Shown piece by piece: positions 1-64,000 of a stretch of 64,000 nucleotides of DNA (position 1 is the stretch's first letter; each line of letters starts with the position of its first letter). The position numbers and the translations under genes were made by a program. The stretch is from the NCBI GenBank assembly GCA_016490735.1, contig JAEMWC010000993.1, positions 212,501 to 276,500 on the forward strand, read 5' to 3'. Below the pieces are notes generated by a model. It made no database searches, was not told the origin of the DNA, and saw only the letters and a list, made by a program, of their open reading frames with translations. Source of the DNA: Pachyseris speciosa (lineage: Eukaryota > Cnidaria > Anthozoa > Scleractinia > Pachyseridae).

Positions 1-1230
1 TGTAAGAGAATGCAACGCCGAAAAGCTCTAAAGATGGTACTAAGTCCGGGGAAACGATTTTCAACGGTAAGATATGAAAGATTTTTCAATTGAAATATAA
101 AACGTCTTTGAATTCCTATGGAAAAGTCGGCGATGTCGATAAGAGTAATCCAACTGAAGAAACAAAATTTGGGCAATAATGTCTCCATTTAACAGAATAG
201 TTTGTGCAAAAAAATTATTTACAACAGAATTTGAAAGCGTGGCAGTGAATTGACGAGATGAATAAATAAATTTTACGACTCAGAGAGGACCAAAGAGTGC
301 AGTTTTTCCAAGAAACTGCAGCAGTTGCAACCGTTGCCTCTCACGGTGGCTCTCGACCGGCATCTGAAGCAATGACTGCCAAAAAACAACAACAAATTTT
401 CAAAATTTGTTGTTTTGTATTTCTGTATACACTTGTTCAGCGAAGCCAATAAAACACTGAATTAATTCCTGTCGGAAGCAGCTCGTCAGCAAGGAAAAAA
501 TAGGTGGCATAGCTCATAAAAATTTGTTAACGTACCACGTACCACGGTTTCTTGTCTTGAAGTAATTCTTCCCTCATTGTACACAAAGATCGCACTCCCT
601 GTCTTTTCTCAGGCATCTCCCCTACCCCCTCTCCATGAATCATTCAGTGCCGGGGCGACAAAAACTGCAAAACCTTTTGCAGTGGTGATATTAATTTAGC
701 ATTCGTAACAAATGAAGACGCTAAGAATTCCAGCAGAGGAATCATGAGGAATAAAAACTTGAAGGATTCGATTGCACGTCGTTCAAAAGAACATGTACTC
801 AAAAAAGCCCTGGAAACGAGGTTGCATGCACTCAACCTCGTTTCCCGTGCTTTTCTCTCAGTGTGGGAACGAGGTTGACATGCACTAATGGAAACAACAG
901 CAAGGACGCTTGTCGTGAAGAGAAGGCTGATGAACAAGCATTTTTCCTTTGACAAAAACTATAATGAAGGTGACAAAGCGTTGAATGGGAAACTTTTTTC
1001 AGCATACAACGTTGCGGAAGCGTTAAACAACTTGCCTTGAACATTGACCATAAGATAAGAATTACTAGACAAATATTGCACCTGCAGTTATATGAAGAGT
1101 TCTTTTTCCTGGTTACAGCTGGATTCACAATAACAAAAAGGTTTCAAGAAGAAATTAGGCGTATTATAATCCTTTTACCCCCTAAAATTCTAAAAGACTG
1201 GAGCAACATAATAAACCAAGAAAGCAAGGT

Positions 1231-1270
1231 TGAATTAACGGTCAGGGAAATTTCCCTGACCGTTAATTCA
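1231..1270. repeat. Perfect 40-bp palindrome
   Basis: The left half (TGAATTAACGGTCAGGGAAA) is followed without spacer by its exact reverse complement. The symmetry stops at both outer edges. Confidence 0.9.
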
Positions 1271-1366
1271 GCGTTGGTCCTTGCAAAAATAACCGTTTTT
1301 CAAAAGAGAAGCGTGACACTGCGTTACCTTGTATGCAATTTAAGTTGTCCAGTCAATTTGCCATAG

Positions 1367-1515
1367 GCTAGTTTCGAATTATGGTAGAACAATAGATCAG
1401 AGTCGAGGCTCAGGGGAATAATTTACATTTTCTTTTGTCAAAAACAAAGGAAAATGAAAATTATTTCTCTGGATCTCAATCTGGTTCTCCTCTTCTCTCA
1501 CAATTCGAAACTAGC
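1367..1515. repeat. Short inverted-repeat (MITE-like) element
   Basis: The ends are GCTAGTTTCGAATT at 1367-1380 and its exact reverse complement at 1502-1515, enclosing about 120 bases that are themselves partly self-complementary around a TTTTCTTTTGTC / ACAAAGGAAAA centre. No coding content. No clear target duplication was found. Confidence 0.6.
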
Positions 1516-2714
1516 TTGTTGCTTATGCGGAATATATGACAGCGTTATACACTGGTCAGCGGACGTACAAAAAGTTTAATGGGAATTGGAGGAGGACCAA
1601 AGGAGTGAAGTCACCCACACCCAGAACACGGATTTTCCGAGTTAAAAAAGGATTTTAACGAACTGATTTGCTCTGATCATATGCTCCATGGATAACCACC
1701 GATTATTGCCAGCAGCTGGTAGTGAATTTAAGACACTAAAATCGACAGCCACACAAGCTGACTATACCTGTTGTCTGCCCTGTTATATATTAAGCCGATG
1801 TACATGCAGTGTTTGAAAGTATAAAGGCTCTATTATTTGAGCTGGGGTTGCAACGCCTATTATGTGGGATACTTGTTGCAAAGTTATCTTGTAGTGAGCA
1901 AATTTACCCTTGGTTTTTGGCCCCGAAAAGCGGCTTACCCCCAGATGTACCCGAAGGAGCAGACAAACGACAGGGAGTATAACTGTAATTAAATTACCAC
2001 GTAGAGTTAACTGTTCTCGTCTTTCACATGTGAGTGAACATGCATTAAATAAGGCAAGGAGAGTACAAATAAAGATTGTTGTTGCATCACTATGTGGTAA
2101 AGTTGATGTAAAACGTGATGTAGAGCGCATTATTTACTGACGGAGAGCTATGTTCTCCTTCGATACATTTCGGCTGCGGAATTAGCCGAATATGAATTTA
2201 CTGTTTTGGGATGACTTGCGATAGTACAATCTTTCCACTTGATCGCAAAAATGCTCGAGATCACAGGACAATAGTCCATATTTTACAATTCCATGCTCAG
2301 TGACTTAGCCCATGAACGGGAACGGGGCTGACGGTGATCTTGTTTTGATACAGACCTTACTTCTTTTCTCATGTAAATCACGTTGTTCTTACGCTAACTA
2401 GTCCATATTTGCACGAGAAACACAGAAAGGTTTGTATCAAGACAAGGGATTCGAACTTGCAGAAGGTCACTTGCAGCCTCTCTTCCACTCAAAGGCCAGG
2501 TTACCGAACACACAACTGTAAAATGGAATATTGGCTGCCAACACAATGATTGTAGTTTTCACATGGGACCACGCTTTAATAACGTCTGCCTTTGAAGACT
2601 GACAGTGAAAACCGACAATGTTAACGGCACCAGTTCGTTTCAATTATTTTTTTGCTAGTTTATAGTTTATTTACTACCAATTACTACAACATACAATATA
2701 AGCAACACATTTAA

Positions 2715-3103
2715 AGGGGCAGTGTCACGCTATTGTACTATCATTTTAAAAAGCTTAAAACTGCCAATGCACCAGTGCAAACCTTAAAATAATGGTCTTG
2801 TTTTGCTGCTAAATACTGTAGTACTGCATTGAAACAATAAACTCCTGTATTTCATCAAAGATGACGAGGATGGAAATGGATTGAAATTTGAAAAAACTTG
2901 CCAGTTTTTTCAAAATTTCAAGCTATGCGTTGAAAAATCACCAAAAAACTATTATGGTTAGCTCTCCCTGCTAAAATTTCATAAGAATTCATCTTGTTGA
3001 TTCTGTTGGAGCAATTTTTTGCATGATAACAGGTAAAAGGCAGTAATTTTGGCAGAACTGAGCCAAAAACAGCAAAAAAAACCCGGTGCATGACAGTGCT
3101 CCT
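2715..3103. mobile_element. TTAA-flanked MITE, copy 1
   Basis: The element is flanked by TTAA at 2711-2714 and 3104-3107. Its ends are AGGGGCAGTGTCACGC and an imperfect reverse complement ending in AGTGCTCC. A closely similar copy lies at 5500-5887. The TTAA flanks suggest mobilisation by a piggyBac-type transposase; no transposase is present. Confidence 0.7.
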
Positions 3104-3598
3104 TTAAGCTCAAACATTGAACGCAGATGGTAGTCATTCTCACAGCCAGCAACCTAGTCAACACTAACGATAGGATGCCACACAAACTGGACCTTTTCAA
3201 CGGGTATTTCCTATGATCCGGTTTGATTTAGTAGGAGAACATCAACGATATACTAGTTTGTCCTCCCCTATTGATCTAATCGAGGACTGGAAGACTGTTA
3301 CTTATTTACGCGTCGTCTTGTTGCTCGAGCATACGCACAGTTCATCTCTAGTATACTCATTAAATTTATAGAAACGAATATCTAGGTCTTATCGCTTAAA
3401 CCTCTTTCGGATTCATTTTTAAGCGCAGCAAGCAAGTATAAAACATCCCTTAACAAATTGATAGCAAAAACATTTCCATTTATCGTCTGCCGGTTGAAAG
3501 TTAAGCCATTTGACGTGGGATGTTGTAACCTTAGTACAATCATTTCAACGTTAAAGACCCGCAAATTAGGTCTCCGAGTCTGTCTGTTGTGAATAGAA

Positions 3599-6500
3599 TC
3601 ACGGCGACTTGATATTTCTAATGATATCGTCGTAAACTACTCTAGCAGCGTCCAGTCCCCAGATGAAGTCCAGATGGTCCCAGTTCTGAATGTACCTATC
3701 GTAAAGCTTGTTGGGCAAAAGGGGAAGTAGAGCACGCACATCTGTTGGGTCAGCCAACCAATCATCCTCTGCCCAGTACAGAGCCACTGGTACTGTCATC
3801 TCTGTCGCATTGTACAGCGGTGGGATGGGCTGAATGCGAAAGACAAGAATTTTAGGTATAAACTGCAAAACAACAAATAAGAGCGCTTTCCAGTTGCCAG
3901 AACTTGCCGGGCAGACCAGCTATGATTATTGGGTATTCACCCGTTCTTCGAATTCCTTTCGAAATGGCACTTCCGAATAAGTCCACAAGACGAGGGGAGA
4001 GCAGGGTTGGCGCAGTGAAAAGAGTACTCGTTTTCCACTAATGTGTCCCAGGTGGGCTGAGGTTGTTGGATCTCTACTCTGTTCCGAGAGGTTTTTTTTT
4101 CTGCGGGTACTTCGGTTTTCCCCTCTCCCCAAATACCAATATTTGATTTGATTTGATTCTATGTTATCCAGAGTTGATTTGATTTAGTCTCCTCAATTAG
4201 CAAAAGGATCTGTGCTCCGCTGGAAAGATTTGGGGCTTTAAAAAATGATTATTACACCAAACCCTTCAAAATCGTACATTCCTTTCACAAGGTGACCGTT
4301 CTAGCCAACAAGCTCTGACAAATGGAAAGCACGCTGACGTTAATGGCATACGTAACAAATCGCTTCTTTTAAATTGGTTCTCCTTGGGAGTCAAGTTACA
4401 ACCTCAACAGAATTTTTAAACTGGTCGTCTTAGCTAGTCTTACCTGACCATAGTGCTCATTGTTCTTCTCCGCAGAACCATAATCGTACATTTGGAATTT
4501 CTTCGATTTGTACATCTGTTGGAATTTAATAATCACAAACGTCAGCGAAACAACTCACACCACATCGCGCTCAAAAGCTGCTACGAAAATACCTGCGCAA
4601 AGTGAACCATGTTCTTAACAGAAGTCCCTGCTGGTGTGTGTGTGTAATACACTGGCAGTCGAGTCTGTTACAAAATAAAGGGAAAAAAAGACGCGTTCGT
4701 GAGCTTCGTGAAATATACAGGCTGAGGGCTCTTGAATAAGCATACCATCAAAATTATCGTCATCAACATCAACATTGCCATCAGCATTATCGACATCAAA
4801 ATCATCGTCATCATCATCAACATACCCGTCATCATTAGCATCATTATTATTGTCTTGTTCATCATCACTATCAGCACCATCAACGAGATACTGATAACTA
4901 ACACAATCATCTGTCATCACCTGCATCATCATTGCCATCAACATGATCATCTTCATCACCATTACTGTCAACGTCATCGTCATTGTCATCGTCATCGTCA
5001 TTGTCATTGTCATCAACATCACCGTAAAATTATAAAACAAACCATCATTGTCATCAACACTATGGACATCAACATCATTGTCTCATCATTGTCATTATCG
5101 TCACCCTCTTGTTTCCTCTACTGTCGCACACTTTGTAACCATAGCAACCTATCTAACCAAGTAATGACTTCACTATCTTTTCCTTTACCTCGTTAAGTTG
5201 CTTTGGATCGAAACCGCAGATAACAAAAATAATGTCGCTACAATACATCTCCAGATCTTTCTCGGAACAAACATATTTGGCCAACCAGTGGATGATGAAA
5301 TCGGATGGGAGGAAATCACGAACGCCAAAGATTTTGAACAGATCCTGCATGGGGATAAAGAAAACAAGAAATACACTGTTCAAAATCTTGAAGAATGAAT
5401 TCAAGGTTTCTTTTTAATGTAACTTAACTGCTGAGACGAATTCTGAAGACAAATCTTGTGGAATGCAATGTGAGTCTAACTTTTGTGTCTGGGAATTAAA
5501 GGGGCACTGTCACGCTATTGTACCATCACTTTAAAAAGCTTAAAACTGCCAATGCATCAGTGGAAACCTTAAAATAATGGTCTAGTTTTGCTGCCAAAGA
5601 CTGTGGTTCTGCATTGACACTATACACTCCTGTATTCCATCAAAGATGACGAGGATGGAAATGGATTGAAATTTGAAAAACTTGCCAGTTTTTTCAAACA
5701 TTTCAAGCTATGCATTGAAAAATCACCAAATAAATTATTATGGTTAGGTCTCCCTGCTAAAATTTCATTGGTATTCATCTTGCTGATTCTGTAGGAGCAT
5801 TTTTTGCACGATATATAAACAGGTAAAAGGCAGTAATTTTGGCAGAATTGAACCAAAAACAGCAAAAATCCCGGTGACAGTGCTCCCTTAAACGCTAAAT
5901 GAAAGGCATGTCAGAGACAGCAGATTCGTGATGCACTTTTTTTTATTATTTTCCCGTCTACGATACATTCCCATTCTAGGTAAGTGGATCTGATCAGGTA
6001 AACGATTCCAATGAAAGCTACTTAGCTGATGCACTTTATTATTGGGCTTATAGCACAGTCAACAAAATTACTCAATTCTGATTAGTAGAAAGCAGAACAA
6101 TTAAACCCAAATTGTACTCCGTTGGAATACCTATTATGTTTCCATGGCAACGGCGTGTGAGCAAATTGGAACGTTTTGACAGGTGAAACTCGAAAAGTGG
6201 ACGAAAAGCCACATAAACAGAAGCTGCAATTTTGTGGAATGATTTTTAGACCTAATTTAGTAAAACATACGATAAATAAAAAATCACACGAACTTATCGC
6301 GCAACTCATACATGTTTAGTAAGTACTAGTGATTTTGAAAGTTCTCAAATTGCACGAATTCCACTTATTTTTCTTGTAACTTACGGATGGGACTAAAAGT
6401 ACCGTGTGTACGCCGTACGAAGTGGTTTTAACTTCTGAGCTGGTGAACTAAATCGCAGTACAACTGTTCAAATGAGACCTACTAAACTGAACTTTCCTTT

Positions 6501-8118
6501 CGTCTGTGTTTATTATGCCGTGCAAGGTGGTTCATAGTATGGAATCTATGGATGAAAGTTTATGAAAGCTACTGGGAAGTGCTTTTTCGAAGTGTTCTTT
6601 ATCATGCTGTACAAGTTGGGTTACCCATTGAGTCTGTAAATAACATCCTCGAGTGTGACCATCCCAATGAGCTCCATACAAAACCGATACTAAGTTTTTA
6701 GTTTTGAAATTAGGATCGCTTGGGGGTGAAAGACTTGCGCATAACAGCATACATTACCGCTATTTCGGTTATAAAGTAGGTCAGATATTTAACGGGGCTC
6801 GTCATATGCCCCACAGTTGCCACTGGTCCAAGAGCAAAGAACTTCTTCACCATCTTGGCCAACTCTTTGTTCTTGGAAAACTCAGCAAAAGCCATCAGAG
6901 TTCCTTGTGAATGAGCCACATAGTATATCGAGGATTGTGATGTCTTTGCTGTGACAAATTTCAACATGGCGGGAAGATCGTAACGGGCCATCTCGTCCCA
7001 GCTAATAAAGAAGTTACCACAGGAACAGAATTAACCACAACACTGACAAACGTCCAAGCTCGCGTTGCTCAAAGAGCGGACAACTATATCCAGCGGGTAA
7101 AATGTACTACAACTAATATATGAACGTTATTCGGCGGACTTTGAACAACTGAGGACTGGTAAATAGCAATTTGATTGGTTCAGCGAACAGACACAAACCA
7201 GCTCGGATTTTGATTGGTTCAATGGACAGACACAAACCCGCCCAGCTTTTGAATGGTTCAGCTAATACACAAAGTGTCATAATTTTCACAGCAAGAGGAC
7301 AATTTAAAGCCCTTGTTACAAAACTTTAAGCGTGAATATGCTTTAGATTTATTCTTAATTTTGGTCTGACAATCAAAGCCTAAAACAGTGCTTATGAAAA
7401 GGGGACCCAGAGGGGGGTGTACAAAGTTAAATTAAAGTTGATTTGAACTTGACGCACCGACAATTTGAATCCTTAGATTTACCAGTGACTCTCGGGGGAC
7501 GATCTCATTTAAAACCACCACCTGTACTTTTCAAAAAAAAAATCCCCTCCAAGTTATATTTACGCATTGTAAGCCCGGCTTCAAGCAGAAAAGACAGTTT
7601 CGAAAAATCCCACTTTGGAACCTAGTCCCATTAAGTCTGAACAGAGTTTTCTTTACCTTTTTTCATTTCTTTTTTTTTTTTTTTTTTTTTTTTTTTTGCG
7701 TTTATATTAGAAGAACATATTTTCTTACCTAAAATCCCAAAACTGATCGGAATGCACGGGGTATTTGACATGACGAAGGCCGTACGTATTTCCTCTCACA
7801 TTGCCCAACCAAACATCAAATCCTGCATCAGCCAGAATGAAACCTAAGCTTTGGTTGGGGAAGTTTGTGACCCAGTTTGAAGAGGAGCACAGGAGACCGT
7901 GCTGAATGAATATCACGGGCTTTTGACCATCATTGGAATCCGGTTTGACCTGTTTTCTGCCTGCTGGTATTCTTTGGATGTAGATCATGTAACCATCATC
8001 CGTAAGGACGCTGTACTCTTCGGCCGGGTAACCAAAATAACGAATCATTTGGGTCTAAAAAAGGAAAGAATTATGCTTCCGTTTAAACTTACCCAAAGAG
8101 AGCATGCACACGAGTAAT

Positions 8119-8193
<75 letters not shown>

Positions 8194-8335
8194 CCATTAT
8201 AATTGTAATTACAATTACATCTGTGACGCAATAAGTCAATAAACACACTTTGCTATGCCTGAAGAGCCGCAACAGCGGTGAAACGCGTAGCGCAAAAGCA
8301 AAGTAACAGAAGACTTTGGATTTTCATTGTTTTTA

Positions 8336-8393
<58 letters not shown>

Positions 8394-8609
8394 TTTTTTC
8401 ACCATTGTTGAGCTCTCGCCCCATTCTTCGCTCGGCCAAAACTTCTAAAATCCCGCCGCCTGGTTGCTCGGTCTTTCTTTGCTCGTAAACCACGCAGGCT
8501 ACAAATTAGATTATTCCCGTTTAAAACGGCATGTTGTAAAATATTGACTGGATTGGATTTGTAAAACATGGATTTGTAAAACATGGATTTGTAAAACATG
8601 GATTGCGTG

Positions 8610-8653
<44 letters not shown>

Positions 8654-11600
8654 TCTGTTTAATTAATTAATTAATTAATTAATTAATTAATTAATTAATC
8701 AATTAATTAATTTATCTTTTCTTTGTGTGTGTGAGCTTATTATACAGTGTCAGTTTAAGCAGCCCGCCTAGAATACCTCTGTTAACTGCGGGCTACAAAG
8801 GTCTTTTTTCTTACAAATGTGCAACTAAAGCCAATTCTGTTGTTGATTTGTAATGTATGTTTGTATGGATTGTTGGTAGAAATTCATACACTGAAAATTA
8901 TTCACGTGTTTATTTTCTTCCATGAGATTTTCTGCGCACTTTTTCGCGTGTTTGCTGGCCGCACAGTGCTCACTTTAATTTTATGTGTTTGAGTTAACTG
9001 ATAAAACGCGGTCCGGAACGGGCAGTTATTATAATAAACCTGGAAAGCATTTGTGTTCCTGCTATTGCTGGTTCGCGCTATGAAGAATTAAAACATTTAA
9101 AGGACATGGCGCTCAAAGAGAGGGCAGTGTTTTATTCGTCTTTACTTACAGGACTTTTAAATCAAAAAGTTTCCTGAAAATGTTTCAGTCGACACAATTA
9201 AAAGCGCTGTATCATATTTTCGGGTTAGGTTTCTTCGTATCTCCCGTGTAAATACATAGTCTCGTCTTAGACCGGCTCGCAACATAATTTTAGCCTTTGA
9301 GAATGCCCTGTAAATCTCCAACGCCGAAATCCCGCTTTACTTGTCTCAAAAGTTTCCGAACGGAAGATTTTTTTGCGTAAACGTTACTGGAATCTTGGTG
9401 AAATGTGAGGAGACAGCAGAGTGAATGTTTTGTCCTATAAATTCGAAGGAATTCGATGAGGAAATTCGAAGATAACCGATGTGTGCCCGAAGTAGATTTG
9501 TGGAGCCAAAGAGCACACCACAGTTGATTGAACTGAGTGATTTATTATTTACACAATCAATTTGCAACAGACAAAATTACAACTTTAACCACATGACTGG
9601 ATGTCACGCCAGGCACTTCCCATATCAGTAACGCAATCTATTAAATATATTTATTTATTTAGCTTCGCCTAACTAAAATACAAACAGAATAGAACCAAAA
9701 AACAAAAATAGAAACAAAATACCAAAGATATAATAATTAGGCAGGGAGACCACTACAGCATAGCCAATTACAGCGAATCCCTCGTTAATTATTTATATTA
9801 AAAAATACTTAATAACTAAAACTACTAATATGTAAGCATAAAACTTAAGAGGAGACAAGGCGGGAGACCAAATTGCTAGAAGCAGCACGTTGGCGGGCAT
9901 AGGAGAGACCTCGCTGTGTTACACCTAGGACAGATTGTTCTCCAAGTTCTAATGTCGTCAACGTCGTACAAGTGCTAAGCCTTTTTATAATATTGAAGTA
10001 ATAAAATTTTGAATAGAGCTAAAGAGATGTGACTTGTGCGTAGCTCAACGGGAAGAACATTCCATGTGCGGCACGCGCGTATGAAAAATGAACGTTGATA
10101 AGTAACAGTTCTACTTCGGTTAGGAATATAAGTAATAGCACTTCTGCTCGATGTCCTAGTAGATCTCGTAAATTGTCTAGTTACAGGTAGAACTTCACTG
10201 TCTATGAAAACTAAGTTATTAACAGCTTTGTAGAAAAAAAAAACCATGTCCAAATGTTCATGCCAGTATGAAATGGGTAACAAATTTGTTAATTGAAGGC
10301 GGGTCTTATAGGTTACGTCACAACGGAAGGGGAGCTTCAAAATTAGTTTTGTAGCACGGCGCTGCACGTTTTCAACTCGTTTAAGTAGGCCAATAGACTG
10401 TGGCTACCATACTTGTGTTGCGTAGCCGAGATGACACCGGACGATAGAAAGGTACTGTGTAGGACGCGTTTGGGTGCTTTGAATGTACCTAGAAGCTCGG
10501 CGAACAAAGCCGAGGAGTTTGTTGGCTTTCGCACACTGTTCAGTTACTTGTTTGTCCGAGGTGAGATTGCTTGACACCCACACACCGAGGTCTTTCTCTG
10601 TATCGCAAGATTCCAAAGGCGTTTCTTTGATAGTGTAGGTAGGCTGTTCAGGTGATTTTTTGCGGGTGATGCACTGATATTTACACTTGGACTGATTAAA
10701 TATGAGCCCGGATGATTCAGACCAACTGACAAGATCGTTAAGGTCAGATTGCAAGGCATTACAGTCTGTGATGGAATCGATGCTCTTGAAAATCCTGGTA
10801 TCATCGGCGTAACAGGCAACTCTCGATGTTTTAACAGCGTTTGGAAGATCATCCACAAACAGCAGAAACAACATCGGTCCTAACTGGGACCCTTGCGGTA
10901 CCCCGGATGTAACCGGCAATTCTCAGGAAGTAGCTTCAAGGACTGTAACTTGTTGCTTGCGTCCCTGTAAATATGAACGAAACCAGTCGTGAAGTTTGCC
11001 AGTAATGCCGTATTGGTGCAACCTCCCAAGTAGGTTGATGTGATCCACTTTGTCGAATGCTTTACTCATGTCAAGATATATAATGTCTATTTGTTTACCA
11101 GCGTCGAGTTGACCGCCAATGTAATGCAAGACACTGGTGAGCTGAGTCACACAAGATCTACCAGTTAAAAAGCCATGTTGTTCGCGGCTAATGAAGTGGG
11201 ATGTATAATTCCGTAAACCCGCCAGAACACAGCGCTCGAGAACTTTGGAGATGACAGGGAGAAGAGAGATAGGGCGATAATTCTCCACAAGGTCTCTTTT
11301 TCCTTTCTTGAAAATCGGCACTATAAAAAAAAATAATGCCGAGCCGCAAAGATTTGTTGAATAACATGGTCAGAGACGGTGCGATCTGGTCAGCGGTTTC
11401 CTTCAGCAGGCGCACTGGGATTCCATCGGATCCAGTTGCTTTGTTTATGTCAAGCTGTTTGAGAGTTGTCAAAACCATTTCCACCGGGATCTCTAGCTCA
11501 TTTAGTGTAGGGCGTGAGGGTGTGGAAGGTACTGATAGAGAGTGGGCCTCTGAGGGGGCAGTGAAGACCGACACAAAGTAAGAGTTAAACAACTCGGCGA

Positions 11601-14051
11601 TCTGTTGCCGCGTTGATGCTTGAGAACTCTGCTGAGTGTCATCGCCAGAGCTCATCGTTTCAGGGAAGGTCCGCATTCTATTCTTGAGCTTAAAAAAGGA
11701 CCAAAAGCGTTTAGGCTGCCGCGCGAGATCTGAGTCGAGCGAGCTGAGGTAAGTCTCACGGCTCTCACGGATAAGAGTCTTGGCCTTTGCACGTAACTGG
11801 CGATACTTCTGTTGTTGATGGTCAGTAGGAGATTTCTTTAGCTTTGAGCGAGCAGAGCAGCCTCCTTTTTCCGCAGAGCGTGGATGATTTCACTCGTGAT
11901 CCAAGGCGGGGTGTTTTTTCCTTTAATCTTTTTGGTTGGGATAAAATCCGAGACTGCGCTCATAAATGTGTCCTTCCAGAAAGTCCAGTCAGAGTTAATG
12001 TCGTCACTGTCTTGAATAAGATTGCATAAGTTCAGGGCATCAAGAGCTCCTCTGAGACTGTCAAAGTCTCCATTACGATAGTCGTACACTGTTCTTTTTA
12101 CTCTATGGGTAGCTTTAGTAGAGGCGTGAAATTCAAAGGACACCGTGCCATGGTCCGTGAACACGTCCGATTCTTTTGGACTGAGCACCTCGCATATGCG
12201 AACACGGTCCGGCACATTCGTAATTACGAGATCTAACACTCTATCACGGCGGGTGGGAATAAAGTTTAATTGTGTTAAAAAATGGTCATTAAGAATTTCT
12301 ACGAACGCCACCTCTTTTGTGCCTCTGGTGTTTTCTAGCGAGTCCCAACAGATCTTGGACAGGTTCAGGTCACCACCTATTACCACCTATTACCATATTC
12401 CTAACAGTGAAACTGTTCAGTTGAAACAGAGACAGTACTGTAAGAAAGGGAGTATGGTTTGTACGGTCAGTTTCACGTCACGCAAGTAAAAACTAAAATC
12501 GCTTATCATTCAAAAAATAATGTCCAGAAATTGCGATATTGTAAAAAATAGTAAACAAACTACCTGCCAGTCTCAGGGGTGTGATGGCATATTACAATCA
12601 ACCTTAGTACAAATAATGTTTTACAAATCCACGTTTTACAAATCCATGTTTTACAAATCCACCTTTTACAAATTCATGTTTTACAAATCCATGTTTTACA
12701 AATTCATGTTTTACAAATCCAGTCCATATTTTACAACATGCCGTTTAAAACCGCAGGAATAAAGCCTTCTTCAAATTCAGCCGATAGCCCACTGATACAA
12801 ACACTATTGCGGGTACATAGAGCCATCGCGTGCTCGTGTAATCGATCAACTACAAGAAAACCGCGAGACATGTTCCCACGTTCTTGTCTCATGTGGGTTT
12901 ATTGAAGATACTGACACCTGCATATGCTTTTGCTGTTGTTTGCCTTGTTGGAGAATGTCCAACAAGAAACAAAAAAGTGTTTATGGGCACTCATTCTTTA
13001 AATATCGATCGTGGCGAACGGAAGAAAGATCAAAGATGAAAAAAGAAAAAAAAAGCATGGGTGATAACTCCTCAAACACCGTGGGAGGAGAAGTGGGCGT
13101 TTCTGACAGGGCGTAAGTGACAGACGTAAGATTTCCGAGAAAACAAAGGTTAACTTCCCCCCTGGTCTATGGTGTTACAAAGGGTGATGTAATCAACATA
13201 GCTTCGGCAACGAATTTCGCTTTCAGTTCCTTGAATGCAAATACCATAAATTTTGCACCAGCCCTTAAAATACGGCACAAAACATCGAATTTTCGTTTCC
13301 AAGACCTGTTCTGAAGCAATTGCAGTGAAAAAAAAATCGATTTTAAAAAAGGATTACTCTAAGATTGGCATTTGTCCCCCGCACTTAATTCGAATCCTAA
13401 CCGCTAGTCGACCTAACAAGAAAAAAAGAAAAACAATGGAATGCTTTCACAGCTGATAAGCAAAAAGTAACAATGCCTTACAAAAGGAGCAAGTATGGAA
13501 ATTCCCAATAATATTATTACACGTAGCTCGTACGTTGTTGGGGGAACTGTCGGTAATTAGTCAAGGCATGTTCATTTTCCTGAGGCTATCACGTCATGGG
13601 CTGAAAACAAAGTATGACAAACAACTAAGCAAGAAATTTTGTTCCTCGTCTTGACTGAGACTTTTAAGCAAATACTTCCCAAATGCAATGGCTGTGTGCA
13701 ACGTTTTTTTCTAGAGTGTCTGTCGTCCTCGGGTTATCGTCACACAACTAAAACTCTAGTTCATGTTACTTCACAAAAGAAAAGCTACTGAGCAATACCA
13801 CGTTATCATTTATCAGAATTTCGCAAAACAAAATTTGAAATTTTGAACATTTTGTTTCAATTTGAAACTTTCCCATCTTGAATTAAACGCTGTCGGAGAA
13901 TAACAGCATAATAGGAAAAGCTATTGCTTACACTTACCACATTCATGTTGGTTTCCGGTAAATCATGATGTAGTGGATTCGAAAGCGTCGCAGGAAGGGT
14001 ATGAATTACGACGAACACCGAGAACAGCACGGCAATCGAAGCAACAGACAT
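3599..14051 (-). CDS. Secreted acid lipase (gastric/lysosomal type), copy A, 7 exons
   Basis: Seven minus-strand exons with GT..AG borders: 13938-14051, 7729-8054, 6758-7001, 5189-5344, 4593-4664, 4444-4515, 3599-3829. They total 1215 bases, 404 residues, close to the usual animal acid-lipase length. Exon 1 encodes a hydrophobic signal peptide ([10 protein letters not shown]...) followed by the N-terminal motif PETNMNV. Exon 2 carries the [11 protein letters not shown] oxyanion region, exon 3 the nucleophile elbow AHSQG (GHSQG in most relatives), and exon 7 the remaining triad region, with WLAD (Asp) and WDHLDF (His). The family hydrolyses triglycerides and cholesteryl esters in lysosomes or the gut lumen; in a cnidarian a digestive role is plausible but inferred. 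Intron 1 is swollen by a LINE and a Penelope-like fragment. Copy B at 19185-28747 is a tandem paralogue. Confidence 0.88.
3990..4155 (+). mobile_element. tRNA-derived SINE fragment, copy in lipase A intron
   Basis: GAGAGCAGGGTTGGCGCAGTG resembles the A-box part of a tRNA-derived SINE head. It is followed by a body with TCTACTCTG..CCGAGAG and TTCGGTTTTCCCCTCTCCCC, and a tail of ATTTGATTTGATTTGAT repeats. A matching copy sits at the same place in lipase B (19600-19755), so this insertion predates the lipase duplication. The B-box part looks truncated. Confidence 0.6.
4740..5110. repeat. Degenerate CATCAT/CATCAA simple-sequence tract
   Basis: A long irregular ATC/CAT trinucleotide-rich stretch in intron 4 of lipase A. 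It creates artificial open frames rich in I/H or D/M on either strand. A diverged counterpart lies at 22745-23060 in lipase B. Confidence 0.85.
5500..5887. mobile_element. TTAA-flanked MITE, copy 2
   Basis: Flanked by TTAA at 5496-5499 and 5888-5891, with ends AGGGGCACTGTCACGC and GGTGACAGTGCTCCC. It is a near copy of 2715-3103 and has no counterpart at the same position in lipase B, so it inserted after the duplication or was lost there. Confidence 0.7.
8123..8390. mobile_element. (AT)n-bounded Penelope-like fragment in lipase A intron 1
   Basis: About 145 bases of unique sequence (8195-8335) are flanked on both sides by long AT dinucleotide tracts (about 8123-8190 and 8337-8388). The unique part contains a hammerhead-like fold. 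Lipase B lacks the insertion: its intron reads directly from ATGATGTA into TTTTTCACCATTG. Penelope-like elements are known to carry hammerhead motifs and many favour (TA)n targets; the assignment rests on those two facts. Confidence 0.55.
8249..8296 (+). ncRNA. Hammerhead-ribozyme-like motif
   Basis: In order: helix I strand TTTGC-TAT-GC (8249-8258), core CTGAAGA (8259-8265, fits CUGANGA), helix II GCCGC-AACA-GCGGT (8266-8279), core GAAA (8280-8283), a minimal helix III CGCG, the cleavage-site TA (8288-8289), then GC-GCAAA (8290-8296), which pairs back to GC and TTTGC. The very short helix III is typical of Penelope-associated hammerheads. Confidence 0.65.
8512..8604 (+). repeat. Left arm of long inverted repeat with 15-bp minisatellite
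   Basis: TTTAAAACGGCATGTTGTAAAAT followed by three tandem units of GGATTTGTAAAACAT. It is the inverse of the right arm at 12605-12762. A CR1-type LINE lies between the arms. Confidence 0.7.
8612..8712. repeat. (ATT)n and (TTAA)n microsatellites
   Basis: About 40 bases of ATT repeats followed by about 50 bases of TTAA/TTAATTAA repeats. No other content. Confidence 0.95.
9640..12390 (-). pseudogene. Broken CR1/jockey-type non-LTR retrotransposon ORF2
   Basis: Read on the minus strand, the fragments are colinear. The C-terminal part of an AP-type endonuclease (12386-11838, with [13 protein letters not shown] and FTDHGTVSF) is followed by a linker (11676-11188). Reverse transcriptase follows in 11321-10923 ([26 protein letters not shown]) and 10919-10404 ([13 protein letters not shown], and YADD as catalytic motif). 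The C-terminal part ends near 9975. Several frame changes separate the pieces and the endonuclease N-terminus is missing, so the copy is dead and 5' truncated, as is usual for LINE insertions. It lies in lipase A intron 1, transcribed in the same direction as the lipase. Confidence 0.85.
12605..12762 (+). repeat. Right arm of long inverted repeat with 15-bp minisatellite
   Basis: About seven tandem units of the form ATGTTTTACAAATCC, then CAGTCCATATTTTACAACATG and CCGTTTAAAACCGCAGGAATA. The end is the inverse of 8512-8555. Confidence 0.7.
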
Positions 14052-14199
14052 GACTTTTTAGTATTTTCGTGCCAAAAACAGAAGAGACGGCTGAGATGTT
14101 TATACGACTCACAACAGCTCGGTTGTGAGGCTCGTAACAGAGACTAAACGTCACGTGCTAAGTTGTTGTGAGGTCAGCGCGTGACCTCCTTGTGAATCA

Positions 14200-15440
14200 C
14201 CTGAGCCAAAAAAAGCATTTACTTCGGTTTCACAACTTCCGGGCATAGTCAATCCAATATGGATTGAGCTCCCAGAGGGGTGGGTGGGGGTTACTGAAAA
14301 AAAAAATATAAAACGGGGAGGCGCCGCCCAGAGGTCCGACCCCTTACCCTTTTATATACCATTTTTGACAGAAGAGGTACCCCTTTCGTATACCTTCCAT
14401 TGACAAATAGCACCCCTTTCGTATACCTAATAGACTCTTATCGATAGTGCTAGCACTTTTTTTGGCATTATTTGGCTTCGCGAGCATTTTTTTTTTTTTT
14501 TTTTTTTTACATTTTATCCCAAAAAGTACTGCTTGCATTATTTTGGATTTTCGATTGATTATATGTATAATTTTGTGTTAAAAAGCACAATCTGACTTTA
14601 TTTATGTCGTCGAAAGCCGCATTTTGCCTTCATTTTAGTCAAAGGAGCCGAGGAGGCCTGGGGAAAAGGTTTGATAGGTCAGCGGTTGCCTTCTAGAACC
14701 CAGTCCAGCCAAGGCAGAGATAGCTCGAGAGCGTACTCTGCCATCAATCAGTGGAAAAAATAAGACTAGGGGGACCTGGATGCAAAAAACATAAGAATAC
14801 ATGATCGGATTCAGCAATATCCAGGAGAAGAACTATCAATCAAGGACGGGAAGTTGTTTTGTCTGGCATGCAAGCAAGTGTGATGACCCAATACAACAAG
14901 CGATGATTAACTTCTAGTATGACCCAATAACAAGCGATGATTAACTTCTAGTATCAGAAAACCTCAAACGTTGTGTTGGACTAATGTTGAAAAATGTAAC
15001 GGAAATCTGAAAAATGTAATATTCTATGTTTAAAAAAATCGGAAAAAAGTGAGCATTTTTATGTATCCCACGAGCACTTTTTAAAAAAATTAGCATTATT
15101 TTAGCACTTTTTTGGCAAAACACAAGCACTGCCTTAAGCATTTAATGCTTTTTTACGAGCACTATCGGTAAGAGCCTAATACCTAAAACAGGAAGTCTTC
15201 TTGCCATTTTCATGTAGCGTTCAATAAATTAAAACAGTACAGTCATAACGTATGTGTGTTTGAAATATTTTAATGAAAGGACCTTTTAAATACCTCAAAA
15301 ACAGATTTCCCTACCTTTTCATATACTGCGACTCGTTAAATCCCTACTCTTTCATATACCTGAAGCGTGAAAAAGGCACCCCTTTCGGGCGGAGCCTCCC
15401 CATATAGGTCATTATAGGGAGTGCCCCCCCCCCCTCCCCT
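14200..15440. other. Noncoding repeat-rich spacer upstream of lipase A
   Basis: Contains C-rich/TATACC blocks (ACCCCTTTCGTATACC, repeated with variation at about 14340-14430 and 15300-15390) that look like inverted ends of an old repeat. There is also a poly-T tract near 14485 and a directly repeated AACAAGCGATGATTAACTTC near 14895-14950. No gene recognised. Confidence 0.45.
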
Positions 15441-15443
15441 CCG

Positions 15444-15994
15444 GGATTGAGTTTGATTGAGTTCGGCATTGGAAGTGAACGAAATCGAACTCTCACAAAC
15501 CCAAAATTGGGCAATCTAACTCAATAGAACGTTCGATTTCCGAACTCTTGATCAGGTTCTCAACTGACGTGTTTTTCGTAACCGCAGAAATCCCGTTATC
15601 GAAAAAGCTAAGATTATGTGTGAAAACACAAGATCCTATCAAAACTTCTCTTTTTACTGCCGTTGACAGTTAACATATCTTTGTCTAGTCAGTAAACAGA
15701 AAAACTTGTTTTCGATGGGCTTTCTTGCTTGCGTACAGTAACCAAGCGGGCGGTCAGATCACATAACATACCTTTGTTCAAGCGAATTTATTCACAATCA
15801 AAAGTAATCTAATAGATTGTGTTCGAACTCACAACTCAGTTGAACACAATCTAAAGTATTGAGTTCAATTTGTTCGATTGAGTTCGATTGGTTCGGAAAT
15901 CGAACTCACACAAAGTTCGGTGTTTGGTTTCGTTCAATTGCCGAACTCAATCAACGGATTGCGTTCGATTGAGTTCGATTTCCGAACGTTCGAT
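15444..15994. repeat. Fold-back element rich in TTCGATTGAG motifs
   Basis: The two ends carry inverted copies of a GATTGAGTTCGGCA / TGCCGAACTCAATC type sequence (about 15456-15472 against 15936-15953), plus AAATCGAACTC blocks in both orientations. It is probably a non-autonomous DNA element. No target duplication was resolved. Confidence 0.5.
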
Positions 15995-16814
15995 TGACTA
16001 TGCCGGAACAACGCCGGGACGACGCTTTTCTCGATTTTCGCGGATAGTCTGCGAGCAGGCGGTCAGGGTGGGCGGTCGCGTTTGACTTTTCGCGAGGGGC
16101 GAAGGCGCGATCAGGCGAGCGACAGAACATGATCTTTCCGCGGGTATTTCCTATGACCCAGATTGATTTTAATATCAGAGGAACATCAACAGTACAAGTT
16201 TGTCCTCCCCTAGTGATCATAATCACGAGGGCTGGGAGGCTGTTTTCTTATTTTTAATTCACATGGCAAGAAATGAGGGACATGAGGGGGCGGAATCACT
16301 TCAGAGCAGTCTAGAGAGCTGTCAATTACTTTCTTTCTTTGGCGAGATGCTATTGGATAATAGTTGCTATAGAAATTTGCAGGCGCTTCAAAATAAAAAA
16401 AAAATAAAAAACAGATGGCGTCCCTGTCGAGTAATCTACGGTTGTCTGCAACAGCAAAGAAATAAAGATAATAAACGCAGTTTGTTATCTGGAAAATTTC
16501 CACTAATAAATAAATCGCTTTTTGGCTGTTTAGGTGAAATATCAGACATTCTTGGTGTATGAAAGTGTACTGTACCTCGAACGATCACGGCTAATTGATA
16601 ATTTGATTTCCTCCTGTTTAATTTTCCCGCTATCTCGCCGCAAGGATTTGTTGTCATTGTCAGTCTTTTACCGAGGATTTCTATCCGTAAAAAGCCTGGG
16701 AAAGCGAAGAATGATATAACAAAATGGCCGGCGGTACTTCGAACTTACGTAAACTTGGAACTTGCGAAACGTTCACAGCACTCATGGCGCTTCTATGAAG
16801 ACTTACCTTCATCC

Positions 16815-18232
16815 GGGAGAGTTGAAAACGCTGACCCCCGCTCCGTGGACTACCCACTGACCCCCACTCCGTGGACTACCCCACGGAGTACTCCACGGAC
16901 TACCCTATGGACTACTCCGCGGACTACCCCTCTTACAGTAAAGGAAAAATTGCTTTTAGGCTGAAAAAAAGGCACAAGAGACGTAATTGCGTCAGTCGCC
17001 ATCTTGGTTACCGCCATTTTACTCGGCGGGTTTACCTAAAAGATAGAATCCAGAATCCGGAATCAGGATTCTAGAATCTGGAATCTAGAAAATCAGAAAG
17101 AGCTCAGATTGAGGACAATGTTTGAAGCCAAATGTTTCTGCAAGTGATCGAACTCTACTACCGTCACTGTCTTTCGCCTATATCCTAAGCTGACATCAAA
17201 ATGCTCCTGTTTTGTGTATACCGTAGGTAACGCGGTTACCACTATCTTATATGAAACTCGTAATTCAGTTACTAGGCAAGTTGTTTGGCTATACAATAAT
17301 GTAAATAAAAGTAAGATGTTTATAATTTTTACTTTTCATTTTCTCTGTAACATTCGCAAGTTGATTGCCTTGTGAGTAAGGATCCCTGTACTTTGAACAA
17401 GTTAGGAGTGAGAGATGTATAAGAGTGGTGGCATTTTGATCGAATTTGATCGTAAGTTACACAACCCACCTCGATTAGCTTCGCTACATGCGGGTTGTGT
17501 ATTTCTCTAAATTGTAATTTTTAAATTATTGAAATTAAGGCCAAGGGATGGTGATGATGATGACAGGCGCAAAGCATGGGGAGATTGATCTTGGACATCC
17601 AGTACCACTGGAACGGTCGTTCACAAGTTCAGTGCCAGTAAATGATAAAAAAGGTGCTTGAAATTTTGCTAAAAGTTACTCGAAAATTGCTTGTCGTTTT
17701 CAAAAAGTTGCTCGTTTTGTAAAAGGTTTCTCAAAAGTTGCTCGTTATTAAAACAATTAAGAATACTTAGTTTCGCTTTTTAACTTAAATTTATTCGTTT
17801 CTGCTTATATGCGAATGACAGGTTGTCAACTATTCAACCAACTACTTTTAGCGACACAAAATGTGCACCCGACTGCATGATTTTAATGGCACTCGCCACT
17901 GTATTCAGCATCAACAGTTAGTTAGTCTGGGACTTGGTTTGTTCCTTCCAGTTGACTCTAGATTCCGGATTCCGGTTTCCTAATTCCGGATTCAGGATTC
18001 CAACTTTTAGATAAACCCGCCAAGTAAAATGGCGGTAACCAAGATGGCGACTGACGCAAGTACGTCTCTTGTATCTTTTTTTTCAGCCTAAATGTAATTT
18101 TTCCTTTACCGTAAGAGAGGTAGTCCGCAGAGTAGTCCATAGGGTAGTCCGTGGAGTACTCCGTGGGGTAGTCCACGGAGTGGGGGTCAGTGGGTAGTCC
18201 ACGGAGCGGGGTTCAGTGTTTTCAACTCTCCC
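16815..18232. mobile_element. Mutator-like non-autonomous fold-back transposon
   Basis: Terminal inverted repeats of about 280 bases (16815-17098 and 17952-18232) begin GGGAGAGTTGAAAACGCTGA and end in the inverse. The element is flanked by an exact 9-bp direct repeat CCTTCATCC at 16806-16814 and 18233-18241. Each arm contains a TCCGTGGACTACCC minisatellite and a CAAGATGGCG/CGCCATCTTG block. The internal 850 bases show no transposase. A 9-bp target duplication with very long inverted repeats fits Mutator-like elements; the superfamily is inferred. Confidence 0.75.
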
Positions 18233-18354
18233 CCTTCATCCAGGTAGACTTGAAAACAGTCCATCTTCAATGCTGATTACTGTGGTGAACCGAAACTGTG
18301 ATAGAAAAACAGTTCCATCGCCGCGAACAACATTGTTTTGGAACAATATTTCTG

Positions 18355-18712
18355 ATTGATACCAGGGAATTCGTTCTCTCACGGGCTTGCAAAGTTAGAT
18401 TTTTCGAAGGCGATTCAGCTGGAAAAAGCATTCCGCCATACTTTTTTTTAATACCAACGAAGCAAGCTCAACTTCAAAGTTCAAAACCGTGGCGGATAAA
18501 GCTGGGAAGTGACTAATTTTTGTGTCAAAGAACGACTGTCGATGTCAAGATCAGATTGATACCAGGGAATTCGTTCCCGTACGGGCTTGCAAAGTTAGAT
18601 TTTTCGAGGGCGATGCAGCTGGAAAAGGCATTCCGCCATACTTTTCTTACCAAAGAAGAAAGCTTAACTTCAAAGTTCAAAACCGTGGCGGACAAAGCTG
18701 GAAAGTGACTAA
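18355..18712 (+). repeat. Two-unit tandem duplication, about 198-bp period
   Basis: Units near 18355-18514 and 18556-18711 share TTGATACCAGGGAATTCGTT, GGGCTTGCAAAGTTAGATTT and the end GTGACTAAT, with small differences. No coding function is apparent. Confidence 0.8.
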
Positions 18713-19184
18713 TTAAATTGTGTCAAGGAACGACTATCGATTTCAATAAACAGGATCAGATTGAAACCAATGGAAAAGTCAAAAGCTTAGAGAGGTAGGT
18801 CAAAAAAATTAATTTTCTTCACTCAAGTCTCTCTATTTATGCCCGCCATGTTTTTAGCGTGATTTTTTCAAGTGTCGCTACGAACTGCGCACGCGTGTCC
18901 CTCATTTCTTGCCATGAAAAAGGCGTCCTCAGCTTGTTCTTCGAGCATACGCATACTTTATCTTTGTACTCATTATAATTATCGAAACGAATTTCTAGCT
19001 CTTTCAGATTCATTTTTTAGCATAACAGGCAAGTTTAAAACATCCCTTAAAAAATTGACAGCAAAACATATTTCCAATTATCGTCTGCCGGTTGAGAGTT
19101 TAGCCATTGGAGGTCGGATGTTATAATCTTTCAACATTAGAATGCCGCAAATTAGGTCTCTGAGTCTGTCTGTCGTGTATAGAA

Positions 19185-22100
19185 TCACGGCGACTTGATA
19201 TTTCTAATTATATCCTCGTAAACCACTGTAGTAGCGTCCAGTCCCCAGATGAAGTCCAGATGGTCCCAGTTCTGAATGTACCTGTCGTAAAGCTTGTTGG
19301 GCAAAAGAGGAAGTAGAGCACGCACATCTGTTGGGTCAGCCAGCCAATCATCCTCTGCCCAGTACAGAGCCACTGGTACTGTCATCTCTGTCGCATTGTA
19401 CAGCGGTGGGGTGGGCTAAATGCGAAAGACAAAAATTTTAGGTATAAACTGCAAAACAACATTTAAGAGCGCTTTCCAGTTGTCAGAACTTGCCGAGCAG
19501 ACCAACTATGGCGTCAATGCTGATGCAACAATTTAGACTATTGGTTATTCAGCAGTTCTTCGAATTCCTTTCGCAATGGCACCGAATAAGTACACAAGAC
19601 GAGGGGAGAGCAGAGTTGGCACAGCGGTGAGAGCGCTCGTCTTTCACCAATGTGTCCCAGATGGTTCTCTACTCTGCTCCGAGAAGTTCTTCTGCGGGTA
19701 CTCCGGTTTTCCCCTCTCCCCAAATACCAATATTTGATTTGATTTAATTCTACTTTATTCAGATTTGATTTGATTTAGTCTCCTTCAAATAGCAAGATGA
19801 TCTGTGCTTGGGCTAGACAGATTTGAGACTTAAACCCATTTAATATTTCTTTTTTAGATGATTCTTCCTTGTTATGGAATCATTTCAATCACTTTATTTA
19901 AACGGTTCTATTCAGGAACTGCTTTATTTCAGGATGTGACTGGCACTGTTGGTGTTGTAATACAGTTAATTCTCTTTACATACCAAGCATGGAAAGTTGT
20001 CATTCGCCGGCGAACGATAATTTGCATGACAAATGTTAAAGGTTAATAAAGTGATTATTACTGAAATGTTTTTTAGACCAAGCCCAATTCAAAATTGTAT
20101 ATTCCCATAAAGTGACCGTTCTTGCCAACAAGCTCTGACAAATGGAAAGCACCCTGACGTTAAACACATTCCGTATTTTCTCAATTTGACGCCGGACCCC
20201 GATTAAACGCCGGGTGAAAACTAGTAATTTTAAAACAAACGCCGGGGGCGTTTGATCGAGGTCCCGGCGTTTGTTCGAGGCCCCGGCCTTTTATCCAGAA
20301 AAGGCGTTGTACCTGCAGTCGAACTAACAAGTAATTGGTATGTTCTCTTGAGTAGAAGAACTACAGCATAATGCTACGGTACTGCTACTCAGCTTCGTAT
20401 AAAAAGAGCAAGACATGTTTGTCGAAGAAGAACTTAATGAAATTGTAGTTTACGAAGATTAGCCAGTTTAAACATTCCTATGGACGTTTCGCAAGAAGGA
20501 CGTTGGCGAAGTTGCCTATTATGAACTCAAAACCATTTCTTATTTGTACCCTTCTACTTGCTATGTTTTGTTCATGCACTACTTAATATGTTCTATTTGG
20601 TTTGGTAATAATCATTTTCGGTGACTTGGGGACAGTTTGTCGGTTAGGGACGAAAAGAATAATCGTTCCGCCCCAAGAAACTGCCTCTGGGTCTCGGAGA
20701 ATAGATAGTAGTAAATCCATTTAAAAAGTACAGAAAATTGTACCTTACTACAATAAACGCCGGGGCCATCAGGCCAAGTTTGAAATAAATCTTACTAGTG
20801 ACCAATTGAGCCGGACAAATTTTCCAGTCACCTCATTCCGTCACTCTTGAATTGTATGTTAAAGCTTTTCAATACAAAGTTCTTAACTCAGTTCTTTATA
20901 CAAACACCAAATTATATAAAATGAGTTTCAGAACAAATGATCTATGTAGTTTCTGCAAAGGTCAGCCTGAATCACTAAACCATCTGCTCTTCCATTGCTC
21001 TTTTAAGGAGTTTTGGAGCAGTTCCGGAAGGATTTTGACATTTACTGGTGCATTATTTCGAGCCAAAGAATCCGCCTTTCCCTGCAAAATGTGCTTGTTG
21101 GAATTATCACTGAAACTACTGACCCCTTACATATAATGCTGAACTATTTTACAATAATTGGAAAGCTTTTCTTGTATAATTTGCGAAATTACCAAATTCT
21201 TCCCGACATTCATGGATTTCGAGCAAAAATTTTTTGCAAAACATGAAACTGAAAAAATAATCAGCAGGAAAGACTTCTTTACAAAAAAATGGATACTGTC
21301 TCCTTATCTATCTTAACTCACTGTTCCTGTCATTACGCCATTTTTCTTTATTGTATCTATACTGCATACTGTTATTTTTCTTCGCTCATTAGTTGCTGTT
21401 GTTTGTCCGTAAAGCCCTGGTCAAACGGCGCATGATAGTCGATGATAGTTGATGATAGTCGATGATAGTTGAAGCGCGCGCTTCCGTTTGACCACCAACT
21501 ATCATGCACTATCATAGACTATCATCAACTATCATTCATTTTGAACGTGTTCAAATTCTTCATGATAGTCGATGATAGTTTTTCTCGTTTGACCACGCGT
21601 ATGATAGTTCATGATAGTTTTTGGTCAGCTGTTTTCCCCGAAAATCGGCGGGCTCGTTTAAAATGGCCGCCAAAAGTTCCTCGCGAGGCTCAGCTGCAGC
21701 TTCAGAAATACGTGTTTACATCCAAGATGATAATCATGACAACGAAAACATTGAAGACCAAGATAACATAGGAAAGATATCTTCTGAAGAAAGTGTCAAC
21801 TCGCAAGAATTAGAAGAGACACCGCATCCCTCCAACAAATCGATTACTATTAAACAAGCTGCCGCCCTCTTTCGTCGCGATAAATTCATACTTCTACAAG
21901 TTTGTCTCTCGCGAAGCCATTTTAGTGCTCATTTTACGCGGAAAGAGCCTGGAACTAGCTGCTCGCGTGACCTTTGCTCGCGCGACTGCCGGTGAACTAT
22001 CATCAACTATCATCGACTATCATGCGCCGTTTGACCATGTGAATGATAGTTGGTGATAGTTGATGATAGTTTGGAGAGAATCAACTATCATCGACTATCA

Positions 22101-23823
22101 CGCGCCGTTTGACCAGGGCTTAAGCAGTGTAAGTACCGTTCTGTAAGTAGTGTAAGTATCGTATTGTAAGTAGTTTGTAAGTAACCCGAGTTCCTTATTG
22201 CCATTAATGTAAGTAAATTCGTGTAATTGATGTAAGTAATTGTGTAAGTAGTACCCTTTTTGTTGAAATAAACATATTTGTTGCAAAAAAAAAAAAGTCT
22301 GAAAACGCCGGTGGCGTTTAATTGAGGAAATACGGTTACGTAACAAATCGCTTCTTTTTAATTGGTTGTCCTTGGGTGTCAAGTTACAATCTCAACAGAA
22401 TTTTTAAACTGGTCGTCTTAGCTAGTCTTACCTGACCATAGTGCTCCTTGTTCTTCTCCGCAGAACCATAATCGTACATTTGGAATTTCTTTGATTTGTA
22501 CATCTGTTGGAATTTAATAATCACAAACGTCAGTGAAGCAACACACACCACATAACAGAACATTTCAAATACAACTTTCCCTTCAACCGACTCCTTTTTT
22601 CATTACCATACCTGCGCAAAATGAACCATGTTCTTAACAGAAGTCCCTGCTGGCGTGTGTGTGTAATACACTGGCAGTCGAGTCTGTTAAGGCAAAAAGA
22701 GACATTTGTGCTTCGCTCAAATAGACAGGCTGATGGGTGTTGGATAATCCTACTGTATAATTATCGTCGTCAACATCAACATTATCGATCGACATCAAAA
22801 AATTCGTTATCATCATCAACATACCCACCATCATTATTATCATTCATCTTCATCTTCATCATTACTATCAGCACAATCAATTACGAGGTAGTGATCACTA
22901 TCGCCAACATCCGTTATCACATCCATCACGTAACCATCACCATCACCGTCATCAACATCGACATCAACATCAATATCATTGTCATAATTATCAGAAAAAA
23001 CATCGACATCAACGTCATTGACATCACAATCATTGCATGTTTCATCATCAACATCCAATTGTCATCCTCGTTGCCTCCCCTCTACTGTCGCACACTTTGT
23101 AACCATAGCAACCTATCTAACCAAGGAATGATTTCACTATCTTTTCCTTTACCTCGTTAAGTTGCTTTGGATCGAAACCGCAGATGACAAAAATAATGTC
23201 GCTACAATACATCTCCAGATCTTTCTCGGAACAAACATATTTGGCCAACCAGTGGACGATGAAATTGGATGGGAGGAAATCACGAAAGCCAAACATTTTG
23301 AACAGATCCTGCATGGGGATAAAGAAAACATAAATATACGGTTCAAGATTTCGAAGAACGGATTTGAGGTTTCTTTCTAATGTAACTGCTGAGACATATT
23401 CTGAAAAAAAATCTTGTGGGATGCATTGTGAGTCTATCTTTTGAGTGTGGGAATTAAATGCTAGGGGTTCAGAGTACATAAAAAAAAACAATTACTCAAT
23501 TCTGATTGGTTGAAAGCAGTACAATTAAACCCAAATGGTACTCCGTTGGAGTACCTATCAAGTTTCCATGGCAACGGCGCGTGAGCAAACGTGTCAAATT
23601 TGAACGCTTTTACGGGTAAAATTTAATAAAAAGACACCTAAACTGAAGTTCCAATTTTGTGGGAATAAAACTACCGTATTTAATTACGCTGTACGGAGTA
23701 GTTTTAACTTCTGAGTTGGTTAACTAACTCGCGGAGCAACTGTTCAAATGAGACCTACTGAGTTGCACTTTCCTTTCGTCTGTGTTTATTATGCTGTACA
23801 AGGTGGTTCAAAGTATGGAATCT

Positions 23824-23885
<62 letters not shown>

Positions 23886-26800
23886 CACTTTATTTAAGTG
23901 TGACCATCCCAATGAAAACTACTCAGCTGTACTTTCCTATTGTATCCTTTGTTTTTGTGTTTCAGCTCCATACAAAACCGATACTGAGTTTTTCCGTTGT
24001 GAAATTAGGATCGCTTGGGGGAGAAAGACTTACGCATAACAGTATACATTACCGCTATTTCGGTCATAAAGTAGGTCAGATATTTAACGGGACTCGTCAT
24101 ATGCCCCACGGTTGCCACTGGTGCAAGAGCAAAGAACTTCTTCACCATCTTGGCTAACTCTTTGTTCCTGGAGAACTCGGAAAATGCCATCAGAGTTCCT
24201 TGTGAATGAGCCACGTAGTATATCGAGGATTGTGATGTCTTTGTTGTGACAAATTTCAACATGGCGGGAAGATCGTAACGGGCCATCTCGTCCCAGCTAA
24301 TAAAGAAGTTACCACAGAAACAGAATTAACCACAACAACAAACGTCCAAGCCCGGGTTGTTCAAAGAGTGGATAACTATATCCGGCGGATAAAATGTACT
24401 GCAACTAATATATGAAGAACTTTACCCGGCGGACTTTGCATAACTGGGGACTTGTAAATAACAATTTGATTGGTTCAGCGAACAGACACAAACCCCCGCG
24501 GCTTTGAATTCTCAGATTTACCAGAGACGATGCGGGACGATCTCATTTAAAACCACCGCCGCTCAAAAGAATTCCCTCCAAGTCATTTACGTATTGGCTT
24601 CAAGCAGAAAAACAGTTTCGAAAAAACCCACGTAGAAATCTAGTCCCCATTAAGTCTGAATAGAGTTTTCTTTACCTTCTTGTGTTTCAATTTTTTCGCC
24701 GTTTATATTAGAATAACAAATTTTTAAATCTATACCTAAAATCCCAAAACTGATCGGAATGCACGGGGTATTTGGCGTGACGAAGGCCGTACGTATTTCC
24801 TCGCACATTGCCCAACCAAACATCAAATCCTGCATCAGCCAGAATGAAACCTAAGCTTTGGTTGGGAAAGTTTGTGACCCAGTTTGAAGAGGAGCACAGG
24901 AGGCCATGCTGAAGGAATATCACGGGCTTTTGACCATCACTGGAATCCGGTTTGACCTGTTTTCTGCCTGCTGGTATTCTTTGGATGTAGATCATGTACC
25001 CATCATCTGTAAGGACGTTGAACTCCTCGGCCGGGTAACCAAAATAACGAATCATTTGGGTCTACAAAAGGAAAAAATTTTGCTTCCGTTTAAGCGGGAA
25101 CTTATCCGAAGAGAGCATGCATACCTATAGTTATGTAGCCTGAGCTGGGACCAGGCTCCGCAGTGGGTTTAAGGAGCGAAAAGAAGGAACGTGGCGCGGT
25201 GGGGGACTGGCAGAGGGGAAGGTGCGGCGCCTGGTCCCAGGCTAATAATTATGATGTAAATGTTTTTCACCATTGCTGAGCACTAGGCTGCGGCGCATAC
25301 AGCGCACACCGCGGGCCTACTATTTATCAAAGTTTCCACCAATCTTATTCGTACTGATTTTCGCGATTTCAAAAAAAAAAAACCGCCAAATTTAATACTC
25401 GCTAAAAATAGACTGCGCGAATTTAAAATCGTGAAATTTAACACTGCATTATGTCAATAAAACAGTACAAAATTTACAACTGCTGAAAAGTCTCGAATTG
25501 GTTGGTCATGCCGCCTTTGCAACACTCGTATTGCTATTGTAGTTAGCGGCTTTTTCGTGAAACTTGTATTCATCGCAATTTGTTGTGGTTACCGTTGTCT
25601 CATGCCGTCGTTCCTGTTATTGTCTTCCAAATCAACTCGTCCTTCAGTATTATTCGGATTTTTGAAATTAAATACGCCTCGGTTCTCTTTCTTGGCCCGA
25701 AGTAGCGAAATTAAAGGGGCAGTATGAATTGCTTCTGGATCACCAGTGAGATGAAATCAAGTGAATTCTAAAAGATAAACCGGGCCAGAAATAAGTTATA
25801 AGTTATTGTGGGGCGGGCGAAAGACACAAGCGCGCGCGAAGTTGCGAGGAAACACGACGCGGGGGTAGCTTCCCTCTCGTCGCGTTTTCTCGCAAATTCG
25901 CGCGCGTGTCTTTCGCCCTCCCCACATTCCATGGCCGAAATTTGAGACTATTTTCAGTCTAATTTCATCTTGGCACGAGGGAAGAACTTGACTAGACGTC
26001 GGCCTTACTTTTTCAAGTTGCCGTATAATTCATTTACATCTCGGTTCTGTTTAAATCTTGGCTAAGCGGGCTTGACGCAAAATATTTAAGAATAGTTTTC
26101 GTGAGCTAAAATAGCCGTTTTGAAAAAAATTTCCCTTTGTCATCGACAAACAGGTCCCCTTTGATTTCCAGAGTTTTACCATCAATCCATGACACCGCCC
26201 CTTTAAATACTTTCGAAATAAGCCTTGAAATTTCTCGCGGCGAAATTAATCTTAAGTACACGCGAAAATTAGTAAGAATAAGGTAAGTTTTGAGTGACAA
26301 GTCCGACTACACCACAGGCGTCTGAGCACTTCCCTTCTGCAATTCTTTTAGACTGCGAGTAGTCTCTAATTTCGGCGATGTATTGTGGAGCGAGCGAAAG
26401 ACGCGCGCGCGAAAAGTTGCGAGGAGACGTGAAGCGAGCAGACGTGCGTAACCCGAGGCACATGCTATGTACGGTATAAGTTCGAAGGATCTATATTGCT
26501 GTTTTCACTCTACTCTTGTATTTATCAGTTACAAGTGAGTGCATCCTTGAGCTTTATGATAGCAAGATAAACTGAAAGCTCTAAAAAGCGTTAAAACTTT
26601 AGCGATAGATTTTCTCGTTGATCTTGAGGTGACAGTTTTCATCCACGGAAGACACCAACGGCCAAAATACGCAAACTCTTCAACGAAAGACAAATTTGCA
26701 ACACCAAATCTATCGCTTCTGAGCAAAACCCCCAAAAACTAAATACCCTTTTTGTCGTTGAGCGTGGAATACATTGCCGAGAATGAAAGAGGCTAGCCTG

Positions 26801-28747
26801 AATTTGTCACGTATCCTCTTCAGGGGGTTCCTCGGTTGCCGTCTATTGTTCGCCGGATTTGACAATACCTTCGATGAGGTGTGAAAATTGTGCAAATCTT
26901 TGAAGGCCAAAAAGCTGTGGTTTTACTATTGCGTGTATTCCCTCCAGTCGAATTAATCTTAATACAGATTTGAATGAAATTTGGCGAAAATGTTTCTTAC
27001 ATGTTACCGCACCAAAGTTTGTGAGGCTTTTACAATTTTCCCGTGGCGTCCACGCACGTGACACGCATGAAAAAGAAAAAAGTGACGATGGATTTTCTCA
27101 GTCGGAATGTCTATTGTCTCTTAAATGATATACGGTAGTCCAGTTTGTATGAATATACGCAGTAACGGTTGAGCAAAGATTGTGAGTTTTTCGTTTGAAT
27201 GCTTTCGCTCGCCTATCGAAGCAAAAATTGTTAAAGTAAGAGTCATTTTCAGATTTTATATTTTATTAGCTTTCCAGTGATATATAGTTTTCTGGGTTTT
27301 TTTAAAAACAACACGTACAAGAGCAATTTTCCAGTAACGTTAAATAGGCGGCATTGACTCTTCAAATTTCTGCGGAATAACTTATCAGCCGATAGCTCAT
27401 TGATAGAAACACTATTGTTTACATAGAGCGCTGAGAACATAAGAAAATTCACGTGCTCGTGTAATTGATCAACCACGAGACAGTATTCCAAGAAATATAG
27501 CCACAGCGTCCAAGAAAACCGCGTGGCATGTTCGCACGTTCTTGTCTCATGTGGTTTTATCGAAAATATCGACACATGCATTTGCTTTTGCTGTTGTTTG
27601 ACTTGCTGGACTGAGAATGTCCAACAAGAAACAAAAAAAGTAATGGCCACTCATTCTTCAAATATCGTAGCAAACGGGAGAAAGATCGAAGATCAAAAAA
27701 GAAAAAAATGGCAGATAATTCCTCAAATACGTGGGAGGAGAAGTGGGCGTTTTTGACTGGTGTGAGTGATAAACGTGAGATTTCCGAGAAAACACAGGTA
27801 AACTGACCGCCTGGTCTATGGTGTTACAATGAGTGATGTAATCAATGTAGTTTCGGCAACGACTTTCGTTTTCCTTGAGTGCAACCGTCATAATTTTGCA
27901 CCACCTCTTAAAATACGGCACAAAACATCGAATTTTCGTTTCCAAGGCCTATTCTGAAGCAATCGCAGGGGAAAACAAATCGATCATCTAAAAGGACTGC
28001 TCTAAGATTCAGTAATATTTGTTCCTCGCAGAAATATTTTAATTCGCATCCTGATCGCTAGTCAGGCTCGGTTTTCTTCGAGAACCGTTTCAAGAAAAGA
28101 AGAGAAACAGTGCAATGTTTTCGCAATTGATAATTAAATAAACCGCAACAATGCTTTACCAAAGGAGCACGTATGGGAAATCTCATTAATATTATTACAC
28201 GTAGCTCGTTACTGGCGAATTTACTGTTGGTTATTAGTCCAGGCATTTTTATTTTCCTGAGGCTATCACGTCAATGGCTGAAAACAAAGTATGAGAAACA
28301 AGCTAAGCAAGACTTTTAATTGTGTTCCTCGCCTTGCCAGACTGAGACTTTCAGCCAAAGACTTGCCAAATGTGATGGTTGTGGGCAGCCGGAATTTTTT
28401 TTGTTAAAAGAAAAGTGTCTGTCGTCCACAACAGAAATCTAGTTCATGTTACTATTCACAAAAGATAAGCTATTGAGCAATACCACGTTATCATTTATCA
28501 GCATTTCGCAAGCCAAAATTTGAAATTTTGAACGTTTTGCTTCAAATTGGAACTTTCCCATTTTGAATAAAGCGTTCTTAAGATATCAATAAAGGAGAAA
28601 ATCAGCAGTAAAAGCTGGAGTGCGTAGACTTACCACATTCATGTTGGTTTCCGGTAAATCATGATGTAGCGGGCTCGAAAGCGTCACAGGAAGGGTATCA
28701 GTTATGATGAACACCGAGAACAGCATGGCAATCGAAACAACAGACAT
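19185..28747 (-). CDS. Secreted acid lipase (gastric/lysosomal type), copy B, 7 exons
   Basis: Exons on the minus strand: 28634-28747, 24736-25061, 24053-24296, 23153-23308, 22612-22683, 22432-22503, 19185-19415. Every exon length and phase equals copy A (404 residues). Start ATG at 28747 was chosen because it matches copy A; an in-frame ATG further upstream (28807) would add 20 residues before the signal peptide. Nucleophile elbow AHSQG, WLAD aspartate and WDHLDF histidine are all present. Differences from A are few, for example five in the 108 codons of exon 2, so the two are recent paralogues under constraint. Intron 6 holds a 2.2-kb nested insertion absent from A. Confidence 0.88.
19600..19755 (+). 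mobile_element. tRNA-derived SINE fragment, copy in lipase B intron
   Basis: Orthologous in position to the copy at 3990-4155. It is slightly longer over the tRNA-like head (GTTGGCACAGCGGTGAGAGC, CCAATGTGTCCC) and has the same GATTTGATTT tail. Confidence 0.6.
20840..21260 (+). pseudogene. C-terminal fragment of an L1/Tx1-type LINE ORF2
   Basis: The frame from about 20852 contains the CCHC-like zinc-binding segment typical of LINE ORF2 C-termini (LCSFCKG, HLLFHCS, with the downstream FW). It continues in a shifted frame through NYFTIIGKLF and LPDIHGFRAK. Only the last part of the element is present. Confidence 0.65.
21413..22120. mobile_element. MITE with TAA target duplication and captured open frame
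   Basis: The ends AGCCCTGGTCAAACGGCGC and their inverse are flanked by TAA at 21410-21412 and 22121-22123. Subterminal ATGATAGT/ACTATCAT repeats occur in both orientations. The TAA duplication suggests the PIF/Harbinger group (inferred). Inside, AAAATGGCCGCC at about 21660 looks like a good start context. It opens a frame that reads on for about 110 codons rich in S/E/N/D (SSRGSAAASE, SQELEETPH) and then ends in the right arm. Confidence 0.6.
23826..23884. repeat. (TAA)n microsatellite
   Basis: About 20 TAA/AAT units in lipase B intron 3. The surrounding CACTTTATTTAAGTG may be its host sequence. Confidence 0.95.
25715..26202. mobile_element. TTAA-flanked MITE of a second family
   Basis: Flanked by TTAA at 25711-25714 and 26203-26206, with ends AGGGGCAGT and ACCGCCCCT. 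The interior differs from 2715-3103. It contains AGCGCGCG-type GC blocks in inverted orientation near 25830-25910. Confidence 0.5.
26300..28580. other. Lipase B intron 1: noncoding, partly duplicated in copy A
   Basis: 27390-28250 is clearly related to 12780-13560 (shared CGTGCTCGTGTAAT, TATTACACGTAGCTCGT and others). This shows that the lipase duplication included intron 1. No coding sequence is recognised in the intron. Confidence 0.55.
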
Positions 28748-28949
28748 GATTTTAGAGTATTTTAGTGCGGAAAACTGAAAAGACAGCCGAGATGATACGA
28801 CTCCCAACAGCTCAGACCGACCCCGACAATTGTGAGGCTCGTAATAGTTGAAAAGAATGTCACGTGTTAAGGTGTGGTGTTAGTGGTGACAGCGTTTGAC
28901 CTCCTTGTGAGTAACCTGAGCCAACAAGCGTTTACTGATTTTTCCAGGA

Positions 28950-30020
28950 TAGTCTGTGACCCGGGGGGGGGGGGGGGGAGGCAGGGTACTCCCAGAAAAA
29001 TTGGGTGGGGGTGTGCGGCCCGCTTCCTGAAACCCTTACCCTATTTCAGACCAAAATCTGCGATTTTCCCTACCCTATTTAAGACTTGATCAAAAATTCG
29101 ATACCCTAGTTTCAGACCTATTTCACGTACACAATTGGCGTAAACATAATTAAAAGAGAAGAAAGAAGGGCTTTTGTTGATGGTCTTATCGCCTGGCTCA
29201 TGATGATGAAGAAGTAGCTTCTTCTAAAAACAACATAACCAATTCAAGGCTAGAGTGCATGAGCCATACCCTGTTTCAGACCCAAATGGTCAAAATTGAT
29301 ACCCTATTTCAGACCAAACCAACCATACCCTTTGGGGCCGCACATACCTATATAGCTCATATAAGAAAGTACCCCTACCCCCCGGAGGTCTGCGAGAAGG
29401 CGGTCACGTTTGACTTTTTCGCGAGCGGCGATATACCCTTGGTGCTAGAGGTTTTATTTTTCTTAGCGAGGCCGGCGGTTAACCCGCAAAACGCAAAGCG
29501 AACGGAGACGCGAAAAATAAGAACCTCTGCTAACGGCAGTTGAGAACGTCACTTCTATGCAATTTCGGAATAAGATATCTTGGCAAACCGGTTTTCTGCA
29601 GTGTGATCATAATTTGACATGACGTGTCGCCGTGGTGATGCCTAAAGCCGCTTGTTTGTGTCTCGTGTAAATGACGAAATTCGTGAGCTGCGTTTCCACA
29701 GCCCCGGTTAAAATTATAGCGTCTGTAAAAAGTGTTTGAGTTTGTTAATTTCTGGATCTGGAAGGTTCAATTTTTTCGACGGTGTCTGCTTGAGACAAAG
29801 ATAACTGTAAAGATGGCTATGATCGATGTTGTACCCTGGGTGCCAGAGGTTATTTTATTATGATTATTATTTTTTTATTTTTTTTTTATTTTTTTTTCCA
29901 TTTGAAGGAGAAAAATAACGCGGCGAAGCAGCGTCAACGAGGCTTAATTTTGCGTTTCGTGGGTTAACCGCTTCTCGCTAAGAAAAATAAAACCCTCTAG
30001 CACTCAAGGTATCGCGGTTG
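28950..30020. other. Noncoding repeats between lipase B and TRPA1
   Basis: Holds a G-tract (about 28963-28979) and repeated TACCCTATTTCAGACC motifs. A pair of inverted blocks sharing CTAGAGG / CCTCTAG plus TTATTTTTCTTAGCGA (about 29440-29545 and 29945-30010) looks like degraded inverted-repeat elements. No gene. Confidence 0.45.
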
Positions 30021-31193
30021 TCGTCAGTGTTGTGATTTCCGGTAAACCAAAGAGATCACTGCCTCAGCCCTTTTGTGCATGAAATGTCCAAGAGACGAGG
30101 AGAAATTAGAAAAGCTCTTCGAGGCACTGAATGTTTTTAGAAAGAAAGCTAAACAGACGCTTACGGATCGGAACAAAAGGAACTAAATGGGGGTGGAAAT
30201 TCCGCGAAAAGATTAAAAGAGGTGTTACATAAAACTTCGCCGACTATAATTAACAGTGGTACTGTCAAGAAACCTGAAATTCCGCACTGAAATGTCCATC
30301 CCACGTTCGACCGAGATCGCTTTTAAACCAACTTTATTACCCGCTGGACTACAACTTTACAACGACTTAGTTGTCCCGTTCAAGAAGGTTCGATCATCGA
30401 TTGTGGTGTGATGCAAATTAAATATCAAGGACGTTGTTAACAGGACCGCAAACACATCCTCACACTTGATAAAATGAAGTAAAGCCTCTTCCTGAACAGG
30501 TTTCAATTTTAAAATCTCCGAAAATCCACAGTTAAGTGCGAATTGTACTCAGTTTCTTAAGTTTACAGAGGGAGCCTCTGGACCACGTGAAAAGCCTGCA
30601 ACTGACTTATTGTGCGCCGCTCATAATCCGATTGGAAATTTTGGACAACCTCCCTATCCGGAGACATTCCATTTAGTTTTGAAATTTTGCGGTGGTGAGC
30701 TGAAATGTAAACCTCACTATTACATTCATGCCCTGATCTCAGTCCTGGCTAATTTATTTTTCATTGCCAAGACAAAAAAAGCAAATCCACGGTTATAAAA
30801 TTGCAGCTTTTAAACGCATTGTGAGTCAACCTTTGTTCTTCTATTATTCCTTTCCAGTCATTGTCTTCATAAGTATTTATTGTCCTTTACATGTATTGAT
30901 TTCCATGTCAAGTTGCCGAGAGTAAATCAACTCACACAATGAGCAGTTCCCTTCTGTATTGTCCCTCGCTTTCACCGAACCCACCCTGGAACCCACCATT
31001 GTCATGCAAACAAATGTGTCACGGTTCGGTTGTTTACCTCAATACAAGCGCCATTTGAAATTACAATATATAACATCGTTTGCTAAACAATATGCGCCAG
31101 TAGTTTTGCAACCGTCAGCTAAGACATTCATTAAGTTTTCGGTTCTCCTTTAAATCGTTTTCGAACCATCCTATAACGGCAAAATCCTATGTA
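30020..31193. other. Region upstream of TRPA1 start
   Basis: No recognised coding sequence. The TRPA1 promoter and 5' UTR presumably lie here, but I cannot place a transcription start. Confidence 0.35.
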
Positions 31194-34100
31194 ATGGAAA
31201 GCGACAAAGGCAGGGAGGATCATGAAGGTGTCTTACTTCTGGGCCAGAAACCTCTGTCTTCAAATGCTGGTAGCCCAACGATAAATTTTCGTCCAGAGTT
31301 TGTGTTGGAGGCCTTTGAGTTGAATTCGCCCTTCTCTGCTGCCGTATTCAACACAAGCGGTTCAAGTTTAAAATCACCGAGCCTTCGGCAAGCCATCCGC
31401 GAGAAAAACTTCACATACTTGCGCCAGTATTCTGAAACGGGGCAATTTGATCTGAATGCTGTTGATGGTACCGGTTTTACACCGTTGCACCATGCTGCGA
31501 GCGGGAACAACATTGAAGTGGTTTCTATGCTGCTGGACTGTCATGCGAACGTCAACCGTCAGGGTCAGCAGTTACTGACTCCGCTGCATGTAGCTGTTCG
31601 GTGAGTCTAACTCCAAACAGTCCCTCGTATCGCTCTAAATTCGACTCTTAGACTAATTTCCAGTTCGTTAGACCAGGTAGTGTCAAATTGAATGCTTTAA
31701 TTTATAAACTACTGGTAAACATTTCCCTTCCCGGTATCGGTTTCTCATTCAGAAGATAAAAATTTTATCTGATCACTTGTCACAGGGAGAAAAATGAAAC
31801 AGTTGAGGCGCAGCTACCCGTCTTCATAGGCCATTCCTTTTGACTTTAGACATCATTGAAAAGTTCCTCGCCAGTGCACAAGATAACGGCCTTTTTGTAG
31901 GACGCTTTCTTACGCTTTGCAAACAAACATTTGCATATATTGAGCTCGAACAATAGACTGCGCTAGGCGGTTATTTTTTCTCTCATTCTCACCTTGCGCT
32001 CCGACCGCTCCTCGTGTCTCGCCCTTCAACTTTTTAGTGGAAGACCTTTCGCTTGACAAGACGTCGCATTCGACCAACGCAAAAATACGTCTGTTTTACA
32101 GTCTAGTTATTTTTAAATCAATGGATGGTATAATTTAATTTCTTTTGTGAGGGACGGAAGATTACAAAATTAGATTTCTTAGTATTGAAAGTTAACTTAT
32201 TAGCATTTAGCCAATCAGTAACATATTTCTACAGTCTCAAGTGATTTCAGACTTTATCAGATAGATTGTATTGGTGTCATCAGCAAAGAGATGAAAATCT
32301 AAAATTTCAAAACAGTTGTGGATATCATTGATATACATTAGAAAGAGAAGTGGGCCCAGAACAGATCCTCGTGGCACACCGAGAGACATTTTTTCGTTTG
32401 TGAGATACTGGAGTCAATTTGAGTAGACTGGTAACGATCAGAAAGATAAGAGGAAAACCAATCGTTCACGATTCCCCTTATTCCATAATGGTGTAATTTA
32501 TGTAAGAGAATGGAGTGATCAACAGCATCAAATGCTTTTTTGAGATCTAATAATATTCCACATGAAAACAACTTATTATCCATATTATAGTTTGGATTCT
32601 GCTGACAAATTCAAGTTGAGCATGATGACAGGAATGCGTCTCACGAAAACCGTACTGTAATTTAAATAGTAGGTCTTTTTTTTTCTACATAAGCAATTAG
32701 GCGATTATACATCACTTTTTCAAAAATGCGGTTAAATACAGAAAGCAGAGAGATGGGCCTGTAGTTCCCCGGCTCTGTATCATCATCAGATGATGTGCAA
32801 AAATTGGGGAAAAATGACGTTTATTATTCTCCGTTGCCATGTGACAAAATATAAACGGTAAAAACTGTTAACTACCCTTCAACTCATCAGTTTTAATAGC
32901 GCGCTTTTCAAAATAAGCGGGAAAAAACCAGCCCCACAAGTTGAAAATACAGATAACAGATATCTTTCTTTCTGGAAAGTAAATTTTGGGCATTTTTGCG
33001 GTTATCTACTACCTCAAACGCCTTTTATGAAGGCTAGTGCCATCGCTAAGGAATGAATTGGTGGGAGCTAAACGTGTTAACAATGTAGCGCGAATATGAC
33101 GATGATTAAAGCCTCCAATTCTCGTGGCTCTTCGAATGAAGTGGTTTTAATTTTCAGTGGTCATATTTTGCTAGGTGAAATAACATTAACGCAAAAGCGA
33201 AAGCGCATTTAGGGTGTGCAAGTAGTATATTTATACAGTATATATCGATAAGTTTTTTTCCCTTGGTGTGTCCTGAAGTATTCTGTTCCCGGTGTGATCT
33301 GATGAACTCTCAGCTGATACTGAACAGAGCGTTATTTTGCTTTGCAGATACAACAGTGTCGAAGCAGTAAAAATTCTGATGGATAACAACGCTGACCCTT
33401 CCATCAAAAATACCGACGGAGCAACACCGTTGCACTTTGCGGCGCGGCGCGGCTGCGTAAACACCTCCAAGCTTCTGCTTAGCAATGCTTTGACATCTGT
33501 CAACTATCCAGATCACAGCGGAATGACACCGTTTCACTTGGCATGTGTCAGCGGTAGTTCAGAGCTCTGCGAGCTGTTCATGGAACGAAAAGCGGATATA
33601 AGCCTGCGCACGGTGGAGGAGAAAAGTCCTTTGCATCTGGCTGCTTTACATGGCAATAAAGCGATCGTTGAGCTTTTGATAAAGAAAGGTTGGTTTTGAA
33701 GACTGAAGAATGTGTAGTTTTAGTTTTGCTGTTGCTTCTGATCTGTTCCCTGCTGTTTCTCGTGCAACTTGGTGTGGTAAACCAGCCAAAGGTCGTTTTC
33801 TGAGCATAACTGGTCAATTGCGTCGCTCAGGTGAGCTAACAAAATTCAAGCCAATCCACAATAGGTGGGTTCACACTAAGACCCTCAAAGTGCACTTGAA
33901 GTGGACTTGAGTCCAAGTGCATTTAGAACGCACGTTCACTATTACAACTTTAATGCAGTCATTCGTGCCCGAATGGTCCAAATGAAGTGCCGGTGAACTT
34001 GACAAACTCCTGCTTTGAATAGGCTGAAAAGAATAAGCAGAAGGAGTAGCTTGTACTGGAACGTATTGCACTTCGTTTCCAACACCGGACGCACTAAGTC

Positions 34101-37100
34101 TAGAATCTACATTGTGTCTGTAAATAAAATTAAAAAGGAAAGTAATTTCATTACTTTTCCGTTCACGAGTACTGAAAGATTCCAATGATACAAGAAAAAC
34201 TCACACGTCTTTGGTAAAGGATGAAAAAGGCCAAACTTACATTAAATTGATATCCAAGAGATCATTCTGATTTACCAATGGCCTGAAAAACGCCATCATA
34301 CATCTGCAAAGCGAACAACCTTGATAACTAGTCAGTTTTCGCAGTAAATGTTCGCGTTTTCGTAAACATTTCCATATACAAATGATTGACAAGTCAGTAA
34401 TTAGCTTTAAACGCGTTGATTGGATAAGTGCACTCTTAAGCAAGGAATTGATCTTACTTTAGCGTGCACTTCGGCACTTTGATCTTTTCACGTTTCCTGG
34501 ACGACTAAATACGATCAGTCAAGTGAAACGGTTTGAAGCAGAACTCGTTCACACACAAGTTCGTCTCAAGTGCACTTGAAACGCTCCTCAAGTGCACTTT
34601 AAATGCCTAGTATGAACTCACGTAATATAATTGAAATTAATTGATGGTAAGATCTTATTTTCAGTCCGTCGTAAATGAAAGCATGTCTTGTACGTTGTTA
34701 ATTTGCAGTGTGTTTTAATTTGATTGCCTGTGATCAATGCCACTGACTCTGTATTCCGTTTCATAATTTTGTCATTCAAGCGCATCAGGATTTGGACAAT
34801 CCCATACGCTACATTCATGCTCCTGACTTTGAAAGAAACAGCCCACTTCATTTAGCCTGCCAAAAAGGTCATGTGGAAACTGTGAACCTCCTGGTCGATT
34901 TTGGAGCTGACGCGGTGGACGGCGGGAGTCAATGGGATCTACACTCACCACTGCACCTCGCGGCTGCTAATGGTCACATGACCACGGTAGAATTGCTGAT
35001 ATCCAACGACGCGCCTGTGGATTGCAGAGACGAACTTCAGAGAACTCCGCTTCACAGGTAAACTGATAGAGTTATGGCCGTTATTTTTATCAACATTGTA
35101 CTGTGTATTTGTATTTCATTTAGGCTATGATAAGGTGTCCATTTCAGATCTAAAACATGATCCTCACGTTGATTTGTAAGCGGCTTTTGCTTCCAAGGAA
35201 AACCACGTTTTTCTGGCATAGGAAAAACAGGCTAAACAGGCTAAACAGAAAATGCTAGTCAGATCAGGAAGGAGCCTCAGCCCCGCCAAGCTAGTATGCA
35301 TGTGTGACTCGGCCAGTAGAGAGTGAACCGTTCACTCTCTACTGGTCGAGTCACAATAGCTTGGTGAGGCTGAGGCTGACTAACATTTCCTGTTTAGCCT
35401 GTTTTTCCTCGGCCAGCACTGGCAATTCCTGGAATTGAAACTGATTTGTGCAATCCTCTGTCCTACTAACACCCGGAAATAAATGGGGATGTGTTGTGCA
35501 GGTGGCTCGAGATGTTACAGTCTAACGTCAGTCAAATATTACTAAAATCCCATCTGCATTTGGTTGAGGTGCAAAACACCTAGTTCACCAACAGCTGCGT
35601 TGGTATCCTTGTTGAGATAGAATAAATGCATTGTCTATGTCCATACTAAATCAAGGAAAAGGTTTTTCCCAAGTAAGAATTAGACAAGCCATCTCATCGA
35701 CAGAAGAATAGGAATAGTTCTAACGGGTAAACATAACTTGAGAAAATCTCGAAAACCCGAGGCAATTATGACGTTCCCGGTTGTTCAAAGATCCATCCAG
35801 AGGAATAATTTTTCCACTGGATAAAACCCACTATTAGTTGCAAGGCATTCATCCGCTCAATAGCAACCCAGTGTTCACTAGAACTGGGGCAAGGTCAATA
35901 AACAAATAAATCGTCGTACGAACAACCTTTCAACGCTTTCTTTTTTTTTTTGCAGGGCCGCTGAATTTGATCGAGTAGATATCGTAAAATACTTGCTTAA
36001 GGTTGGAGCAGATATTGAAGCCACAGACAACGCCAATCGCACAGCGTTTATCTACGCTGTAAAGCGAGGAAGGACGAAGGCTGCTGAAGTGTTATTGGAG
36101 TCTGGGGCTAACTTCCAGTCACGTGACGACTCTCTTAGGACCTGCATTCACCTTGCTGTTCAGTACGAGAGAGAGGATACTCTGCGCATGCTTCTAGAGC
36201 GGGATGAAGGCAAATTAATAAATGAAAGAGACAAGAACTTACAGACGCCTCTTCATTACGCTGCGCGATTAGGATTTTTGAAGGTAAGTTGAAAAAGTTG
36301 TTGTTTTTATTTGTTTTTGACATATAGAATAGGGAAATAACCACCAACGGGGTGGAAATACTTCATCAAATCCATATAGGTTTTTCTTGCATGGTATATG
36401 AAATTTATATTTAACAATTAGATTATTATTCGCTATCACGCATAGAAATCGAGAGCAAATAATCTAATAGACCTTTTTAGTTTGTAGATGTTTTCCCAAT
36501 GTAGACCATGTGATCTTCCCTAGGGGATTTCCCGTTTGTCTTTTCATAAATTATGCGTACATATGCACGTGAATAAGGCGAAATTTCAAAGAAACAGTTC
36601 TTTTGGGTAACATCACATGACCTACATTGGGTAAACAAAACATACAAGCTAAAAAGGTCTTTTGTTTTAGGATATTTATGAAGCCCTGTTAGGGGCAGGG
36701 GGTCTTTATATCCCCCGTCTGAATTTGAAACCCTTTCACATCCCAGTCCCTGGACCAATCAAATTGCAAGAAACCATATAGACAAAACTGTCTATGGTCC
36801 GGACTGGTTTCGGAATTTCGTCCAACATTCTATCCCCTCCCTTTATCCTTGGATATATTGTCAATTAAACTGAATAGCATTGCAAAGTGCGAGGTGAGAG
36901 TTAACATGCAGAAAACACCCAGAAAAAAAAAGTAAATCTGCCGTCAAGGTTATGTTTTGCTTTGTACACGTGCACTAGGTTGTCGTCAGTTCAGCTCCTT
37001 AATGGCGCCGTTTCAGAGCCTTCTCGCCTGTCGGAAGTTTAGTCTACTTGTCGTTCAAAACTAAACAAGCAAATTATCTAAATCCTCCTTGCAGGCACTT

Positions 37101-40100
37101 CGAAAACGTGAAGAAGCAGCCGTCATGTTGTTGGCAACCACTACTCGTTATCTATCACTAATAGATAGCGAGATAGCGAGTAGCGCAGCAATAAGAGAGC
37201 GACGTTCATGATTGAACGCTAGTAGATTTATACTAAAACGTGTTGTAAATATTTAAGTCCTGCGCTTTGAGTCGGCGCCACATAACCCATGCAAAAGGTT
37301 TTTTTCAGTTGCTTCGATAATGCACGATTCGTCTGTTCTGTCACACTTGTTCTGTGACAGAACTCGGTTGTCCTTTTATTACAGGCTGGCCTGATTGCTT
37401 CCTAAATTCTTTAGGAGGCGTAAAAGCAACAAAAACAACAAATGAAATAACACTTGAGCTTGATAATCGCAGTTAACTGATTTTCTAATCAGTCATCGGC
37501 CTCATATTTTCACACAGATTCTTCAGATCCTACTAGAGAAGAAGTGCACGGTGGCCCCTAAAGATGTATTTGAGAGGACTCCACTCCACGCAGCTGCCGT
37601 TAATGGGCACGTGAGCTGTACAGAGGAGATGTGTTTGTCAGAGACAGGGCATGTAAATGACAAGGATGAGCGCGGGCTCACGCCTCTACATCTGGCAGCG
37701 CGAGAGGGGCACAGGTACATAAAATGAGTTTAACTAGTAATGACTTTTTCCGGCCTAAATTCGAGACCAAGACTTCCTTTTCTGCTTCCAGATTCCACCT
37801 ATTTCTGTTTTTACTTTAGCATTAACACTACAGTAAGAAATTTGTCTTATACTTCCATCGAGTAGCAAGTAAAGCATACACCAGAGGGTAATATCTGCTA
37901 GCTTGGGTAGGAAATATGACATATAATTTTGTTTATTAACATCTGAGTGCCTTCGTCTTTTTAACATTTTTTTTTTTTACCATCCCGAACCACTGTCAAC
38001 AGAGAAACATGTTCTCTTCTACTACACATGGGCGCACATGCCATGACTCGAGACAGTAACCGCTGGACAACAGTTCACCACTGCGCCGCTGGGGGATGCG
38101 TGCGCAGCATGGAAGCACTGCTGGCCTACCATTCCACACTGCCTATGGAGGCAACGGATGAGGATGGCAATACGCCCCTGCACGTGGCTGCCAGGTGTGG
38201 GCACGTGGGCATTTTAGAACTGATGCTGTCACGTGGTGCTGACGTCACCGTGTTTAATAAGAAAATGATGACGTGCCTAGACGTAGCAATAGTGTATGGC
38301 AAGGAGAAGGTGGCAGAGGTTTTGATCAAGAATAATCAGTAAGTAAAAGCCAGTTTTACTCCTTGTCAACCATTAAATTGAGAACACAAAATCAGCAAAT
38401 ATTTGACGCGTTAAATAGTTAAAGGGTTACTTTCCAAAAGGAAACAATTCAGTATAATCCCATTTTTGAAACGGAGTTACGTCCAGTTCATACGTCGCAT
38501 TTCTGCTTTGTCGAATTCAAGTAAACTAATTAAATTCGCTAGAAATTCGACGTCTGAATCAACTGCCGAATTTCTGACGACGTTCGACTGGTCTTGTCGT
38601 TGCAATTTCCCGAGACAAAAGAAGCACAGTCAGTATAATTTGTAGTATGAAGAAAGTGTGTCATAAGTGCTAGGTATGAATTAACAGTCGCATTTCTGCC
38701 GCACTTAACTGAATTGACGCCGACACGGCAGAAATGCGGCGTATGAACCGGGCCTTAATTTAAGAATTAAAGCGTCAGTGTCCTATGTAAGGATATAAAC
38801 ATCATGTCGAGTGAAATGTCGTCTCAGTAGACAATTTTTAACCGTTTAACAATCTAGAAATATATAAACAACTGAGATTGGCGTTAAAAAAAATTAATGT
38901 TGCATATTAATCAGCGGCCTAATTTATTCAGCAGCAAAAACATAAACTAAATCTCACTGGCAAATGAAACAAACCGACCAAGATACCGAAGCTCAAACGT
39001 ACTCCAATAATGCGCAACAATGTTCATTATTATATTAGAGAGAAGTGAATCCAATCTCTCGATCGATCTTGTTTCTTTGTTTAAATTCCTGGTATTTGAT
39101 TTGATCATTGTCAGTCTGCAATAATCCTCTGCTGAGGTCGGATTGTTTACCCCACCAACTTCCCATGGTATCGGTTGAAGGGGCAACCCTGTGACCGATG
39201 CACTGCCATGGTGGATATGGACACGTCCCACAGCGCGTATCTTTCCGTGATAAGATAAGATAAGATAAGAACTATATTTTGTGACGCTAGCCTATTCAAC
39301 AATGTAAAAAAACAATAGCTGGTTTCCAGTAGGGGCGTAGTTATAGGTAATACTGTGTAGTGATGATAAGTTACTGTAGGTTTTTATATAAACATATATA
39401 TCCAGCGAATCACTAAATGAGTATCTCTCCATTCTTCGTTATCCAGGTGGAAAGATCTCCTTCTACGCAAAGCAGACTTTGGAATAAACCCAATGAAGAG
39501 CCTCATACAGACCATGCCTAGGCTCGCTGAAGAAGTCATGAACAGATGCGTCACCTACTCCGATCTTCCGCGACATGACCCTGAATATGCTGTGACGTTC
39601 GACTTCAGTTTTCTGGCCCCAAGTGATGAGGAAAACGACGATGGAAACAAATCCAAAAGAAATGGTTTATTTGGTCCTGCCACCATGGTTGAATGTGAAC
39701 GCGAAAGCCTTCTTATGCATCCGTTATCCCAAGCTCTTCTCCAGTGGAAGTGGAACACAGTCGGCAAACCACTTTTCTGGTGTAACTTTTTCACGTATAT
39801 TGCTTTTGTTTGCCTGCTCACTACCTTCGTTGTGACTGAAAGAGACAAGCAGTTGGTGTATTCTTCGCAGTCTGAAAATTCCTCTGGTGAAGACGACAAG
39901 ATCTTTCGGTTCAGGAGCGCGTTTTCGACTGGGGCCCCTGTGATAATAGCGTTATTCATCTGCATTCACCTGTTAAAGGAAATTTACCAGATTGTCGTAC
40001 AGCATTGGAGGTACTTCACTCATTTTACAAATCTGACTGAATGGTGCTGCTACCTGTCAGCATTGTGCTACATTGCACCTTATTTCTACGGAAGAAACAT

Positions 40101-43100
40101 TTTCTCATCGTCTATGGCTTTATGGCCATTGGCGAGCGGAGTTATCCTACTTTCATACATCAACATGGTTTTGTTCCTGCGAAGATTTTCCTTCTTCGGG
40201 ATCTACGTCTCCATGTTTTTTGAGGTGTCCAAAAGCTTTCTGAGAGTGGCGCTCATATTTACTCCGATAATCTGCGCATTCTCTCTGGCTTTTTTCCTAC
40301 TTCTTAAGGAGCAGGTATGCATGTAATACACAGTAAGACAATTTTACTTGTTAAAACCCCTCTCCGTTCAAAATGTACTTGTCAATTAGCTACGACAAAT
40401 TCTGGTGGAAAGTCTCCTCGGGTGTTTACCACGTTACAAAAACTACTGGTTATTAGGCTTCTATAAAATCATGGAGTATTACCTTATTTTTCCTATTTGA
40501 ATCGCGCGTTCTTTATTTCGTGAAAATTAAAATCGGTAGGCGTATGCTGCGTTCGAGCGGTATTCGGAGTATTTCGCGATCATGGTTTTGGGAGACAAAA
40601 AATCTAGACCCAATTTAATTTCCCGATTTCGTTGTGTCTTCAATATCGTAAAAACTTTTATCGTAAAGGTTAGTTAATTTAGAAGGCGTTTCCCGGCATT
40701 AACTTCTATAGAAGCCTGGCAACAGAAACGAACGACTGAACCACTTTAAAAAAGCAACGAATACAAGTCTCGCGAAAAGGTTTATTGACAATAACAGTAC
40801 GAGTCTTTTATGAGCAACCGGCTCAAGACTTTCATTCCGCAATTGAAAAATTTGTGTTGAGAGATCATTTGGTAGGTCGAGGGAGGAAACTGTTAACAAA
40901 TTTTTAAGGTATCACCATAACACTATATTTGAAAGCTAACCATTTCGAGTCATCGCTGAACTCCAATCACTATATATAGATCAGTGCCTAACCCAGCAGT
41001 TATTCTCTGCCTAAATGGAGTGTTGTCTACATCCCAAAGCGGGTTAACACTGACGTTGTCAGGTATTGCCATGTAACGTCACCAACTGTACAACCTTATT
41101 TTGAGATATGTTACATTGTATACGTGTCACAAAGTGTCTCACCGTTTTAGAGTATCCATTCCACTCATAACCGAAGATAAACTGAGGCACGTTCAAAACA
41201 AGTTTCCGGCAGAGGTCAGGCTTAATGCATTGAGCGAAGTAAACGAGTGCATACCTGGGGACAAGACACCTTACATGTGATTCTTATTCTTTGCAGGACG
41301 CTTTCAACACAATTTGGTGGTCTTTATGTAAGACATTCATTATGATGATTGGTGAAATTGATTATGGCTCCATTATCGTCGAATCTAAGGACATACTGAG
41401 CGAGAGGACTGGGGCTCCACTGGTGCCTACCCCACATTTCACTGCAGTCATCGTGTTCCTCTTCTGTATGCTGGTATCTGTTTTGCTGATGAATCTGTTG
41501 GTAAGCCACTCTTACATGTTAGCTCTTAAACCACCTCCACCCGAGATCAGTTTAGTGTTGTCTATGTGTTGTCCCAGGTAAATTGATCCTGAATGTGGTT
41601 TGTGGAGTGCAATTCTTTCGAATTCGGAAGTGCAATTGAGAGAGGTTTTGAAATCCGAAATCCATGAATCTGAATTCTTGAATCCTATGGCTTGGAATCC
41701 AGATCTGCATTGTTGGATTACTTTAATCAGCAACAATGTTTGAATATAGCTGAAATGAATGCCTTTCCTATAAATTTGCGTTGTTTGTTGGTTGTGCCTC
41801 ATATGTGACAAATTACACAATAATCGCGAACTTATTAGAGAGGTTATCCAAACACCTCCAGTCTTCAGCGCATGCAAAGCGCCACATTCCACTCCTCCAA
41901 GACCGACTCCTCGTCCCCGCTGAAGTAAGTCCCGCCTTGATGTTTTATTGAAGAATATCGCAAATTATTTTTCAATTTCTTCCGTTTTCTGCCAATTTAA
42001 ATCGAAATCACGTTCTCATCCAACCAATTCTTTCATATCCTGTAAAATTTCCGCCCCCATTGCTCTCAGGTTTCCATCCCCGCTTTCCCCTCTCCCTCTC
42101 CCCTCTCCCCTCTCCCCCCTCCCCTCTCCCCTCTCCCCTCTCCCCTCCCCTCTCCCCTCTCCCCTCTCCCCTCTCCCCTCTCCCTCTCCCCTCTCCCCTC
42201 TCCCCTCTCCCCTCTCCCCTCTCCCCTCTCCCTCTCCCCTCTCCCCTCTCCCCTCTCCCCTCTCCCCGCACCATCTCCAACCCCTATTATCGTTCTTGAT
42301 CTTGTCAGTTCCGTTTAAGGTAATTAGCGCATACAATATACGCTGTTTAACAGCATTTTATAAAAAAAATAGGAAATACTTGGCTCAAATTTAACTCTTA
42401 TAAGAATGTCTCTATGCTTGCGCAAACGGTGAATTATTTGGAACTGATGAAGCATTCAATTTGTCTAAAATTCATCAATGTTTTCTCTGTTACGGGAACA
42501 GTTAGAGGCATGACAAATTAGGTAAAGGGAATTGTGATTTTAATCTGATTTTTTTTTAGGTTGGTTTAGCAGTGGGTGATATTGACAGCATTCAGCGTGA
42601 CGCCAATATGAGACGCTTAGCAACGCAAGTTGAGTTTGTTACTGACATTGATCAAAGATATCCTCGCTTTCTGAGGAGACACTTGCATAAATCAGTGCTG
42701 GTGATAAAGCCAAATCGAAGGAACAAGCTTGCAGTGTAAGTATTTTCGAACCTCAAAGCAGTAGTCCCAAGACTCGTGTGTTTATAATTTAGGGCTGTCA
42801 CTAAACGTTGAGGGGTGTGTTGAATTGAGCCTCGCAACCGTAACTGACTTTAATGTTGCTTGGAGGGTACACAAAACCTCACTTCAACAGCCATGGGCCG
42901 TACCGAGTGTCATTGAAGGTATTCAAACGTAACAGGTGTTACCGGTTACGGCGCATCGCCAACGGCAGTCGTTCAAACGCAAAAACATAAATTACAGATC
43001 ATGTGTACTTGATTCTTGCTCGTATACTTTCTGTCCCAACTCACACCTGTTTTAGAGGATATTGCGCGATCCTACAGCGTACAACGCTGAAAAGCTACGC

Positions 43101-43625
43101 AATTATAAACAGTGGTTTTCGCGGTGAAATATCTACTGCACTTAGCCTTTTCAACCAACTGAACAAATAACTTTACCAGGCATATTTTGTTCAAGAAATC
43201 TACAGTTAGATAAAGAATTATCTCTTACCGTATTTGCTATTTTGAATACGTGCTGAGTTTTTTGATGAAGTTGCTCGACGTTGTGGACAAAAGGGCAGAT
43301 TTAAGAACGTCGCGTTGAAACTCCAAAGCTATCAACTGAAGCGGTTTGCCACAACTGCTTCTTTTTTTGCAGGCTGTTCAACATGAATGTGGACATGTTT
43401 CCAAATCCACCCAGCTCAAAGGATGGAGGCAGGAATGATGAAGCTGCAGATGACGAACCCACAGTATCATCTGAGGTAGCTAAGCAACGAGAGCAGATCA
43501 AGCGGCTGCAGAATGCTGTAGAAGATCAGTCCAGACTCCTTCAAGAAATTTTCCATCACTTAAAACAGCCCGCGCAAGCATTGGACACCACAGGGTCCTC
43601 GGGTCAAGATGGCACTGATTTGTAA
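31194..43625 (+). CDS. TRPA1: TRPA1-type transient receptor potential channel, 10 exons
   Basis: Exons: 31194-31600, 33348-33688, 34781-35057, 35956-36283, 37518-37714, 38003-38338, 39447-40314, 41297-41500, 42560-42735, 43373-43625. All junctions keep frame with GT..AG sites, giving 3387 bases and 1128 residues, the usual TRPA1 size. Residues about 60-640 are ankyrin repeats (repeated TPLHxAA). Six hydrophobic segments follow near 738-758, 792-812, 825-842, 852-874, 893-915 and 963-986. The pore helix and filter region ([10 protein letters not shown]) lies between the last two. After S6 comes the TRPA-typical [11 protein letters not shown], then a C-terminal coiled coil (about 1080-1110). 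TRPA channels are cation channels for irritants, electrophiles and temperature; the ligand here is unknown. The gene appears intact. Confidence 0.9.
32120..32830 (-). pseudogene. LINE reverse-transcriptase fragment in TRPA1 intron 1
   Basis: The minus-strand frame at 32583-32338 carries the RT core motif ([13 protein letters not shown], and [17 protein letters not shown]). Neighbouring minus-strand pieces retain weaker similarity in other frames (for example around 32740 for the fingers region). It is heavily decayed and antisense to TRPA1. Confidence 0.65.
35219..35409. mobile_element. 191-bp hairpin MITE in TRPA1 intron 3
   Basis: Nested inverted arms: GGAAAAACAGGCTAAAC against GTTTAGCCTGTTTTTCC at the ends, CCTCAGCC..CCAAGCTA against TAGCTTGG..GGCTGAGG further in, and 25-base arms at 35304-35328 and 35330-35354 with one mismatch around a single central base. 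No coding content. Confidence 0.75.
39246..39270. repeat. (GATAA)n short repeat
   Basis: Four to five GATAA units in TRPA1 intron 6. Confidence 0.85.
42085..42267. repeat. CCCTCTCC minisatellite in TRPA1 intron 8
   Basis: About 180 bases of near-perfect CCCCTCT / CCCTCTCC units, strictly pyrimidine on the plus strand. It is able to form triplex structures and gives false open frames in several phases. Confidence 0.95.
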
Positions 43626-44600
43626 ATGAAGTGTGAAACAGTGTTCAATATTTTATTTTATTTTTTTAGCTATTGTGTGAATAAGTGATAAAGTCGGCAC
43701 GGAAGCCCTGAAGAGCCATGCGGAAGAGTGAAGGCCAGGCTAGGGGTCGCTAGGGAACTACACAGCTCTGGGCACAAGGTTAAGGAATTAAATAGTGCTG
43801 AATTTTAAGGCACATTACTTTGCATGCGACGTTCTTCTTGTCTTCTGGATGGATGGATGCAGTCAAACAACAAGCTAAACACACAGCCTCTACATTGTTG
43901 GTCATCTGCCCCATGGAACCTCACCACATATGATAATCATAATCGCAAGATTCTTGGGTCATTGGCCAAAGTTACCATCTTATTGTTTCGATGAAAATTT
44001 ACATCGGCCAGGGTTATTAATAGGCATTTGTTGGACTGTGTATGTTTTGGTTCACGTTGTCTCACACTTTAACGAAACTGTGAACAAACAATGGTCACAG
44101 CTCCCTTTTAGAACTCCTTTTCTTTGAGAAGTGGTCTATACAAAGTTTGATAGTTATCTCTTCTCTGCATCTATTACATTAGTCAATGAACTATTTGTAA
44201 ACATAAGAAATTTGTCATTGACCTATAATTACGTGTAGCTTTAGAGTGGTTATTTGTTTTTGTATGTTAGCTCAATTACCTCTTTTCCTGTATTTGTAAA
44301 TATACAGCAGCCAACTCATAAACGTTTCTTCTCTGGTGCTGCATGCGTACTGTTTTGCTGCGATTGTATGCTCTGCTTTTGCATTGTCATCTCTGTCGTC
44401 TTATTTCAGCGGCAGTTTACAATTATTTATTTATTTATAATCTTTTTAAATAAGTTGTGACATTTATTAATTAATTTAGTTATTTATAATCTTTTTTAAA
44501 TAAGTTGTGGCATTAATTAATTAATTAATTAATTTATAATCCTTTTTAGTAACGTATGACATACATTCAAAGTGTGAAATAAAAATGAAGATTTAAAGAT
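43626..44600 (+). other. TRPA1 3' untranslated region
   Basis: No frame of interest follows the TRPA1 stop. AT-rich tandem blocks (TTATTTATAATCTTTTTAAATAAGTTG, given here in part as TTATAATC and AAATAAGTTGTG) repeat near 44425-44540, just before the poly(A) signal. Confidence 0.55.
44578..44583 (+). terminator. Candidate TRPA1 poly(A) signal
   Basis: AATAAA about 950 bases after the stop codon, followed by AT/GT-rich sequence. Confidence 0.5.
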
Positions 44601-46430
44601 GATGGTAATCATGGGGTGATGGCGATGGTATGGTGATGATGATGTTAACTACGATAGAGAGCCCTAATAGTTTTCATTTAGCCTCTGCCGTGCGAGCAGA
44701 ATTCGGAGTTATGGGCTTCTGCGAGGTATAGTTCACCTTTCCTTCAATTCCCCCATGCCGCACCTGGCCTACGTGGAAGCTCTCAACTGGGGTCAGCAGG
44801 CTTCCTATCTACTCAGGATTTAACTGAGCCTTTTCTAATAACGTGAACTGGGATGTTATATTAAGGTGATTCCTCTCAATTGCATGGCGCATCGTTACTG
44901 CACATAATTTATGGCGTCATTCAGCGCGCGCTCGTGCGCGCGTACACTAGAAACATTGCGAATTTGCCTTGACATTGAGCTTTTTCAGCTGAAAATTTCC
45001 CTTTGTCGTCGTGTTGTAAAGAAACGAGCACGGTGACCCCCCTTTTTTATTGGTGTAATTTACTCGTAATAGGCACAAGAAAAACATATTTTAAGAAGAA
45101 AAAAAGTTTAATAGTAGAAGTTGGATTATTTATATATAAATGGGGTGAAATTCTGCGTTTGGAGCCAGGAAAGACTGAGTTTGAGATGATGTCGAAGTGG
45201 TCCAATTTCCTCACATTATTTGCAAGATCGGGCAATTTGAAATCACAATACTAAACGAATATAGCCCAGAAAAACAATTAGGCTCTAGTTTTCACCACTA
45301 TTCATAGTTTTTGCTACAAAATAACAGCTTTCTTCAGTTGTTTATGCTTCGAACATTTCTCGTGCAACTCCGTAAAAACACTTAGAACAACGAGTTTGCA
45401 GGGCGAAAACAAGCACGGTGACCCCATCTTTTTATTGCATTTTTTCAATGTCCAATGCATAACTATCAATTGTGCCAAGTCTGAAAAAAATCTTAATAGT
45501 ATATCCTTTTCAGGGGAATTACCTTAAAGACTTTGTGAACCATAAGATCGTACGTTTTGACTGCTGCCGATCTCCACAGCAAACGCTTGAAAAACAAATT
45601 CTCTCCGCAGTTCAGTTACGTTAGTTTAAAGGCCGTTGGCGTGTTGTTATTGGCAGATTTTAATCGACTTTTCCCAGTTTGTTGGTTCTCGCCTTAACCG
45701 TAGTCGGCATCAGTGAAAAAAAGAATCGAATCTGTCTGTAATCCACGACTTCTTACATACAAGACAAACAATCCTTACCGCATAATTTAAAAATACACGC
45801 TGTTAATTTTCCTCGCCAGCTGAAAAAATCGGATCTTTTCTACACATTTTTACAAAAGTAAATTGTGAAAATAGAAACTTAACAGAAAGTTGCCCATGTT
45901 GCACAGATAGTAATGATGGTTACAATGTTTCCTTTCTTTCTAGCTTGCCTTATTAGTTTTGGCTTATTTATGTAGTCTACTGGGTAAAGAAACAATAGTT
46001 GTTACGGTCTTTCATTACTTTATAAAACAAAAAAATAAAAAAAGATTGTGCTTTGTGTAGCTGGCTTTTAAGTAATGTTAAACAAATGAGCAGGAGTGTT
46101 TTATCAAGCCGAGTGTTTTAGGACTAAAACACGAATTGCGAATTTATTGAACGGCTTAAAAAAGCTGTACTGTACATCTACCATTCTTACACTAAAATTT
46201 AGATTTTGGGTTATTTTGGCCTTAAAAATCGGATGTAAAATTTAGCCGTGTCTTTATCAGATATAAAGACACTCATTAAAAGTTAATTTCTTTTGTATTT
46301 CCTTCATGAATCATTAACGAGTTTTTTAAGTGGGGTTTATATTAACTACGTACATACAGATCTACGCATGATATTTCATAAAACCCCTGTATGTTAGAAA
46401 ATAGAATGATTTTCAATTTAATGTCGTTAA
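44600..46430. other. Noncoding region downstream of TRPA1
   Basis: GCACGGTGACCCC occurs twice (about 45030 and 45414), suggesting a degraded repeat. No gene or RNA recognised. Confidence 0.45.
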
Positions 46431-47088
46431 GGGGGGACTAACTTAACTACAAAATTAGCTAACATTGTTGCTATGGAAAGATGCCAACCCTCATATCTTG
46501 GAAACCCTAACTTGCACAGGCAAGCTGCCTGGCTATGTTTTTACAATCAAAAAGTTTTACAAGATTTTCGAGTCACAACCATATTTGGTAAGTCACGTGA
46601 CCAGAACAGAAAAAGGCCTAAAACTCGAGTGGCGTACACTTCTGGATATCGAAAATGGTGCCAATGGTTAACGATCGCCAAGGTGCAAAACTCTACGTAT
46701 CGATTTTTGGAAATTCGCGTTTTTGTGAGATTTATGACGCCATAAGCACGCAAATTCATACCATTTCGTCATTATCATTGCAGTTATGTACGTTAACAAC
46801 AATTGCTTACGTAGGCTTGTAAAGAAGGCTGGAATATCTCCGACTGACAAAAAAAATCGGAACTTCACACCATTTTCTCCAAGTTTTAGGGATTTTTCCC
46901 TGTAAAGTGCGGTTAGAGCCTGGGGCAAGTTGCGCATGCGCAATAACAATTCATAAATTTTACATGTTCACCTCTTCGCATGTTTCAGCAATATAGTGGC
47001 AAAAACACCGAAAAACCGTGTTTTACAAATACAGTCCGTAAAAATCCCTTGGCAACAACGCTAAGTCTGTAGTTAAGTTAGTCCCCCC
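46431..47088. mobile_element. TTAA-flanked MITE, 658 bp
   Basis: Terminal inverted repeats GGGGGGACTAACTTAACTAC and exact inverse (47069-47088), flanked by TTAA at 46427-46430 and 47089-47092. No transposase inside. Confidence 0.8.
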
Positions 47089-47360
47089 TTAAATCTAAAC
47101 CGAAGCGATTACTCTTGCCAGTGACAACAGACGCAAACAGCGCAACCAGCCAATCAGAATTCGAACTAATTACAGATCATTGCTCCTAACCGGCGCCAAT
47201 GCGCAGGAAAATGCGCTTATGCAAATCACGATTTTTTGGTTTTGATTTTTGCTTCTCTTTGGTCGGCAAATTTCCAACCAATCACAGAGAGAAGTTAAAC
47301 AAAACCACAGCAAACAAGAATTACTATTTCAACTCGCTGGGAAACAGTCGACCTCGTCGT

Positions 47361-47396
47361 CTGATTAATTGAAGACTGCCAGTGTGCAGTCGAAAC
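47361..47396 (+). ncRNA. Degenerate hammerhead-like motif
   Basis: CTGA, then TGAA-GACTGC-CAGTGT-GCAGTC-GAAAC. Helix II and the GAAA core are intact, but the CUGANGA core is interrupted by a few extra bases and helix I and III are unclear. It may be a decayed Penelope-type ribozyme. Confidence 0.3.
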
Positions 47397-47399
47397 TTT

Positions 47400-48600
47400 G
47401 CGATCTTGCTGATCTCAAGTGACATTTCGGCTTCGTGACATAAACACAATTTAATCATTGTTTTGTAATGCATATTCTTGAACACTTGTGAAGCAACAGA
47501 CTGGAAACACTCCAGGGCAAATAAACTTATAAATAACTTTTGTATTTTAAGTTTGCAATCTTTCCGCTCACAGTCTAAAAGTTAGGTTTTATCAATGGCC
47601 ACTCTAAAACATTTGCGTTAAACTTTTGAATGAATTCGTTACCTTTCCGATGCAACCTTCTGTGAAAGAGTTCCGTCCATCTGGTGTTAAAACGTTTTTC
47701 TGAAAAATGACATCTCGTCAACATGCATAACAATTAACAACTATTGCCTGTGGGGTTGGCATAAGAATAACAGCGCAGGAGAGAAATTGGCAGTGTACTA
47801 CTTCTACAATCAAAATACTTAGGTCATCCGCAAGATGGCGTCAACACACTACGGTTACTATATTTAATTTGTATACGAAAACCCATCCTCGGAGACCCAG
47901 GGGCAGATAGTCGGGACGGGACAAAGATTCGGGACGAGCGAAAGTTTACAAGACAGTCGGGAGAGCCCCTGGGAACATTTCTTTATCGGACTAGTTCCAG
48001 AAGCTATTGAAATCCAGTATCCTGATTGGGCGGAAATTTTCTGGCAAGGAATTTTTTTCTGCCCAATCGGCGATCAGCTTGTATATCGCACTCCTTTCGT
48101 GACTTCTTATACCGAGGGTCAAACGTCCAATCTGCTGTCAGCCATAGTTTCGATCGCTGTATCGACACTTCGAGAAAAGTTATGATGGAAAGGGGCCCAC
48201 AAAATCCAGATATCGACAAATTCAACTTCTACTCAAGCAAAAATCACTTGTAAGGAACTAGAAAAATCAAGATGAAGACCGATCGCAGGTATCGTAAACT
48301 TCACACGAAGAGTTGTTGCAGATTGTTGACAACTCGGCCACAATTGTTGTTGTTTGGTATGAGCTTTTGTTTTTCTCTGGTGTACTCACAGGCAGTGGGC
48401 CGCTCCTGAAACTTTTCGGGGCGATGGAATTTCTGTTGCACAGGCCAGGCAAGTTTACCGATCGCGCGAATGAAACGCAGCTGTTGAATTTTGTTTTGCT
48501 CACGAAATCGAACCTTCCACTGCTTACAATCTACTCGAAGTCGCGTCTCAGATGATCTCAGCTCAGTTTCGAGAGACCTTGAAATGGCCTGAGAAAATCC
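47400..48600. other. Noncoding sequence before the virus-like element
   Basis: Moderate-GC sequence with short open frames only. The frames at 48026-48253 and 48313-48555 have no recognisable similarity. Nothing supports a gene. Confidence 0.4.
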
Positions 48601-48788
48601 AGTTTAGTAGTATAGTACTTGAGGGTCCTCGCGCATTTTTCCACAACAACGCATTTTCCAATTTTGCGCCGTAAAATTTAACAGCGCATTTTTCCCAAGG
48701 TCAAGGTCAAATTTTCCAAATCTAAAATTAGCGTTTTCTCCCAGAATACTTCAATATCTTAGGCATCAGGATGATGAATGAAAGAATT

Positions 48789-48935
48789 GAGTAGTATTCG
48801 TCGAGAAACGGCTGATTTCAATATTCTAAGCGGAATGAGCATATTTGAGTAGTATTCGTCGAGAAACAGCTAATTTCAACATTCTAAGCGATAATTAGTA
48901 TATATGAGCAGTATTCAGGTAGAACGGCATTTTCC
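48789..48935. repeat. Three subterminal tandem repeats, about 58-bp period
   Basis: Units start at 48789, 48847 and 48906 with GAGTAGTATTCGTCGAGAAAC (third: GAGCAGTATTCAGGTAGAAC). The third unit is shorter and more diverged. They lie just outside the first element gene, as subterminal repeats of the element would. Confidence 0.75.
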
Positions 48936-49014
48936 CATTTTCCAAGGTCATCTATTTAAGTACTTTATGATATAAAAAACACTTAAAGACATATCGCTAT
49001 AAGTCAAATGGAGA

Positions 49015-49695
49015 ATGACGAAAGAAAGAAATCTCCGGGCCTTGGAAAAGCCCTCTCAAATCAGGTCAGGTAGCCAGATGGTAAATGGCCTGAGTCAGAA
49101 AAATATTGGATCAGGTAGCCAGATGGTAAATGATTTTTGTAATCCAGATATTCACGAATATTTTGTTGAAGTAGAAAAATATCTAATATGTCCTTTATGT
49201 GATCAGAAGATAGCAGAACATAGTGTCAAAAATGAACCATGTTGTGATAATCAGAAAATGATTAATGACAATGGTGAAAATGTTTGTACAAATTGTGGTT
49301 CAGTCCATGGTTATGATTATTGTAAGGAGTACGTTGACTTTCATAATAATATGTATAAAATAAAGCGGAAATCTATATATCATCGGAAGTACCATATTGA
49401 AAATGTGATAAATGGTATATGTTGCAAGAATAGATTTCAAATTTCAGTAAAAGATAAGGGTAAAATATTAAGAATATTCAAGGAGATAGACACTATCATC
49501 CCTTCGGTGAATAAGAATCGTAAAAGAATGATAAACACCAAATTCATTCTGAAACAATTGTTTATGATGATGGATCTGCCTTATGAGTATATCATATTAA
49601 CCAACTCAAAGAAAACACTGAAATTTTATAATCAATATTGGGTTGAGATTCTATTGTTAATATTTGATAAGATTATTCGTATTATCAAGCAGTGA
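49015..49695 (+). CDS. VLTF3-like late transcription factor with zinc ribbon
   Basis: 226 residues. A zinc-ribbon (CCDNQKM..., VCTNCGSVHG at about 95-103) is followed by a basic segment with YHRKYHIENVI and a helical C-terminal half ending in SKKTLKFYNQYW. This order resembles the poxvirus/NCLDV VLTF3 (A2-like) family, which activates late viral promoters; the family call is from motif memory and not a search. The N-terminus is uncertain: a 23-bp segment (TCAGGTAGCCAGATGGTAAA) is duplicated in tandem near 49065 and 49110, and an overlapping frame starts at 49009. It has no TCTAA box, unlike most element genes, which would fit early or intermediate expression. Its end overlaps the convergent gene at 49685 by 11 bases. 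Confidence 0.65.
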   Translation: MTKERNLRALEKPSQIRSGSQMVNGLSQKNIGSGSQMVNDFCNPDIHEYFVEVEKYLICPLCDQKIAEHSVKNEPCCDNQKMINDNGENVCTNCGSVHGYDYCKEYVDFHNNMYKIKRKSIYHRKYHIENVINGICCKNRFQISVKDKGKILRIFKEIDTIIPSVNKNRKRMINTKFILKQLFMMMDLPYEYIILTNSKKTLKFYNQYWVEILLLIFDKIIRIIKQ

Positions 49696-50170
49696 ATTTT
49701 TCATCATATTTCAGTAGGTACTTATCAATAATTGGACTATTATCAGTCACATAATCATCGATATTCTTCATTGAGATTTGTATACTTAAAGCATCAAAAT
49801 CACCACTTCTCAACTTGTCTTTTATTGAATTGAGTAGATGTTGATAGCTTTGATAAGCATATGTACAATTCTGGATTTTCAAATCTAGGTTTTTATGCTT
49901 CATCCACCCTTGTATCAAAAGTGCTGCTGTACTGATGGCTACCAAACTAACACCACCTGTTGCCACACTTGTGGCGAGACCACCAGTTGCAAAGATGATG
50001 GACAAGGAATTCCCCAGTAATTTCCATTTTTTGAACCTTTTAACAGCCTGTTTATGAGCCCAACACTTTCTGTGATATGTGTGGTAATAGGCTTTTAATT
50101 CATTTACCTGATCTTCTGTTAATTCACCTGAAATATGGTTCCAGCTGAATATACTTTTTCGCTCTTTCAT
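49685..50170 (-). CDS. Unknown small protein with central membrane segments
   Basis: 161 residues. A basic N-terminal helix (YHTYHRKCWAHKQAVKRFKK) precedes a strongly hydrophobic Gly/Ala/Ser-rich stretch at about 52-86, long enough for two membrane passes, then a soluble helical tail. It resembles in layout small two-membrane-helix proteins (SLATT-like), but I do not claim that family. It follows the gene at 50180 by ten bases, so the two are probably co-transcribed. The role could be in membrane remodelling or egress; that is a guess. Confidence 0.6.
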   Translation of the reverse strand: MKERKSIFSWNHISGELTEDQVNELKAYYHTYHRKCWAHKQAVKRFKKWKLLGNSLSIIFATGGLATSVATGGVSLVAISTAALLIQGWMKHKNLDLKIQNCTYAYQSYQHLLNSIKDKLRSGDFDALSIQISMKNIDDYVTDNSPIIDKYLLKYDEKFTA

Positions 50171-50179
50171 ACAATATGC

Positions 50180-50599
50180 TTATATAACGATTCTGTTCAA
50201 CACACAGTACCACAAACCAGACAGTTGTCCACTTAGAGGTGACAATTTGTTAAATTTCGTTGTCATGAAATGGGGGAAAGCATAAGAATATCCTCTATCA
50301 AGTGCATGTTTGACATAAAACCTACCGAAGGCATCGTGTAATATGCCATGTGTCTGTAATGTATCAATCCAACCAAGAGTATGCTCCAAAAAATGTGTTA
50401 AGCAGCCTTCACCGGGACCGATTAATCCAATGCCTATATGCTCCTGGATAATGTCTCTCACTTCAACATACTTGTTAAAATGTTTGTGATATAGAAACTG
50501 ATAAACCAAAGCTGATTTCAATATCCTCTTATCAACACCAGGGTTTTTCCGTTCGGCATCCCGAGTAAACCATCTCACATATCTAATTATTTTGTTCAT
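50180..50599 (-). CDS. Unknown 139-residue protein
   Basis: I do not recognise a family. It starts with a basic helix (MNKIIRYVRWFTRDAERK) and has a central GPGEGCLTHFLEHTLGW and an aromatic, His-rich C-terminal half with HDAFGRFYVKH and YSYAFPHF. No signal peptide is obvious; the sequence looks like a compact soluble domain. The start overlaps the end of the lectin-like gene by 17 bases and is preceded by a weak box (TCCAAC, 18 nt upstream). Tight packing and good ORF length against AT-rich background support a real gene. Confidence 0.6.
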   Translation of the reverse strand: MNKIIRYVRWFTRDAERKNPGVDKRILKSALVYQFLYHKHFNKYVEVRDIIQEHIGIGLIGPGEGCLTHFLEHTLGWIDTLQTHGILHDAFGRFYVKHALDRGYSYAFPHFMTTKFNKLSPLSGQLSGLWYCVLNRIVI

Positions 50600-51593
50600 T
50601 TATATTATATCGTTGGATTAAAATTTGATGATGATCTGAAATTGTTTTTTCGTCTAATATAGAATCCAAGTACACACAGAAAAAAATAACACTACCGTCA
50701 AGAGGTGCGATGGAGCTAGGATCCAAATCACCAAAAGTCATTTGCCGACTACCACTTCTGTTAGCCGCTGTAAAACTTCCAATATGTTTTTTATTCCAAT
50801 AGATTTTACTTGTGTTTGTTTTTGGAGAAGATAAATTATCCCAGTGAACAGACAAGCAGTGCCAAACATTTATTTGACCCAAATCATTTGAGGAATAATC
50901 AGATATCTTTCTGAAGTTCTGTATAGATGCTGCTGGACCAAAATATACACAATTTGATTGATCAACACCACTTATAACTAAATTTGAACCATTGTAATAG
51001 CTGACAAACTTATCATAACCTCTATTATCATGACCAAAAAGACCATTTTTCCATGGACTTCCACCTGTATTTGAATTTAATTTATAAACAATGAAGATAT
51101 TAACAGCATTATTATTTAAATTGATTTGACTTATCATTCTCTGTGATCCATTAAAGTCTAAATAATAACGTCCATTATGTTTCTCAGCCTTGGTACAAAC
51201 AGTGGGTCTTATGTTTAAAGTTGGTTGCGTTGCATTATTTTCTTCATTTGAGAGATCGTACAATGTTTCAACTTTTCTGTCTGCATTCATGTCTAAAAAA
51301 TTATTATTCGCTCTGTCGATTTGATAAGTACATTTAGAGTATAATCTGATGAATTCAGAAACCCATAAATCCAAAAAACTATCTCTGACAATATCTGAAA
51401 CTTGTGATTTGATTACAACATGATCAGAATCATTGCCTGCTTTTACATTAGTCAAATGTTTGTTTTCAAGATCATAGTGACCATCTTGTGTTAATGTAAA
51501 ACCAATTCCTTTGTCACCTTTAGGACCAATTGCACCAGTATCGCCTTTATCACCTTTATTATCTTGATTTTGTGGAGAATTAAAAACTCCCAT
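50583..51593 (-). CDS. Collagen-stalk fibre-like protein with lectin-type C-terminus
   Basis: 336 residues. The N-terminus MGVFNSPQNQD matches that of the large fibre gene (MGVFNAQINQD). A short Gly-X-Y run (about 14-33) is followed by a stalk-like repeat (LTQDGHYDLENKHLTNV). The C-terminal ~200 residues look like a concanavalin/LamG-type beta-sandwich (YYLDFNGSQRM, INVWHCLSVHWDN, SGSRQMTFGDLD). This suggests a trimeric attachment fibre with a carbohydrate-binding head, anchored through the shared N-terminal peptide; function is inferred. It has a TCTAA box 16 nt before ATG. Confidence 0.7.
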   Translation of the reverse strand: MGVFNSPQNQDNKGDKGDTGAIGPKGDKGIGFTLTQDGHYDLENKHLTNVKAGNDSDHVVIKSQVSDIVRDSFLDLWVSEFIRLYSKCTYQIDRANNNFLDMNADRKVETLYDLSNEENNATQPTLNIRPTVCTKAEKHNGRYYLDFNGSQRMISQINLNNNAVNIFIVYKLNSNTGGSPWKNGLFGHDNRGYDKFVSYYNGSNLVISGVDQSNCVYFGPAASIQNFRKISDYSSNDLGQINVWHCLSVHWDNLSSPKTNTSKIYWNKKHIGSFTAANRSGSRQMTFGDLDPSSIAPLDGSVIFFCVYLDSILDEKTISDHHQILIQRYNINEQNN

Positions 51594-51609
51594 ATAATAT
51601 TATTTTAGA
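51594..51609 (-). promoter_or_regulatory. TCTAA box of the lectin-type fibre gene
   Basis: TCTAA at 51609-51605 on the minus strand, then AATAATATTAT up to the ATG. It directly follows the TAA stop of the upstream large fibre gene. Confidence 0.6.
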
Positions 51610-54600
51610 TTAATTCATAATTACTTCAAGTGTGAATGCTGTATCAAATTCTCCACTATTGGGATGTGAATAATCAATGATTAAATAGCCTCTCGATAAT
51701 GATTTATTGACGTCAACCGTTGTGATGTTTCTACCCGCAGCATTATGTCTGTATTCAAAAATTGTTGCTGGTAATGGTAAATTTCCAGCACCTTCAGCTT
51801 TTGTCTTGAAGTAGAATATTCCGGGTTTTGTTCCTTGTATTACATACATATTCTTAATATGAAAGTTATTGTTATGAATGACTAAAAAATCAGCGCCATT
51901 TATCAATACAGGCTTTAAAGCATTCTTATTATGTCCTCGTTTGGCTTTGACAGAGCAATTTAAATATTGTATTTGACCGATTATTCCATTCCCATTCAAA
52001 TTTAGATCACCTCCTAATTTCGGCCTGTAAAGAGCAAATCCACCCAAATCGAAAGCCGTTTCCATAATTACACCTGTAACGCTTGAACGAAATAGTTTCA
52101 AACTATTATTATGAATTCTATAGCCATTCAGATTTAAATCACCACCAAGTTTAGCCTCTTTTATTAAATAGCTGTCCATATTAATATTATTTAGCATTGT
52201 AAATTCACCATTGTCTCCACCAAACAACCAATTTTCATTTTCTTTCACATCAAAACCATTCAAATCTAAATCAGTTTGTAATTGTATTGTTTCATTCACG
52301 ATTTTGAAAGGTTCAGAGAAGTCGTAAACACTTGATGGAACGTCTACTGCTTCAAAACCAATACCATATACAACACAATGAACTTTGTACTTATTTGGAT
52401 AAGTTGGGTTAGCATTAATATTAATCGTACAATATAAATATTCAGGTGGTGAACTTGCTGAAGGTTTTTCAAACCATAATAAATATCTCGAATGATCTTC
52501 ATTTCTGTTGTCAAATTTTCTCCCTACGGTTTTATGAATTGAAATTCCACTAGTTGAACTGAATGTTACACTACTAAGACTCATTCCTTCATAATCAGGA
52601 AATAGCCATTCGAGAATGAAAGTGTATGTTCCATCTTTTATTGTATACATATTGAATCCAATTTTGGCTCTGTAAGTATCTTCAGATTCTTTATTCAAGT
52701 CTATATCAATGACCTTTTTTGAAATCAAATGTGGTGAACGAGGTAAATTGACATATCCATTAACTGTCAAGCCATATTCAGTGCTAATTTCATCGATATC
52801 ATTCATCAAATATTTGAAAGCATTCTTTGGATGAGAAGCAGATGAAATATGACTTTTTTCTAATTGATCTAAATTTACGGCATCGGTTTTATTTGTTCCT
52901 TCTTTTAAGTCAATGATTTTATGCCCTCCAAGTTTCATATCTGCTGCCATCGCATTTGTTCCATTCAATAATAAAGTGTTTGCTCTGATAGTTTGTGAAG
53001 CTCGATTTAAAACTCTAAAGTTCACTGCATCAGTTTCATTCACCACGTCCGCTAAATTAGTCACTCTATTTCCACCCATCGACAAATCGCCATACATTGC
53101 AGTCGAACCGTCTCGTCGGAGAAAATATTCGTCAGTATAACGTTTTGTCGCCGCATCGTCTGCGTTGACGGGTGGAGCAAGATCAGTAATGGCATTGTTG
53201 TTCATATTCAGATTTTGTTGTGCAATCGTATCGAGTTTGGTTTGCAACCTCTGGTCCACATAACTTTTGTTTACAGCATCTTGTGGGTTTGAGGGGTTAT
53301 CCTGCAGGTTGAGGATTTTGTTTAGTTTCATGTCAATATTACTGCCAAATGCAACATGGCCGTTTTCAATTTCATAAGCCGGGTCATGGAGAAAGTAAGA
53401 CAAATTGGTATGATAGCCATAGGCCCCATAAACGATGATATGTGTTTTGGTGTTAGACGCAGGAGCTGTGCTAAAAAGTAAAACATCAATTGACGCTTGA
53501 CCACCACCAGTTTTTTCGATTCGGAAAAGCTTCTTCATATAACCATCAACATACGGGGTTTTGAGAAAAGGTTTTTGAAATGGCTGTCCCGCATCTCGTA
53601 TATTCAATGTGCGAAGATCGAGCCCAATTGTAGCTTGGCGTGGGTCTGATGGTGAGAAAAACTCAGTAACAAATGTATACTGTCCATTTCTCAAAGATGT
53701 CACATTAAAACGAATTTTGGATGTAAAGTTGCCTCTTCGTTTAATGAAAAAAGACAATGATGACTTGTTTATGTGATAAGGTGATCTGTCAAAATTCTCA
53801 ATTTGAAGGTTTGTTGCACCACTAACTGCAGAAGACTTGGATATGTCTTTTAACAGAAAAGCGAATGGGTTGCGTTGAGCTCCTGATGCTGAAAAAACAA
53901 GGTCATCAACATACTTTTTGTTGGCAGAATCTTTATCAGAGTTTGGAGTCTCAACATTTGTTATTTTATTGTCACCCATGTCAAGATCACCAGTCATTGC
54001 AACACTTCCATCTTTTTTAAGAAATGGTGAAACATCAATGCCAGTAATTCCAGCAATTTCAGTATCAACATACCCCTTCGTGGCTGAATCATTGTTTGCT
54101 GTTGGCGCTGCTACATTAGTCAATTTGTTACCTCCAAGATTCAAATCAGAAGTCATTGCAACGCTTCCATCTTTTTTCACAAAGTCAGAATTAACATATG
54201 CTATATTCGCTTTATTATTCGACAGATATGTGACAGCATCATCAACGTATTTTTTAGTTGCGCTGTCTTGTGGAAGTATAGGGCGTGCAACATTGACTAT
54301 TCTATGAAAACTCATTTTAACCTCACGATCAAATACAATTCTTCCTCCTTCTATTTCAAAAGCTGGGTCGTGAATATGTGATAAAATGATATTAGAAAAT
54401 CCATAAACACCATAAACTATAACATAATGTTTTTTATTATTTTGTAAATATGGCGAAATCAACAATAACTCCATTGATGTGGAACCATGACTTGTTTTTT
54501 CAAGGAAGAATATTCTCTTAAGATAACCATCAACAAGATGAGTCTTTGGAAATGCTCTTTTTATTGAATCCTTTCTTTCAATTAAATTTGATGACAGATT

Positions 54601-55169
54601 GTCGTCATCGACTGTTGCATTATTTGGGCTACCATCAGTATAAAACTCAACAACTAAAGTGTACTTTGAAACTTCCAATTGTGTCAGATCAAAACGAAGA
54701 ACAGTTGTAAACCAGCAGTAGGAATAACAAAAGACAAGGCTATTTTATTAAATGAGTAAGGGCTTTTGTCAAAATCTTCCAATTGCAGATTATTCGCATT
54801 TCTAAGAATAGTTGTTTTTGATGTATCTTCAAGAAGAAATTTGAATGGATTAACACGTGTTCCTTCAATTGATAAAACAGCATCATTAACATATCCCAAG
54901 TTAGCAGAATCATAATGATTTACTGGATCACCAACATTTGTCAAACGTTTATTTTCAATATCATAATTGCCATCTTGTGTTAATCTAAATCCATCACCTG
55001 TTTCACCTTTATTACCTTTAAAACCAAATGGACCTCTATCACCTTTATCACCTTTTGGACCTCTTTCACCTCTATCACCTTTTTCACCTTTGGGACCAAT
55101 TGGACCAGCTGGGCCTCTTTCACCAGTTTCAGTTTCATCTTGATTTATTTGAGCATTAAAAACTCCCAT
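51610..55169 (-). CDS. Large collagen-stalk fibre protein, interrupted by one frame change
   Basis: Two colinear frames, 55169-54684 and 54678-51610, make a fibre of nearly 1190 residues. The N-terminus has MGVFN and about 15 Gly-X-Y triplets (residues 18-60). A ~170-residue domain then occurs three times, each starting near NPFKFL/NPFAFL/NAFKYL. The domains are separated by short repeats of the form GGNKLTNV..P..ATKGYVD, like phage tail-fibre shafts. The second frame has no ATG at its start (the first codon is TTG). The break lies near 54684-54720 and is a net -1, best explained by one lost base. Function: receptor attachment is inferred from architecture. A TCTAA box lies 17 nt upstream of the ATG. 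Confidence 0.75.
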
Positions 55170-55186
55170 TATATCATCTTGTTAGA
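55170..55186 (-). promoter_or_regulatory. TCTAA box of the large fibre gene
   Basis: TCTAAC begins at 55186 on the minus strand, immediately after the TAA stop of the 23-codon frame. It is followed by AAGATGATATA up to the ATG. Confidence 0.6.
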
Positions 55187-55258
55187 TTAATTTTTCGATT
55201 CTTTCTGTTTTTGGATTCTCCTGTTTTTCAACATTTTGGAAATTATTGATTGCCATAT
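55187..55258 (-). CDS. Possible 23-residue microprotein between ATPase and fibre
   Basis: An ATG-started frame of 23 codons, hydrophilic (MAINNFQNVEKQ...). It fills the whole gap between the ATPase stop and the fibre promoter box and has its own doubled box (TCTAATCTAA, starting 14 and 9 nt upstream). It may be a real peptide, a leader frame, or the remnant of a third fibre-like N-terminus. No family recognised. Confidence 0.4.
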   Translation of the reverse strand: MWQSIISKMLKNRRIQKQKESKN

Positions 55259-55272
55259 AATATTAGATTAGA

Positions 55273-55911
55273 TTAAACAGCACCATAAAAATTTCTCTTG
55301 ATTGTTTTCATCGGCTTGTCAACATAACAGAAGGAATATGGTTTTTTGGTTGCTTCAATGTATTTCTTCTTGTCGATTCCAAGCTCCTGTGCAATCAAGT
55401 TCCTTTCTCTTGAGGATGGGAAATCATAAAGGTAGAAGTGACTGCAATTGAGTCTGATTGATTTTGGGCATCCATAGAATGACTGTGTGAGATATATGAC
55501 TGAACAGTTCTTGTGTCTCCCCTGAATGAAATAGCTGATTATCTGATCTTGTTTCTTGTCAGTCACGAAATCATCAAAAACAACCAATCGCTGCAAATTT
55601 GTGTCTTTTATTTGTTCAACTGGCAATATCTCTTCTTGACTGCAAACCAAGGCAGGATATCCAATGTGACTGCTTATTTCATCCATTACTTTCCGAAGAT
55701 ATTTGTACTTGTCTTGATCTAAATTTTTTGCATAAAGATGTATCTGATCATAATAAACCAATGGTTCCATAATCAGATGCATGAACAATGTTGTCTTTCC
55801 AGATCCAGAATTACCAGCCAGCAGCATCCTGAAAGTGTCTTTTGGCATATACGGATACAACTGTCTGAATGAATTCTTTAAACCCTGAATATCATAATTA
55901 GGGATTTCCAT
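55273..55911 (-). CDS. A32/FtsK-like genome-packaging ATPase
   Basis: 212 residues, the compact size typical of Polinton packaging ATPases. Walker A is AGNSGSGKTTL at about 32-42. Walker B is LVVFDDF at about 88-94, followed by a sensor-type segment (VIYLTQSFYG). The family pumps viral DNA into preformed capsids, which makes this one of the strongest markers that the element encodes, or encoded, virions. The frame is intact. Its start faces the coiled-coil gene across a 36-bp divergent promoter. Confidence 0.88.
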   Translation of the reverse strand: MEIPNYDIQGLKNSFRQLYPYMPKDTFRMLLAGNSGSGKTTLFMHLIMEPLVYYDQIHLYAKNLDQDKYKYLRKVMDEISSHIGYPALVCSQEEILPVEQIKDTNLQRLVVFDDFVTDKKQDQIISYFIQGRHKNCSVIYLTQSFYGCPKSIRLNCSHFYLYDFPSSRERNLIAQELGIDKKKYIEATKKPYSFCYVDKPMKTIKRNFYGAV

Positions 55912-55947
55912 ATGTAAATAGTTTAGATTAGTCTAACACAATTGTAT
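55912..55947. promoter_or_regulatory. Divergent promoter with inverted TCTAA boxes
   Basis: TTAGATTAGTCTAA at 55923-55936 holds two TCTAA boxes in opposite orientation separated by four bases. Each box is 16 nt from the ATG it faces (ATPase at 55911, coiled-coil protein at 55948). Confidence 0.65.
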
Positions 55948-56793
55948 ATGGAAATAGAACGAATGAAAAGTCTTCTTAAAAGTGGAATTGAAGCTGGAAA
56001 TAAAACTAGAGAAGTTCGTGATGTTATCAAGACTTATGAATACAGAAAACAGGATGCTTATGATACAACATCAGAATTACTGAAACCCTCTATTGATGTC
56101 CAGAAGAGTGTGAAAGAAAGTGTCGACGAAAAACAGGATGAAGTTATTAAACAGTTGAAAAAGAATCAAAAAGCCTTGACATCTGGTTTCGAAGATCTTA
56201 TGCTGATGAACACGTTACCTGAATCAGTACCAATGAAAACAACATTACCAATTGATTACAAACCTAAAATGATGACTGAAACAGAAGCACCATATAAGTC
56301 GAATCTTGATAAAGGTTTTTCACTTGAGGATATTCAAACATTGATGAAACATAAATTGCCTCCTCCATCACAGATATTTAAATCATATATGGATGGTGAA
56401 ATCAACATCGATGAGTATGACAAAATGATTGGTAAATTAACCCAAGATGTTGGAATAAAAAAAGCTCATCTATCACAAACCAAAACGAAGAGGGATAAAA
56501 ATAAAGAAAAGATATATGAATTGACTCAAGAGATCAAATTATTGCAAAAGTACCGAAAAAGAATTGGCGCCGTTGAGGAAGGTGCACAAACTATTGGTTC
56601 AGGCATGGGTTCAAGGGATGCATTTTTGGGAGACATGCTTTCAAGACTACAGTTGCTTGGTGGATCTATTTCAGCCGGCAACAACAGCAAAAATGTTCAA
56701 AATGAATTCACAAAAATATTGCATACATTGAACAGACTGGGAATCCTGAAAACCGGTGAGTTGAATAAAATAATGATGAAATATCTAATGTAA
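55948..56793 (+). CDS. Coiled-coil protein, possible minor capsid or scaffold factor
   Basis: 281 residues starting MEIERMKSLL. I chose ATG 55948 since it follows TAT in the TATATG start shared by neighbours; the frame is open slightly further upstream from a TTG. The sequence is charged and mostly helical, with coiled-coil stretches at about 45-85 and 155-200. The C-terminus is Gly/Ser-rich (GSGMGSRDAFLGD). No enzyme motif. The position between the ATPase and penton genes suggests a virion assembly role; I do not recognise the family. Confidence 0.65.
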   Translation: MEIERMKSLLKSGIEAGNKTREVRDVIKTYEYRKQDAYDTTSELLKPSIDVQKSVKESVDEKQDEVIKQLKKNQKALTSGFEDLMLMNTLPESVPMKTTLPIDYKPKMMTETEAPYKSNLDKGFSLEDIQTLMKHKLPPPSQIFKSYMDGEINIDEYDKMIGKLTQDVGIKKAHLSQTKTKRDKNKEKIYELTQEIKLLQKYRKRIGAVEEGAQTIGSGMGSRDAFLGDMLSRLQLLGGSISAGNNSKNVQNEFTKILHTLNRLGILKTGELNKIMMKYLM

Positions 56794-56799
56794 AAGTAT
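56784..56799 (+). promoter_or_regulatory. TCTAA box of the penton gene
   Basis: TCTAA at 56784-56788 lies inside the last codons of the upstream gene, 16 nt before ATG 56800. The intervening sequence ends in TAT. Confidence 0.6.
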
Positions 56800-57583
56800 A
56801 TGACAGAATTTTCATTACGATTCAACAGTAAAAACAGAGACAAAATTGGTGTCAGCAAGAGTCATGATTTTGAAAAAAGATTCAATACACCTCTTAAATT
56901 AACGAATGATTTGGAATATAAATGCTGTGAATGTCATCAATATGACATACAGTTGGTACAATATCAGAGATATTTATGGGAATAATCAAATTAAATACAG
57001 TGTTGATGGAGGTGCAAACTGGTTCACAGTGACATTCGTCAATGGTATGTATTCATATGACGATATCGATGATTACATTCATAAATTCATGGAAAAAAAA
57101 AACCAAAGACTTAATCCATCTGAAACAGATGAAAAAAAATACAAGTATGGTATTAATATAACTTTCGTTTTGTCAACATATCGCATTTTGATTGAACTCA
57201 ATGAAAATTATCGTGTGGATCTCAGAAATAATGATTTCAGAAAACTTATCGGTTTCGATTCAAAATTGATTGAAGCTGATGAATATGGAACAGATTTACC
57301 TGATATCACAAGAAGTGTAGATGAAATTTATATCAATTGTGATTTGGTGACAGATAGCATTGTTGATGGAAATAGCACAAATACAATCGCAGTTATTCCA
57401 GTCACAAATCTAGTCAGAAGTTTACCTTTCACTTACAAACCTCGTTTTCTTTCATGGAATCCTGTCTCAACACATAATATCAGCTCAATACGCTTTTATG
57501 TCACAGACTCTTCTGGAGCTCCAGTCGATTTGAATGGGATAGATTGGTATATTGAGTTGTTCTTGAGAAGTGTGGAATTATAA
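56800..57583 (+). CDS. Penton (minor capsid, single jelly-roll), one frame change
   Basis: Two colinear frames: 56800-56985 (FSLRFNSKNRDK start) and one joined near 56930-56950 and ending at 57583. The second contains MTYSWYNI, IKYSVDGGANWFTV, GINITFVLS and the C-terminal WYIELFLRS. These are features I associate with Polinton/adintovirus penton proteins that form the five-fold vertices. The change is +1 (one extra base, or two lost). No homopolymer explains it, so a real mutation is as likely as an error. The length after allowing for the break, about 260 residues, is normal. Confidence 0.78.
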
Positions 57584-57596
57584 AACCTAATAGTAT

Positions 57597-57839
57597 ATGA
57601 AACGGTTTGAGTTTAAAAAATATGAACAACATGGTGAAGGTATTGTGACTGATATGATCAAAACAGCTGGAAAAAAAGCAGCAACAACAATTGGTGAACA
57701 TGCTGGCAAAAAAGCTGGCGACAAAATCATAGAACTTTTGAAAAAGAGAAAGAGTGGAAACAAGAGTGGAACTGAGAGTGTGAGCCAGACTGGTGGTTTA
57801 ATCAAAAGAAAGAGAGGTCGACCACGTAAAATAAAATAA
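57597..57839 (+). CDS. Small basic core-like protein with AT-hook
   Basis: 80 residues, very rich in Lys/Gly/Ala. The C-terminus has KRKRGRPRK, a canonical AT-hook (GRP core) for minor-groove binding of AT-rich DNA. The middle (TAGKKAATTIGEHAGKKAG) is a basic amphipathic helix. The size and charge fit a DNA-condensing virion core protein like those of adenoviruses; this is inferred. CCTAA lies 11 nt before the TATATG start. It sits between penton and MCP genes. Confidence 0.7.
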   Translation: MKRFEFKKYEQHGEGIVTDMIKTAGKKAATTIGEHAGKKAGDKIIELLKKRKSGNKSGTESVSQTGGLIKRKRGRPRKIK

Positions 57840-57845
57840 CTTTTA

Positions 57846-57861
57846 TCTAACACAATAATAT
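57846..57861 (+). promoter_or_regulatory. TCTAA box of the major capsid gene
   Basis: TCTAACACAATAATAT precedes ATG 57862 with exact 16-nt spacing. It is the clearest copy, and it stands in noncoding sequence after the upstream stop. Confidence 0.7.
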
Positions 57862-59149
57862 ATGTCAAACTATCGTGACTCAAAATATATCGAAAGATAT
57901 GAAGATGTAGTGTTCGAACTAGAGACAGCACTTAATACTGTAGTAGCAAACAATGCTCATCAGAAGAAAACAGGTTACCGTTTCATTGTTGATAACAGTG
58001 GAGAGACTACACCATTTGACTGGTATAATGCCCGTTTTAATGTCGATTTCATTGTAAAGAAGCTTGCAGATGGAGCTGACATTGCTGAAGGAGATCGAAA
58101 TGGTATTGTTAATTCAGTTCACGCTCTTATAAACACTCTTTATGTAAAAATGAATGGTCTTGATGTTTATGAGTGCAGAGATGCCAACCAAGCCACAAAT
58201 ATTAAGTCATTGCTTGAGTATTCACAGGGTTATGCTGTAAGTCAGGGAACCAATGAGTTCTTCTATCTTGACGACAAAAGACAAGCTGATGATAGAGTGG
58301 CCCAGGTGGCTACTTATAACAAAGGTTTCGCAGCTCGTAAAGCACTGTTGAATGGTGCAGCCGGTAAAGTAAATGCAGAGCTTGCATTGAACAGATACGG
58401 TTTTTTCAAGAGCTTTTGGGATGAACTTATGCCTAACTCAAAAGTAGAGATTAAATTGACACTTGAGAGTGATGACAATTTGATTTGGCAAGCTGCCGAT
58501 GATTGCCGTGTGGTACTAACTAAATTCCAGCTAATAGTTCCTCGCATTGTTTTCAATTCTGCGGGAAAGTCCTTATACATGAGCAAGTATCTTGACAACA
58601 GAAAGTGGACTTACATGAGAGAATTGATTGAGAAGGCATTCAACAAGACAACAGACTGCCAATTTCCGTATTTCCACAGCAATAAACAAACCCAGGCATG
58701 TCTTTGTATTCATCATCAATGATGTCAATGATGCATCTCAGACAGCCAATAAATTTCTCTATAACACATTCTCAGTTGCAAATAACCGAACTTTGACTGA
58801 TTGTTATCTTGAGGTTGGCAACGGAAATGATTATCCAGAGCTTCGTTATAAACCATCAACAGAACCAACAAGAGTATTTAGAGATGTTTTGAAATATGTT
58901 CATGCGGTTAATGATTTCAGTGAAAGTACCCTTCTCAACAGGGGCAATTTCGGTACAATATTCCCTTTTGTTTATTTCGATCTGACAAAACAGAAACAGG
59001 ATATTAAAGATGGAATGACAAAACTGACTTTCAAATACACTTTGAGTGCTACAACAAATGCTGATTACAGTGTGTATGCACTGGTCCTCTATGAGCAGGA
59101 TATTGAGATGAGAAAGACTGATGGAAAATTAATTCTTAGATCAATGTAA
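57862..59149 (+). CDS. Major capsid protein (double jelly-roll), one frame change
   Basis: Frames 57862-58722 and 58628-59149 overlap and are colinear; the switch (+1) is near 58655-58670. Together they give about 428 residues. The first part contains TTPFDWYNARFNVDF and ALINTLYVKMNG, the second VFVFIINDVNDA, GNGNDYPEL and NFGTIFPFVYFDLT. I associate these with Polinton/adintovirus hexon-like proteins that form the icosahedral shell. Neighbours (penton, ATPase, protease) support the call. The single frame change would truncate the protein before its second jelly-roll is complete, so the copy as printed is not functional unless the change is a sequencing error. Confidence 0.85.
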
Positions 59150-59268
59150 ATTAAATAAATTAAATAAATTAATTAAATAAATTAAATTAAATAAATAAAT
59201 TAAATAAATTGAATAATTAAATAAATGATTGTTTGTATTAAATACAATTTAGTATAAACATATATTAT
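59150..59268. repeat. AAATT/AAAT low-complexity spacer
   Basis: Irregular TAAATAAAT and AATTAAAT units between the MCP stop and the core-protease start. The end TATATTATATG gives the next gene its AT-rich start, but no clear TCTAA box is present. Confidence 0.85.
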
Positions 59269-60567
59269 ATGACTACTTATCATCCTCATGGAGTAAGACT
59301 TTCAAACAGTCAGAAGCAAAGGCTTGCAAAAGCTATACAAACAAATTCACCGGTAACATTGAGACTCGCACATGGAGATCTCACTGGAGGTGATCAAATG
59401 ATGTTGACAAAAACACAGATAAAAAAATTAGCCAAATCACAGAGAAATGGAACAGGTGCTGATGTAAAGATATCCAAAGCACAGATCAGAAAATCAGTCC
59501 AAGAAGGAGGTTCTCTTTGGTCCAGTCTTTTTTCACTTGGAACAAGACTATTGCCTTATGCAGGTAAAGCAGTAGCTAAAGCGGCTCCAGCATTGGCTAC
59601 AGGTGCTCTTTCTTCATTAGCAAGTCTCGGCATTGATAAACTATTTGGAAAGAAACAAAAAGGAGGATTTCTTATTCCTAATGCCAATTTATCCCAATTA
59701 TTTAATGTAGGAAATTTATTGAATACGAGACAGATGGCTGATGTTATCCAAAAAATGCAGTATGGTGGAGACGTTGTTATAAAACCAACAAAAGCGCAGA
59801 CTGGAAAGGGTATTGGAACAATACTCGCCAGCATTGGAATTCCTTTGGCTATAGAAGCAATCAGAAAATTAACTGGAAAAGGTTTGCATGTTGAAAGCAG
59901 CCGTCCAAGACGGTCAATACCTGTTCATGTTCCAGATAACATTGTACCCAGAAAGAAAGGTGGGAAACATGCTATGATTCCATGGCAATCTCCTCCTGTT
60001 TTTGGTACATGGAATAACCCAATCGGTTATGGAATGAAAAAAAAAAAAAGGAAAAGGACTTCTACTGGGCAAAAACAGTCCATTCAATTCAATCCCCATA
60101 CTAGGAACCATTTTGTAAACAAACCCTTATCCAACTTTGATTTAATCAATTGGGTTAAACAACTTGGAATAAAACATTTTAGAGGAGTATTTTCAAGAGA
60201 CAATCTTCCTAGACAAATAAAAAAGAATGAATGTGGGATAGTCAATCTCGACAGTAAGATTGGACCTGGTACTCACTGGGTATGTTATCGAATTGGTGAT
60301 AGATACTGTGAATACTTTGACTCATTTGGTTTGATGATGCCAACAGAAGTACAGAAATACATGGCTACAAGTGGAAAACAACTTGAATACTCTGGAGATG
60401 AGATACAAGAAAGAGATTCAGTCTTGTGTGGATATTGGTGTTTATACTATTTATTGGAAAGACAGAAAGGGACCCCCATATTGAAAGTCATTCATAATGC
60501 AAAATTCAATCCCACAGACACAAGAGTCAATCATAGATTCATAATCAATTATTTCAAAAATATGTAA
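59269..60567 (+). CDS. Core protein fused to adenovirus-type cysteine protease
   Basis: 432 residues. The N-terminal part has two copies of a ~28-residue unit (LSNSQKQRLAKA..., LTKTQIKKLAKS...), then Gly/Ala-rich membrane-like segments (about 100-125 and 185-200), and basic patches (KKKKRKR), resembling pX/core proteins of adintoviruses. The C-terminal ~155 residues form an adenain/Ulp1-type protease. Catalytic His is in GTHWVCY, the acidic residue in YFDSFG, and Cys in SVLCGYWC. Such proteases cleave virion precursors during maturation. The fusion of core and protease on one frame could tie protease packaging to DNA binding. The frame is intact. Confidence 0.82.
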   Translation: MTTYHPHGVRLSNSQKQRLAKAIQTNSPVTLRLAHGDLTGGDQMMLTKTQIKKLAKSQRNGTGADVKISKAQIRKSVQEGGSLWSSLFSLGTRLLPYAGKAVAKAAPALATGALSSLASLGIDKLFGKKQKGGFLIPNANLSQLFNVGNLLNTRQMADVIQKMQYGGDVVIKPTKAQTGKGIGTILASIGIPLAIEAIRKLTGKGLHVESSRPRRSIPVHVPDNIVPRKKGGKHAMIPWQSPPVFGTWNNPIGYGMKKKKRKRTSTGQKQSIQFNPHTRNHFVNKPLSNFDLINWVKQLGIKHFRGVFSRDNLPRQIKKNECGIVNLDSKIGPGTHWVCYRIGDRYCEYFDSFGLMMPTEVQKYMATSGKQLEYSGDEIQERDSVLCGYWCLYYLLERQKGTPILKVIHNAKFNPTDTRVNHRFIINYFKNM

Positions 60568-60576
60568 TGTATATGT

Positions 60577-60855
60577 ATGTCTGTTAAGTTAAACAAAAAC
60601 AGTGGGATAATAAAAGTCGGCAAATATTACGCGTGCTATAATGAGAAAGAATACTTTGATCCATCAGGACAGGAAATACCTGCTCAAATGGAGAAAAAGA
60701 ATTGTTTCAATGAATCAATGCGTATTAGAGATCCGTTATTGAGTAAACAATGGTGTTTGTACTACCTTTTAGAACGTCAGAAAGGTACTATGATATTAAC
60801 AATATTATTTGATGATGAAAGATTTAATAAATTTCTATCTAACATAAAAGTATGA
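60577..60855 (+). pseudogene. Decayed partial copy of the protease domain
   Basis: 92 residues that align to the protease just upstream: WCLYYLLERQKGT is shared exactly. The catalytic His position is Tyr (GKYYACY against GTHWVCY), and the catalytic Cys position is Ser (LLSKQWC against VLCGYWC). A long middle part is deleted. It begins at ATG 60577, ten bases after the upstream gene, and its stop overlaps the next ATG (ATGA). It may be inactive debris of a tandem duplication or a non-catalytic binding protein. Confidence 0.7.
60838..60851 (+). promoter_or_regulatory. TCTAAC box inside the end of the protease copy
   Basis: TCTAAC at 60838-60843, 14 nt before ATG 60852 of a 51-codon frame. Confidence 0.5.
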
Positions 60856-61007
60856 TAGAATTCGAAATAATTGATGATGTTAATATATTTGTTATAATAG
60901 TTGTCAACAGATTGATTGGTTTGCGAGTTGTAATCAAATGCACTTTGGATAATATAACAGTATTCTATGACAAACTTAGTGGAAATGTATGTCGATTTAA
61001 CTACTAG
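60852..61007 (+). CDS. Possible 51-residue hydrophobic protein
   Basis: Starts in an ATGA overlap with the upstream gene and carries a TCTAAC box. The first half is hydrophobic (NIFVIIVVNRLIGLRVVI), consistent with one membrane segment. Not recognised. The box and the overlap favour it over chance, but length alone does not. Confidence 0.4.
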   Translation: MIEFEIIDDVNIFVIIVVNRLIGLRVVIKCTLDNITVFYDKLSGNVCRFNY

Positions 61008-61113
61008 ACAAAGAAAGAAGATCAAGAAAGCTAATGAAATTGATAAAATAATTAATATCAGATTGAAAAAAGAGCAGGTGATAAATTGTGGAAAGCTATT
61101 TTATCCAACTTAA
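60985..61113 (+). CDS. Possible 42-residue core-repeat protein
   Basis: MYVDLTTRQRKKIKKA... and NIRLKKEQV match the ~28-residue unit seen twice at the N-terminus of the core-protease fusion (LTxxQxxKxxKA...IxLxxxQ). It could be a stand-alone copy of that module. It overlaps the previous frame by 23 bases and ends just before the zinc-ribbon gene. Confidence 0.45.
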   Translation: MYVDLTTRQRKKIKKANEIDKIINIRLKKEQVINCGKLFYPT

Positions 61114-61118
61114 TATAT
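61104..61118 (+). promoter_or_regulatory. Variant box TCCAAC of the zinc-ribbon gene
   Basis: TCCAACTTAATATAT immediately before ATG 61119, 15-nt spacing. Confidence 0.45.
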
Positions 61119-61274
61119 ATGAGATCATATTGTGTGAAACAGAAGAAAGTCACTGAATGTGTACCAGGAAGTGAAAGATATCAGAAGACTAAAAATGGTC
61201 GAACTGTGATGAAATGTACTTGTGCTGAATGTGGAATCACAAAAACTAAATTTGTCAGAAATCGGGGAAACTGA
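61119..61274 (+). CDS. Small zinc-ribbon protein (DUF5679-like)
   Basis: 51 residues starting MRSYCVKQKKV. CTCAEC supplies the second metal knuckle, and KTKNGRTVMK the linker, as in small YCVKC zinc ribbons found beside or fused to the phospholipase domain of related elements. One knuckle cysteine is replaced (YCVKQ instead of YCVKC), so metal binding may be impaired. I chose ATG 61119 over the upstream ATG at 61086 because of the TATATATG context and the match at MRSYC. Function unknown; nucleic-acid binding is likely for the fold. Confidence 0.6.
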   Translation: MRSYCVKQKKVTECVPGSERYQKTKNGRTVMKCTCAECGITKTKFVRNRGN

Positions 61275-61309
61275 ATAGCCCGTCTGAAGGGCGGGCATAC
61301 TAGATTCAG
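61271..61309 (+). promoter_or_regulatory. GC-rich two-tier hairpin between zinc-ribbon and phospholipase genes
   Basis: CTGAAT (61271-61276) pairs with ATTCAG (61304-61309), enclosing GCCCG (61278-61282) paired with CGGGC (61292-61296). It begins in the zinc-ribbon stop codon and ends nine bases before the phospholipase ATG. Unusual GC in an AT-rich element. Confidence 0.5.
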
Positions 61310-61317
61310 CCGCAGAT

Positions 61318-62055
61318 ATGGCACTGACAGGATTCTTGGAACATGGAGTCCCTTATTTAGCAAAGAAAGGTGTAGAAATGGGAAGATATTATGCTTCTGA
61401 AGCAATGAGAAATCCAAAGCTGCAAAAGAAATTAATTGACAAAGGACTTTCCCTCGCAAAGCCTGCAATCACAAAGGTTGGTAAAGAAGGCTTAATGCAA
61501 TTGAGCACTGCTATTAGACCCAAACGCTCTGACAAGAAAAAAATGTATAAAACGGATATTGCTGGAGTTGATTATACACGTGGTGGCTCATTGCTTGGAG
61601 ATATCATGTATGCAAAACCAGAAGATATACAAAAATGGGTAGCTAAAATCAATAAAATGGGAGGCGCGATTGATATCCATAAGGTAATTGGCAAGCTTCC
61701 TAAACCAAAAGCAGGTTGGACACCAAGTAAGTATAAGTATATGGGCCCTTATAATCCATTGCATGAGCAGTTGGAATATGATCCAAATACTGGAGAGGTC
61801 TTGAAATGGAATGTACAACCTTACAATAAGGTGGATGAAATAGCAGCTTATCATGATATTTGTTATGATATGGGAAAAAATAAAGGTGAATGTGATAGAA
61901 CAATGGTCGAGTCACTAGATCAAATACCATATGGTGAGATGCCAAAATGGGGTCAAACAGCTAGATTCTTAATTGACAAAAAACAGAAACTTGGTCTTGG
62001 TGTTTCAAAAAACGGAAAAAGCCGTCGAGTGAAGAAAACTGGCAAGAAAAACTAG
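61318..62055 (+). CDS. Parvovirus-type phospholipase A2 protein
   Basis: 245 residues. The N-terminal half is basic and helical. The PLA2 core starts near residue 135 with a calcium-loop-like YMGPYNPL, followed by the catalytic segment NKVDEIAAYHDICYDMG, where HD is the active dyad. The C-terminus is basic. Such domains act on endosomal membranes in parvovirus entry; here capsid-delivered membrane breach is inferred. In the loop the usual second Gly is Tyr, which could weaken calcium binding. The gene has no TCTAA box and follows a GC hairpin. Its 3' end overlaps the integrase frame and carries a frameshift signal. Confidence 0.75.
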   Translation: MALTGFLEHGVPYLAKKGVEMGRYYASEAMRNPKLQKKLIDKGLSLAKPAITKVGKEGLMQLSTAIRPKRSDKKKMYKTDIAGVDYTRGGSLLGDIMYAKPEDIQKWVAKINKMGGAIDIHKVIGKLPKPKAGWTPSKYKYMGPYNPLHEQLEYDPNTGEVLKWNVQPYNKVDEIAAYHDICYDMGKNKGECDRTMVESLDQIPYGEMPKWGQTARFLIDKKQKLGLGVSKNGKSRRVKKTGKKN

Positions 62056-62100
62056 CTGATGAATTACATGCACCCATAAAACGAAATTTCACTCGGCGGC
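62007..62100 (+). promoter_or_regulatory. Candidate -1 programmed ribosomal frameshift signal
   Basis: Slippery heptamer A AAA AAC at 62007-62013, in the phospholipase reading phase (tcA AAA AAC). Seven-base spacer 62014-62020. Stem strand GCCGTCGAGTG (62021-62031) pairs with CACTCGGCGGC (62090-62100): 11 pairs including one G-U, with a 58-base loop. The phospholipase stop (62053-62055) lies in the loop. A -1 slip enters the integrase frame. Confidence 0.7.
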
Positions 62101-62975
62101 GTGTGATTGTAAATAAAATTGATGAAATATGGGCAAGTGATCTAGTTGAAATGCAACAGTTTAGTAAATGGAATAAAGGTTATCGATATCTTCTTATGGT
62201 TATTGATGTCTTCAGCAAATATGGTTGGATTGTCCCATTGAAGGATAAGAAAGGTGAATCTGTCACTGAAGCATTCAAATCAATATTCAAGGAAGGCAGA
62301 AAACCGCAGTATTTATGGGTCGACAAGGGAAAAGAGTTTTACAACAAACACTTGAAGGACTTGCTAGAGAAACATAGTGTACAGATGTACTCAACTGAGA
62401 ATGAGGAGAAGTCATCAGTAGTTGAAAGATGGAATCGAACAATTAAATCCAAAATGTGGAAGCAGTTCACTGTTCAAGGCAATACACAGTATTTAGACAT
62501 GTTACCAAAATTAGTGAAACAGTATAATAATACCAAACATTCAAGCACAAAGATGACACCCGTTGAAGCATCTGATAAGAGGAATGAAGGAACTGTTTAC
62601 TTCAATTTGTATGGTGATATGGAGCCATTAAAACAAAAACTAAAATTTAAAATAGGTGATAAGGTCCGAATATCCAAGTATAAACGGATTGTGTTCGACA
62701 AGGGCTATACACCAAATTGGACAGAAGAAGTGTTTATAGTTGATAAGATCCAGTACACTAATCCAATCACTTACAAACTAAAAGATCACAACGATGAAGA
62801 AATTGAAGGGAGTTTTTATGAACCTGAGTTATTAAAGGCTAAACAGGATGTATTCCGTATTGATAAAGTCATTCGCAGAGATTACAAGAAGAAACAAGCT
62901 TTGGTGAAGTGGAAGGGATATAGTGATGACTTTAACAGTTGGATACCGTTCAAGGATTTAAAGAAAATTATCTAA
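62013..62975 (+). CDS. Retrovirus-like integrase with chromodomain
   Basis: The frame is open from 61977 to 62975. Catalytic residues: Asp in IWASDLVE (62139), Asp in LWVDKGKEF, and Glu in SVVERWNRT, the last two 33 residues apart. The C-terminus is a chromodomain (VKWKGYSDDFNSWIP). Conserved integrase sequence already begins well before GTG 62103 (ADELHAPIKRNF), and the first in-frame ATG (62151) is after the first catalytic Asp, so ordinary ATG initiation would give a dead protein. A -1 frameshift at 62013 from the phospholipase gene solves this and would yield a fusion of about 550 residues. The enzyme inserts the element into host DNA, and chromodomains steer it to marked chromatin. Confidence 0.85.
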   Translation, partial: RKKPSSEENWQEKLADELHAPIKRNFTRRRVIVNKIDEIWASDLVEMQQFSKWNKGYRYLLMVIDVFSKYGWIVPLKDKKGESVTEAFKSIFKEGRKPQYLWVDKGKEFYNKHLKDLLEKHSVQMYSTENEEKSSVVERWNRTIKSKMWKQFTVQGNTQYLDMLPKLVKQYNNTKHSSTKMTPVEASDKRNEGTVYFNLYGDMEPLKQKLKFKIGDKVRISKYKRIVFDKGYTPNWTEEVFIVDKIQYTNPITYKLKDHNDEEIEGSFYEPELLKAKQDVFRIDKVIRRDYKKKQALVKWKGYSDDFNSWIPFKDLKKII

Positions 62976-62986
62976 CATATATGTAG
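62971..62986 (+). promoter_or_regulatory. TCTAA box of the BRO-N/nuclease gene
   Basis: TCTAA at 62971-62975 includes the integrase stop codon, and ATG 62987 is 16 nt away. An earlier ATG at 62981 meets a stop at once. Confidence 0.6.
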
Positions 62987-63768
62987 ATGCAAAAATATTC
63001 CTACGATAATAAAGAATTAGACGTTTCAATAGATTGTTATCTCGATGATAAAAACGAAATATGGTTCAGAGGAAGAGATATAGCCATTATTCTCAACTAT
63101 AAAAATCCGCAAAGAGCAATCAGAGATCATGTTGATTCTGAAGATAAAATCTTATTGGACTTCAAACTGTCCATAAATTCCAAAACAAAGTCAATTTTCG
63201 CTGATGCAATCGAAAAAACTTTCAAATGTTTTTTTATAAATGAAACAGGATTTCATTCACTTTATTCTCATCCAAAAAACAAGAAGCCAAAGAAATTAAA
63301 CATTGGGTTACTAAAAAGGTCTTACCATTAGTCAGAAAACGAATATATCAAAAACAGTTCAATGACAGAAACAATAACATGCTATTGATTGAAAATGAAA
63401 ATGATTTACACTGCAAGATTGTTTCATTCATCAGAAAGAAATATGAAGACGCATTAATGATAGCCGGCTTAGGTGAGAATCAAATAAGCTCAAACATGAG
63501 AATCAAAAGTTACAACAAAGGATATATGTCCGGACAATGTGATTTAATGTTAATGAATCCAACAAAAGAATACAATGCTCTATGTCTTGAATTCAAAAGT
63601 CCAACTGGTGTGTACCAAGTGACTGATAAACAAAAAAGTATGAAGCAAATGTATGAGAAAAACAAGTGCAAATACATTATGAGCAATTGTTTTGAAGATT
63701 TAATTTTTGAAATAACCAAACACATGGAAGAAAGCAAATTGTATTTATCATGTATAAGAAAAGACTAA
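62987..63768 (+). CDS. BRO-N domain joined to VRR-NUC-type nuclease, one frame change
   Basis: Frame one (62987-63331) carries the BRO-N fold (IWFRGRDIAIILNYKN, RAIRDHV, INETGFHSLYS). The -1 frame continues the BRO-N end (HWVTKKVLP near 63303-63330) and runs to 63768. It has a PD-(D/E)xK nuclease: CDLMLMN, LCLEFKS, and a following Gln in VTDKQKS, as in VRR-NUC proteins. The switch falls at a six-A run, A AAA AAC (63274-63280), the same heptamer and phase as the phospholipase-integrase signal. No strong downstream stem is visible, and the break lies inside a domain, so a one-A deletion is as likely as programmed shifting. Role: probably DNA repair, resolution or host-DNA cleavage; inferred. 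Confidence 0.7.
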
Positions 63769-63843
63769 CTTTTATCTAACCTATATATGTTAGAGAGGTC
63801 AGTATTATACTGTATTTTGCTATTTTGGTAGCCAAGAATATTT

Positions 63844-64000
63844 TTATTCCTGGCTATTTATTTTGTGATGGCCATAAGCATAACTGTTGATTCCGTCTTT
63901 TGATAAATATCTTTTGTCATCGAAGCAGCTGAGTGATACTTTGTTGATTTCATAGCTTCCTAATTGATGATTTTCACTTCTGATTGTTTTCATTTTATGA
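63844..64000 (-). CDS. C-terminus of protein-primed family-B DNA polymerase (partial)
   Basis: The last 51 codons are in the window; the stop is at 63844-63846. The motif [17 protein letters not shown] followed by AYGHHKI is what I know as the end of Polinton/adintovirus polB. The rest, including palm, exonuclease and terminal-protein regions, would lie past base 64000. It is convergent with the nuclease gene, which ends 75 bases away. It replicates the element genome in this family. Too short to judge integrity. Confidence 0.75.

Follow-up and report, generated by a model that had tools for sequence, protein, structure and literature searches.

The window analysed here, a stretch of 64,000 nucleotides from the genome of the coral Pachyseris speciosa, carries a Polinton-like element in which an A32-like ATPase and a retroviral-type integrase with a chromodomain occur together with a phospholipase A2 (PLA2)-like protein. 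Two Polinton hallmarks are thus present, the retroviral-type integrase with its chromodomain and an A32/FtsK-type packaging ATPase, the latter identified as Pox_A32 in Pfam (E 1.5e-15). A PDB search with the integrase returned 13 sequences at E <=0.01, nine of which are integrases (PFV, 9.8e-7) and four chromobox/modifier proteins. In the Pfam search of candidate open reading frames, capsid and Ulp1-type protease families gave no match above the cut-off, and gene names of these kinds are assigned by eye. Named homologues come from the corals Oculina patagonica and Stylophora pistillata. Adjoining the Polinton-type ATPase, on the minus strand at 51610-55181, is a gene for a fibre-like protein with a collagen stretch (Collagen, 1.5e-8) and phage tail fibre-like repeats (PHROG 2710, E 1.1e-36); its own frame is broken near 54684-54744. 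The open reading frame at 49003-49695 matches a TFIIB-type zinc ribbon weakly, beneath the Pfam cut-off (E 0.0044), and may be a relative of late transcription factors.

The PLA2-like and integrase genes overlap in different frames, and the following features define their junction.

61318-62055, plus strand: PLA2-like gene in the zero frame, from ATG 61318 to the stop codon at 62053-62055, with a match to Phospholip_A2_4 (PF08398, E 1.6e-7); its C-terminus reads KLGLGVSKNGKSRRVKKTGKKN
61947-61949, plus strand: integrase-frame ATG located within the PLA2 gene, closed by TAG 61962 and TGA 61974
61977-62975, plus strand: integrase open frame, -1 relative to PLA2, with Pfam matches to rve (5e-10) and the chromodomain (1.7e-7)
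62007-62013, plus strand: candidate slippery heptamer A AAA AAC of the form X_XXY_YYZ, in zero-frame phase near the end of the PLA2 gene
62014-62020, plus strand: spacer of 7 nt
62021-62033, plus strand: 5' arm of a predicted stem, 13 bp with 62088-62100, including one G-U pair
62034-62087, plus strand: loop of 54 nt, containing the PLA2 stop codon
62058-62129, plus strand: integrase-only stretch ahead of the first ATG, with integrase-frame constraint in recurrent variants
62088-62100, plus strand: 3' arm of the stem
62151-62153, plus strand: first ATG in the integrase open frame, 3' of the codon for the first catalytic Asp (62139-62141)

A preliminary description of this DNA had located A AAA AAC where the PLA2 gene ends, exactly in phase with the zero frame, with the integrase in the -1 frame, and had found no ATG in the integrase frame ahead of the first catalytic Asp. 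Both observations are borne out, the second for the open frame, where Asp 62139 precedes ATG 62151. The sole CTG, GTG, TTG or ACG codon in the open frame up to that ATG is GTG 62103. The string AAAAAAC is itself frequent in the window, with 22 occurrences on the plus strand and 20 on the minus strand, so the case for frameshifting rests on the phase, position and conservation of the heptamer.

Relatives were sought in the assembly from which the window comes (984 Mb). In the integrase search, the 121 matches scored among 5,081 candidates are 96-100% identical and 118 of them contain no stop in the match, indicating that the layout was amplified recently; the longest open frame among these matches is 345 aa. 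A second query gave 126 scored matches from 4,762 candidates, six with an open frame of >400 aa. Queries with members of other families (P0065, P0069, and P0058) recovered mostly the same clade, so that diversity at the DNA level is limited. The DNA relatives represent one assembly and one clade, and other families are known here as predicted proteins. Searches of IMG/VR and of bacterial and archaeal genomes found no DNA relatives.

We read 140 of these stretches (L001-L060 and L071-L150, L004 being the window's own copy), a non-random set made up of the 60 best-scoring matches, 40 lower-ranked matches of the second query, and 40 matches of the PLA2 search chosen for varied open-frame lengths. 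The integrase lies in the -1 frame in 121 stretches, in frame with PLA2 in nine, and in the +1 frame in four; three stretches have no recognisable tail and three were not recognised. Three of the nine in-frame stretches (L095, L101, and L102) are joined by a change further upstream, and their tail motif alone reads -1. Among the 121 stretches with the -1 layout, 118 have A AAA AAC in phase, one has A AAA AAA, and two have no heptamer. The preliminary description had regarded related copies with an ATG-started integrase as evidence against frameshifting. No integrase-frame ATG is found up to the upstream stop in 110 of the 121 stretches, and an open overlapping ATG is present in seven (L035, L053, L089, L090, L098, L099, and L114), where it lies inside PLA2 Lys-Trp codons. 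The other four comprise two whose only ATG adjoins the Asp codon, one of which also runs off its piece, and two more that run off theirs. The stretch upstream of the heptamer carries no integrase-frame constraint, as the distribution of variants among the copies indicates.

Recurrent variants, meaning those present in three or more of 133 loci (7 of the 140 stretches were left out because the script did not recognise them), were classed by their effect in each frame after loci more than 12 sites off the majority within a segment had been dropped. Across the 42 nt that precede the heptamer, 13 of 19 recurrent variants are synonymous in the PLA2 frame, against 0 of 20 in the integrase frame and 7 of 20 in the third frame. 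The favoured frame is a different one past the PLA2 stop, in the 72 nt before Trp codon 62130, where 10 of 17 are synonymous in the integrase frame, 4 of 17 in the PLA2 frame, and 1 of 17 in the third. When all variant types are counted the same contrast is present but weaker (upstream, PLA2 18/43 and integrase 8/46; downstream, integrase 19/42 and PLA2 7/39). The change from upstream to downstream has a Fisher p of 6e-5 for the integrase frame and 0.01 for the PLA2 frame, values that are optimistic since the copies are related.

Between these two segments, recurrent variants are absent from the 36 nt of overlap that start inside the spacer and extend to the PLA2 stop. Compared with its two neighbours this absence has p values of 6e-4 and 4e-7, likewise optimistic, from a crude test that sets variant types against nucleotides. 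Non-recurrent variants in the overlap favour none of the frames (synonymous share 7/24 for the integrase frame, 5/22 for the PLA2 frame, and 6/22 for the third) and include four stops in the integrase frame. With constraint in the PLA2 frame upstream and in the integrase frame downstream, the coding frame switches within the overlap. The pattern of variants says that translation of the integrase frame would be entered inside the overlap, neither from an upstream overlapping ATG nor from ATG 62151.

Downstream of the heptamer, the preliminary description had given a spacer of 7 nt, which stands, and a stem of 11 bp, which is the core of a stem with a real length of 13 bp. Spacers of 5-9 nt are described for many studied frameshift sites (PMC5009743). 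Over 100 nt the junction fold has a minimum free energy of -24.3 kcal/mol (z -2.9), equalled by 1 of 200 shuffles, and over 181 nt the z score is -2.0, with 4 of 200 shuffles equally good. Along the element, 2,129 overlapping windows yield seven with an equally long stem by the same rule, the one at the junction among them, and an equally stable fold occurs in 9 of 596 windows. In the comparison among copies, 130 of 133 junctions are in register and 69 are distinct, a set that includes a few in-frame or +1 copies. All 13 pairs are kept in 60 of the 69 distinct junctions and 12 of 13 pairs in the remaining nine. The two common changes, G-C to G-U and U-G to U-A, keep the pairing and are both synonymous for the integrase. 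Recurrent changes are one-sided, and a two-sided change occurs in a single junction. The heptamer and its phase are kept in related copies (118 of the 121 stretches in the -1 layout). The stem, in which the preliminary description had suggested looking for covariation, is nearly invariant, so that covariation gives no proof of it. The 5' arm lies in both coding frames, which may account for its conservation; on the aligned copies, conservation of the stem fits a functional structure, short of proof. A search for a pseudoknot between the loop and downstream sequence found no convincing one. The best such pairing, of 8 bp, was A-U rich with an unusual topology and was dropped.

Three further frame breaks in the window's element serve as a control for decay. 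All are private to the window's copy among the copies compared. For the break in the capsid-like gene (57859-59149), 7 of 10 fetched pieces could be aligned and all seven differ from the window in length; for that in the Bro-N gene (62987-63768), all 29 other loci differ from the window. At the border between the Zn-ribbon and PLA2 genes (61119-61345), 28 of 29 other loci were aligned, of which 27 differ and one aligned only short of the break. Since these breaks are private and the offset between PLA2 and integrase is common to the copies, the element is damaged and the offset is not part of the damage.

Several database-predicted proteins contain PLA2 and integrase in one chain, among them 14 of about 560 aa (P0253-P0262 and P0264-P0267). 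A fused query of the same assembly gave 78 scored matches from 8,478 candidates, including 27 that span both domains without a stop. Twenty of the junctions found with this query were fetched, and 18 are in frame (L152-L154 and L156-L170) and two in the -1 layout. Various length differences gave rise to the in-frame junctions; for 15 of the 18 the difference falls in one of two A runs, and some of these junctions may be assembly errors in homopolymers. The continuous fusions suggest, at the level of sequence, that both domains can live in one chain.

Predicted proteins extend the comparison to other families. Among the matches listed, 120 PLA2 homologues were examined, and in 90 a short tail before the stop contains xKN. 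A further 21 have LN or VN instead (L in 20), and the rest comprise five without the motif, two with long tails, and two with neither. In the 90 xKN tails, the stop follows four residues past KN in 56, and the residue before KN has an A-ending codon in all 90. Reading the proteins in two frames narrows the underlying DNA, and with the window as a control this approach recovered the sequence except for ambiguous last bases. For 23 integrase clusters the solutions are A AAA AAC in nine, A AAA AAY in one, U UUA AAC in two, and C UUA AAC in two, with nine uninformative; the heptamers are inferred by pairing a PLA2 record with an integrase record of another cluster. The same -1 layout is therefore implied in other coral families, some of which would use U UUA AAC. 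On mammalian ribosomes, A_AAA_AAC and U_UUA_AAC both rank with the sites most prone to shifting (PMC5009743). In most PLA2 homologue tails (P0121-P0240), a KLGLG-like motif is located right before the slippery site, where it may serve as a linker or be cleaved.

The junction is very probably a conserved site of programmed -1 ribosomal frameshifting. This is the reading that the preliminary description had proposed, a frameshift that makes a PLA2-integrase fusion, and it is supported by conservation of the layout (121 of 140 stretches) and of the heptamer (118 of 121) and by the frame switch. One alternative is a separately started integrase, beginning either at an overlapping ATG within the PLA2 gene, reached by leaky scanning or reinitiation, or at a non-AUG codon. 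It would be compatible with the seven stretches in which an upstream integrase-frame ATG is open, to which three short pieces that run off before that point may be added. Several predicted integrases of other assemblies also begin at this ATG, and others seemingly at TTG, a codon inferred from relatives. However, ATG 61947 in the window is followed by two stops, 110 of the 121 stretches have no such ATG, and none of the 20 recurrent variants upstream of the heptamer is synonymous in the integrase frame. A non-AUG start would be confined in the window to GTG 62103, and constraint is already present from 62058, which makes separate initiation improbable. Still less probable is transcriptional slippage on the A run, by which a base added in some mRNAs would fuse the two frames. 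Many in-frame genomic copies differ from -1 copies by the length of an A run, so a slipped mRNA would encode the fusion; however, a long homopolymer is lacking at this place in the clusters solved as U UUA AAC, and ribosomal slippage would lead one to expect a stem behind a spacer of 7 nt. Tandem tRNA slippage predicts that A AAA AAC can be exchanged for U UUA AAC, whereas transcriptional slippage would need the long A run.

Two other explanations would remove recoding altogether. The host's genes are spliced, and removal of an intron could in principle connect the integrase frame with an exon upstream of it. The overlap that such an intron would cut, however, has no recurrent variants in its 36 nt, and the 27 spanning matches of the same assembly read PLA2 and integrase in one frame with neither stop nor intron, so that splicing is very unlikely. 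Decay deserves equally little credence. An indel could have split a once-continuous PLA2-integrase gene next to a heptamer present by chance, as the existence of continuous fusions, the three frame breaks elsewhere in the window's element, and the degraded state of most vertebrate Mavericks (PMC8097293) might lead one to expect. Yet 121 of the 140 stretches have the same offset, which is also implied in other families, and coding constraint is kept on either side of the junction.

If programmed frameshifting does operate here, most ribosomes would read PLA2 through to its stop at 62053. A minority, held up by the stem, would shift back from A AAA AAC onto AAA AAA of the -1 frame and go on into the integrase, yielding a PLA2-integrase fusion in limiting amount. 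We infer the slippage at the junction, its rate, and the purpose of the fusion from the comparisons above. By analogy with Gag-Pol, the likeliest use of the fusion would be to keep the integrase scarce and tied to a particle protein; that the fusion is carried by the virion, or has a role in the particle, is speculation. As a tentative proposal, to which we assign a little less than an even chance, the element may obtain integrase solely through -1 frameshifting, fused to a PLA2 particle protein that acts on membranes, an arrangement that would both hold the enzyme at a low dose and bring it into the particle. It would be a convergent, DNA-virus counterpart of Gag-Pol, in which some lineages have swapped the heptamer and others have become a single open reading frame. 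Should this hold, an abundant family of animal DNA elements would have its integrase under the control of recoding, like Pol in retroviruses and the transposase in some bacterial insertion sequences, and the apparent lack of a start codon in the integrase frames of coral elements would be explained. The route by which the integrase reaches the DNA of a new host would also become testable, for example in a particle where it is bound to the entry protein.

Retroviruses and LTR retrotransposons make Gag-Pol by -1 frameshifting. The coral junction resembles these systems in its abundant upstream protein, the heptamer before the stop of that protein, the 3' structure, and a retroviral-type integrase that would be reached via slippage only. 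It differs in belonging to a Polinton-like element with an A32-like ATPase, in having PLA2 rather than Gag upstream, and in having no reverse transcriptase between the two.

Frameshifting between these genes had been called undescribed in Polintons, and this is borne out as far as the literature search reached: in titles and abstract openings covering part of the matching literature, no published description of a PLA2-integrase frameshift was found, and the search for programmed ribosomal frameshifting in Polintons gave no match. The closest printed suggestion of -1 frameshifting found for this group of viruses concerns adintovirus Penton genes, for which -1 sites were predicted by software only (PMC11071296). 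Those sites lie in another gene and, in the sections of that report covered here, would give the protein another C-terminus and not fuse it to an enzyme. PLA2 domains are known from Maverick proteins as well. In insect (Sf) Mavericks, CAP proteins contain a PLA2 domain resembling the one in parvovirus VP1 (PMC5803895), but in the sections of that report covered here the PLA2-bearing CAP is described as a separate capsid-like protein and no frameshift is linked to it. An adintovirus of the coral Stylophora shares the host group and has a retroviral-type integrase among its Polinton genes (PMC11071308), although the parts of that report covered here mention neither a phospholipase, PLA2, nor a frameshift. 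The way in which the fusion would be made also has a parallel in bacterial insertion sequences such as IS911, whose transposase is produced by -1 frameshifting that fuses an upstream open reading frame to the catalytic one (PMC5009743). In both cases a DNA element would limit its recombinase through a slippage fusion; here, by contrast, the upstream open reading frame is PLA2-like, the genome is that of an animal, and the element is large and virus-like.
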